Source: Ancylostoma caninum (lineage: Eukaryota > Nematoda > Chromadorea > Rhabditida > Ancylostomatidae). From it: a stretch of 64,000 nt of DNA. How positions within the stretch are numbered: the stretch's first letter is position 1; each line of letters begins with the position of its first letter. The stretch is taken from positions 62,001 through 126,000 of the forward strand of contig JBAJFG010000625.1 in the NCBI GenBank assembly GCA_037903475.1. Reading direction: 5' to 3'. Of the stretch, positions 1-64,000 are shown in pieces. The position numbers and the translations under genes are program-made. The notes under the pieces are model-generated. The model was not told where the DNA came from. It ran no database searches and was given only the letters and a program-made list of their open reading frames with translations.

Positions 1-68
1 TTCAGATGTGTGTAGAATGAAAGTTAGGATGCGTTTTATGTGTTTTATCAAAAATACATGCCAGATAG

Positions 69-74
69 TTTATT
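69..74 (-). terminator. Poly(A) signal AATAAA of the left CAP gene
   Basis: TTTATT on the plus strand reads AATAAA on the minus strand, about 58 bases past the stop codon. It is the exact mirror of the signal at 6779-6784 behind the right copy. Confidence 0.5.
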
Positions 75-131
75 TCTATCCAATAAAAAAGTAACACAAT
101 TAGGTGAAAAGGTCGCAGTAACCTGCTGATA

Positions 132-1306
132 TCACCATCGGCACAAAGCCTGACCATCACACTGACCACGTGGGCAATCAGAACATACAGCTGCGACACG
201 GTAGACGTACTGGTTGACGTTAAGACCCCTAAAGCGTAAATCACCATCGTCCAAGAAAATTTCGTTTCCTTCTATGCCATTCTCACCCAGGGCTGTACAT
301 GCAAGAGACTACGTAAAATGATCCACAGTTCTTTATGCTGCATCCAACTCTCTTGTTGCTCCACCAAGCCATCTCAAATGGAAGATTCATGTTGAAAAAA
401 GAAAAAGAATTTGCATCAAAATTTACCTTAGCCCATTTCAGGACATTCCGTGCCCCACGGTTATATTCGCTTTGATAGAACATCATGTTAGACCGCATTC
501 CAAATCTTGCCAGCTGGCTCCACCATTGTGAAAGCGCCTTAAAAAAGCTCCATTCTGATATGCACATGATGTTCCAGGATGTGGCCCTACGTAATGAATG
601 ACTGCTTTCGGATTGGCTTGTGCCTGGTTGAAAACGAAGAGGTTCTGTTTGTGACCTCCGGTCGCATAGGCAGGCAGCTCAGTTCTTCTGCAATTGGCTA
701 CTGACTGCTGCGCATAGGCCTCCGCATTGCAATCGTATTTCTAAATTATTTCATTCCTCAAGTGAATTTTTCACAAAGAATAATAAATTGTTCCTCACCA
801 TACGGTACATAAGAGCAGCTGGTGGAGCAATTCCCCAACCGGCACTTGTTTCCGTTTGTCCTCTTGCTACTCTCCCTCTGAATGAACCTCATTTAGTTTG
901 AATTACTACAAAGCAGTTCCCTAATCAATACCTGAATTCGTTGTGCATATCAAGGAAGACTTTTCTCATCCCGTTGTTTAGAGCCGGATTTCCACAATTT
1001 GGTTCTTAAGGACGAGTTTAGAAATTTCCATATATGGTATAGTTTACTACAAGAAGTAGCCTTTACTGGGCCAAGGCGGTCTGGTTGGCGGTGCCGTTGT
1101 TGCGGTCGTAGTCGTTGCATTTGGCAAAACCGTAGTCACATTCGCTGGCGGGACCGTCGAAGTACCATTCGTGTTGTTTGGTCCTTGTCCCTGTACCGTA
1201 CCGAAAAGAGCCAACAGTACCTGAAGAAGAAATTGAGGTGACCTAAATTGAGATAGTAGGGAAAAGGCCAACAACTCACAACATAAACACTGGTAACTGA
1301 AGTCAT
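132..1306 (-). CDS. CAP/SCP (ASP-like) secreted protein, left palindrome copy
   Basis: Mirror copy of the plus-strand gene at 5547-6721. Exons on the minus strand are 1280-1306, 1067-1220, 932-1004, 799-877, 591-740, 427-537, 287-372 and 132-228, and together they encode 258 residues. All splice boundaries mirror the right copy. The only coding difference I noticed is synonymous (in exon 5), so the two proteins appear identical. Two splice-site changes are visible: the donor after exon 5 reads GTAGGG here (GTAAGG in the right copy), and the last acceptor ends TTTAG rather than TTCAG; both remain usable. Domain content is a signal peptide, a Thr-rich glycosylatable linker and one CAP domain. 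The gene is divergently oriented to its twin, with about 4.2 kb between the start codons. CAP proteins are extracellular and their biochemical activity is often unknown. Confidence 0.85.
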
Positions 1307-1337
1307 GTTCCTGGATGCTGTTCAAATTTTCCGTCGG

Positions 1338-1344
1338 TTTATAT
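1338..1344 (-). promoter_or_regulatory. TATA-like element upstream of the left CAP gene
   Basis: The minus strand reads ATATAAA about 32 bases before the start codon, mirroring 5509-5515. It is preserved in both arms although flanking bases differ. Core promoters of nematodes are often TATA-less or hidden by trans-splicing, so this is only a candidate. Confidence 0.3.
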
Positions 1345-3597
1345 ACATTTGGCACAGCATAAGTGCAACTCTAACATCTCCTATCTGTACGAAATATTTC
1401 TGATCTGTGAATGCCCTTTTCTGGGATTCTGGTGATGCTTCATAACACGCAACATGAGTTCGTAGCATTTTTCAAAGCAATCCACCTTCACCTTCTTTGC
1501 TATATGGACGTTTTAATATCCATTGTACTTACAGTACTATTATGTGCACAGCTCCATAATTCACAGTAACATGTCGAATATTAGTGGAGCTCTTGTTCAT
1601 CATCGTGAACTTCGACAATGGCAGTTCAGAAGTACATTTGCCTTGTGCATTTTAGTGCTCTGAACTTTGGAAGAGATCACTAATATCACCATTATGATTG
1701 CTTATTTTTATAATAAAATTTTTACTCAAGATGCTCAAGATCACCGATCCCGTACCATTCGCGTCCACCTATAGTGCGACTTCCAAAGAAGAAAATCATA
1801 GTTGAACTTTTACCAGGAACAAGATCCTCCAGCAGTTTCCCCAATACTTGATCAATCATGCGGCCCTGTTTCGAGATCAGTTAGGTCATTCCCAGTGGTC
1901 TTTCAGAGGTAAGGTTTGTTCTTCATAATTGCATAAGCTCTAGCACAAGGACGTAGACATTGTCGAGGTCCGGAGGATTCTCTATTATTCCGGATATCCA
2001 AGCTGCATGCGCCGTTACCAGTGGAGCGCATTCCAGCGTTCAAGGTTTGCATTTCGTTTTGGTGCAGAATGGAACTTTTAGAAAGGCGCTCTCAGCTTCA
2101 ACAATATGCATTGACTTCTTGAATGTCACAATAGACAATTGGAAGCTATTCTGCCTCAAATCAGATGAAACATGACATTGAATAGGATCTCTGAAAGAGT
2201 GAAGGACCTTCTGGATATCGCTGGGCTCAGGGAATCTCTGCTAGAGCTAGTTCGTCACGGGAACTGTGCTGGCCTCGTAACATGGCCGCAATAGTGAACT
2301 AGAATTACCGAAACAGCTGAAGCTCTCGAAGTGTTCTAAATCAGTCTCCGAAGAGTACAGGATATCGTTCCTGTGTCCTAATATTCCGCCAGGTATGAAA
2401 CGAATTGCCGGAAAAAGGTGGTTGAAATGAAGCAGATCTGGAAATCACACCGCAGCTAGATGTGAGTACCACAAAGTCAAGTATATTGAGCTCTTTGAAG
2501 AAAAAATCGCATAAAAATCAAGGAGTGCGATGGTTGAATCAAAAGCCGATCCACATCTGATGAGTAGTTACAGTTATCAACCTGAGAAACAAAATGTGAA
2601 GTAAGTTCGACAAGTCAACGCAGTTCAAGTCGAATATGAACCAAAAATTAGAAATTAGAAAAAATTCGAGGAGAAAATTAGATAAGCGAAATTCAAAAAA
2701 TTAGCTAAACAAAGGACAACATTAGGCAAACGAAGAAGAGCCATGGTGGGTATGCACTGCGCTTTTTTTTTCACTTTTTCATCGCCTGCAATAACCGTTG
2801 ATGGCGGTGCGTTTCTCGAGGACAAATAAAGCACGCGGCTCAACTACGCCACTTGCGCTGGAGTCCGCAACTGCGACAACAAACTCTAAGGTCTTCCTAA
2901 TGATCGGTTTCCTTGACAGCTAGCACCTAATGTGTTGAAAAAAAAACTGCCAAGGAAAACCTGTTCTGCCGCACTACAGCTGCGATTCCAGGGTAAGCGA
3001 CGCGGCCGCGCCGCGAGCTTGCTGGTTTGGTGAAACACGTTCCACCATCGACCCTCACTGTATCTGTCACCTTTTGGCTATGAGAATACTAGAGTGTCAT
3101 AACGGAGATGAAGTATTGCATCCATGAGAAAACAGCACTGACACTTTTGCTTTGTGTCGGCGGAAGTGGCGCGAACTTTAATTCATGTATAGTGTATCTC
3201 ATATTCCTGTATTGACCAGATAACGGCGATAATTCCTGATCTGTGTGATAAATGTACGGGCCGCGCACAGTTACTGTAGATAATCACGCCCATCACTCAG
3301 TATATTCTACCGCTGCACCACCGAGTGCAGGTCGAGCGATAATGAAGCTGAGAAAAGAAATTGTGCAACATACAGCGAGGGAGCCACCCATCCTTCTGAA
3401 ATCACAGGCTCCACACATTCGCCTTACAATGTCAGAGGAAAATGCCAACTTGAGAAAAAACACCGCACTCTCATTATATTCGTTGCAGACCAGAAGGCAT
3501 CCGATGTTGTTTGAACGTATGAACTAGTAGGATATGAACAGCAAAGAACACTATCGACGATGTCTTGGAATGCACCTTATGATGATGTTGGCAAAAT

Positions 3598-3855
3598 GGC
3601 GCCAGATGTCATCAAAGGTAGATTTTTAAACACATGTGAGTGAATTTTTCAGATGAATTGCCCAAATTACTTTTAAACAATTTTTTTACAAAAAAAAAAA
3701 ACAAAAAAAAACAAAAACTGCTCAAATTACTTTTGAACATATTTTTTACAAAAGTAAAAAAAATATGTTTAAAAGTAATTTGAGCAGCTCATCTGAAAAA
3801 TTCACCCACATGTGTTTAAAAATCTACTTTTGATGACGTCTGGCGCCATTTTGCT
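3598..3855. repeat. Centre of the palindrome: nested hairpin with an AT-rich loop
   Basis: The arms converge on A-rich runs at about 3690-3715. Immediately beside them, 3718-3788 forms its own hairpin centred near 3753, built on a CTCAAATTACTTTT motif and its complement. The same motif also occurs at about 3665, giving three copies in alternating orientation. Outside this, 3598-3660 pairs with about 3795-3855. Confidence 0.75.
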
Positions 3856-5508
3856 AACATCATCATAAGGTGCATTCCAAGACATCGTCGATAGTGTTCT
3901 TTGCTGCTCATATCCTACCGAGTTCATACGTTCAAACAACATCGGATGCCTTCTGGACTGCAACGAATATAATGAGAGAGCGGTGTTTTTCTCAAGTTGG
4001 CACTTTCCTCTGACATTGGAAGGCGAATGTGTGGAGCCTGTGATTTCTAAAGGATGGGTGGCTCGCTCGCTGTATGTTGCACAATGTCTTTTCTCAGCTT
4101 CATTATCGCTCGACCTGCACTCGGTGGTGCAGTGGTAGAATATACTGAGTGATGGGCGTGATTATCTACAGTAACTGTGCGCAGCCCGTACAGTTATCAC
4201 ACAGGACAGGAATTACCGCCGTTATCTGGTCAATGCAGGAATATGAGATACAGTATACAGAATTAAAGTTCGCGCCGCTTCCGCCGACACAAAGCGAAAG
4301 TGTACACAGTGCTGTTTTCTCATGGATGCAATATTTCATCTCCTAGTTACGAAACTAGCAATTTGTTAGAGTAAAGGGATTCCGTTATGACACTCTAGTA
4401 TGTCTCATAGCCAAGAGGTGACGAATATAGTGAGGGTCGATAGTGGAGCGTTTTTCACCGAACCAGCAAGCTCGCGGCGCGGCCGCGCCGCTTACCCTGG
4501 AATCGCAGCTGTATTGTGGCGGAACAGGGTTTTCCTGGTAGTTTTTTTTTTCAACACATTTGGCGCTAGCTATCAAGAAAATCGATCATTAGGAAGATCC
4601 TAGAGTTTGCTGTTGCAGTTGCCGAGTCCAGCGCAGATGGCGCAGTTGAGCCGCGTGCTTGATTTGTCCTCAAACGCACCGCCATCAACGTTTACTGTAG
4701 GCAGTGAAAAATTGGGAAAAAAGCGCAGTGACTTATGTCGACACCCACTATGGCTTTGCTTCGTTTGCTAATCTTGTCCTTTGTTCAGCTAATTTTTTGA
4801 ACTTCGTTTATCATTTTCCCCTCGAATTTTTTTCTATATTTTGGTTTTTGGTTCATATTCGATTTGAACTGCGTTGGCTAGTCGAAATTACTTCACATTT
4901 TGTTTCTCAGGTTGATAACTGTAACTACTCATCAGATGTTGATCGGCTTTGGTTCACCCATTGCACTCCTTGATTTTTATGCGATTTTTTCTTCAAAAAG
5001 CTCAATGTACTTGATTTTGTAGTACCATCTATGTAGCTACGGTGTGATTTCCAGATCTGCTTTATTTCGACCACTTTTTTTTGGAAATTGGTTTTTCACC
5101 TGGCAGAATATTAGGACACAAGGACGAAGTTCCATTCTCCATCAAATCGAAATGCAAACCTTGAACGCTGTAAAGCGCTCCTCTGGTAATGGTGCATGCA
5201 GCAGGCAAATGTACTTCTGAACTGCCATTGTCAAAGTTCACGACGATGAACAACAGCTCTACTAATATTCGACATGCTACTGTGATGTATGGAGGTGTGC
5301 ACACAATAGTACTGTAAGTACAATCGGTATTAAAACGTCGTGCGTCCATATACCAAAGAATGTGAAGGTGGATTGTTTTGAAAAATGTTACGAACTCATG
5401 TTGCGTGTTATGAAGCATCACCAGAATCCCAGAAAAGGGCATTCACAAGTCAGAAATATTTCGTACAGATAGGAGATGTTAGAGTTGCACTTATACTGTA
5501 CCAACGGC

Positions 5509-5515
5509 ATATAAA
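5509..5515 (+). promoter_or_regulatory. TATA-like element upstream of the right CAP gene
   Basis: ATATAAA lies about 32 bases before the start codon at 5547. A CCAG ending at 5542, five bases before the ATG, could serve as a spliced-leader acceptor; if so, the TATA-like box would lie in the outron. Both readings are inference. Confidence 0.3.
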
Positions 5516-5546
5516 CCGACGGAAAATTTGAACAGCATCCAGGAAC

Positions 5547-6721
5547 ATGACTTCAGTTACCAGTGTTTATGTTGTGAGTTGTTGGCCTTTTCCCTACTAT
5601 CTCAATTTAGGTCACCTCAATTTCTTCTTCAGGTACTGTTGGCTCTTTTCGGTACGGTACAGGGACAAGGACCAAACAACACGAATGGTACTTCGACGGT
5701 CCCGCCAGCGAATGTGACTACGGTTTTGCCAAATGCAACGACTACGACCGCAACAACGGCACCGCCAACCAGACCGCCTTGGCCCAGTAAAGGCTACTTC
5801 TTGTAGTAAACTATACCATATATGGAAATTTCTAAACTCGTCCTTAAGAACCAAATTGTGGAAATCCGGCTCTAAACAACGGGATGAGAAAAGTCTTCCT
5901 TGATATGCACAACGAATTCAGGTATTGATTAGGGAACTGCTTTGTAGTAATTCAAACTAAATGACGTTCATTCAGAGGGAGAGTAGCAAGAGGACAAACG
6001 GAAACAAGTGCCGGTTGGGGAATTGCTCCACCAGCTGCTCTTATGTACCGTATGGTGAGGAACAATTTATTATTCTTTGTGGAAAATTCACTTGAGGAAT
6101 GAAATAATTTAGAAATACGATTGTAATGCGGAGGCCTATGCGCAGCAGTCAGTAGCCAATTGCAGAAGAACTGAGCTGCCTGCCTATGCGACCGGAGGTC
6201 ACAAACAGAACCTCTTCGTTTTCAACCAGGCACAAGCCAATCCGAAAGCAGTCATTCATTACGTAAGGCCACATCCTGGAACATCATGTGCATATCAGAA
6301 TGGAGCTTTTTTAAGGCGCTTTCACAATGGTGGAGCCAGCTGGCAAGATTTGGAATGCGGTCTAACATGATGTTCTATCAAAGCGAATATAACCGTGGGG
6401 CACGGAATGTCCTGAAATGGGCTAAGGTAAATTTTGATGCAAATTCTTTTTCTTTTTTCAACATGAATCTTCCATTTGAGATGGCTTGGTGGAGCAACAA
6501 GAGAGTTGGATGCAGCATAAAGAACTGTGGATCATTTTACGTAGTCTCTTGCATGTACAGCCCTGGGTGAGAATGGCATAGAAGGAAACGAAATTTTCTT
6601 GGACGATGGTGATTTACGCTTCAGGGGTCTTAACGTCAACCAGTACGTCTACCGTGTCGCAGCTGTATGTTCTGATTGCCCACGTGGTCAGTGTGATGGT
6701 CAGGCTTTGTGCCGATGGTGA
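5547..6721 (+). CDS. CAP/SCP (ASP-like) secreted protein, right palindrome copy
   Basis: Eight exons: 5547-5573, 5633-5786, 5849-5921, 5976-6054, 6113-6262, 6316-6426, 6481-6566 and 6625-6721. They total 777 nt (258 residues plus stop), and the seven introns are only 53-62 bp. Residues 1-19 form a signal peptide. Residues 22-60 are Thr/Pro/Asn-rich with four N-glycosylation sequons (N24, N27, N36, N43). The CAP domain runs from about C64: LDMHNEFR at 78-85, a WGIAPPAALMYRM block at 99-111, WWSQL near 166, AWW near 200 and a C-MYSPGG block at 222-228, followed by a Cys-rich tail. The usual GENLY-type Glu is replaced (G-HKQN at 140-144), and the GHxTQ-type His is absent, so the cation-binding CAP tetrad is incomplete. 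Exon 6 uses a TTTTTTAAG acceptor; the upstream TATCAG would break the frame. The family is abundant among secreted proteins of parasitic nematodes. Confidence 0.9.
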
Positions 6722-6778
6722 TATCAGCAGGTTACTGCGACCTTTTCACCTAATTGTGTTACTTTTTTATTGGATAGA

Positions 6779-6784
6779 AATAAA
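6779..6784 (+). terminator. Poly(A) signal AATAAA of the right CAP gene
   Basis: AATAAA sits about 58 bases past the TGA stop, within the near-identical arm, and is mirrored at 69-74. Confidence 0.5.
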
Positions 6785-9700
6785 CTATCTGGCATGTATT
6801 TTTGATAAAACACATAAAACGCATCCTAACTTTCATTCTACACATATCTGAAACACCGATCATTTCTCTCATCTTCCAGACACGTTTTTTTTTCAAACCT
6901 GAAATGCTAAAACAAGACTTTGTCGTTTGATATTGTGCTACATTTTGTCTCATCCCTACCCTGTCAATCATTTGGATTGGAATCAGCAGAACTAATGTCC
7001 ATGTAAAACTCCGAGAAATGTCTAATTCACCTAGAGTCCTGTCGAATTGTACAAAAGTGTCTCAAGGTTAGTATAGGCTCACAGAAATCTGTACCAGGAA
7101 TGTACGAAACAGAAGTTCAGATTTTCGTTAATCGTAAATCGTGAATTCCCATAACCTCCACAAATCTCAAATCGTGAGTCATTAGTCGTGGTCGTCGCGC
7201 TTGTATTGCAACGCGATGATTACTCCGAAGTGACGGCCCTAAGTGACGGAAAATTTTGAATTGTTTTATACTAAATTGGGCGCTAAAAGCACGATGTATA
7301 CGGATGAAATTTCTCATCCTCATTCAACTTCTTCATCGAACAATTAATTGGTTCTGGAAAAAAAACCCTTCCTTCTATTTGTATGCGATAGAGAGATTTT
7401 CCTTTGATTTGATCGTTGTTACAACGAAGAGGATTTTCAAAGTAATGTTCATACTGTAATACAGCAACAGTTCCTCAACAGCTGGATCACAAACTTTATG
7501 TGAGGGGAATATTCATAGAACGGCTATATCTACTTGATAGTAGGACATTATAATCATCTTCGTTACCTTGACTCCCCTTGATCTTCGGGTACATCGAGCG
7601 GGTGAAGCAGATCGTTATGTTTCTCGAAGAGATTTGTGGCTTATAAATTTTCGAAGTGCTGAATAAGAAAGAAATCTTGGTTAAAGATATTAAAAATGAA
7701 AGCTAAAAAATAAAGCAATTGGAGAAATTCCACTGAACTGTTTATTGTATTGTAATTTTATTTTACTGTGTTGCTGTGTTGTTCACATCGTAGAATATCG
7801 CCCATCTTGTCTGCAGGCGCACCACAGCAGCGGAAGCTATGGTCGTCGGTATTGCTCATGTTTGCCGGAATAAAGACAGAAACAATTGGAAAACAGTGGA
7901 AAATTTAAGCAAAACATCAATACCGCCAACTTCCGGCATGCACAGTGCCCAGCTGATCTGCCGGGCTACCTAGGGGGTGCGGCGCAGCAGATCAGACGGG
8001 CGGTATTCTATTATGCTAGAGTGGTTGAGCGGCACTGTATGAAGTTCAGAGACAGAACAATGCGGAATAACCAAAGCACAACTTCGAATGGTAATAAAAA
8101 GAAGCAGTATAAGTCATCCTCCTGAATGACTGGCGGTTCAGGTCCTTGATGCAAGGGTCGTCGCTTTCATCTTTGTGAATGCCATTCATAGACTACCTAT
8201 CAGAAGGGATGAAACAGAACACCACTACAAGATTCGGAGACGGTGACAAGCCAGGCCGAAAAGATCGCAATTCTTCTTATTTTAATCACAATAGCGCCCA
8301 ATAGAAGCACGGCAAGCCGAAATTTCTGCGTACCTCCTCCATCCCATCAAAACCATACGAACCTGACGATTGGAAGACAATGGAACCCTCACGCGATAGT
8401 TCGACAGTAGCCCACCTCTCTTATGTAGAATAATTTAAATTTTTACCATTTTGATACGCAAAACGATGGCCGCTTTTTATTGGGTTGATGCAGAAGAAAT
8501 AGTGTCATATTTTTCGGAAATATAATTTCGCTTTGAGAAAGATTGACGTACGGATATGGCAATGCATTTGTGGAGCAAAGAATGCTGTTTTATTCTCTGG
8601 CTATAAGAGATTGTTGGTTATGATCTAATGCAGAATTAGTTATGATCTAATGCAAAACCAGACGCTTGCTCAGCACTCGCTAGATAATTGGAAATGTCCA
8701 GAAGTCTTGTTATCAGTTTTCCGAATCTTCTTGATTTTTCTGTGACATTACAAGCAATGCACTCAAAGATCCCCTCTTTCTATTTGGCTCAAATGTCTCA
8801 ACCTCCTCCACATGTGAGCTCCGTTACAACAGCCTCGGTTCCACGAAAACATAGATAGATCTTTTCAAAACATTCCCTTCGTTACTTCTAGAATGACTCA
8901 CTCTTTGCCACTCTTCAACAACACCTTCAAGAAACCCCATTGCTGTTATTAACCTCAAAAAGTCGCCAATGGTCTGCTGGAAGAACGCTCGGGACGCTGT
9001 GAAGCGCATTTTCTGCACCCCAAATTTTGCCCAATATTTGCTTCAGAGAGCTGGCTTAAACTTTGCTGATTTAATTGGGATACGTTTGGACAGTCACCGT
9101 ATTCTTCAAGGAAATTGCCACATTTCCCCATTTTTTCCCACCTCCAGAATCTCTTTTTCTGCAGGAAAAAAAATCGCCAAACATCACTAAATCGTTTTTT
9201 GTTATTCCTGGCTTCCCACTTCGTAAAGATGTGGGAGCAAGGCGTCAGGAACTAGCTCATACGATAAGCAATGGTTCCTGCTAATTAAAAGAACTCCATG
9301 CCTTGGGAAAGTTATCTTCTGTTAAATTTGTGAAAGAAAATAGAGTCAACACAAAAAAAGCTCCATTTCTTTTGCGAAAACCTAATATTAAGAGACATTA
9401 ACGTTACCCGAAAGTCGAATCAGCCCGGCCGGGCCACCTGAGCCACTGAATGTATGGATGTGGCCTGTTACTGGGTGACCTGAGGCCATTCCTGCTGGAT
9501 TTGGAGCACATAGAGAAAACATCTTAACTGAGGCATTAGAAGACGGATGTTGGGCAAATACGACGCGAACGCCATGGTTTCAAACCCTCTCCACACGCTT
9601 GCCTAAAGTATCCCTTTGATTCTTTGAGTAAATTTCCCTGAAGATTTCGAGATTTCAAATTATTTGAAATTTTTGTGCTTCTAGGCAAATTTACAAGGAA

Positions 9701-10564
9701 TTTGGATGACCAAGAGCAATGCACTTGTTTGCAGCTACTTTTTTGTTGGTTATTAACCCATTGACGATCGCACGGTTCACCAGTTAGCAGCTGTATTGAT
9801 CATAGCGGTTTTCTTACATAGTAATGCAGTAGTAACATCATGTTAGTGTGATTATAAAAATCTATATTGGACTTGTTCTAAAAATTCTGGAGCAAGGAAA
9901 GAAGCCAGAACTAGGGAAAATATGGAAACCAGTGAAAAGGGAGCGGTCGTCAGTGGGTTAAAGTGTCTTTTGTAGGTGAAGGACTGGTCGATTTTAGAAC
10001 GGAAAAATCCTGAGCATATACTACAAATAGAATATTGGCCGAAATGTTTGGATAGAGACCCACAAGGAATTCCAGAAAATTGTCAAACACAGAAATGAGT
10101 GGCTCGAAACTCATGAGACAACATACTGGTTGAAAACAACATAGACAATACTGCGAAAACTTTCACAGATGAATTGGATGGAGAGCCCTATATGGGCACT
10201 ATTGATTGTTAAGCAGGCTAGTTTGTGGTAGAAGTTTTCCGTACGCTCCTTACAGTATGAGATTCTTTTTTGTTCCATTGAAAACTTCAGGAGGTATTCC
10301 TGTACAATTCCATTGACTCATGATACAGGATGTTGCCAGGGCACCTGTGTTCACAAAGCTTTTTTGCATTTTTGCTCTAATTCACCGTGTAACACTGAGC
10401 CATCTATACGTTGAGTCTATTCAGCTGCATTCTTCCGTCATCCCTTCAGACACCAGTATTTAAGCCCATTTTAGAAGTCACCCAAGCATTCCAAACAATT
10501 TTACTTCCAACATTTCTCAATTTCTTAACGTTTCGAAATTATATACATCTAGAAGACCTCCAAA
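6785..10564. other. Gene-free stretch between the palindrome and the ShKT gene
   Basis: I found no exon chain, RNA gene or transposon that I can defend here. Short open frames of up to about 80 codons lack domain signatures and splice support. There is a 23-bp near-repeat at about 8617-8660 (TTATGATCTAATGCA twice). The upstream part adjoins the right arm of the palindrome, so an undetected continuation of that repeat to the left of the window cannot be excluded. Confidence 0.6.
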
Positions 10565-13500
10565 ATGATGCACCTCCTGTTCTACGCGGTGTTGGTGAGC
10601 GGTGCCATGGCTGCTATTAGCGACCTGAATTGTACCGACGCAGGAAGGGTATGTTCCTGTACTATATAAAATATTATAGTTCCAATTGGTCTCAGGTCTA
10701 GTGCATGCTTTCTCAAAAGCAACATCCTACCTCAGAGCCATTTTCGAGGTTTTCAGATAAAAAAAAAACTACCGAAAGCTCCTGATGACATTGATATACG
10801 TGATTTCGTGCAAAACTGCCAAGAAATCTATTTTGGGCAGCATCGATTGGGGGAATTTTGGGCGGAGCGAAGAGGTGACCACGGAGTTTCCACACCAAAC
10901 AGTGCTGATCATACATCGAACTGCTCATATGTGGAGTGCGTGACTGCGAACCTTTACGAAAAGTATGAAAATCCTCAGAATGTACGCTTCTGGAAGTGCA
11001 TTACATGGGGATCGTCTGCCCCGCCCACAATCTCCCCCAAACTTGAACTCAGAACTGTCTTTATACTCAACTCTGTCTTTCTGCAATTTTGAGTGCATTT
11101 TCGTATACCACTATGATCAGCAGCTCCTGCGTGTTCTTCTCATGCAAAAAGCTCAGTAACGATTCTGAGCTGTGCATTCACAGTCTTACATCACAGATTC
11201 CATCAAAGACGCGTCCTTCGAAGCATAAAATGTTTTCAGTATACGGACAGTGCGCTCAAATGTCAGAACAAGTATCCCAACGCGGATTGTGAGAAGCTAT
11301 TTGGCAATGCCGTGAAAGTGAACACAGATACGGAACGACCAGATAATTGCTTCAAGGTGACTTCCCACTGAAAACCATTCTGTTGCATGAAGTATAGGGT
11401 TCTCTTTCAAATTTCCTACATGATTTCTAGAATGCGGCTGGTGTTTACAATGAGCCGATGAAGCAGTTAGCTGTCAGCATTTGTCCGTTGACATGTGGCT
11501 ACTGCTGCATCACTCCAGCATACAATTGTGAGAACAAGAGAAGTGAGTTATCATCGTTCAAGCTTGCAGACGAACTTTATGGAAAATTGATCACAGGGTT
11601 CGTTTTTGAGCCTCATCAGGTGGCGAGTAAGGTAAGGATATGTACATATGTTACATTTGAAAGGGTCGAGTAGGTTCCGCAACGCTTCTCACGCAGCAAT
11701 GCATGTATGCATCATTAGACAGCTAATTTGACGTAGACTGTACCTTATTATTCAACAAAATGGAGGGTCATCTTCATTAGAGGCAGCAGTTTGATGAGAA
11801 TGAGAAGGGCCTTTTATATAGTCGTGAACGCAGCACTCTTATTTTAACTCCCGTCCTACAAAGCGCCAGCTTACGTGGTTTCTGCTCTAGCGTAAAACGC
11901 CGCGTAGAACTTTGTCCGCTCGTGGCGGGATCACTGAGTTCTCGACCGATGGAGCAGATTCTCGGCCGTTACCTCACTGCAATATAAAAGCTCCTAACAA
12001 TAAACACTGCGGGCAACGTGATGCCATGGTTCATCACGCCCTCTCGTCGCCTGTGGCCACGTGATGCACATGGTACACCACACGAAATGTGTTCATCGTG
12101 TCCATAAAACGCTCCCACATGGTCAGTTGGTGTAAATGGTGAACCGCCCACTTTCGCCATGCAAAAATGTGCGTGGTCCGCAATGTAGTAAATAAATCAC
12201 CTCATGAGAAAAAATCAACCCAGATCCACGAATCGCATGTTCCACCATAACACCGGACATGTGTGAAAACCCAACATGGAAACCAATTATTGTGGAAGAC
12301 TGCCCCAATGTGTGCGGTTTCTGTAAGGAAGGTGTGCAGTTTTTCTTTCAATTTATTTTTACATACGAACTGCCAACAAATTCTGATCTAGGTACATGCG
12401 TCGACATTGCTAAAGACTGTGCTGCTGATATTTCCATTTGCAACCACATCGACATGCAAGACTTTGTGAAGGTAAGCAAATTGAGACGACTCATCAGTTA
12501 GAGTCAAATCCCCAGCATTGAGCTCGGACTGAAAATTACAGTTAAGTTTCAAGAAAAAAAAAACGTAAACAAAGGTGTGGGAAAGTGGATACCCAAATAT
12601 CAAAGTCAAGAAATAAATGCTGCTTCCAATAAATGCTTCAGTTGCGTTAATTTTTGGGTTGAAACTGAGAATACTCAGATGTCGATCCAATGAACGAGGA
12701 TACAATATCCACAGCAGTTGCCTGAAATGTAAAATAAGAAAAAGAAGCAAGGGTCCGCTTTTTCTGTTTAGGGAGGCTCTAATCGGCTAGATCTGCTCCA
12801 AAAATCTCAAAGTCATAGCCACCCCCCTAAGTTCGGATGCGGGATTATTTGATGCGCTTTTCGCGAATTTTGTAACGTAATCCTGAGTACACTCGCGGTG
12901 GGTATACGGGAACGACAGCACCTTTTGGAATTTTTCGAAACCTTGCATAGTATGGTTATTCGGTATACCTGTTACTAATATCAACATTATTTTGAAGCAC
13001 GCTGTCATTTTCTAGACGAAATTAGCTTTTTCCCACTACGAACCTTACAGGCACCCTACCATACACATACAAAAATGGCCTTACGCTGTGATATGAGTAT
13101 GATTTTCGTGATCAGCGCGCCAAATAACCGTCAGAGGCGAAGTTTGGGAAAATTTTCTCGTTTTGAAATTCTGGGAGTATAACTAGCTGAATCTTCTAAC
13201 AATTACTTGAGTACTGTAGCCAGCCATTGCATGCATAATGAATTCAACTGCAAAGAACCCTTCTTTTCCAGAAAAACTGCAAGAGGACGTGTGGCTTCTG
13301 TAATGAGGGTGAGTCGTGCAATTACTCGTTTATTTAAGTTTTTATTTAACTGGTTCATTCAAAAGCGTTCTAAACTAAAATAATGTGAGAGGATAATTTT
13401 AATGCACTTTCATAATTTCTTCTTTATTTTCAGCTTCCGCAGAGTGTGGAAATGACCCGAAGTATGTCAATTTTATTTATTTCTTGCTTATTTTCGACAA

Positions 13501-13629
13501 AAAAAAACATCATGATAGGGTGCTTGCTTCAGGTGTGCAAGATGGGTAGCAAATGGATACTGCACAAGCTCATTCTATAGCGATGAAATGAAGAAGAAGT
13601 ACTGCGGCAAACCTTGCAAACTTTGCTGA
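10565..13629 (+). CDS. Secreted protein with four ShKT (SXC) domains
   Basis: Exons 10565-10648, 11240-11356, 11431-11542, 12224-12331, 12392-12471, 13272-13308, 13434-13461 and 13533-13629 join in frame to 663 nt (220 residues). All introns are GT-AG, and most acceptors match TTTCAG or TTCCAG. Residues 1-17 form a signal peptide. Module 1 (C23-C92) is extended and atypical, with cysteines at 23, 36, 45, 65, 85, 89, 92 and 93, and ends in the CPLTCGYC signature. Modules 2 (100-138), 3 (143-177) and 4 (184-220) each have six cysteines, with final spacing C-x3-C-x2-C (e.g. CPNVCGFC, CKRTCGFC, CGKPCKLC). The stop follows the last Cys directly. ShKT modules occur in secreted nematode proteins and enzymes, and some block Kv channels; no catalytic domain is attached here, so the function is open. 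There is a second in-frame ATG at codon 2. Confidence 0.9.
11543..12223 (+). other. Longest intron but one of the ShKT gene (intron 3)
   Basis: This 681-bp intron splits module 2 of the ShKT gene between its first and second cysteines (C100 and C110). Its donor is GTGAGT and its acceptor is CAACCCAG. It contains no recognisable nested gene. The acceptor choice is supported by restoring exact ShKT cysteine spacing across the junction. Confidence 0.6.
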
Positions 13630-14934
13630 TATTCTTCGAATTCTCAAAAATCGAGACTTTTTGTTGTAGACATGTGTTGGGATGTTGTATTATTGGTCCT
13701 TTCGTAAATATAAGTCCTTCTAGCAAGTGTTCACAGAAAAATTATTATGTGGTTCTTGAACAGTGCGGAAATCCAGATCCAGAAAGCTATTTTTACCCTT
13801 CAGTGCTATGTCAGTATCATCCTTGTTCTTCAAAAAAGTCAAGAAGATCCGTTTCGCTCGATTTTATCGGATTTTTCACTTACATTCGGCCTTCCATAGC
13901 CTACTCACACGGCTGTCAACTTATACTCATAGAGCAATTCGTGAAATTTTGTCAAACTTATAATGCGACAACTATCACAACTTCGGAGACGGCGAAGGCG
14001 GGACGACATTTCTCAAGCAGTAACACCGCAGGCGAAAGCTTATCTTTGGCATAGCCCTCAACCTCTCCCCTTCCCCCAAACTTGTCATACCCTCCTCAGT
14101 AGTGCAATTCACACTGCATAGGTGCGTATGAAAAGCCGGGAGGACGGACCGTGTGACGCAAACGCATGCGTCTGAGTTGCGTCAGAGCTGCCAGCGTATC
14201 CATCCATTGTAGATACAGACACATCGAATACACGCACCTATGTGGCATGAATAGCCTTGATTTGCTAGAAAAATTTTAGGCGTGGGTGGATCCAAATGAG
14301 AAAAATGGGGTTGGCTCTGACCTCTTGGTGTAACTGCTGGAGATACCGACCTGTCCTTGATGTCGCTCTCGAAAATTAACACTGTGGTGTTTGCGAGGTT
14401 TCCGAATGCACTAGGTACATATTGAGGAATCGAGAAGTCCTTGGTGTGGTACTTTATATTTTTATTCCAAAGGGAAACAAAGTTTACTTCTACAAGTTTA
14501 CTACAGGAAATTCAGCCTCGTATATTGAATTCGTCTACAGAGCATTTGATCAAAGGCTTCATAATGATTATTCCTAGCTTTTTTACAACTGAAAACGCAC
14601 TGCAACGTTATTCAGGACATGAGCCATTCGTACAATCTAACTACTACAGCTTCATATGTAATGTCTCTGTGCCTAGGAGCACAGTGAAAGTGACTCGTGT
14701 TGCTTGAGAGGTCGTCTGCTTCAACTGTTTCTATACATCTTTGCCCGATTAGTCTGTTACCAAGACATATTTTGTTCCTGTTCTGGATCGGGGATTTTTG
14801 CAGCAACAGATAGCTCAGAAATTCTGCTAAGATTACGCGTAAATGGGAAAACTACATGAGTTGTTCATGCTGTGATTTTTCTCTATACTCAATCCTCGAA
14901 CAGCCCATGTGGGTTAACGATACGTTCAGCACGG

Positions 14935-14966
14935 CCTGAATGTATCATTGAGACTACCCAAGGGCC
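14935..14966. repeat. Fragment of the palindromic TACCCAGGGTAA repeat
   Basis: A single terminal arm, TGTATCATTGAGACTACCC, matches the left end of the roughly 115-bp family but has no partner arm. Confidence 0.45.
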
Positions 14967-15913
14967 TGGATGATTATAGTGGGTCCGTTGCTATTTTGAG
15001 CAACAAATCCAAGCGCCGCTAGTACAAATGCACTTTCCTCAATTTTTGTTTGAAAAAAAAAACACACACACATGAAAGGTCACCTTTTTTCTGAGCGAAA
15101 ATAAGGAAATGAATGAAAAAAATTTGAGCTGAATTCCGACCGACAGGGATACCGCTGCGGCATGCTGTATCTCCGAAAAAATATGGGAGATACAGCACAG
15201 AACTCATTGTACCCAGAGCCCACATCATGAAAAAACTCATAAAAAATCGCACTTTCTGCTCGACTTCTGTGCAAACGCACTTACTGTCTGCACAAACAGT
15301 ACTATTGCCATTATATTCGACACCGTTTATTGACCTGAGAAAATCAAGACAGTGTTCGCTAGCTGAATTCACCATTTAGGTAGTGGAAGGGCCGCGAGAA
15401 TCTGTGGTCCGCACGTTCTCGGTGTGCCCTCTGCCTGTACTCCATTTCACGGTAGCGGGAAGAAGTGCCCGGGAACCTGATGATCCTTCATTCCGAGAAG
15501 GTTCTGCCTCCTTCTCTCGATCCCAGCAAATCCATAGTCAACTTCACCGCATTGAATCCGCCGTTTCTACCTACTCTTTCGTCGATTAAGCGCAACAGCT
15601 GCCTTGTCGACGGAGCTGTTCACCAGACAGCGGCGTTGAACAAACTTTTCATCTATCATCATGAAGGATGACTGTTATTCAGTGTTCCTCTATTTGTTTG
15701 CGTAATTATAGAATAACTTCCGACTCAACCTGATGTATACTTCTGAGCTCAATGTACAATAACCCAAACAGGCAAATCCTCGAATATCACGCAATTAGAG
15801 TAGTCTTAGTCCTGTGGAAAAAGCCGTACCGGTGCCCACAACACTTGCTACAAGCATCGCCACTTTGGAGCATGCATCGTAGTGGCAGAATAGGTAATCT
15901 TATACCCTCAAGA

Positions 15914-16026
15914 CCTGGGTGCATCGTTGATATTACCTACGATAAACAAGTTGAGATCCGGGTTACCGTGGGTAAATCTGTGTGTTGCTTTCACGTTTAC
16001 CCTTGGTAACCTCAATTATGCATGCG
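15914..16026. repeat. Palindromic TACCCAGGGTAA-family repeat, full copy
   Basis: It begins with a GGTGCATCGTTGATATTACC arm and ends with the complementary GGTAACCTCAATTATGCATG arm about 110 bp away. Internal GGGTAAA and TTTACCC motifs are also mirrored. It is a decayed member of the family seen at 23486, 45418, 47760, 54588 and 60266. Confidence 0.7.
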
Positions 16027-16055
16027 ATTCCGCCAGCTTAGTGTAGACAACATCA

Positions 16056-16142
16056 TCTATGGGTAAATATGTTGATGCGTGCCGGCTGAGTGGGTTAGTT
16101 TAGGGACCTCAGCATGTTTACCACAGGTAACCTCATGATGTT
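16056..16142. repeat. Partial palindromic TACCCAGGGTAA-family repeat
   Basis: It carries the internal GGGTAAA-TATGTTGATGC half and a right arm ending GGTAACCTCATGATG. The outer left arm is missing. Confidence 0.55.
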
Positions 16143-16227
16143 TCTGGGCTGTCGTCACATGAAGGATTTTTACGACAAAAAAAAAAAAAAACGAAGACAG
16201 GCCATTTCATATTGCTAAAAATCAGTG

Positions 16228-16363
16228 GCTGTATGCATCACAAGGAATATGTGTGCCCAGGGTAAAAGTGTTTGCACCCCCAACCCTTCTCCGAAGCTCG
16301 CCTATCGTTAACACAGGCATCAATATGTTTACCCTGAGAAATCTCAATGATGCATGCAGGCCG
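16228..16363. repeat. Palindromic TACCCAGGGTAA-family repeat, expanded copy
   Basis: The left arm is TGTATGCATCACAAGG with CCCAGGGTAAA, and the right arm is TTTACCCTGAGAAATCTCAA followed by TGATGCATGCAGG. The spacer between arms is longer than in other copies. Confidence 0.65.
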
Positions 16364-17397
16364 AGCGCAGAGCACATTTTTCATTAGGAGCGATAGTAGG
16401 AGAGATATCAGAGAGAAAAGCAACGTGGGAAAATGTACTGGATTCGAACAGGTAGGGGGGAGAGTGGCGGTTTACAGGCACGAATAAATCCCAAACTGTC
16501 GACAGTTCTGAAACGGACTATAAATAGTAAGACGTTTAAATTTACATATACCCAGGTAAATGCGATTAAATCGAATTTTTTATCTGCTGCACACAAAAAA
16601 GTAAATGTATCGAACGATAAATAAGCAAATATGCAATATGCAAAATACAGAACCCGACAAGGCAAATCACACTTTCAGAAACAGCGTCTGAATAATGAAT
16701 CAACCAATTAAAATAATCGATGAGGAACGGTGCCAAATGAATCTGGCTATACAGCACTATATATGCACGCAATATTACACACAATACACACAGTTTTCAA
16801 CAAACAAAAACTGAGTTACCCGTAACGAAGGCGCTGTGGACGAAGAGTTTGGCAAGTGGTATGTACGCAACTACACTCAAACACTAGTATGCAACAGAAG
16901 TTAACGACTCCTTCGTGGAGACTGTTAACCGACAGCCGAGCTGATCAGCATCTCGCCTTGTCTGGACCAATCGCAGAAGACATAGTGGCGCAGCAGCATG
17001 CGGTACTTCTCCGAGAACAGCATATAGACGCATATATTACACGATGCGTTCACCATCACCTAAAGGATGTTTGATATAAGATCGATAATCGATTGATCGG
17101 AATGGATCATTCATTCTATAACAGGAACGCTTATATGAATATGTTGTTTTTAGATAGAGTCATAACAATGAATAGATAAAGTCATAACAAATAACAAACA
17201 GGCGGACGGCAGTGCCGTCGTTGAACAGGACAGGCAAAAGTGGGGTCTCCAACGGAAAGGGAACAAGACAAGCTATAACTTTGAAAGAAAAGTTGTCAAA
17301 AAATAACAAATCTTCTAAATATTTCATAGCAAGGTTTTGAAACTAGTAAACAGTCAAGGAACACAGGACACCGGCTGGTCGAGTCCGGTCTTCCCAG

Positions 17398-20300
17398 TCA
17401 GCTTCGTAATTTTGTCGTTCTTCCAAAAATACATCCGTAACTTATCCTGGATGAATTTTCAACCCTAGGACCCTGGTCACTCTGAAGTGGAATGTAAAAA
17501 AATCAGTATACATATCTCGTAAAGAAGCAAACGAAAAAAAAAACGGAAAAAAGTTGGAATGGAAAAAAGAAAGGAGAGAATCTTCGGATGTGCAACGGAA
17601 CTAGAATAGAGTAGAAGTAAGCTCACTGAGATGAATAACTCACCAGTAAGTTATTGAAGGTGACCATGTTCTGATAGAATGGTCCCACCTGCAAAATTCA
17701 TACAATAGTATTTTATTGTTTTGTTACACACACTTGCGATTATCAGAGGAGATTTGAAATAACAAGAAGAAAACAAAAATGTCGGGCATTTTTGCTCCAC
17801 CTTAAAAAAATTTGGCCGACACTTTCCCAGGTGGTTGTCTGATGCATTGAACCCAATCTCAACAGTTTTTCACCTTGACACCCTTCCCGCCCTGGGTACG
17901 GCATTATTGCAGTAAAAAATAGGGGTAACATACAAATTCCAGCAAGAGAATTGCAAAGAAAAATTTCTTTGTGAAAATCTGGGGTAGAAGCAAGAAGACG
18001 TAATCAATGAGGGTATGAAGGACAAAAATTCTCTGCTCACCCAAAAAAATGTAGGGAATTATTCATGTTGGAACTGAGAAATACTTACTTCATCGAGATT
18101 TTCCATAATATTACACACGAATGCTAAGGTATTGCATGAGATGAAGAGCAGCACAATGGCGATGAGCATAATCGAAGTCTGGCGTTCTTTTCTTTCGGCT
18201 TTCTTGGAGAATTCATCATTCTCGACGCCGCACTGAAAACAAGTAGGTAATAAACAAATAGGTTTGAGTGGTTTGGGCTCAAAGGCAGCATGGCAAATAA
18301 ACCTAAAGACACTAAAAAACTAAATGCATGAAAAGAGAACAAGCAGAAATTTGAGGTAGGTACATTTGTGCGTAGGCGTCGAAGCCGAAAATATACGTAT
18401 CTCCTGACCTGGTATGGATATTACACCTTCTGAGGCCATATGCATAATTGAGATGATCCGAGTAAACCTGCTAACACCAACTCACTCATAATTAAGAAGG
18501 GCATCAACACATTTACCCTGAGTGATTTCAATGATGCATCAACGCCTTGACGAGGTCAGTTAGCCTCTCTATGCCAATTACCAGAGCAGAGTTTTTTTTT
18601 CTAATTTCTCGAGACCTCAAATATAATAGGTATGAGCGACATTTTTTTTGGAGTATTAAAGACTCCAAAATATGTTAAAATACTGCTCGAGAACATGCCC
18701 TTTATTACCCCCATAGGATTCTTTGGAGCAACTCCAGTAGAAAGATGAGAAAGTACAATGAGAAGGCCGCTGCAAGAATAACTGCAATCCAAAACAGCAG
18801 ATTACCTAGGTATTCTAGAAAAATGTATGTTCAAGTGCAGCTAATCAAGTGTTTCGAACAAGAATGAGCAGGAATAGAGTCCTAACTAAACTGTGGAAGA
18901 GAACTACGGATCGGTAAATGTGTGAAAGTCGTGCGCGAGAGCATTCAAAAATGAGAACGAAACCTTCACTTCTAAGAGTGCATCTCCCTCGCCACAAACT
19001 GAGAAAAGAAATATTTAGCTGCATCGCATATATAACATCAATCTAATTTCTAATCAGATCCCTACGTTCGTACAATCACTCTTCTCCTATACACCTGTCC
19101 CAGGTGTTTCAGAAAGTGACTGCAGACCAAAAGTGTGCAAGTGAGCTCCCAATGCAGCGATATTTTGAGAGTTTTCAAGAATGTAAGGCCAGATTTATCC
19201 TTTCACATACTCACCTGGCTAACCATATGCATCCGTCGACTACGTCTCACAGCGCTAAGCACCAATGAATTCAATATAATCAGCAAACTGAACGGCACCA
19301 CATACATTACGATAGTGTAAGCCCATCCGAAAAAGATGTTCCTGCAAATCGATTATCGATCGTAGTAGTGTTCGACTTGAAAACAGACATAGGAAAAATA
19401 ACTACATTGTCCGAGATTACGTACCTGTACAAGTCTGATAACCGTAACTCTGTCGGTTGTAACGAAGGCATGTAATAGTTGATGTTAATGCGATAGCACA
19501 CGTTTGAGACGTGGACCTAAATAAATATTCAAGGAATACGAAAAAAAGAAAAACAAACAAACAAAGAAAATACAATAATTAATAATCAAAAAATTACATT
19601 ATAAGCATCTTTATTTCAATACTCGATGGTTGGCAACGTTGTTTGGAATAAAAATGAATTTTCAACCTTTATTATTGTGAGTTTTAGGTTTTATTTTTTT
19701 GTTTTGAATGAAGTTATTGGTTAATTATTTTTTTTGAGAAGGAGGACATTAGCGGAAGTGATAGGTGTGTAGTATACCTATGTGAAAGCAAATTACGTAG
19801 TACCAGTGTAAGTTCAAATAAATTTTCGATACCAAAAAATTCAAAAATCGAAATATTCGAAAAAGAATGGGCCATGCAGTCGTCATCTTTTCCCTAGAAG
19901 TGTATGTAAGGCTCCTCTTCGAATATTCAAATTTTCGACTTATTCGAGGTCGAATATTTATTCAAATGTTTATCCATTCCTACGTACATGGTACTAACAG
20001 AGAAGCTAGTTTTTCATCGGAAAACTGTGACCTTCCAGAATTCTTTATAATAAAACCGAAACTGTTACAAATTTCAGTTAGCGTTACAGGTTTAAACGAG
20101 TGGGTTTAAATTTTTGGAAAAGTTCAAATTTAACATTAAAATATAAGATATGAATATAAGACCAGAAAATAGTGAGAATAAAAACATTATGTCATCTTAG
20201 AAACTATTCAAAATGGCCCCAATAATTTTCTACTATTTTATAAATGTATTTATAGATCTAAAATCAGTTTTGTGCCGCAGCGAGAAAAACGGGGCAGCTG

Positions 20301-23300
20301 ACTACACTTTTAAGTGTTAACAGAGCAAGTATTAGATAATATCATCTAATAAAAAGTGCGTCACAGACGAGCGAGAATCTACGCAGTATAGCAGGTGCGG
20401 CACGGTTATAACAATGCCACGAAAATTGAAAAATATGTACGTTCGTGCCAGTTCGTTGTCAAACCATAGAATGGATGCATCACTTCCATGAATCTTTTTA
20501 TAAACTGGATTTTGACATAATTAGCCGTTTGATTGTTCGTTGATTAGTTTAATTATTTTCGCCTTTTGTAGGCGGCATGGTTATAAGAATTTCATTGAAA
20601 TTGAAAATGACGCCAATGTTACCTCAAAAAAGCGCGTTGTGTTGAACAATATACTGAACACGACGAGAGAGATGATGAACGCCGTGACGCGTTTTTTCGG
20701 CAACCATTCCACTGATTTGTACGGATGACACACGCCGATGTAGCGATGCACGGAGACTCCAACGGTCATGAAGACACTGAAGGAAACATCGTTTTAAATT
20801 GCAAAGTTGATCAATACCCTTTATTTGTGCAGATGCTTCAGCTAGTCGATCACTTACCTTATTGTTTGTGCCATCATCATAAGCCCGTACATGTATGGTG
20901 CCACTGAGTAGCTGAAAAGTAACAATAAATAGTTACTGACCAAGAATAGTTCCGGGAATTTATGAATTTGACCCTTGTAGAGGGTAAGGTAACCGAATTA
21001 CCAAGTACGGTGGTGTCACCAGAGCGACTGAATAGCTTTTAGTAACCCTTCAAAGGAAAACTTTTGCTCGTTGCAACTCCCCTACTATCCACACTGTAAC
21101 AGTACTCCTAGTACACTGTACTGCTCAACACAATGAGATTAGAAGAAATATAAAGATTACGGTAGCCGAATGATATCAATTATACTCAAGCGAAACATGT
21201 AATTAAGCGATCTTTAGGCGTAGGAATGTATTAATTCGAACGAAGTAGTATGTCATATTCACCTGTTCCAGTAATGGAACACAACTTTCACCAGAGTAAC
21301 CAATGATGATGTCACCACCTCAAAGGCAACACCCACGGAAACGTTCGCTCCTCAGATTTTCACATTTTCTAGTATTTTAGCACACTCCGATTGGTTTCTT
21401 TGCAATAACAACAACGGAAACCCACTGCGTTCAGATCAGTAACTGGTACATCTGTGCTAGCGTTCAATTTGGACGAGTTTTCCGCCAGTTGTTTGTAGCA
21501 CGAATTGCAAAAGAAACAGCTGTTTGCTGCAGTTTTGGTAGAATTCAGTCGCTTTTTTCTTTTTGTAAGTTCTTTTGATCATTTTTTTTTTGTACTTTTG
21601 CTACTTCTATTAGGTGGAATGCCTTCTCATTTGCATTTTACAGCATTTAAAGCTGAGCAGAAATATCCAGCTAAAGAGAAGCGGAAAGGAAACTGAGGTC
21701 TCCGCCACCTTGGGAACCCGGCGGAACCCGAAATAAAAATACTAATGACACTAACTTCAAAGATAAATATTGGAAATATGTACGTAAGTATCATAAAAAA
21801 AAGCAATGAAAGATAAACTATTAGAATTAAGCTAAAACAAGGATTTCAACCATTCCATAAGGAATCCTGTTTCGGAAACCTCTTTGATAGTATGGTCAAA
21901 GATGGTATGAAAGGCTCAACTGATAATCAGAAATTGCTGGATGCACGCAAATGTATGTCCTAACGGGGATTCCCAGAGTTTAAAAATTTTTTAGCCTCCG
22001 TGCCATGAATTAAGGCGCCAAAGACCGTGGAAAATGAAGATATGTTCAGCCTTGTCTGCCCGTGAGTTATTTGATACAATTCAATCTTTTCGGCAGAGTT
22101 TGCAGCTATGCCTCAGACAACAGCTTGCTCCCGAATCCTGCTAGTTCCTCCTCATCTTCTTTACATTTCCGTAGCCAAATGTGAGTTAAATATCACAGAT
22201 CACGGTTATTTAAACAATATTTAAACATATAAACTTTCGCTTTTCTACTTTACGATTTTCTCTCTGTCCATTTTTGCCCATCCTCTCAATGTTTTACGGG
22301 TTTTCAAGATCTTTCTTCCTCACATCCCCGACCTTGACTTCCTTGTCTTCCTTCGTTTGTGCGGAACTGTTTGTTATCTGTATGTATGCTACGGTCTTTG
22401 AAAATCACAAATAACTGTCTCACATCCATTCACATCATGTTCTATACGCCATTCCTTCAATACTATGCCTTTCTGATCTATTCGTCCGTATTTCTCCTTT
22501 TCTTCTCTTTCTCTCTTCTCACTTTCCCTTCTAACACAACAAGAACCCGGTCGATGTCCACAAAATCTCGCATGACTGAGTCAACAACGAACGTCACAAA
22601 TTGAATTTCCTCTCGTTGTTTATCCACTTCTCCACTCTCCGGTTAACCTATGCGAATATCCAGAATGTTTCCCCCTGAGAATACAATGAGTAGTGTGTGT
22701 GCTGTTGTTAGTGATGAATTGAGTAGATGTACGAAGATACTGGGACGAAAACATTTAGTTCAAGCGACCTGTGGCTGAGACTCAGGTTGAGATGAGCAGA
22801 AACTAAGAAACCAACTAGGCCGTCTAGCGTTCCATCCAAGTTTTTCCAGATCCCTACACTTTGGCTCGAGCCTAGTTCCCCCTGCCAAGGCATTTAGCGA
22901 GAGTGATTCGCAGCAGCCGGAAATGCAGCGACTTCCGCATCGGCAACGCCTCTAAAATTTTCGACATTTTGAAGGAATTCTCGAACGACTTTTGGTCTCA
23001 GCGGTCCCGTTGGCCAAGCCTAGACCGGTTCTAGGTCATAAATATGAAGTTACAAAACAAAAAATGCTGTGAAGGCATGGCATAATTAAATTCCGAGACC
23101 AATTTGTGGGGGAAACAGCAAAAAGCAAAGCATGTGGGAGCATAGCAAATAAAGGCCAAGAGATATTTGAGCAGAAGGGCCTTTACATATTATTATCACG
23201 CATTTCCATCATTGAAAATTGAACCCACTCTCCAGAAAAGATTAAAAAATGAAATCAAACCGGTTAAAAGCATGATTTTAGCGTCCCCATCAGAATTCCG

Positions 23301-26300
23301 AGGAAGTGTTCGTCCTCCTCAAGACCTTCTTTACTTCAGATGGGTATCAAATAATCAAATAAATAAAATAAATATCAGGTAAGCAATAAAAATACTAGAA
23401 GTGTTAATTCCTATACGTTAATCAGTCTCGCAGATATCTTCCTCACTCCTTTGTTTGTTGTCATACGCCCCTTACCCATGAGTGGCGCGCATCAGTGAGA
23501 TTACTCAGGGTAAAAATGCCAACGCCGCACAAATTTACCCATCGTTAACTCTGCCGTCGACACATTTACTCGGGTAATCTCAACGATGTATCCAGTCCTG
23601 TGTGCAATCGTTATTGTTAGTGTTTCTGCTCCGTTTTCCGGGGTAGTAAACAATGAACTCATGTTTCCGTTACTTCTCATACATTTATGTAAAAGAATCA
23701 ACAAAAGCTCGAAGGATCTAACACTCATTTATTATGAAAGATCTCCACCATGACAAATAAATGAATAGTATAATATGCTGGATGTGACTGGGGTTTGGAT
23801 GAGCCATCGCTTAAAAAAAGTAATTGTTCCTCCTATCCTCAGTGGAAGGTTGGTTCTGGAATATTTGAAGACCCTTCAACTACGGAACCTCAAGTGGATC
23901 CCTAAGTCCTTCTTGCCACTTGTCCCAAAGAAAAAAATTTCCTGGATAAAAACTGATGTACGCACTTCATGGCCCCATGCTATGTGAGATTTTCGAATAT
24001 GACGCAGCAGGCTCCGGTTGAGAAATTTGTCCATCCGGGATTTACGGATGTCGTATCACCTTCCCGGAAGGTTATGAACAACTTTCAATCGCTTCCCAGT
24101 ACCCCACCCGTCCCTAGCCCTCTTTTCGCAGCTGGCCCAAATTTCACGTCATCCCTCCGTCTATCTTAGGCAAATGAGCTTGTACCAGAACGTCTACGGA
24201 ACGTCTCATGAGTAGACAGAATGTCCTCGAAAGCCTTAATTCAGCACGAATGCCTGATGGCTAGCTTAGTTCATGCGAACTGGCACACGTAATTTTGCAG
24301 AAAATGTGCTCTTGATCTGGCACAAGTACAAAACTGAGACAACTAATACACTTGGATGTAATTCACATAAATTTCGTCTAAAAGGACAAGTTCTGGAATG
24401 AAACTAGATAAATTAATAAATAAATTGTCCATTACATCGCTACAATAACAAATAATAGAATTGAAACTGTTGTAATAAACAAGAAGAAAAGCAGAAATAA
24501 ACGGAACTAAACATAAAAGTGAAGTGAACAACAATATTTGTTTGTTTATTTGTTTATTTCGTGCACGTGTATGAAATGTGTATGTATGTATACGTGTTAT
24601 ATGAATATGAAAGGGAATTTTCGTTTCAATCTTCCCCTATCAAAAACATGTCCTGGCTTTGCATTACAACCCTTACTCTTACCACACAAAAAAGGCAGTA
24701 CGAGTTACTTCTCGGAGGTTTGTACGAGTCGTCACCGCCAAAAGTAGAAACGGGCTGAGGATGAAGATGCTAATCCAACTTTCTCAGTGTTTTATACACC
24801 TCTTCAACGTAAACGGCTTCCAAAAGAGCTTCGCTCCTTTAAAAGGGGAAATTTTTGAGCATTCTGTTTTCCTGAAACTAAGCGAGGATTGTGCAGTTAT
24901 TTCGGGCCTTTTCGAAACGAGACAAATCGTACAATCCCATGAGCTAAAAATCTCGCTTAAATTATGGGAATGTCGGAATGAAATAGCCTAAAATACCCAG
25001 CCATAGGATTTTCTTCTCCCCGAGGTCCAAAAAAGGTTCTCTTGACATATCGATGTCAGATGGGCCAAGGCGGGAAAAGAAGGGAGAGAGGAGCGCGGGC
25101 AGACAAACTGGAGTATCCATCAGTCTAATGACCCGAACCACCAAAATTGTAATAATACATTTCCTAATGAATTTACACTTCCAAGTGAATTAAATTCGGT
25201 TTCAAATTATTGAAAACAAATACAATGAAAACAAGGAGGCAAGAAAAGGCTAGAATGAAATTTTTTACCACTTCGTAGGGTTCTGGAAAAATTTGGCGAC
25301 CGATTCTTGGGACCGGAGGGAGGGGGGGGGGGGGTTCGCTATGATATATGACGCTGCCAACTAATTTGTCCTAGTAAAAATGCAAAGTAGAGAATAAGTG
25401 GCCACAATCCGAACCTTCCGGGGTATGGCAGAGTGAGAATGAAATGATGGCATAACTCGAACCGTTCGGACTATGGCCATTCATTCTTTTTTTTGCACTT
25501 TTACAGGACAAATTAGTCACAGAGTCATATATGACATTCTCCCAGTCAGACCAGCAGCACTAGCAAGATATTTTAGATATGCCTGATAAGCGGACGAGTC
25601 TCATATATTCCCTGTTGAAGGGGTGTGGGTCCTGATGAGGCAAAACAAGGCGCTCGTTTTTCTTTGACTAGGTCACTCAAACGATGGGCCACTTACAGAA
25701 GCATGACCCGCACCACCTCGTCCGTCTCATCATGATCCCCACACAACTGGAAACATGACCGGTTCTGGAGTGGGTATTTAAAAATTGTTTCAGCAGAATT
25801 ATAGATGATATGGATGATTTCAGCCGTTATTTTACCCATTCTAAAGACCGCCTGGCTTACTAATCAAAGAAAACCTATTTGTTCCTCTAATTTTCTCCCG
25901 GAACTGCAGAAAACTCGTATATTTTTCACATCCACTAGTACTTCTAGACTCACTATGGAAATCCCCAAGGAATGCTAAACCGCAAACAAAACGCGTCCTT
26001 GAATGCCAAAACATCCCATAGGGCTTCATAACTGAAAAGCCAGTTGACTTCCTCGTGTTTCATGACGGCGAATGGCTTCGGGTCATATTTCAAAACACGC
26101 AGTCTGGAATTGACACTTAGTAGACGATAAACAACGCGTTGACGAGAATTACAGTTGAACATCAAAGTTAAAACTTGTCAATACTAGTGATTTCAATTCG
26201 ATTATCAGCTGTAAGACCCTACATTTATTCGTTTTCATCCAAGCATCGGGTACAAGCGTTGTGGGGTTCACGGACGTTCCCTAGAAGGCGCTAAACAGCC

Positions 26301-29300
26301 CACAAACAAAAAGGGGGAGCAGTTTCTCAGTAGAGGAGAATCGGTGCATTTTATCCCAGAAGTTCATCACATCAAGGCAATGAAATGGATCCTGTGGACA
26401 ATAAAGCTTCTATGCCACAGGTGTCTTCCAGGTAAATGATTGCATCTTTAAACAAGAGAAAAATTGAAAAAAAGACGCCTCCCCCCCCCCCTTTGTAGAC
26501 AAACTTTGGCACCAAATTGGTGGTCAATCCCTGCTTGCCGTGAATTAGTGATTAATAATTATTAAATATTAAAAACACACATGTGTATGTCTTGTAACCG
26601 CACTCTTGTTAACGCCTTTGAGTGCAAAAATAATATGAATATGAATTTAAAAAAAAACTAGGTTAGAGCACGTGCTAGATGATTTTTTAGCTAATTTATG
26701 AGCCAAAGTTTCGGATTGATCTCCTAAATTTCTCATATTTCTATCTCCAGTTTTTTTCTTCATCATGTACATTAGATCATTCAGTCATGTTTCTCAGATC
26801 CTTGAAATGTACATAATTCCCGTTTTCTGCCTCAAATCGTTTCTTCGCCGACAGTCATTTGCTCATTTTTGTAAATACATACATAGCTAGGGAGTTCATT
26901 AGTGCGGTAATCTCTCATCTCACATCATCACAGCCTCGTTTACATCCGGGTTCTAAAGCAGTAATTAGCCCACATATTCTTCTTTAGTAATGGTTGCCTT
27001 AGTAACGATTCCATTTACGGAAAACACTGGAAGTGAAAAATATGCGCTCACTGCAAATGCTGCACCGAAGTCCCTTATGGAAGATCAGATCCTAGGGGAA
27101 TACGTGCCAAATCCCGCATCCATTAGTTTTCATGGAAAAGTAGCAACCGCATGCTTCCGGCAGTGTCTCATCTCAGGATCGATTCTGCGTTCTTAACATG
27201 AGAAGAATCTTCTGGAAAGGCTGATCACAATGGTATACACATACGCTTACAAAAAGGCCGAGAAACCCCTTCTTGAACCGCCTCTTCTCGGAGAGTTCCA
27301 TATGCGTGCTGTCACAGCTACCACAAGAGTTGCGGAAGTGCCGTAGCAACGGTGAGATCGATCGCTTGCACCTAACGCAGTCCTTGTGATAGTTATCGCA
27401 GCGGGCACCTCCAACTCTCCAAAAAGGAGGGTTTCAAAAAGAAGCCCTTGGGATTTTTTATAAGGAATTATTATGTATATCTTCATGAACAGCGTCGCCA
27501 GAGGATTCCTCTAACGTTAAGATCTCAGAATTAGGTTCTGACGTAGGTCTTGCCTTCAAAGTGCAAAGTGCCAATTTTCACATTCTCACGCAATGCACTG
27601 ATTCATACACGTCAATATTGGGGTGGGGGGGGGGGGAATATCGGCCTGTCGTCAATTCTATGCAATCGATACATCGATTGCCCTATCCCAAGAGAAACTT
27701 TTCATAGATATAAAGCGAGAAAAGGAACCACACGGAAATACGTGCATAAACAGAGAAAGGCGTCAATGGATGGGTTCACATACCGTATTATAGGTGACAT
27801 TCAATCGATGTATGGATTATTCGTTCATATATTTGAAGAGGAAATCTATGCAAGCCGAAAGTCAAGAGAAACAGTGAAGTAATTTCCAGTATCTGTTGTA
27901 AATGCTCACACATCTGCTAAGGACGGGGATAACTAGGAATTGAATGGGATTCTTCCGTTGAAAAGATAGCTATTGATTAGCACCTGGATGTTCAGAGAAC
28001 TATAAGATCGCTAACTAGTCACAACTCCATTCTTCATTTTTTAACAGTCTCGATTTTCTACATATTCTCATCGTCTGCTACGAAATACAGTTGCGGCCAA
28101 AAAGATATGATCAGCGCCACTTCGATAAGACGATTTTTTGCTATATCTCATCTCAGGATTCAGCTATCCAGATGAAATTTTGATATGATTTGCAGCTATG
28201 CGGATGCTTCCTAAGAACAGCTTATCTGGATAGAAACTCAGTTCTATTGGCTTTACCAACCCTGAACATCAATTTCCTCCGCTTGTTTTGATTTCGTCCA
28301 ATATCTTCACTAGCAACTCCTGAGAAAAATGAAGAGTTGATACAGATTAGGCGGATAATGGGCAACTTTTCCGCCAGATGTCATTCCTGCACTTTCCTTT
28401 GCTGTTTAAACGCGAGATTCAAAGCAAGTGGTTGAATTTACCAAAAATTCTTTTTTTATTGTATCTAAGGAATATCGGCAGCGTTACAGTTTCTATTTCA
28501 ACTCCAGAATAGTTGTTTGTAGTAGATATCGTAGAAATATGTATGTATTCTCCGTCGGAACGGTTGCCTTTCGTTCGAGATTATTGAACTCTTTTTTCTT
28601 ACTCTTTTGGGATTTCTGGCAATCCCACATTTTCATGTAAGTAGAAGGACTACAGAACATGACTATAACAGCAAATTGCCACCCAAAATAAAGTTTAGAA
28701 TAACTCCTTGTCGAATCGAAATGAGGCGATACAAGCGAGGAACCATCACGTTTATTAAGGTGGTGAATTTGGACTTGGAACGCGATAGTTCTGTTTGGAA
28801 GCAGTTTGTGTCAATGTTATGCAGCGAAAAGAGAGAGTACTTCGATCCTCATCAAACCCTAAAATTTTGGCTGAGTAGCTCAATCCCAAGTTAATTTATA
28901 ATAAAAAGTTCCAGCTTCAATATGCCACTGATCAACTTTTTGACCGCGACTGTATATACTGATTCGTACCAGATTAACAGCGCCTTTTTACTTTTGCTGA
29001 TCCCGAACGGAAAATTAGGAAGCGAAAAAACTGGGTACCCTAGAACTACTCTTCCATACCAAAACAACTTCTGGATACGTTGGCGTTCCTTGTTAGGCGT
29101 ACGTGTAGCCACATTTAATCCCTGGGGCTACTTCCGCAGATAATTTAGCACCTGCGAGTCGACGGAATGGCGCCGCTTGGCCGACAAACAACTTTTGGCG
29201 TTGTTACGTAGTTCACCACCAGAAAAAAAACGAAAATAAACATTTGCAGATCAAAGATCAGGTCAATATGATGAATACTCAAAGGCAGGTGGACAGGAAG

Positions 29301-31409
29301 TGGTCGAGAGAAGTTCACACTCTGAGAAAACATAACTTTCGCATATTTTCACATGGGTCGGGTGTCAATAAGCACGTTAGATTCCAGGAACCCCAGGTTA
29401 CTCCATTTTCTCAGCATTAATAACTAACTGCTATACGGTAAGTTTATTAGAGAACACAAACACTAGGTGCAAAATACAATCGATCAATAAAAAATCAATA
29501 CTACCAGTGAGAAATCGATAAATACGAGGTGAAAGTCACAAGAAAATGGAAATTACAACATGGAAACATGCATGTAAACAATGAAAAAACACAAGTAAAC
29601 ACCTTTTAAGGGTAGGGAACTGAAAGATAACGCGAAAGATGCTCTTGGCCAGTTGCCAAGGATTTCTGAGGTAGATGCATAGTGACGAATGTTTGGAACA
29701 TGAGAGTGAAAAAAAACGGAGGAGTGGGAAGAAACAAAAAAAAAATGGCGAAAATTAGAATGCCACAAAAGAAGACGCCTTGTACACTACCTACGGCATA
29801 TTTGACGGAAAATTACGTACTTACTCAATGATGAAACAGTAATCACCTGGAATACAGGCATGATCCTAGAAAAATACTGCAAAACTGTCCAGGAACAAAA
29901 CAGAAAATGATTCTTTTGGGAAAGTTTTCGAGCCCAGGCCTGGGGAGAACGATACCAAAGCATTACTGGCCCACAGTTAAAGTTCAACACTTTTTTCAAT
30001 AATTGTATTCTCCATACCCCGGTAAAAGTTGGAATTTTCACAGTGAAACTAGGAATATGGGAATGATGCACTAAACTAAATGTGCTACATTTCAAGGCCC
30101 ATCAAGGCTTATGGCTCAACTTCATATTGAATTGCACCTTTATGCAGGGGAAAGCCATTTCCAAATTGGGGAAAAAAAACTTGAAGCTGTGTATCTGATC
30201 GCACAATTTCATTCCATTCTTTGCCAATAACTGAGTTACAGTTACAATTTGAAAAAAGTGACGTGGAAAATAGGAACTTAACTTCAGCTAAGAAACAGTC
30301 GCTAATGAGGTTATGTTAACGAATCGCCGCAGCGATTTTACAAGGTAAATTACCATAACTTTTTTTTCAAAAAAGAAACCCTTAAACATTCACATTCCAG
30401 GAGATGTGCAATAAAAAACGAGAATGAACACCTCCAATTAATTCTACGGAACGTGATTTGCACGATTCTGTACGAAAAACGCCCGCTTTGTGGCAGGAGG
30501 GTTTCGCCGTTAGCTCACAAGAGCTTCGTTTTTACGCAATCAACGATTGTTCACGGACTTCTGTAACAACCGCATCATCGCTTTTTCGGAAGCAATTAGT
30601 GAGGCGGGTGCTACATTTGCATGATAGCGAAAGAAGTCTGCATATTACTAACAGGCATCTTTTAGAAGAAATATGTACATCGGAACGACAGTTGTTACCT
30701 TCCCATGAAACAAGCATGAAATTTGCAACTTACTCGAAGAAAAAACAGATTATTCACGGACAGGTAAATCAACGGTTTTCCCATTTCTCCAGAAAAATCC
30801 TCAAAGTAAGTGTCACATTTGCGTGAGAATTCTTTCCGAAAAAAAACCAAAAGTTTTTCACGGACATCTGTCACAAATGCCCTACTGCAACCTTTCTTTA
30901 TAGTCCACAGACATTTTGGGGTAGGCTTACATTCGCAACCAACGCAAGAAACATGTAGACAGTCTGCACGATTATTGCAAAACTCCCGCATGATGCAAAT
31001 ATCGTGCAAAACACGTGCTGCATTTACTCTTGGAGGGCGCCACCAAAACAATCACCAACCTGATATAGTTCGCACGCCACCACGTGAGGTATTCGCCGAG
31101 TCTGGGCAGTGACAGTACAAAAAACGCGGAAATCAGAATAAAAGTGTCAGATGCCGATAGTACGGCCAAATACCAGTTGATAGACGAGGATGACATGAGA
31201 CGATGGGTGAATATACGGACAGAGGTGAGATTTGCGCACACTCCGAACACAATGATCGGTAGCGCGACCAACCCAAGCAGAATACGCTCAGGAAACTCAT
31301 AGAACTGATACTCGTAATGGCACGCGCACGACGTGTTCATCAACGAGCACATCTCTTCAGCTGACGACGTGACGACGTCATCGAACGTCGATGACGTCAC
31401 GTTCTCCAT
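17398..31409 (-). CDS. FMRFamide-receptor-like peptide GPCR (FRPR type)
   Basis: Minus-strand exons 31060-31409, 20858-20911, 20623-20776, 19425-19516, 19215-19341, 18089-18232 and 17644-17688 join in frame for 322 residues. The N-terminus has NVT and NTS sequons. TM1 spans about 43-67 (N60), TM2 about 78-101 (D88), and TM3 about 120-145 with APYMYGLMMMAQT leading to VSVHRYIGVCHP (HRY in place of DRY; the usual TM3-start Cys is absent, as is common in FMRFamide receptors). TM4 ends in NTTRFFE, close to the family's NxPRFFE. TM5 (GWAYTIVMYVVPFSLLIIL) leads into a basic ICL3 (VRRSRRM), TM6 is near 285-307, and exon 7 opens TM7. A final exon at 17398-17481 is in frame and reads ENSSRISYGCIFGR, only loosely like the expected NSS-NF-IY-FGR end. 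Intron 1 is 10.1 kb. It presumably couples peptide binding to G proteins at the plasma membrane; the ligand is unknown. Confidence 0.85.
18497..18543. repeat. Fragment of the palindromic TACCCAGGGTAA repeat in GPCR intron 5
   Basis: Only the right half remains: CATCAACACATTTACCCTGA then TTTCAATGATGCATC. It lies between GPCR exons 5 and 6. Confidence 0.55.
23486..23600. repeat. Palindromic TACCCAGGGTAA-family repeat in GPCR intron 1
   Basis: The left arm GCATCAGTGAGATTACTCAG pairs with the right arm CGGGTAATCTCAACGATGTA. Internal motifs GGGTAAA and TTTACCC are mirrored. Confidence 0.7.
25322..25334. repeat. Poly-G run
   Basis: Thirteen uninterrupted G on the plus strand, directly bordering the hairpin element that begins about 25342. 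Confidence 0.8.
25342..25536. mobile_element. MITE-like hairpin element in GPCR intron 1
   Basis: The arms pair over nearly the whole length. The left end TGATATATGACGCTG and CTAATTTGTCCT reappear complemented at the right end as AGGACAAATTAG and AGTCATATATGACA. Inner motifs GGCCAC-AATCCGAAC and GTTCGGACTATGGCC also mirror. There is no coding capacity. A target-site duplication is not clear, so the superfamily is undetermined. Confidence 0.65.
26482..26492. repeat. Poly-C run
   Basis: An uninterrupted C run of about eleven bases on the plus strand within GPCR intron 1. Confidence 0.7.
27620..27636. repeat. Poly-G run with one interruption
   Basis: Seventeen bases, all G except one T near the start, within GPCR intron 1. 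Confidence 0.7.
28088..28952. mobile_element. Tc1/mariner-type non-autonomous element
   Basis: Terminal inverted repeats CAGTTGCGGCCAAAAAG (left) and CAGTCGCGGTCAAAAAG (right, read inward) flank 865 bp. Each end is bordered by TA, the Tc1/mariner target duplication. Inward of these, GATATGATCAGCGCCAC and TTGATCAGTGGCAT also pair. Internal open frames of 70-95 codons show no DDE/D transposase signature that I recognise, so it is probably a deletion derivative mobilised in trans. It lies in GPCR intron 1. Confidence 0.75.
31374..31398. promoter_or_regulatory. CRE-containing palindrome in the first coding exon of the GPCR
   Basis: A 25-bp near-perfect palindrome, GACGTCATCGAA followed by its mirror, overlaps a full CRE consensus TGACGTCA at 31392-31399. 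It lies just inside the start codon. It may simply be coding sequence (the Asp/Val/Thr/Ser-rich N-terminus), so a regulatory role is speculative. Confidence 0.25.
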
Positions 31410-34400
31410 GAGGGTGAAGGGGTGGGGTGTGAATTTTTCAGAAAACTGAATGGAAAAGGATGAATAGGCAGAAAATTATTGTGGAAAAGGGGCGTGGCGA
31501 CTAGAAGTGTGCGGTCTCCGGGTAGCGTTCAGCGTAGCGTCGATCACGTACGTATTTCACGTTCACCAGTCTGCCTGAAAACACGTACACTCAGAAATTT
31601 TGCAGAGGGCGTGGCTTGTCGAGTTCAAAAATCACAACGGCTGTGGGCGTGGCTCATTTGGAACGCTGGTGGTCGCCGAGCAATTAGATTTGGTTCTGAT
31701 CACCTATGATGAATTTGAGTAAATCCTCCAGGAACTAGTGAAGCAGGTGGGCGATGCTCCGCCCACTTCGGACAAGTTCACCTCCTCAGCTCATAAATAC
31801 CATCCAAACCATGAAATATACTTAACTACCCCCTTCTCCTTGCCGCCAACACATAATTTTCCCTACGTGGGCGTAATAGGAGCCGAAATGGGCATAGCAA
31901 TATGGATATGGAGCTTTATAAGGGTAAATTCTCTAGAAAACCGCTTTCGAACTCTTTGGAAATCTGCCTCAACTATCTGGCCCTGGTACAGAGTAGGGGG
32001 TCAAAAAAGGGATGGGTAAAACGCCTACATGCCTTTACAACCATTAAAACTGACTCCAAGAACCCCAATCGTTCCCCAGATATATCCCACTGCTCTGTAT
32101 TCTATGTCTCACCACGGCCACAGCTCCCATGATAAATGAACCGGCAACAATTACATACGTAATATACACGGAAATGAACTTTTTTTGTGAATTTACGTAA
32201 GCTAGAAAAGCTAAACAAGGAAATTGTGCAAACTGCGTTCGCATAGTGCAAGGCTGGGAGCAGAGAACGATAGAAACACACTCCATGGGATGAAATTTCA
32301 GAAGAAAGAGAATGTTGGATTCAAACAGGGGAAACATGAAGGGCAAATTAATTTGAAAAAGTGCAAATAGACGTTACAGTGGAGTCGGCAAAAGACAACT
32401 GACACAAAAAGTATAACTCTTCAGAAAACGCGTAAAAATAGCTGCAGAATTATAAATTTTCGCAAAAGACCTTCCCATTTCTACTCCTCGCAAGGGATAA
32501 ACTCCAACTATCAAACTATCGCTGGAAATATGACATCTACAAAACCCGTAGCTACAATTAAATCCACAGCATTCAGCATCTGGTATGATAATTAGAAATT
32601 TTCCCATTTCTCGCATTCCAACATCCAGACCCCAGTAAGGCATCATCGTCTACATTTCTATGAACGCCATTATTAGAGGCGGCTCTGTTTTTCATGCATT
32701 GTATAGCATCACATCGAACATACGCATTATGCACATATCCACACGAGCGGAATGGCACAAATTCCTCATGAGACCTCCTGCGTCAGGATCACGTGGAGCG
32801 ATATTTGCTGCTGAAGTGAAATTGTGCAAAAGACAATGGACAAGAACAATTAATGGGCATATTTCCCACTGCAACAGCTAGTTAGCAAGAAAACTAAGCA
32901 AAACTTCTTGCAGAAAGGCCTGAATAGGTTATGCTGCATTGGAAGGGACACTGGAGAGTTGGTATTGCCCTGTTAGACGATTTCCCCCATCATTTTTTTT
33001 TTGCATCAACCCTACCAATTTTCAGTCTATACTTACCATGCTAGATAATTGAGGAAATAAAAGGAATGGAAAAAGGAAAAAAGAAAAGAAAAATCTCCAT
33101 TCCCGCTTCGTACTGTACCCTTACACGGAAGTTAGCAGAAAACGTAGCACATAAATCTCGCATCACTTTCCAACCAAATACACTATCACATCCAATCTAT
33201 TTAAGGAGAGATAAATCCAGGAGCAGCAAAGAATCCAGGAATAGCAGAAAATCCGGGCAAAGTAGCTTAAGAAGCTAGGCAGATCCTTGCAAGAGTCCCG
33301 CTTTTCTCATATGAGATAAAGCCTTCAAGTCCATAGTAGCGCTACTGCATAAAAGCTACTTAACCATCATCGAAACAATCGACCGTGTTCATGGTAATCA
33401 TCACTCGTGTGAATACATCTAGCCGCAAAACCCATTATATGCAACAACAACTTCAAAAGCCATTCGAATAAACACTTCAGCTGGCAAAGCGAACGAATCG
33501 AAACTAGCACAATGTCAACAATGTCACTTTCCTTTTCACTTTTTCACTGTGAAATCCAATAAAGACGCTGTCTTCCGCCGTCGGATGTTCTAGAATTTCG
33601 AACGAACGAATTACTCCTTCTCATACATATGTAGTATTGGAAAACTGAGCCTTCGAGGAAGTCGAAAAAAAGGAACACTGAGGCATAAGATCGGAAAAAA
33701 TGAGTTGTATAAAATAAAAAAAAATTTTGGCAGCAAGAGGTTGGAATAGAAGCTCTTCTCTTACACATATATGCCCATCTGAGATTCATATGATGAAGGA
33801 AAGCATTCAATATCTTACTTAGAAGTTTCGCCGGATTTTTTCTTCTTAATTTCTCTGTTTTGGTCTCCACTTTGCTGAAACCCGGAAGAATGTGAAACTT
33901 TCAAGGTAGGTCTATGTTGAAGCGAAATGAATAGCATCCTCCCACATTTTCATTGGTTTTTCTTTGATTTTGTGGTAAAGAGGGAAGTCATTTCATTTTG
34001 ACACTTCTTACTGCTGACAGTTCAAAGGTGTGGTCTTTGGCGATTTGTTTCGTATGCAGACATTGTTTTCGGACATTTCCGCTAATGTACCTACAAACAT
34101 GTGTTCCTCAGTCAGAGTGGAAACACAAAAGAATTTCCAAAACGATTATATCCAATGATTTAAAGATCCAGATAATTGGGGATGCTCATGGTTTATTTCA
34201 GCTTATGCGGGAAACGAAAAGTACCATCTGTGTGGAGGCCAAAGATGTACATCAATGAAGAGGCGTGTCAAATGTACCGAACAGCTTACGGGTGGGGTCA
34301 GGAAGACCACCGCTATACTCTGAGCCACTCAAAATCGATACGTATCAAAATCAGTGGCGCTAACGATGGCGACAAACACTGCTAAATTTCTCATGGACTA

Positions 34401-37400
34401 TGGTGGAAATCGAGGATAGTCTAGAAAGTTCAACGACGCTCAAAGCAATAACATTCATCAAATTGTAAAGATTTGCCCACAGGTTCTAACTCAACCAGCA
34501 GCAACATTACCTGCGCCTAGGCTAGGTGTAACCTACTTGTCCTTTACCGGTCATATGTTTTACAGAAAGCGCTAGTAAACGAAACGAGGACTTGTGGATT
34601 GATAAGGCGCGATCTAATCCTCATGAAAGCTGTTTAAAACGAGCGGCATCAAAACCTCTGGAAATTACGCCTATAGCAAAAAAACTAGCACTTAGGAAAT
34701 GAGTAGTAAGCTAGCACGCCTGAAAAACGACATCCAAGCACAGCACACACTTTCCTACATAGTATTTATCCCTCTAATATCTCTGCTATATTTCCGATAG
34801 ATAGAGCATCAGCTGACACCTCAGATTTTCACCAGAACAATCACCAAATGGGATCAAAATAAGGAATCTGGGAAGGAATTTTTGGTTTAATAGGGGGTGT
34901 ATGGGGGTGCGCTAGACACAGTTATGAAGATGTGATGAGTAAAGAGTAGCTTTGCCTATTAGAATTCTTCGAACACAATTCCAAAACTAGAACGTTAGAT
35001 AATTGCTTTGCCTTGAGTGAAGAAACAAGCCTATATGATTTATTAGCTAGTTGAAAGTTATTACTAGTGCTGACAAATTGAATTACCCGACGGAACGGGC
35101 TTAGAGCCCCAAAAACCACAGCAATTTCATCAACTAATTGTCGAAAAAACAACAGTTTATTAGCAGTCACGCAAAGGAGAAATTATTATTGGATTATGAA
35201 TTGGGTAAGTGAATGGAAAGAGCTCGAATAGGGGTGAAAAGGAATAGTTTTAGAAGGTGCACCAACAAATCTATTAGTGCATAGCTGAGTCAAATAAAAG
35301 CAAGTGCAACTACGCATGTAACAATGTGACATCCAAAAAAAAAGAAGAAAAATCTGGCTTATTTATATTTATTTTTTATCCATTCATTCATTCACCCACT
35401 CACTGCTTACCTTCATTAATTCACCCACTCATTCATGCATCCATGCACTTGACTGCACTCAATGCTACTCTACTTCAACACAGAGAATGAAATGAAACAG
35501 TGATAAAGGAACTAGCAAAACAAATAGAAACAACAATATGCTTGACTCAGAATCCAAGAGAAATTGCAAATTTGACAACAGCAATGTAACCTGAACCACT
35601 AAAAAGCCAGAAGCCTAGCTTCTCAAGCTTTCTCAATGAAAAAAAGCAACAAGTTTGAAAGGGCTACGGAAGTGTAACTCTCAGCAGCTACTACACACGA
35701 ATACTAGTAAAAAGCATTACCGAGACAGAACTAATCCTGTTAATAGTGCTTTCACGAGAACTACAACCTCATAAACGCCCTTCGCCGAAGGCATTCCTGT
35801 AATATTCGTGACAACGAAAACAAGGGACAGCTTTCACAAAGACGGCAAGTGAGGAGAAGACTGTAACTACAAGAAAGCCCAGAAAATTATTTAAGACGTT
35901 ACTATTTCAGACCAGAGTTAAACGAATTCCCAGGAAAGGAAATCCAAAAAAGTCTCGATTCCCCTAATGCAGGAAATTGAAAGCTACCAAAGCTGCAACA
36001 GCAACGCAAATGGAATATGGGAAAACTGCATTAGAAGCTCATCACAGAAACATGAGCCTGAGGGAACACTGGGTGCCCAGCAAATACAGCGGAAATTTAC
36101 GGGATTCAGGAAACTAAGTTATGGCTCAAACAAAAGCAGCTCGATGTGAGTTGTAGAGAAACTTCAATGGATACGATGAAATGGCATCTGATCAGCAACC
36201 AATCCGTAAAACTAACACTCATTCCATAGAAAGATTACTGTCTTATGGAGTGGTTCCAAATCCAGGGCATGAGAAAAGAAATCGGACTTTTCTCCAGGAC
36301 ATGGCAACATTGTTCTCAACTTCCGTCCCAAGGAAGACAACGAATGAGCAAATGAATTAATGGATGAATGAATGAATGAATGAATGAATGAATGAACATA
36401 AAATGAAAAAGCCAAAATCTACCATGCAGTCTAGCAAGCATGACGGCTAAGTAAGAGCTTAGTCAAGTCACACGTATAGAACCTGGAAAGGTCTAGGAGA
36501 GTCATCGCTTGCGAGGAATCCGAAAACAACAAGAAATGCCAGCTCACGTTCATTACTCGGGGAAGATCTGATTACGAAGGGAATACCAATCAAGTAAAGT
36601 CTAGGTGACCGTCTATCCAATAGCACATGCACAGGAAACTGCGTGAACAAAGCTACAGATCAGATTTAGATTACAGATTAATCAGGAGTGGATGGAATAG
36701 TAATGAAATAGCACAAGAGATCAGGAAGAACGAAGGAGTATGAAGGAGGATAGGCTAAGCTGCTAATATGTATACGAAGAGCTGGAGAAAGTAATGCAAC
36801 GACTCTAGAAACAGAAACCCCCGCAAAGTGAGAAGCTGTCTTCGGGAATTGGGAATCCAGGGACAATACGAACGCCTCCTAAGGGAAATTTAATACTAAA
36901 TTTAGGCACGGATAGGTTCGCTGTGCGTTGTACTTAAGGGCAAGACCACGTAGTCCACGTGACAGGCATCCGCCAGGATTTTTTCGATCCGCGAAATGAA
37001 AAATGTCCCCGTGACCTCTGCCAGCGCTGTTACAACGTATTCGCTGCTTCTACACCGCTTATCATGAACTACAGGTCGTAGATGTCATATATACGCGGAC
37101 AAATTTAACCAAGAACAGATAAATCCTCCCAACAAATCCCTGGATTCCCAATTCCAAAGAGTCACCTCAACAGCTTAGCACTGTCACCAGGAAGGAGTAA
37201 CACCAGAAATTCACTAACATCCAGTCACACTCGCACAACTGACGTGAGTGTGCGCGTCTGTGCAGCACATCAAACATCTCTTCCCACTCCTCTCACAATG
37301 TGCCTGTTCACCCTCCTCCTCCTCGCTTCTCACACACTGCATTCATAACAACGCACACACAGCTCCAGGTGAAGTCGCACTGGTTCCTGCCAAAAAAAAG

Positions 37401-38118
37401 GAAGTGGAGGAGGAAAATAGCGCCGTTTTGACTGCTCCAGGCTCCGTGTTGGTCTCCGGTTCTTGACTTCAACGTATTTTATTCTGAATTTCTACAGGTG
37501 AAATATTCACGAGGTAGAGGCTATGCTTCTGGAAAAGCAAGCAAAACAAGGAAGTGGACAGATTTCGCGTGTAGTTATGTGATCTCCTTAGCAGTTATGA
37601 AGATTTCCAAAAGAGGAACATATCAGAGGAAAGTCAAGAAACACACGGTGAAAGCTAAGAAAACTGCTAGAAATAGAAAAGCGCTTCTAACTAACAAAGT
37701 ACAATTGTTACCCGTTCTAAGTTTCTTCATGCACTAACTAACCACGTTGTGAAAATGACCACAGAAAGCAGTGCTGTTCAACTCTCCTAGCTACATAGCT
37801 AAGAAAATTTCTTCTAAAAACGTACAAAAAGGACAATTACTTGTAGCCACAATGCCCACTACTTACCAGCGCCACAAAGGTACACCAATTGTCCAGTATA
37901 AATCCTAACGGCAAAAACGAAATGTGAGGTCCCAAAAACAAAAATAGCAACTTTCCTGATTGAAAGGTGAAATTCTGCTACAATTTCTGATTCGAATAAC
38001 TGAAAAAGGTATTCCTTAACTAGCAATCAAAAAGAAGTGATTCTATTGAAGTCTCGGGTATATGAACTCTAGCCAGACCCTCACAGCCTATACAACATGA
38101 GCAGGAGCAGTTTTCAAC
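31410..38118. other. Upstream flank of the GPCR; no gene recognised
   Basis: The minus-strand GPCR promoter should lie at the left edge of this stretch. I see no exon chain with domain support. Low-complexity sequence includes degenerate CATTCATTCACCCACTCACT arrays at about 35376-35450. A CT-rich patch at about 37280-37330 encodes a 16-residue hydrophobic peptide before a stop; I do not regard it as a gene. Confidence 0.5.
36363..36396. repeat. (GAAT)n microsatellite
   Basis: About eight uninterrupted copies of the tetranucleotide GAAT. Confidence 0.9.
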
Positions 38119-38226
38119 GGTACCATTTTGAGGACTGCAAGAACTACTACAAAACAAGTGCGTAGAAAAACCGATGATCCCCTGATCTGTTCCTGACTCC
38201 AGATATACAGGGGGAGAAAGACACAC

Positions 38227-38276
<50 letters not shown>

Positions 38277-38432
38277 GATGGCAATGGAAGCTATAGCGCG
38301 TTCACTATGGACGATAGTTGGGAAGGTACCATTTTGAGGACTGCAAGAACTACTACAAAACAAGTGCGTAGAAAAACCGATGATCCCCTGATCTGTTCCT
38401 GACTCCAGATATACAGGGGGAGAAAGACACAC

Positions 38433-38482
<50 letters not shown>

Positions 38483-38532
38483 GATGGCAATGGAAGCTAT
38501 AGCGCGTTCACTATGGACGATAGTTGGGAAGG
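38119..38532. repeat. 206-bp tandem duplication, each unit with a (GA)n core
   Basis: Two adjacent copies begin with GGTACCATTTTGAGGACTGC at 38119 and 38325. They look identical through an ACACACACACC stretch, a (GA)n tract (38232-38272 and 38438-38478) and the end GACGATAGTTGGGAAGG. The GA tract length is the same in both units, which suggests a very recent duplication or an assembly duplication. Confidence 0.92.
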
Positions 38533-40775
38533 CAGCAGAGAGAAAAAGAACGCGGGAAAGTGTGCAGCAAATGGAAAGGAATGAGTGGAAAGCATGTTTT
38601 CCGCACGGATACTCAACACAGTCGCGTTTGAAGCAGACTGTACCTTCCACGGCAAACCTGTTGCTCTGATTTGCATGAGCCTCCACCTTCAGCCACGTTC
38701 CTACTTTACATTTTATTTGGTTTCCTAAATATCGCTACATTCACACCTATAGAATATGGAAAATTTTATGCGATTTGTGTATTTTTGTTCAAACTACCCG
38801 AAAATAAATGATACTGAACCATGGAAATGCTTTGGGATTTCCATATTTTGTATGTTTTCACGTTTCATTTTGTGCATGTTCTTCCTGTGAAAGCCGCACC
38901 GGCGGCCTCAAATTTCTTCCATTTATCACCGAATATTCCAACAAATTTGTTGGTTGCCTTGGTCCCGGCTGTACATAGCACCGGTATTTGCAGCTACGCA
39001 AGAAAAGCGAAGAAATCTAGGTAGACAATTTTTGGAAAAATTGTGGATGGCAGACAATTTCTGGGAAAATAGTGAACGCCTGAAATAGCAGCAAATTCGT
39101 TTATTCAGCTTGCTAGCAATTATCAGCGACATTCGGCGAACAATATGAAAAACGAGCGTCAATTCTTAGCAAGCAAAGTTTCGGCAAGACTCACGGGCTT
39201 CAAAGCAATGAATGTGCAAGCAGGTCTGCCGTTTTTTGCGCCCATATGCATTTGGCTTGCTCTGGTTATGCAAGTGATATGCATAAAAACTGCATGCATA
39301 TTGCAGATCTAAAGTGTTTGCTGAAGAATATTGCGTGTGGCTTGCGGATTCAAAAAACCCACCACAACTTTGGCTTGATTTGGGTCAACTTATTCCTATG
39401 ATGCTTGCGCTTCAACTTCTAAGGTAACTTATTACCCAAAATGGCAGGATAACTGGACACCCTGCGACGGCCTCTGCAGTACTTTTTGCTTTTCTAAAGC
39501 CGTTCTTATACACGAACTGTGATAGTAATAAAATTCTGACCACACCTACGTACCAATTAATGGTTGTACGAACCAAGCGCGCTGCGCCGTACATCATCCG
39601 CTTTCAGAGCTCAATTCGACCATGAAAAGAAAGTAATGCGTATAGTCATCATCATAAGAAGACGTGACGCGATACCTACGTCTGTACAACATCAGAATGT
39701 CTCTAGAAGAGGCTAGGCGAACATCAAAAAACAACTCATAACGCGATTCACGCGTTGATTAGCCAGCATTGTCTGTAATCACAGATCATCTTGACAAAGA
39801 AGAACTAACAAAGGCAACAGTTTGACGTAAATAAATATTCTGAAGAACCAAAAAGAGAAGAAACGAGATCAAGGGACAAGGCAATGGGACTCTTATATAT
39901 GACGGTTCTCTTGTATTAGTAATATGCTATGAAAGATATAAAAGATGAAATGAGAAAGAAAGTAAAGGAAAACCACGATGCAATCGTAGTCACTCATCTA
40001 TCAGAGACTTGATATGTAGAGGAAGGAGAAATACCGAAGAATAAATGTCCGTATCTCCCAGGATGCATCACCTTCCGTCCAGCACCTTATGCATGGATAA
40101 TTCAGCTCCGAAGAAACAGAGTGCAAAAAAAAGAACAAGAAAAATTTGCTTAGGCTAAATATGGAAAGCAAGTAGGCACCTATGAAGCTCATATCTGATC
40201 CACCCTTTGGCAGAACTATAATTACTCGAAAAAATGCCTCTCACTATGAAAACTACATCAAGAAAAGAGAAGAACATCGACAGAAGCGACATTTTACTAA
40301 TCTGACTATTTTGCCGTAAGCATGCCACGTGGGCTACTTTCGGGATTGACAACAATTACTCGCAGTTGGATGGATGCCGCAGGGAGTAACCAGCACTTCC
40401 GGCTCGACGTTTCGATAGCGAAGTTACTAGCACTTGGGTGCTTCCCAAAAATGGAAGAGTACAATTATGATAGCATAAATTCAAAGTCAAAGACAGCTGT
40501 TCTGGAGTAATATCAATGTTAATGCTGCCAAAAGTAATAATAATACAGCCCTGAGACTACATTCATTTACAGCGCACGAAAACACTGGTAGAACCGCAAT
40601 ACATTATTCTATAAGCACTGTTAATATTTTACATTGTTCTTTTTTGTATGACATTACACTACATTGACATTAGTTCGCGTCTGAAAATGAAGTAATTGTT
40701 CGAACCTGGTTATATATGGATGTGTAGTGCGATAAACACCATGAATGTTTGTGTTTTAGTGAACAATATAAACAC

Positions 40776-40779
<4 letters not shown>

Positions 40780-40829
<50 letters not shown>
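40780..40829. repeat. (GA)n microsatellite
   Basis: About 25 uninterrupted GA dinucleotides. It resembles, but is not flanked like, the GA tracts of the 206-bp duplication. Confidence 0.93.
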
Positions 40830-40832
<3 letters not shown>

Positions 40833-40912
40833 GCGCTGGAAAAACCGGCCTGGAGCAGATTTACGGAAATACCACAAAACGAAGTAAGCCTTGCCCTTAA
40901 AAACTATGGAAG

Positions 40913-40923
40913 GGGGGGGGGGG
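40913..40923. repeat. Poly-G run
   Basis: Uninterrupted run of about eleven G on the plus strand. Confidence 0.7.
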
Positions 40924-41896
40924 ATGCGGATAGGGCGAGCGCCAATACAGACATCCAAAAGTAAGCCTGGGTTGAACTCTAGCATGTCCAACAAGGACAA
41001 ATTTGGCATTTTCTCTCCACTCTAAAAAAAATTAATGGGCAAACTTCATTTCTACCCATCGCTAGATAGCTGAAAATCAAAATATGATGCTTTTCATGGT
41101 CTTAGCTAAAAAAAACTTAATTGCTTAATTGTGAAGCCATGTTCCATCAAAGTAGGAGCTTATGGGGGAACAGGTTCAGAAATCCGAGTATGCTCGTGAC
41201 GGAAGATCCGGATTTCAAGCGTTGCTCTCTTCTATCTCGCCCAAAAAGACAATCAAGGCTAGAAAACTCATACTAGGAGAAAATTAGTGTAAACTGAACA
41301 ATATAGATGTACAGAATAACCTATGTAACATAGCTGTAGCGATCTCCGCTTAGTCTTATAGACGAAATAGGTATAATTATTCATGAGCCCAAGATGAGCA
41401 TAATATAGCACAGCCCTTTCATGCAAAGATCGCTGCTTTTGCATATAAACAAGCTGTTTCGAGCACATTTTTAATTCATGCCTGAGATCAACGACTCATT
41501 TAGAGAGGTCATTCAAGAAAACAACTATTCACACACATACAGTAAGCGAGTAAGAAGCATAGTTACGTTACGTCCCAAGTCTACCTTGCCCCAACACGTG
41601 ACGCCAACTCAAGAGGTGAAGACGGCAATGATTTCACCAGAGCCACTAATTAAGTAGATGTTTTTGTGTTAGAGTGCTCCACGAGGGCGTCAACGCTAAT
41701 CATCCACGAAAATCAACACAGCGCTTAGGGTTTCAATGAAAAACGAAGGCAGGCTTCCCATTTCACTTGCAAAAAGCCTGCCCATCAGCGGTTTCCCATC
41801 GTCATTGCGGCTCACAATGGTGTCGGAGTCAACTGGCTCCCAGCATTTCTCACCAAATGGCTTTCGATGCAACTCGAACACAAAATTCTCATGACA

Positions 41897-41909
41897 GGGG
41901 GGGGGGGGG
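41897..41909. repeat. Poly-G run
   Basis: Thirteen uninterrupted G on the plus strand. Confidence 0.75.
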
Positions 41910-44353
41910 CAGGTTGTTTATTCGCTTGGAGTGTGGCCTGTCCCGGATAAACCACTACATTAGCGTATAGACAGCTACATCGCTGGAAAAACAGCCAAGT
42001 TACCAGAGAAGAAGCCACAACACCAGTCCAACCGCTAATCATGACCGAAAAAAAAAACAATTACAATCACAAAACTACCCATTATTACGCCTACTAAAAT
42101 GAAATACCACTCAAATTTGATGTATGGATCCGATCGGGCCCTTAGAAATCAGCATTCAGCAACATTAAGGTCGAATTTGCCACTACAACAACGAAAAGAG
42201 CCTTTCTACTCTCTGAACTTTGAAACTTCCTCTTATATTGGTCAGTTTACTGGAGCAACCAATAGAAAGCAATCCAGTGCAAAGTGGAGGATTAGTGGAT
42301 TAATCGCACAGCTTACCACGTTTATGTTGTAAACAACCAAAAGCATGAGAATGGCCCGAGTTTTCACCTCGAAATTGTTTCAATTCGGAGGTGAAAGCAA
42401 CAAACTATGGGCAAAAGAACGTTCTTTCAGTGCTGAACTTGAAACACACACGTTTTTCCAGGTAATTCGTTATTGGGAACAAACACTAATACATCAACAA
42501 TGGGTGTCAATATATGAAATGGCACATTTCTGCAGCCATGTCAGCCAGCAAAAAACTGCTTCCCAGCATTTCGTCTCTTTCTAAGGGTTCATTAATTTCA
42601 AGAGGGGTTGCAGCAAGTTTTCCGCCAAAACGTAGGCATTGTAATGATTATGTTCAAAAAAATATGAAGGAAACAAGGCATACGAGCGTCCTGGATACCA
42701 GAACAAGGATACGTTCGCTTCTTAAGAGCAAAAAGGGAATCTATCCTTCATAATACTGTTGAATGAATCAAACACTGGAAGGAAAGGACTGCCAATTGAG
42801 AAAAAAATTTCAAAAATGTACTGAATTAGCCTAAAGTACCCAAAATTCTAGGAGAGTGGAGCATAGCACCTGAGAAGTGGCATGCAGCCAAGTTCTGCGA
42901 TTAGCCAGTTCGTGCAGCCGACCAATCACAGATGCCAGTGGCATAGCCGCTTCCAGAAGCTGCTCCACACTCAAAATTTCGCTACTACAGGATTTTGTTA
43001 AGCAGGAGAAAGCAAGCATATTCTCCGCCCAGCACGAAAACGACGGGGAACACCCATACAGCAGTTCGAATCTGATTAAAATTATAATAGCATACTAAAA
43101 CAAAAATTAAAAAAAAAACAAATATTAATTTCCAAACTTTCTAGAGCGGAAAAATCTCGATGTATGATAAAGGGCAACGGGAATGGAAAATCTGGAAAGC
43201 TTTGTTTTATTCAATGGAAATTCCACGATATTCAATGCAATGATTAATCGCTCCCAAGAGTCCAGCTACGCCAATTTTTCTGGTACAATTCTCTTTTTCT
43301 CACCAAAACAACAAATCATCCGGAACAAAGGAAAATGTGGACAATAAATGCTGCCGGAATCAAGTATTTCTTCTCCTGAATGCTAATACAAAAGTTTTTG
43401 AGCAGACACCTTACAAATAATTGTAGCTTCGAGCAAATGACATTTCGTGTGCTATTTGAATGAAATGCAAGGTAATAAGCACAGAAAAATAAGCAAGTAG
43501 AACCCGTGATGATTTCGGAAAAGCTCATAAGAAGCTGAACATTCCAACGAGGCGTTTGTTAACAAACAACTGCGTAAACAGCCGCCAGCTATCCATCCGT
43601 TTCGATACGACGAAGCGGGGCGGAGAGCGCGACAACTGTGACAACCGATGGAATCCTCTAATTTACACAACTCGCATATGGATTCGACAGGAAAAGAAAA
43701 AACATTCAAAAATCCGGGCATTCATCCAAGAGAGCAAGCAACAAAAATCGATATGTTTAAAAATTCATAGCACTGCAAAGAGATGATGGCTTTCTCAACA
43801 GGATTCAAAATACTGCAAGGAAAAGAATAAGAAAAAGGAAGAAATTGATGTCTGTAAGAGAACAGCGATGACGTCGACACAGGTGGATAGATAGGTGCTT
43901 ATCAAAATGATGTGAATGCCATTTGCTGAAGCTAATGGAACGGGCAACTTGAAAAGACTGCGAAAAGGGCATTTCCTGAGGGAAAACTGGCTGAAAAGCA
44001 GCAGCCCTGATGCTTTTACCAGCGGATCCCAGCAAAGAGACGAGAAGAACAGAGTAACTAGGGCATAGGCTTTAGAGCCAATGATTGACAGTAAAAGGGC
44101 TTCGCAAGAACAACTACCCTGGGAGGTATTCATGTCTGGGCAACATTCCAAAACAACTCACAGAAAGGACAACAATGTGACTGGACAAAACTGTCCCACC
44201 CTAACATTGCGTGAGCAAAGCTGCTCAAGAATCCCAGCCATAGCCAGACTCACGGCGAGAAGTTATGAATACTTAAAGCCAAATAGCCTAGAATTGCCGC
44301 TAGTTCTCCAGATATGGGTGTGGTCTCCATGGTGGCCGCTCCAGTGCTCTCCC

Positions 44354-44371
44354 GGGGGGGGGGGGGGGGGG
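44354..44371. repeat. Poly-G run
   Basis: About eighteen consecutive G on the plus strand, followed by AGGGG. It is the longest G tract of the window. Confidence 0.8.
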
Positions 44372-45417
44372 AGGGGAATGCGTCACAATGGGCAAAATTC
44401 AATGTATTCTCAATCTGAAGCGACCTTTTAAAAAGAATCCAGCTCAATTAAGCAACTGGTAACACAGTCACGTAATGCTGCGGAGGCGGACTGGCTATGC
44501 AGTTTGCAAAAACACACAGCTAATGAGTAATGAATGCCTCCTCAAACAAAACGAGACCCCTTCAAAAATATACGACTTCCTAAAAAGGCTTCTATGCCCT
44601 CAGCTACTAGGTGGCTTGTCTTTTCCAGACGGAGGACGAAAACAACGTGCACGATGCCCTTTCTTCTAATACGAATGGATAGACTAGCGGAATGACTACG
44701 AAGGAAGGGCAGCAATATCTAGACAAACTGATCCGTCATGGGCGGGGTTAATCGGCGGAGGTCCTAGGAGCGCAAATTGATAGGATGGACGAGTAAACTC
44801 ACTCTTTTCTCGGCGAATATCTTGATAGAGCAAGCAAGTGTTAAACTTGTGAGGATGAACTGTTAAGCAGGGGAACGGCCCTATAAGGGAGCAGGGAAGA
44901 TGGTCGCAATGATGGAGGTTAGGTACGTGGAAGGAGGTTGGGCGGGGATGAGAAATTTTGGCGGCTGAGAGAGCCAACTGGAGGCCGGTAAGAGGGAGTG
45001 TCGCGTAGTGCTCCGCTCACAACAACTGACCACAAACCGATTTCCAGCTGCGAAACTTTGACATGTGCGTCACCGGAAGTCCAGAAGTCAGATAACTCGG
45101 ACAACTGCTCACACCGAAATGTTCCTCATTGAACGGGGTAAGACCGGTGTGGCCAAGAACGGCGATTGATCAATTGGATGGACTGAGCAATTGTATAGCT
45201 AGGGTGCATCGCCCCATTCCAGGTACAACGGGTCTGGAACATTATAAAGGGGGCGGAGGCAATGAGCTTCGTGATTAGTCACTTCATAAAAGAGACCAAT
45301 CGCAGGTCCCGCCCTTTCCAGGCATAACGCTCACACGCGGTACAACGACCCATACGCCCCGCCACCACTACGCATTATAAACTTTAGCGTGGGAAACTAA
45401 TGTGTTGAGTTCCGATC

Positions 45418-45520
45418 TTGGGCCAAGTGTACCATCGAGATTACCCAGGGTAAACCTCACAAATTTACGTCAACACGTGCACCCAGGGTTTACCGTGGGT
45501 AATCTCAATGATGTATCCAA
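45418..45520. repeat. Palindromic TACCCAGGGTAA-family repeat
   Basis: The left arm ACCATCGAGATTACCCAGGG and right arm CCGTGGGTAATCTCAATGAT are complementary. It is among the best preserved copies. Confidence 0.75.
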
Positions 45521-47759
45521 GCTCTTGTTGCTAACTCAGGTGTTTTCGGTACCTTCTCAACTGGATTTCATTTCAGTCGATTTTTTTCATGGTTTAACAT
45601 GAGTGCTTACAGATAAATAAAAAAACAATAAAATCTACAGTTTGGTGGAATTAATTCCAGAAAAATAACACCAAGCAAAAGCAAGCAAATCCACATCCAA
45701 TGGCAAATTTCTTCCTACATTTCGACGGCTCTTGTTATGACACGCTGTCAACTCAGTCTGCTGACAAAAACATTCGCCATTCCTTGTCTGCTTTCGTAAC
45801 TCTATCAAGAAAAATGGATTTCAAGCAATCTCGACACACAACAAACCACTAAACCGTCAACATATTCCAGTTCCTTCAAACAACAAGTTGCTCTAACAGG
45901 AAACCTAAAATGCGCATTACCACACGCTGACGTCCCTTCCACAGATATGGTGTGCCTGAGTAAGCACTAAAGATTGGTCCGTCTAAACGCAAGCATACAA
46001 TATGTGAGTATATACGTACGTACGCCATCTTTTTTATTCAAATCCATAGAGACACCCGTTCGGGGAAGTCGGAAGAGCCACAACAACCATCCGTAAGCGA
46101 AAGGCCATCCTGACATATATGGTATATGCATTGGAAACAAACTATAGCATAAGTGTAGGGAGAGGTGACGGTGCGTGTGACGTTAGTGTCGAGAGCATTG
46201 GAAATGACGTCATTGACACATCCATATCCTATAGCCCAGTAAAAAAAGAAACTGACAAATATCATATATCGTAAAAATGTGGTGCCGTACGTCACTCAGA
46301 GGTGATTATAAATTTACTTTCACAAAAAAAAATCCGGAAGGAAGCAGGGCAAGAACACCAAATTTTCGATCCAGATAAACAGTAGTTTCCTTGGTGTTCC
46401 CCTCTACCAGTGGCGGTAGCGGAAATGGAGAAAGAGCCCGGGATAGGAGAGTCTATCTTGAGAAGGACAGTATTAACCAAAAAGATTTTGAAAAATGCGG
46501 AAAGACTCAATGTAACGAATCGAGAAAGGGAAAGGAAGAAGGAAAAAAGGGGGAAGGGAGACAGAAAACAGAGACAGAGGGACAGACTTAGTAGGAATGG
46601 AAGGCTATACTGTGCGAGGGCGGTGATCGGAACACCTACCGTACGCCCGCTGCAGAAATTTGATACTTATTATGAGAAAAACGCAATATTCTCCAAATAG
46701 TGTTCACTTAGAAATAGTGTAACATTTACTGTTGAACATTTCCAAAAGGAACTCTCACTTTATCTGTCACTAATTATTCTACTGTTGCTGTGCTCCTATA
46801 CAGCACAAACTAGTGTCCTCAAAGGACCAATACTTTTACTCTGAATTCCCACATATCCATGATCGAGACTCGAACAATCATAACGGTTCTTGTCAGGCTT
46901 ATAATTCAATATCACGGTTGCAATATGTGTTAGACGCCAAAATATTACATCAATGCGTGTCTCAAAACAAAGCAGCAGCGAAAATGCCTATACATATAAT
47001 GTGAGCTGAGGATTGTTCTCATATACCTCAGTTCCCTCATCACCCATGCAATTCTTTCTGTGTCCCAGTGGACTTCTCAAATCACTTTTTCTCTCGTTGT
47101 TTTATGAAGGATTCGTCTTCCGGTTATCGCCCGCTGTTGAGATATTTTGTTGAAGTCGGTTTTTATTACCCAAGTTAGAGGTACCTGCTTCCCCCTACCC
47201 CTCTTCACCTCTTTCTGCACGATAAACTCTTGTGCAAGCTTCCGTGTTCATCACACCCATCTTCTCCCAATATCTCACCTCAAAATTCCAGAAATAGAAG
47301 GTGGTACAACCCACGCGTTTCAGCGCGCTAAAATCCTATTTATCCGAAGAGCCCCTTTGGCAATAGTTATATCGTTTACATACAAGTGCATAGCCCGATA
47401 TTCCACTCTTAGTGCACCCTTGGCGTGAGTACACCATCTATTTAAATTCAAATTGCCTACGAAGACCCTATCCTAACCTAGTTGCTCCATGGAATAATTT
47501 CACACTTTTCACGGAAAGTACGACTAGTGACGCGGGCACTAAGCATTAATATCCTCCCACTATAAGCACTTATAGTTTATTTGTTGAATAAATGAAGTAC
47601 TCGCACTTCAGTGGGGTAAACTCGTCCATACAGAAGTACTGGTGCACGGGGATTCAAGAATGATTCAACTTTTAGGGTAATTAATTCAGATGATTTCAAG
47701 TGGATCAAGTTTCATCATAAAAGAAGAAAAATAAATTTTCAAAGATCCTGATAGTACTG

Positions 47760-47880
47760 GACCTGTATGCATCATTGAGGTTACCCAGGGTAAACGTGAT
47801 GACGCCCGTGTTAACGATGGATGAACTTTTGCGGTGTTAACACGTTTACATTGGGTGATTTCAGTGATGCATGCGGCCAA
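47760..47880. repeat. Palindromic TACCCAGGGTAA-family repeat
   Basis: The left arm TGCATCATTGAGGTTACCCA pairs with the right arm TGGGTGATTTCAGTGATGCA. An inner GTGTTAAC motif appears in both halves. Confidence 0.75.
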
Positions 47881-48855
47881 ATGTGTTTACCCAAACGTGA
47901 TGCAAGTGCCCCATGGAGAATGAGGCATGCATGGCCAAAATGAATTTCATCACCCACAGGCACAAGCATACGAATCACAGAGTTCCCCAGTGTCCACACG
48001 GATCAATTCACCTCCTAATTCATTAGCCCACGCAATAAACATATCAAATATACGACTGACATAGAAGCCTCACTAATATCCCCGAGCTCCCCTTGAAAAA
48101 AGACCAAATTAGGACAATTGAAAGCGAACTCCTCCCACAGAGGTCTCGCATTACGCAAAATCCTGCGTCCAAACATTATAAGAACGAGCATACGTCAGCA
48201 GATGTCATCTCGTCCACAGTCGATTTCTCCGCATTTCCTAAGTATCATTAGATCGCTTATATTCAACGGTTACCAAGTAGATATACTTACGTATACCTCA
48301 ACAACATTAAAAACTTTGAAATCACCTTTGAAAGTGCTTCAAAACAAGCATTTAAACCAGCACTATTACTATGGAGACTAGAGAAACTGAAAATATCAGA
48401 GTGAGTACAGGAACTACATAATTAAAAAAAAGCCCAAGGAAGATGTTCACGATATGATAGACTCCAATGTAGTATCCACTCCTTTACAAATGCAGTTCAG
48501 TGAGCCAAATTCAGCTAAGCTGCCGATTTCTCCTCACCATCAGCCACCTTCAACCAAACATCATCAAAGCAATCTTAAGATTAGGCCAGCGAATAAGACA
48601 AAACGACCACGACGGCCTGCGCGGGTGCTGGTCGTAGAACAACAACAAAAGCACCCACATAGAAACGCAACAACCAAATCTTCCTTGTTCTCGAATAGGG
48701 AGATTCCGGGGATGTTCTCAGAAAGCTCTCTTTGGGTTGTCATACAAACAGCTTGTTAAGTTGCGGCAAAAATATCAACTCGAGACTTCCCGCTTAATTC
48801 CTGTCTACTTAGTAGTGTGAAAACATGAGAGAACACGTATGCAAAGAAAAAAGTA

Positions 48856-50378
48856 TCAGGTTGGTGCGAAATTTATTGCCGTTTTGGGAAGTATGCACAT
48901 ATAAACTTCTCTCTTCTGTGGAATTCGAACGATTTCAAGCCAACATGTATGACCTTCTGAAAGGGTTTTTTCTTCATCTTTCAAAAGCCGCTCGGATATC
49001 CTGGCTAGCTCTTCTCAGTAGCTTTTCGTAGAGTCGCGAATAAAAGATGAGCCGACGCGATTCTTGGGTGACCTTAGTTAATGACTTCCAACTAGACTGC
49101 TTTGAATCGGAGGTGCTTGGTAATCTTGCGTTTGGTTTATCTGGGAGTCGCCCTGTCAACCGACAGTGAGCTAGAAGTTCACAAAGTTCTCTTCTTACGG
49201 TTTTAAACTAAAATGCAACTACGGTCATTGCCGCGGATGTCGCTAAACGATCAGGCGTTGAGGGCAGCCGAGGAAGCCGAAAATTCGGATCTCACCATCA
49301 GGACGATGAAAGCAGGGATGGACGATCACTATACTACAGTTTCAAAACATCTGACTTCAATCAACAAAGGAAGGTGCGGACATGAACAGCCCACGATCTT
49401 AGACAGCGCGCAGAGTTCCCGACGCCGATGACGACGTTGTGAGCGTCGATCATGCAGTATGGGAATTGATCCGAGGTCAACGTCTTTTTGGGCGACGCCA
49501 GTGGCGCTGGCGTCAGAGAGCGCCGCGTCATTTTAAACCGCACGCGAAGGTGGGGTGCGACCTGCACTGTATTCTTGCAACGGAAGGAGTGCGCCGCATG
49601 AACCGCCGCAGAGTCGCGTCCGCAATCGGGAACTCTGCGCCCTACCTTACTGACGACTAGCGCCTCACCCTCTGCGACATCTTTTCCAACTTAATTTTCC
49701 GCCCCAAAACGACGAACTTCTAGACCATGTAATTATTGCAGATGAAGTTCGGCCTCTGTTCAATAAGAGGAAATACGAATGAGCATGGCTAGAAACGATT
49801 TCCCACTTCTAAGTTTACCCAAACCATATCTACTCTCTAGGGAGGTTGAGTCAGGAGTTTGGTGGTGCTGTAAGGGTGTGATCCATTGCAGCCCCTTCGA
49901 GCCTAGTCAAGCGTCGACAGCAGTGTAACAGTATTGAAATTTCGAGTTGGTGTCCGAAAATCTGCTGTAGTTGTGGTTGGCAGTGGTGAACAGAACCAGG
50001 TTGACCTCTGCTCCAGAGTAGCACTTCGCCTCTCACTCAAAGACTCACCCAGCAAAAACAGGCGGAGTAAAGCATCGAGGTTCTCATCCATTCTCCTCAT
50101 TCCTCAGACGTTTACCTCACTCAATATCACTTTTCCCTAGTCCCACGTGCAAACCTACGACAGCAGAAGATTGTTGATATAGGGCGTGCCGAAATAGACT
50201 TCCACAAGTTTCCAGATTTTTGTGACCTCAATTTTCATTGTAGAAGCATTATATTTCCACCGTCATGTTAGGGATGATTTAAAAGTGCATTGAACCTATA
50301 AAGAACATTGTGTTTAAGCAAAGTTATAACACTTTGAACTGGAGTGTACGTTTCGGCAAATAATTTCGCACCAACCCT
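48856..50378 (+). mobile_element. Degenerate mariner-type transposon
   Basis: Terminal repeats GGTTGGTGCGAAATTTATTG (left, after TATCA) and GGTTGGTGCGAAATTATTTG (right, reversed) lie about 1.52 kb apart. Plus-strand fragments in shifting frames recall mariner transposase. They include SGSRPVNR near 49140 (DNA-binding region end), DDHYTTVSKHLTSINKG near 49325 (the HTH DHTTVSRHL block), and VWWCCKGVIHC near 49860 (the catalytic-domain VWWD-KGVIH block; its Asp is Cys here). Stops and frameshifts separate these pieces, so the copy is dead. It is unrelated in sequence to the Tc1/mariner-type element at 28088. Confidence 0.85.
49213..49914 (+). pseudogene. Mariner transposase remnant
   Basis: The remnant coding part of the mariner copy. 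It reads through the helix-turn-helix block (about 49310-49380), becomes unrecognisable in the GC-rich middle, and picks up again at VWWCCKGVIH with a stop soon after. The first catalytic Asp region cannot be identified with confidence. Confidence 0.6.
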
Positions 50379-53300
50379 TTTCACAAGCGTGAACCGATGG
50401 AACATGGTTCAATGATTCTCATGTTCTCTCTACGAATTATAAGATAAGGGGCGGAGTTACAGGACCAAGAATCATCCATTTCATGAGAACAGAAGCTATG
50501 GTATGATGTACGAAGTATAAAACTAATCGTGGGTTCCTGGAAACAGACGTCATGACAAAGGGTACCCGTTTTCGCTAATTTTGACTGAAAGCTCAACTTT
50601 CGCCCCAGGAAAGAGTGAAAAGGAACTAAACCAAACAACATACGACAAAGGATAATTCCAGTAAAAAGGACTGATGAATGCATAAGAAATTGTTGACGAG
50701 GAAGAAGAGGCAGCTGATCGGTCAGCAAGCGAGGACTACTCCCAGTGGCGCAACAGTAGATTCACCCAGAAAGTGTGCTAGATTGACATGGGCTACAAGC
50801 GTGAGACTCTAACGCGCATGGAAAATGGAAAAAAAAGCTATAATTAAGAGGCAGGGCGCGCATCATCCTAGAAAGTAGGTTTTTTTTTCTAGACTGTTAT
50901 TACTAAGAAATTATGTGCTTAGTGAGATCCCGTGATATCCATGAAATTAAATACTCAGAAGTGAGGAGATGACAGGTCATGATGTATGTAAGTACATAAG
51001 TACATTGAACGAAATGGTCTCCGGCACAGAAATCTGTCAAGAAGAGGATTCGGGATTAACTCGTTGGTAAACTGCGGAAGCTACTAAACCCAAAGTACCG
51101 TCATTGTGCGCATTTGCGGAAAGCACTTGGAAGTAGTCAGCTGGCGGTCGTTTGGAATGCAACACCACATCGTCTGGAGCACCGCAGAATCCATTTTTAA
51201 CTGCAAACACTCCGGCTGTAATTGAAGATTCCGGATTTCTACGTGCTCTAGCATAGCTACACCATAAATGGCATTAGAGCGCTGGCTCCTTCAACAATAT
51301 CCCCAACTCTTCCCTTGCGGAGAAATGGCATGTCACCTTGCAGAACATGCCATGGCCAGCGTCTCTGGATCCGCATTAGCAGGATAAGTTGAAGAATTTG
51401 TTGAAGAAGTTTATGCACTAATTCCATCTATGTATGCTGTAGCTATGGTAAAACCCCTACAAGGCCGGAATCTACAACACGTCGCAGTGTTTGCAGCTGA
51501 AACTGAGCTTTATAGTGCTCCAAACGATGTTGTGTGTCGCGGTCCAAACGGACACACCCGTCTGCAAGTAATTTCTGCAAATGCACAACGTCATCATTGG
51601 ATTAGCAGCTGTCGCAATCTAGTATGGAACAGACTCCTTTTGTTTTTGGCACATTTCCGGACATGAGATCTCTTCCCCGGAAAAGCTGCTGAGTTCCTAG
51701 CACGCCAGGGCAATGTGTTCAGCGCTCTAGGGGCATAGCACTCCCTAGTTAATGTATTTTTTGTACATATGTACACAGAACGCATGACCGAACACCAGTT
51801 TCTCATCGAAAGCAAAGTGCATTACCAGCGAGCCCAACACACCCAGATCAAGACGGGGAAAAACTGCTCCGAAGGAAAAAATGTGCCCTAACGAGCTTCC
51901 CACACATGGGACTCGGCAGAAGCTGGCAAAAAAAATTGAAACGAGCCTACATATTTTCATGGACTTTTACGGACTCGGGAAAGACTATGGGTATAGCTGT
52001 GTGAGAGTGAAATCTAGGCAAACACATGCATATCTAAGTAATCCCCAGAGATCTTCTAATTCAAACGGATAATAACAATGGGTACAATTCAGAGATCACT
52101 ACCCCTTCCGTCCGCTTCATAACACACCATATTTTCTTCCTAATGAAGCGTATTTACCCTTTTTTTCATAAAACCCACAGCTAACGTCACGGCATGCCAA
52201 TAGGCCTTTCAGCTGTCCTTGCATTTAGTTCTGCTTGCAGGGTAATCTTATCTAAGCAGAAATGTCACAGCTTCTCATATATGTTACTTAGGCAGGATTT
52301 ATTTTATTTATTAAGTCAGCCCCCACCACTGATCCTGCAATACATACTAAACTTCTCCATTATTTGCAACATCTCCGCAAGGCCTTGCACACCACAGAAA
52401 TTAAAAGAAAGAAAATGGAAGAATCGCAGGGAGAAGCAAAACAGTACTCTAAAAATACCACTACTCCAGCTATGAGTACTGCCTCTCAATGTCAGCAAAC
52501 ACAGAAAAACATCACGCTGCAAACAATTGTCGTTACTAAAAATACCCACACTACTTGAATCACAGAGGAGTTCCGTTGATATCGCAATGACGCACGAAAT
52601 CAAGAACGTGTGCCACTGATCAAACATATCCTAGCACTTATTTTCTTCCTTTTTTCTTTTCAGGAAAAAGCAGTCACTTCAGGATCTCAAATTTCCACAG
52701 CAAATGGCCGAGTCACGTTCAAAACAGAATGTCCGCCACGGTATTCGAAAAATTCAACAAATCGCGAGCTAGATTGTGGAGTGTGGCTTTTCGAGTGGTC
52801 GAACATCTCTACCTACCGGATGGATCGAGTAACCGATTGTTTCGACCATTCGTTATATTCGAATATTCGATTGAAATTACGGATTCCAAATCACGGATTC
52901 CAATGTAAGGAGGAGGATGGAGCACAGAACAGGCTTCGACTATAAAACGATGCCATGTCGCTCCAGAATCAAATATCAGGCTGTGGCGCGTTATACCTGG
53001 AAAGGGGGTGCACCTAAGCTCCACGATTGGTCGGTTCACTCAACCGGCCAATTGCAGGGCCCGTGAGCACCGCCCGTGCAATGCCAAGGTACAACGTTCC
53101 ATACCACGAATATCCCCTAAACACAAAGAATAATTCCCCAGAAAAATAGTGTTTCTCTTCCCAAGAATGTCGATTGTTCATAGTTCTTATTAATTATTAC
53201 TTATCCGTCATTTTTACTATTATCAATTGTTTTCTCTTTCATTATTGTAACAACTGTATGGTTACACCTAAGAACCGTATGTATTCTCGTTTTTGAGTGT

Positions 53301-54587
53301 AGTTGCAAAATAAGAGGTTTAATCGACGCTTATTTATAGCCGCTGTCGCGCTGGACGTTGGCCAAACCTACAGTTACCCCACAATACTTACCCCTCTATC
53401 ATTATAATTTAATTTCGTGTTCAATATGCAAGAATCCTGGGATCAACAGTACAAACCAAGACATATATGTACATCGTAGAGTAAACATGACGACGAAAGC
53501 TTTTACCCATATCGCGATAAGCAATCATTTCCAGAATTACTGCTAGCCAAGAAAACACGGAAAAAAACATTATCAACCCCCTGATAGTAAATTATTCTGA
53601 GCACAATTCAAGCTTCAAATCAGGAAGTATCCTGAAAGAAAAAGCCGCGATTTCTGACAGCAGAAATCCCATCTCTCCACCACAGAACATAACTCATAAC
53701 AATAACTCCGCGACATGTGTCCATCAGTGCTGCGGAAAGTAACTCCCCTGAGAGATCCGGCAGCCCCGCAGACACACCAGACGACGCACTTTTGCGGACC
53801 GGCCACTGCTCCTCCGGGGTTTCAGGGTTGTGGTGTCTGCTGGTTGCGATTGAGATGAAAATAGCGGCATTAAACAATCGAAGATCCGCCGTGTGATGTG
53901 CGCCTGATATTGGACGACGAAGCGTATCTCAATCAACGGTAACGGACAGCCGGAAAGCATTCAGCTCCGAAAACATCTGCAGCTCATTTGAAACTATGAC
54001 AACACAACGTGGTAACTTCAGCACAGTTCAAATAATCTTAACTCGATTATGGATTCAATATGGAAAACGAAAAAGCCAGAATTTCTGGTTCTAACACACA
54101 AATTAGTGTAACTGCCCTACATGGTGCGCTTTCGCCCACATCAATTCAGGAAGTACACTGTGATACGTAATTCACGTGGCAATTATATTGTTGTGTGGGG
54201 TAGTGTTCATGGAATGGCAACTCAATAGGGAGAAACCAAATCCGGGAATTACTCATGCAATTATTTGGAAACTCGTGACACCTACATGACATCACAACGA
54301 TACTTACGGAGGTATACAAGAAGGCTCCCGAGAAGCCGCTGACTTACCCAAAGCCCCAGAAAGAACGAGTTTCTCAACCGGAAATCGGTTTCATCTCATG
54401 CCAGAACTTTATCACAACAAGGGGAGGAAATAGATGTGGAGGTGATAATGACGTGAAGTACAGTAACATTCATATGGTAAACTGTCTGGCTCAGAGAAAC
54501 CACAATCCTCTTAGGATACCAATACTGGAATCAAGAAATTCCTGGTAGGGATTTCACTCAGGGCAGGGAGATTAGCCTGATTGCCTT

Positions 54588-54705
54588 ACTGAATGCATCA
54601 CAAGGACTATCCACGGTAAACGTGCTGACACCCGTGTTAACCGCGGGCAAGTTTGTGTGGTGTTAGCTCTTTACACTGAGTAATCTCAATGATGCATGCG
54701 GCCTC
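54588..54705. repeat. Palindromic TACCCAGGGTAA-family repeat
   Basis: The left arm ATGCATCACAAGGACTATCC with GGTAAACGTG pairs with the right arm TTTACACTGAGTAATCTCAA and TGATGCATG. The centre holds CCGTGTTAACCGCGGGCAAG. Confidence 0.7.
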
Positions 54706-55286
54706 TGACAGACTGTGTAGTGCGAAGATAGCGTGTTAGGCGGTGTTAGGTCAATTTAGTTTACGAGCCTCGTTTCTCCGGTTTATGCATTTATGAATCC
54801 TGGCCCAGGATGAATGAATTACAGAAACCCGCGATACTTCTCTCACCAAGCGAGATAAAAGCATTGGTAAAACGACAGCTCTTCTCGGTGAGAATTGAGT
54901 AGTTTTTTTTTTCGCTGTTGTGGTTCGGGATTTGCTCATCTTGGAGTAAAAGTACACCTACATCCAATCCGGGAACTTAACGAACACACGTGGTGGAATT
55001 CCTGAACATTCAGAGGGAGTTTACTGCTTACCATTATTGTTGAACTGGACGAGTTTTCATGCAAAAAGAAAACAGTCGACAAAGTAGATCAATTTGTTTT
55101 AATGAACAATGGCCGGCAGTGATACTCAAATCTACCAAGTTTTGCTCGAGAAACTCGTCCATTCTATAAAGGAGAAAACCTAGGAATCCACCAAGAAAAA
55201 CATCCATAACCCCTGCCACTGCATAGGCCTCCTCTGCCCGAAAGGACCAGGAACTTAAGAACTTTACCAGCGAAGACCGAAATTCA

Positions 55287-55301
55287 CCCCCCCCCCCCCC
55301 C
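55287..55301. repeat. Poly-C run next to a GAGTTACGCCGCT end
   Basis: Fifteen uninterrupted C on the plus strand, followed by GAGTTACGCCGCT. On the other strand this reads AGCGGCGTAACTC then poly-G, which resembles a transposon terminus. No partner end was found. Confidence 0.6.
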
Positions 55302-56895
55302 GAGTTACGCCGCTTTCCAAAGCAATAGCAAAGGAAATACAAAAGAACATTAACTATAAGAAACGAGACGTGTGGAGCCTGAATGCTCCCAGACTCGAGA
55401 TAGCTACACTGAATGTGTCTGTTTTCCATGTTCAGCTCTTTGATGCGTTTTCTGCTATGGGAACGGCACACATTCACGAGATTTGTTAGGCGTTATTTGT
55501 GGCGTCGCGTTGGTGGTGCCCGGTGACGGACCGGCCATGTATCGGACCTCACACCACGGGCTAACCGCGTAAACAATGTCGTCTTGAAAGGAATTGCACA
55601 TAAAGGCTTCTTCTGCAAAGACCCAAGCCGAGATGACGTCAGCCAAACAGAAAAATACCAATTTCTTGGTCTAACTCGTTGTGGAAAGAGTATCGAAGAT
55701 GGGGACTGAAGCTCAACCGCGCAAGGTGAATGCTCAATGAACTTTCGTGTGAGTATCACGCTCGAATTAGCCGTGTCGTGCATGGCAAGTGCAGGAAATG
55801 CTTAACGCCGAGCGTAAACCACCCGCGTAAACTTCCGGACGAGTTGTGTGTTGCTCGATCATTGCATGACGATTATGTCCATCAAGAACAAATTGTTTGG
55901 AGCGTTTGGTCATTGACCATAATTCGGATTCAATGGTATAGGAGCTATTCGAGATTGCGACACAACAAAGTGGATTACGCCGTAGAGATTGTGCGTAGAG
56001 GGAGTTGATATTATGAGTAGAAGCTTCCATAGACAACGACAAGATGCCCGCCCGCGGTGAGCGATTTAAGAATCAATCAGTTTCTCCACCACAAGAGTAT
56101 TTCGGACAAAAAGAGAGGAAAATAACGTACAAATGGAATTCCAAGGTTATAAAAAAGGGGACAACACAGAGTTCAGTCTATGCTCTCAAAATAGCGACAG
56201 CAGATTCAAGATTTTCTGGGTAGGTACTTCAGTACAAAAGCAACTTTTTAGGATGGTAGTTACTGCGGACGAATTCAGCACCAAAGATGCTGCACTTAAC
56301 CCGACTATATTTGAAATCGAATAACGTATCAGTAACCAAAAATTTAGTTCAAAATTCGTGAATGTCTTCTCAAAGACTATTTCAATTTTTTTTTCTTTGG
56401 ACAGAGAGAAAACAGATACACGACACAGTCAAGGCTTGTAAGTACTGCCTATGCTTAAAACATCTATAATATTGTGCGGCATTTTAGAGGGTTAATGAGG
56501 TTTAGCATGGCTGAGCAGCACTCTAGACCTAACATCAATTTCACAAGTAAATAGAAGTTTCAAAGTGAGAGAGACCGCGATTGGACTTGAAGAACTTCTC
56601 TTCAAACAGAAAAGCGCTTCATGCCATTTCTGCGACTCTTGGAAATTGCCTAAGGCTCTCATAGATATTTGAGCCTCCTCACAGAACCAGAAAGGGCTTT
56701 TTCTTTCGAAAAATGTAACGCACTCCAAGGAAAAGCGCCATAGTGACAACTTTTACTATAATGCGCACAAAAATAATACTAGTATTATCACTAATATGAT
56801 GCTACAGGACTTGAACAATGTGTACACATTACACTTTTTCTGAATCCCAAATTGAAAAAGAAACAAAAGACAAAACATATTATGTGTATTTCCGT

Positions 56896-56903
56896 GAACA
56901 CAC
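56896..56903. repeat. Left target-site duplication of the hAT-like element
   Basis: GAACACAC, identical to 57813-57820 on the other side of the element. Confidence 0.85.
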
Positions 56904-57812
56904 CAGGGCGCAGCACCAGGTGGTCATTGACCACCAGGACTTAGTAGCGTCCTGCAGATACAGGGGGCTTAGCACCAGTGTCCGGGGCGTAGCCAACCGC
57001 TAACCGTCTACTGATGTTAGAGACAAGCAGGTTTCAGAGGGGCACTTCTGGAGGATCATCAAACTCGTGGCTGAAGATCACCGTTGTTGAACCATTTACT
57101 CCATCCCTACCCTGCACTCTGGTGCGCTCCAGTGATAATCAGGTGTTGCTCAACCTGTAGGAGACGTATCGTGCTGGAATTTTGACTGTAGATGCGCACT
57201 ATACCAACGAGTATCCCCCCAAAGTGGCACCGTTCGTTTTTGAGAAACCGTGTTCGTTTTTGAGAAAAACCGTCATTAATGGTCAAAAAGTCGTTTTTGA
57301 CCATTTTTTGACCATTAATGACGGTTTTTTTCAAAAACGAAGACGGTTTCTCAAAAACGAAAGATGCCACTTTGGGGGAGAGTTGGTACCACCTAGGCGC
57401 ATTTCTTGGTGTTGACAGCGTATTGGAACACTTCCTCAAACGAGAGAAATTTCCTGGGAAAGTTTCAGGTTTGAGAGAAAAAAAACCACGCTTCAATGAC
57501 AATTTCTTGCATCTGACAGGTGCTATAACAAGTTTCAACGAGTTCTAGCGGCATCAAACAGTTCCGTACTGAGATCGGTTTTTCGAGGATTTTAGCTTGA
57601 ATTTGAGATGATTTAGGCTGTCTTCGCTAAATGGTACGCATTTCTTGTTGAAACATCATTCGTCGTCTCACTAACACCTATTTAAGTCACTTTTTAGCGC
57701 TATCTGCTTTTCCTGAAAGCACCCTAATGTGTAGGTACTTAGTAGCCCATTTCGGAATCCGACTGGACTTAGTACTCCCCAACCGACACTGACCACCTAG
57801 TGCTGCGCCCTG
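56904..57812. mobile_element. hAT-like non-autonomous transposon with perfect 8-bp target duplication
   Basis: The terminal inverted repeats read CAGGGCGCAGCACCAGGTGG (left) and CAGGGCGCAGCACTAGGTGG (right, reversed) and continue with TCA. The 909-bp element is bracketed by identical 8-bp direct repeats GAACACAC at 56896-56903 and 57813-57820. An 8-bp duplication with a CAGGG-type end fits the hAT superfamily. There is no transposase; the interior is mostly a second, nested palindrome (57191-57402). Confidence 0.88.
57191..57402. repeat. Long hairpin nested in the hAT-like element
   Basis: The arms pair over about 100 bases each. ATACCAACGAG-TATCCCCCCAAAGTGGCA mirrors TGCCACTTTGGGGGAGAGTTGGTA, and GACGGTTTTT and ACCATTAATGACGG motifs mirror about a centre near 57296. 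TTTTTGAGAAACC appears in direct and inverted copies. Because of the palindrome, similar open frames exist on both strands; they are not genes. Confidence 0.8.
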
Positions 57813-57820
57813 GAACACAC
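57813..57820. repeat. Right target-site duplication of the hAT-like element
   Basis: GAACACAC, identical to 56896-56903. Confidence 0.85.
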
Positions 57821-59285
57821 CCTACTTCCAACAAAGCGGTGCCATTCCCACGTTTGTAAAGTGTGTTCACGGGCGAGTGGCTTTAATACCTGTCGGATCA
57901 CAAAAAGTGGTCTTCATAATGCACCGATTTGGAGGTCAGTTCAGAAACTAAGCAAAAGCGGTTCCATCCGGGCACAGTAATCGAGCAGCAGACGGTATTT
58001 TCTCATAAAGCATATATTGATGCTCTTCCTCTAATTGAAAAGAACTCAAATATGTCAATGTTTTTCTCGGAATCGCGCTAGTAATTACTGACCATCTGTT
58101 GGTAGTCTATTTTTAGGTGCTATGAGCTTGTCGTCGTCCTCGGGATTTGATTTATCCTAGCATACCGAGAAACGAATTTATTATTGACATAAGAGAACTT
58201 CTGCTCACTTTTCCTTCTCTAGATAATACCGACGTAGCTATTCATAATAGGTTGTTTACCTATCTAGACCCATTTCATCACGCCTAGTTTGCCGTATTGT
58301 GAATAAACCCGTTTCTCGGTATGGTGTCAAGAAATAAACCGTGAGAGCAAGAACAAACTCACACCACCTTAAAATAGGCAATCGACAAACGGTTGGAAAT
58401 CAATTTCTGCGACTTCTTCCTTTAACTGTTCCCGTTCATCTTAGTATTTTTCCAATGATGATGACTGGATAAAAAAATATGAAGTAAATGGAGTGAAGAC
58501 AGGGACAGAAATGAGCTCCACAAATCCAATTATGATTCCATGGTCATCAATTTCTCACTAACGAGGAAATCCCACGATAGCTCACGGAACTCTTTGCACA
58601 AAGGAAAGCAGCAGGCTGAGATAGAGAACCAGTGAGAAACATGTTCCCCTCAACCTCTTCAGATGATCATTAACCAACGAAATCGATCATCATATAGCAG
58701 CAACATTTAATATTTGTCGTTGGGCGAACGCAAGCGTCGTCGCCACGCAGACATGCACAAATACCCAGATCCAAAGCACGGCTATGAATTATGATTCCTC
58801 GAACCACCAAACGTTTCTGCATGGAACAACCAACAATATCCAGAAAACATTTCCAGAGCAATACCAAGCAAATGAGGTAAACGGGGCTCAAGCATAGCCT
58901 CCCTTCTAGCCGGTAAGACATGAAGACTTTGCAACCATTCAAAACCAAAGTATAAACAGCACACCCCCTTCACAGATGCTGACACTCTATTGCTTGGCAT
59001 TTCCTATCTTTTTTCAGAAGTAACAGTTGCGCCCGCACTAGTTCTTTTACTGACGCGTCTGCACGATTTATACCAGGTTGTTCTGAGATTCAGTTGCAAC
59101 AGCTGCCCTCAATCAAACCAGCCAAAGTATGTCAAACGCAATTTCGCTTCGATAAAACCAATTTTAAATTAACCTCACCAAAATCTTACCAAAATCATAA
59201 CCAGCCGACCTAAGAAGTCAGTGTTAGTTCGAAAAAAAGGACAAATTTAGGATTTTTAACACGTGATGATTTACTGCCAATCTAC

Positions 59286-59330
59286 GGGATGCATTAATGA
59301 GGTTACCTATGCTAACGTATCCGAACTTAA
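59286..59330. repeat. Fragment of the palindromic TACCCAGGGTAA repeat
   Basis: Only a left arm, GATGCATTAATGAGGTTACC, is present. Confidence 0.4.
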
Positions 59331-59343
59331 CTTCACCTGATAC

Positions 59344-59581
59344 CAGTGGTGGACGCAGAAAATGGGCGGAAGGGAGGAGGGGGGGAGGGGCGTGGGAAAA
59401 AAGTGCGGCCTGTCCCGGTTTGGGGACCCAAGTGGAAAATACAATTAATAAAAATATCAATACAATAATAAATGACTACCAAAAAACGTTTAAAAATAAT
59501 AAAAAGAAACAAAAATAAACTAATACAGGATTTTTATTTGTATTGTAAAGTCTCCCCCCTCTCCCCCCACGTCCGCCACTG
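59344..59581. mobile_element. 238-bp hAT-like MITE
   Basis: The ends CAGTGGTGGACG (left) and CAGTGGCGGACG (right, reversed) match at 11 of 12 bases. They are flanked by CCTGATAC (59336-59343) and CCTAATAC (59582-59589), an 8-bp target duplication with one difference. The interior is a G-rich left part, an AT-rich centre and a C-rich right part that extend the inverted repeat loosely. There is no coding capacity. Confidence 0.78.
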
Positions 59582-60265
59582 CCTAATACCTGTAAACATA
59601 CTTACCCACATATGGCGTTATCTATACCCAGCTACGCGCAGTCAAGCCAGACCACCACAGTATTCTCTCACTCAAAAGTGGCGGAACATAAAATCCTATT
59701 ATTCTTCAGAATGTAGAGTAATACCATGGTTACAGACATGTAAACAGACGCTCCAATGAACACTAAACAATTTCGAAATCAGCACACTCCACAAAGGGAG
59801 ACCGCCAAAAAAAGCAGTAGAATAAGAACAGTAAACAGTTTTTATCATACACGTCATTGAAGTATAATTAAATGATTTATAGGCCTATGAACAGAAAGTT
59901 GATAGATCTCTGAACTGTTTAATTCAAGCTCTAAAGTCGTAGATTAGCGCAATTTTGGGGTCTAAATAAGGTTACGTGGATAAAAAGAAAGCGGACAGAA
60001 GGAAACAATAAAAGTAGGGCAATGACAATAAACACTCGGAAACGAAAGAATTACTATATGACAACTCGTTTGCGGCGATAAATCAATTAGTCCATTGTTA
60101 CTCACTATTCACTAACACTCAAAAATAGAAAAAAAAAACGAACAATGACTAAAACCGTCACAACAATGGAAACTAAAACCTGACATGAAAACTGACAGCT
60201 TGCCCTCCAGTCTAATCCAGTCTACCTGTTACCCGCACGGCGATTTCGTCTTAACCACTGGGGCC

Positions 60266-60380
60266 GCATTCACCATTGAGCCTATCCAGGGTAAACTGTT
60301 AACGCCTCCCCAAATTAATCCATAGGTAATACGGACCCCAACACGTTTACCCTGGGTAATCTCAGAGATGCATCCAGGCC
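60266..60380. repeat. Palindromic TACCCAGGGTAA-family repeat
   Basis: The left arm ACCATTGAGCCTATCCAGGG pairs with the right arm CCTGGGTAATCTCAGAGATG, with inner GTAAACTG and AACACGTTTAC motifs. Confidence 0.72.
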
Positions 60381-63300
60381 CTGGACGCCGAATCACCAAT
60401 CACTCGTAGGTGAATCCATCGATTTTAAAGTATTCCGCAATACTGACATTACAATAGCGCACCATGAAGAAATGGATTTATAGATTTTATTGATTTTACC
60501 TGTTTTGCCGCTTCTGCCACAGGGACGTGTGAGAGCATCTTTAACGGGGTTCTCTAATACGCCCACTACTAATATGGCGACGATTTTAAACGAAATCATC
60601 GATTTTTTTTGGCTTTTCCAATCCTTCCGCTCATGTTTGGGTAACAAAAAGTCACCGCAACTATGTAAAATCAAAATTATAAGCGTTTCATGTTACTAGT
60701 ATCACTAAATTTCCTCTTCAATGTGAAAAAAAGCCGCGGATGGTAAATCTCGAGAGGAAACCGGGTATGCCCTCTATTTTTGACATAAGTTCAGACGATG
60801 CACATTGTGCAGACATGCATGCCGCATCAATTGACATTTAGAAATCGACCTTGGAGACGCCTTTAAAAAATTGCTTGAATATCGTCATTACAGGGTGAGC
60901 CAAAATTTTGGCAGCAACATGTGGTTTGCCCCTAAAGGAACTTGTTTTGCCTCAGAGTTAAATTCAATTATTTCGAAACATTTTACCAGGAAAATGCTTC
61001 GGCGAACAAGTCGCGTCTGCCTCCATGTGAGGCAATAAACATAATTCTTATGGCATTGTCACAAATTACAGTGAATTTTTTTCCTGCGCATTCCTTTCTT
61101 CGTTACCGTATCTGGCACGTGGCTGGCTGAAATGTGGAAGTTCTGTTCCTCCCAGCCTGGAGGTGCCTATTAAAGACACGACGAAGAGTTTTGAACATAG
61201 GGATGGGTAGAGCGCTTGTCCCCAAAAAACCCATTTTGCCCCCCAAAAAAACTCATTACGTTAGGATTTTAACAGTAACTTCACAACACATCCAAGCAAA
61301 CTGCGACAACTGACATAGGAAAAGCGCTGATGTATGAGAAGAGGCATTATTCAAAAAAAAAGGATGGGCATTAACAGTTTCGATTTGAAAAATAAAGAAA
61401 ATTGAAGGCTCGAAGAGCTTTTCTATGCACTGATCAGAAAAAATCGCTCTTCTTTGTTCAGATCTCCTAGAAGCTCCTTAGTCGTAAGATGTAATGATTG
61501 AGTTCGTAGGAAATACCCGTTTGTGAGTGCCCCTTAAAAGTGCAATAAATAAATAGAATAAATATGCAAATATGTATTACCAAATATTCTGACACGGTTT
61601 CTTTTACTATTAGTTGATTAATTTGCTCATTGTAACACATATACAACAACGGCAGACACCAGGCAGAGGAAAGCGATTATTGGTTAGAAATAAATAACAA
61701 ATCTTATGAATTTCCTCATGGAAATTCGTATGATTAAATAAATTCAGGGTTCATTAACAGAACTTGTAATAACTGCATTTTACGTTTCAAATACCGGTAA
61801 TGATATGACAAATCAGCATTGTCTATTCTAATAAATGAACAAATGAATGAATTTAAAAGAATCAGAAGTCTAACAATGCACAGTGACTGATTACTAACGC
61901 CCATAAGACTCCAGATTGCTCAGGAAAAAGGTCTGAATGCTTGTTGAAAGCAAAACCGGTGCCCCTAAAGCAGTCAATTCGTCCAACTCCATTTCCCAAT
62001 ATTAGTGGAAATTTTCGCAGCTGTACAAACGCTGCTAAAAACTGCCGCTATTGACTTTTTCCTGAGTCCGGAATAATGCATAGGGCCTGGAATAGGCCTG
62101 CTAGCCCAAAAGAAAGTCGGCCAAAAGTTAGCGTTTAGAAAACATGTGGATGTGGAAGATAGCAACAGAAGCGTTTAGAGAACATGTAGATGTGGAAGTC
62201 AGACATAGTATACTCAGAAACGAGTAGTGCATTAGATATATTCGGATTCGAAAATTCGATTTCAAACAGGTTGAAATTTTGGATTTCCAAAGAGTAGGCA
62301 GACGTACAGTACTTGAGTAATGATAATGAGCTGTTAAGGGCTTTTACTTTTTTCAGCATTCGAATTTCTAGGATAGCTTACTGGATTTATAATCGAATTG
62401 GGTAATTCAATTTTTATTCGATCCTGAGAATCAAACAAAGAATGAACTTGGCTCCGTTTTCAGTACCCAACACCGACCAATTCCAGGCAGCTATTGCCAC
62501 AAAAAAACCATCTTTCGAATTAATTTGGCATATGTCAGAAGTGTTTCATATTTCATCAAGCATTATTATTATTGTTTGATATTTCATCAAGCTACATACA
62601 CAAAGAAAAAACCAATGACATCACCTTTAGGGAGAAATGGTATCTATCTGCCACCACTAGTCCACCAGAATGGAAGGCTGGATGCTGTAGCTAGGAAAAA
62701 GAGCATTCTAGAATTTCAGCCAGCAGAAACGAAAATATATTCGTTTCCCATCTAGATGACATCGGAAAAGTAACAGGCTTCAGCATGAAACTGACTCTGA
62801 ATAATGTTCATATGAAGGCAGAAGCAATAAGAGATGACGTGCTCATGAAAAAGGGTGTGGCCTAGCTACAAATCTTGCCACCCAACAATTTTTCCTCAAA
62901 ATTTGCAGTTTCAAATCAGCTCGGCTGCTGATTTAGGGTGGACGTCATATCGCGTGCGGCTCGAACAGAGGGAAGGGCAAGGATAGAGACTTCATTAGGG
63001 GGAATGGACTTTTCCTGCTGAAGAGCACCGTAACCCTAGGCGAAGCGCTTCTTAGAAGCTCAACAATGACGCTTCAGAAGCACATAACAACTTACAAGGA
63101 ATTAACAATGAACGACAAGAAAGCACATAGAGCAGCACACTCAGGTCTTAAGTCCCGGATATGGGCGGTCAGCGTGAGCATATTCCAAATCAGCAGCGTC
63201 TAATGCGTCAAGGGACACTTCTCAACGACCAAAATTCTTCCCGGCTTAGCCTGGAATGATGGAGTACTCAGCCGGCGGCAGGGACGGCAGCGGCTGCGGC

Positions 63301-64000
63301 GGTAGCAGTTGGCCGACTGCAGCTGCCCCGAATATGTATAGGGGATGAGACGCAGCAACTCAGACTTGAAGATAAATTCCAGCAAAGCGGTTTGCACTTC
63401 ACGTTGCGGACGGAGGGATTGTTAGATGCCACAAGTTGCACGTCGTTCGGAAGCCAATGCCTTCCGCAACCTTTTTCCACACAGAAAGTGCAATGAAAAA
63501 GCGATACAAATTGAGATGGATAGCCGCGCGCTTTGATTAATTGTCAGTCATCATATATCAGTTGTTAGGAGGAAATACGGTAGCACATCATTCCAGGAAA
63601 AAAAAACAGAAAAGAACGCTCACAACATCCTCCAGAAGCAATTATATATATTTAATAGGAACAACTGACAAATGGAGAAAAGAAAGCAAGATATAAAAGT
63701 GTGCACACATGTAGAAGGGCGAAAATTAGACCAACTCTCGAAAACAAGTGATGCTCCCGATGCTCCGCCCACTTCCAAGCCTTTTGCACGCTAGTTCGGC
63801 GGTCAGCGCCATGGTGATAAATGCTTCTCAGATGGTGGAGATCTCAAAAAGAAGCAACAAAGGCATCGCCGATGGAACCAGAGTGTTCGGAAACTGCAGA
63901 GTTGCAGGCAGAGCAATGGGGAAATTCCTTAAGTGGTTGAGTCATTCATAGGACTGTCCTTTAACTCATTGGTTCAGAATGAAACAAAATGGACTGGGCG

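Follow-up and report, generated by a model that had tools for sequence, protein, structure and literature searches.

Twin CAP genes in an inverted repeat

The window analysed here is a stretch of 64,000 nt from contig JBAJFG010000625.1 of Ancylostoma caninum. It opens on a palindrome (positions 1-7177 of the window; negative positions lie to its left) that carries two intact CAP/SCP genes in head-to-head orientation, each with 8 exons and encoding 258 amino acids. The genes, and two signals read from the sequence beside the right one, are as follows.

132..1306, minus strand: left CAP gene (L), 8 exons, 258 aa, CAP domain (Pfam PF00188)
1280-1306, 1067-1220, 932-1004, 799-877, 591-740, 427-537, 287-372, 132-228, minus strand: exons of L
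5547..6721, plus strand: right CAP gene (R), 8 exons, 258 aa, protein identical to that of L
5547-5573, 5633-5786, 5849-5921, 5976-6054, 6113-6262, 6316-6426, 6481-6566, 6625-6721, plus strand: exons of R
5510..5515, plus strand: TATAAA, candidate TATA box 37 nt upstream of the R ATG, just within the homogenised block
6779..6784, plus strand: AATAAA, possible polyadenylation signal of R

Both genes have seven introns of 53-62 nt and lack internal stops. The coding sequences differ at one synonymous site, the proteins are identical, and the introns differ at 4 of 398 sites. The preliminary description, made from the sequence alone, is therefore borne out in its account of head-to-head twin CAP genes within a palindrome and of identical proteins encoded by arms that differ by only a few bases, introns included. 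The predicted protein scores 45.1 bits against the Pfam CAP family PF00188 over residues 78-224, above the curated cut-off of 21.1, and 20.2 bits against the ASPRs family PF17641, below the curated cut-off of 26.3. The closest solved structures by sequence are those of Ancylostoma secreted proteins 1 and 2. The N terminus appears hydrophobic by eye and could be a putative secretion signal. When the exon model of R was placed on the copy designated C622 and exon 5 was omitted, exactly the 209-aa A. caninum protein P0006 was obtained.

No additional CAP matches were found at 6852-64000 by tblastn with 66 related proteins (E 1e-3), and no RNA family reached the gathering threshold in the window. 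A Pfam scan of 10 open reading frames gave nothing convincing. The longest open reading frame of the central palindrome (3805-4161, minus strand) had no match in a protein search, and one in the diverged part (5065-5442, minus strand) was without a homologue that would identify it as a gene remnant.

Divergence along the arms

The inverted arms at 1-1510 and 5343-6852 are 99% alike; further inward the similarity is patchy (84-97%). A pairwise alignment segmented by substitutions gives three levels of divergence, which are 0.45% in the outer, gene-bearing block (6 differences in 1344 sites), 10.8% in the middle (116/1075) and 4.9% in the centre (30/612). The corresponding parts of the palindrome are listed below.

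1..1344, minus strand: homogenised outer block of the left arm, running past the window to -330; 6/1344 sites differ from the right arm
5509..7177, plus strand: homogenised outer block of the right arm, which matches the left arm as far as about 7177
1345..3073, no strand assigned: left middle arm, 10.8% diverged, holding stretches of 358 and 288 nt missing from the right arm
4415..5508, no strand assigned: right middle arm, counterpart of 1345-3073
3074..4414, no strand assigned: central palindrome, 4.9% diverged, with almost no spacer

The window starts inside the left arm. According to BLAST the arms continue to -330 and 7177 with 99.4% identity, and beyond these points no matching arm sequence was found, only a 39-nt direct repeat. 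In the five-way alignment described below, L and R show no substitution in the 325 aligned sites of -330..0, and their 3' non-coding DNA after the stop codon (-330..0 plus 1-131) differs at 1 of 456 sites. Near-identity thus takes in the 3' flank as far as -330, and the earlier statement that the arms are conserved only over the genes has to be given up. The homogenised part is the outer ~1.67 kb of arms of ~4.1 kb, i.e. the outer 40%. Of the six differences in the outer block, four are in introns, one is the synonymous site and one lies in the 3' flank.

A change-point analysis of arm divergence separates 6 differences in 1344 sites on the outside from 146 in 1687 on the inside. The log-likelihood gain is 67.8, compared with at most 9.8 in 1000 permutations, and the support interval of 1322-1345 corresponds to 16-39 nt upstream of the L ATG (A at 1306). 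The longest identical run between the arms is 456 positions, against at most 230 in 2000 permutations. The alignment is collinear and has no indel at the break. If clustered changes are counted once, the break is placed at 1465 with support from 1327 to 1477 (21-171 nt upstream of the ATG) and a gain of 35.6; the segment 1345-1464 then shows no significant difference from the outer block (p 0.13) and the difference between middle and centre has a p of 0.067. This segment holds 7 differences, 5 of which fall within 15 nt (1345-1359) beside the TATA box, and the remaining 1360-1464 has 2 in 105 sites. Because of this cluster the step at 1345-1464 is not independently supported, and the five differences at 1345-1359 account for much of the abruptness near the ATG. 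The steep rise in substitutions that had been described just upstream of both ATGs is accordingly real as a strong change-point, but it is less sharp when clustered changes are counted once. In the same way, the proposed alignment of the arms with an identity profile does yield a strong break, but with three levels of divergence rather than a simple division between gene and remainder.

The 146 inner differences consist of 99 transitions and 47 transversions and small indels are few, a pattern that resembles mutation and not read error. The arms also differ by large indels (358, 288 and 40 nt), in agreement with the hundreds of inserted or deleted bases that had been noted upstream of the genes. 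The inner 535 nt of the central palindrome (3456-3990) are predicted to fold as a single long hairpin of -260 kcal/mol, the mean of 100 shuffles being -52, and near the axis one segment is directly repeated (3656-3701 and 3716-3763, 85%).

A third copy and the change of partner

A third copy, T, has the same orientation as L and occupies -19043..-15476 on the same contig, 19 kb leftward. By BLAST it matches L from -40 to 4008 with the exception of 1804-2299. This match includes the palindrome axis, and the duplication that separates L and T therefore postdates formation of the palindrome. Sites at which two of the three copies agree against the other are distributed along the arm as follows.

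1-1306: L with R 26, L with T 1, R with T 5
1345-1650: L with R 0, L with T 24, R with T 0
2365-3073: L with R 9, L with T 86, R with T 5
3074-3687: L with R 0, L with T 30, R with T 1
2365-3687, pooled: L with R 9, L with T 116, R with T 6

These counts omit -330..0, since the similarity of T ends at -40 (unfiltered, L goes with R at 122 sites and the other patterns are absent), and 1651-2364 has no column holding all three copies. The ratio of 26:1 at 1-1306 against 0:24 at 1345-1650 gives a Fisher p of 1e-13. Trees of five copies (R, L, T, C622 and C164a) show the same switch. For 1-1344 the pair (L,R) has support 98/95 and a grouping of L with T is rejected at a moderate p-AU of 0.016, whereas for the upstream part (L,T) has support 100/100 and L with R is rejected at p-AU 1.7e-5, the groupings for these AU tests having been named after the site patterns had been seen. 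The partner relation of the copies thus differs between the converted and unconverted parts in both site patterns and AU tests. A sequence that switches partner at a single position within collinear DNA bears the signature of copying between paralogues.

At residues 30 and 213 the L and R proteins are the same and differ from T. Because T, C622 and C164a agree at these positions, the state found in L and R looks derived. Within the gene L, R and T are all close. The divergence between L and T is patchy, with 0/344 at 1307-1650, 1/614 at the centre, 15/707 at 2365-3073, 12/398 in introns and 15/131 after the stop codon, and more than one exchange would therefore be needed. At 1465-1650 R is nearer to C622 (5/186) than to L (17/186).

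Probable conversion and alternative explanations

The history that we consider likely starts with a duplication, made long ago, in which a CAP gene (SCP/TAPS, ASP-like) was copied head-to-head in inverted orientation together with about 2 kb of upstream DNA. This would have produced a nearly spacerless palindrome, the arms of which then diverged by about 11%. A direct copy of one arm with the axis included, T, would have been made nearby before homogenisation. Homologous copying from arm to arm, an interlocus gene conversion with a long tract of ~1.67 kb, would subsequently have rewritten the outer part of one arm, comprising the 3' flank, the whole transcription unit and the TATA box, and either arm could be the donor. 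The copying, presumably intrachromosomal and possibly helped by the palindrome, would have replaced an older gene. Such rewriting of the outer arm would make the twin genes identical without resetting the divergence of the intervening DNA. The near-identity of the twin genes is then most likely recent and due to one copy overwriting the other. The mosaic divergence of the arms and the change of partner at the break are the parts of this explanation that were observed directly.

Gene conversion between the arms rather than protein selection alone, as the preliminary description had argued from the introns, is supported by the switch of L from R to T at the break and by introns and 3' flanking DNA that are nearly as alike as the exons. 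The ratio of intron divergence to upstream divergence (2365-3073) is 0.08 for L and R, 0.15 for R and T and 1.4 for L and T; seven pairs including C622 or C164a have ratios of 0.31-0.72, with 0.45 for C622 and C164a themselves. Finding at most four differences across the 398 intron sites would have a p of 6e-7 at a ratio of 0.45 and of 3e-4 at 0.31. The low ratio for R and T, but not for L and T, hints that R received L-type gene DNA. Counter to this hint, L after the stop codon is far from T (15/131) and near R (1/131). GC contents (raw percentages) are 43.2% in the outer arm, 42.5% in the inner arms and 41.7% in the flank, with 34.7% in introns and 37.4% at four-fold sites; GC of the outer arm is not clearly raised and gives no clear sign of GC-biased conversion.

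Different constraint by itself, with selection conserving the gene block and leaving the spacer free, is the least probable of the explanations considered, and we give it hardly any weight. In the seven pairs that involve C622 or C164a, upstream DNA is 1.4 to 3.2 times as diverged as introns, which implies that some constraint or older exchange exists, and constraint may play a part in the low divergence of the gene block. For L and R, however, this ratio rises to about 13, no difference is seen among the 325 outermost sites of the 3' flank, and constraint cannot explain why L pairs with R on one side of the break and with T on the other. It is also very improbable that the structure is an assembly artefact, produced by a fold-back read, mis-joined haplotypes or polishing that evened out the arms. 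The near absence of a spacer would suit a fold-back, and polishing with multi-mapped short reads can level near-identical repeats. Yet the arms differ by transition-rich substitutions and large indels, an arm divergence of 11% is more than polishing would be expected to level out, the palindrome lies away from the contig ends (the contig has 351,269 bp and the window starts at 62001), and the same axis is present in copy T.

The outer edge of the homogenised block is also the end of arm similarity, which speaks against conversion in that only one tract end lies within homologous DNA. One-ended copying that created the second gene is therefore the main rival. Here the second gene would be newly written by break-induced replication or template switching that proceeds from an older inner inverted repeat outward through the gene, runs to -330 / 7177 and then joins unrelated DNA, so that the palindrome grew rather than being corrected. 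The block does begin inside homologous DNA and end where arm similarity ends, and the similarity of R to C622 stops at about 7184 while that of L extends to about -404, as if the edge of R were a junction. Against this, T, C622 and C164a carry the inner upstream DNA beside a CAP gene, and both arms, R with less certainty, were therefore probably gene-bearing from the start. We regard outward copying as unlikely, and conversion between two existing genes as the preferred reading.

Relation to known inverted gene pairs

Neighbouring, oppositely oriented paralogs whose intergenic DNA forms an inverted repeat, as found for L and R, have been described in Caenorhabditis, where gene conversion was proposed for divergent and convergent pairs such as F44E5.4/F44E5.5 (PMC1803023). 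Head-to-head paralogs, palindromic intergenic DNA and genes that are more alike than the intergenic arms are common to these pairs and the hookworm locus. According to the same source the Caenorhabditis genes are 100% and the intergenic arms 95.7% identical, with a 126-bp spacer; the contrast between gene block and middle arm in the hookworm (0.45% vs 10.8%) exceeds this, and its palindrome has almost no spacer. The inverted structure was seen in three Caenorhabditis species, whereas the hookworm locus is known from one genome but has a third copy that allows a direct phylogenetic test. The term intron does not occur in the main text of PMC1803023. Interlocus gene conversion has further been described for Caenorhabditis hsp16, act-1/act-3 and col-12/col-13, with adjacent inverted pairs among the examples and, as in L and R, open reading frame and introns alike and flanks diverged (PMC3966223). 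That source cautions that a recent partial duplication can mimic conversion. L and R are unlike a simple recent duplication in that similarity extends beyond the inner break and L switches to another partner at that point.

The preliminary description had likened the locus to gene-bearing palindromes on sex chromosomes. In mammals these are reported to have arm-to-arm identities over 99%, and in primate X palindromes arms that are GC-rich against their flanks (PMC8981503). Gene-bearing arms that appear to be kept alike by arm-to-arm conversion are indeed common to both. However, the arms of L and R are alike only in the outer 40% of ~4.1 kb (99.6% outer, 89% middle, 95% centre), and their GC is not clearly raised as raw percentages. 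The likeness to sex-chromosome palindromes is thus only an analogy, and the Caenorhabditis inverted paralog pairs are the nearer precedent. Inverted paralog pairs with gene conversion, introns included, are a kind already known from Caenorhabditis, of which the hookworm CAP pair would be a further instance. Among the matches listed in the literature search there was no report of gene conversion in hookworm CAP genes.

Possible exchange in the wider CAP family

In hookworms the CAP/SCP proteins form one of the most expanded secreted families, and vaccine candidates are found among them. If conversion between inverted copies keeps some members identical and mixes others, CAP copy counts, orthology assignments and selection tests can mislead, and new CAP variants could arise via copying instead of mutation. 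The present locus lends itself to direct tests of conversion, since it has three nearby copies and sharp switches.

In the one genome searched (348 Mb, 638 contigs), a DNA search gave at least 55 matches, with 40 of the 77 candidates scored. Of these matches, R, L, T, C622 and C164a made up the five-way alignment, and L040, L042, L043 and L044 were added to comparisons beyond that set; L041, L045, L053 and L054, with L008 and L009, served in pair comparisons, and L041, L045, L046 and L047 were also used in BLAST. Among the matches scored, neighbours in opposite orientation within 15 kb also occur on C164, C139, C634, C92, C295, C438 and C29, the C164 and C139 pairs probably being one locus. 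Neighbours in the same orientation are T and L here and further cases on C29, C469 and C592.

The L/R pair is part of a small group of dispersed copies, and these seem to exchange tracts elsewhere too. One arm at C164:9010931 (L040) has a 606-nt tract corresponding to 5749-6354 that differs from R at 2 of 606 sites, from L at 4, from T at 6, from C622 at 10 and from C164a at 24. The other assembled version, L044 (C139:300379), differs from it at 103 of 604 sites, and the 103 donor-type sites are grouped in three runs separated by two recipient-type sites. Outside the tract L040 and L044 differ at 0/1690 sites before it, 26/1385 at 2400-3790 and 0/402 in the outer flank; because the pre-tract DNA and the outer flank are without differences, they look like two versions of one locus. 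From these comparisons, the tract itself looks as if it had arisen by ectopic conversion and had not become fixed. A contig-end error is also possible, since the tract lies ~2.7 kb from the end of C164 and the mechanically mapped frame has internal stops. We tentatively propose, with more doubt than confidence, that inverted CAP pairs recur as an exchange network in which conversion would, besides keeping twins identical, move gene pieces between palindromes on different contigs, giving chimeric CAP genes that are still segregating.

The other pairs compared vary in their degree of similarity. Identity is 99.84% over 3819 nt in the C139 pair and 99.92% over 3642 nt in the C92 pair, counting up to 1.5 kb of flank per side, and in both, unlike the L/R locus, the fetched flanks are as similar as the genes. 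In the C634 pair it is 87.4% over 1291 nt.

Differences between the arms and possible further exchange

Immediately 5' of the TATA box the two arms of the palindrome are distinguished by five substitutions within 15 nt (window 1345-1359 and 5494-5508), and the next 105 nt beyond this cluster contain only two arm differences. The cluster could represent either a multi-nucleotide change or promoter divergence of genes that are otherwise identical.

At 1465-1650 the right arm differs from the paralogous CAP gene copy on contig C622 at 5 of 186 positions, but from the left arm at 17 of 186. This closer similarity of the right arm to C622 than to its own partner is a hint of another exchange tract. 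A 606-nt tract of window-family sequence is present in L040 (positions 1720-2325), one of what are probably two assembled versions of another inverted CAP pair, and is missing from L044, the other version of that pair.

Other repeats in and near the window

To the left of the window, some 3 kb of the DNA that separates the palindrome from the third CAP gene copy, T (window coordinates -10100 to -6940; L021/L022), consists of diverged direct repeats that are about 64-88% alike at many offsets. Within the window, a 206-nt unit occurs twice at 38119-38532; the copies are 100% identical and each includes a (GA)20 run. Either the unit was duplicated in tandem very recently, or the second copy was introduced by the assembly.

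Two other self-inverted, palindromic stretches were found in the window, one of 163 nt at 90% (57216-57378) and one of 422 nt at 67% (51149-51550). The former has relatives at about -14200 to -13400, left of the window, which makes it a candidate for a foldback element of the dispersed kind.
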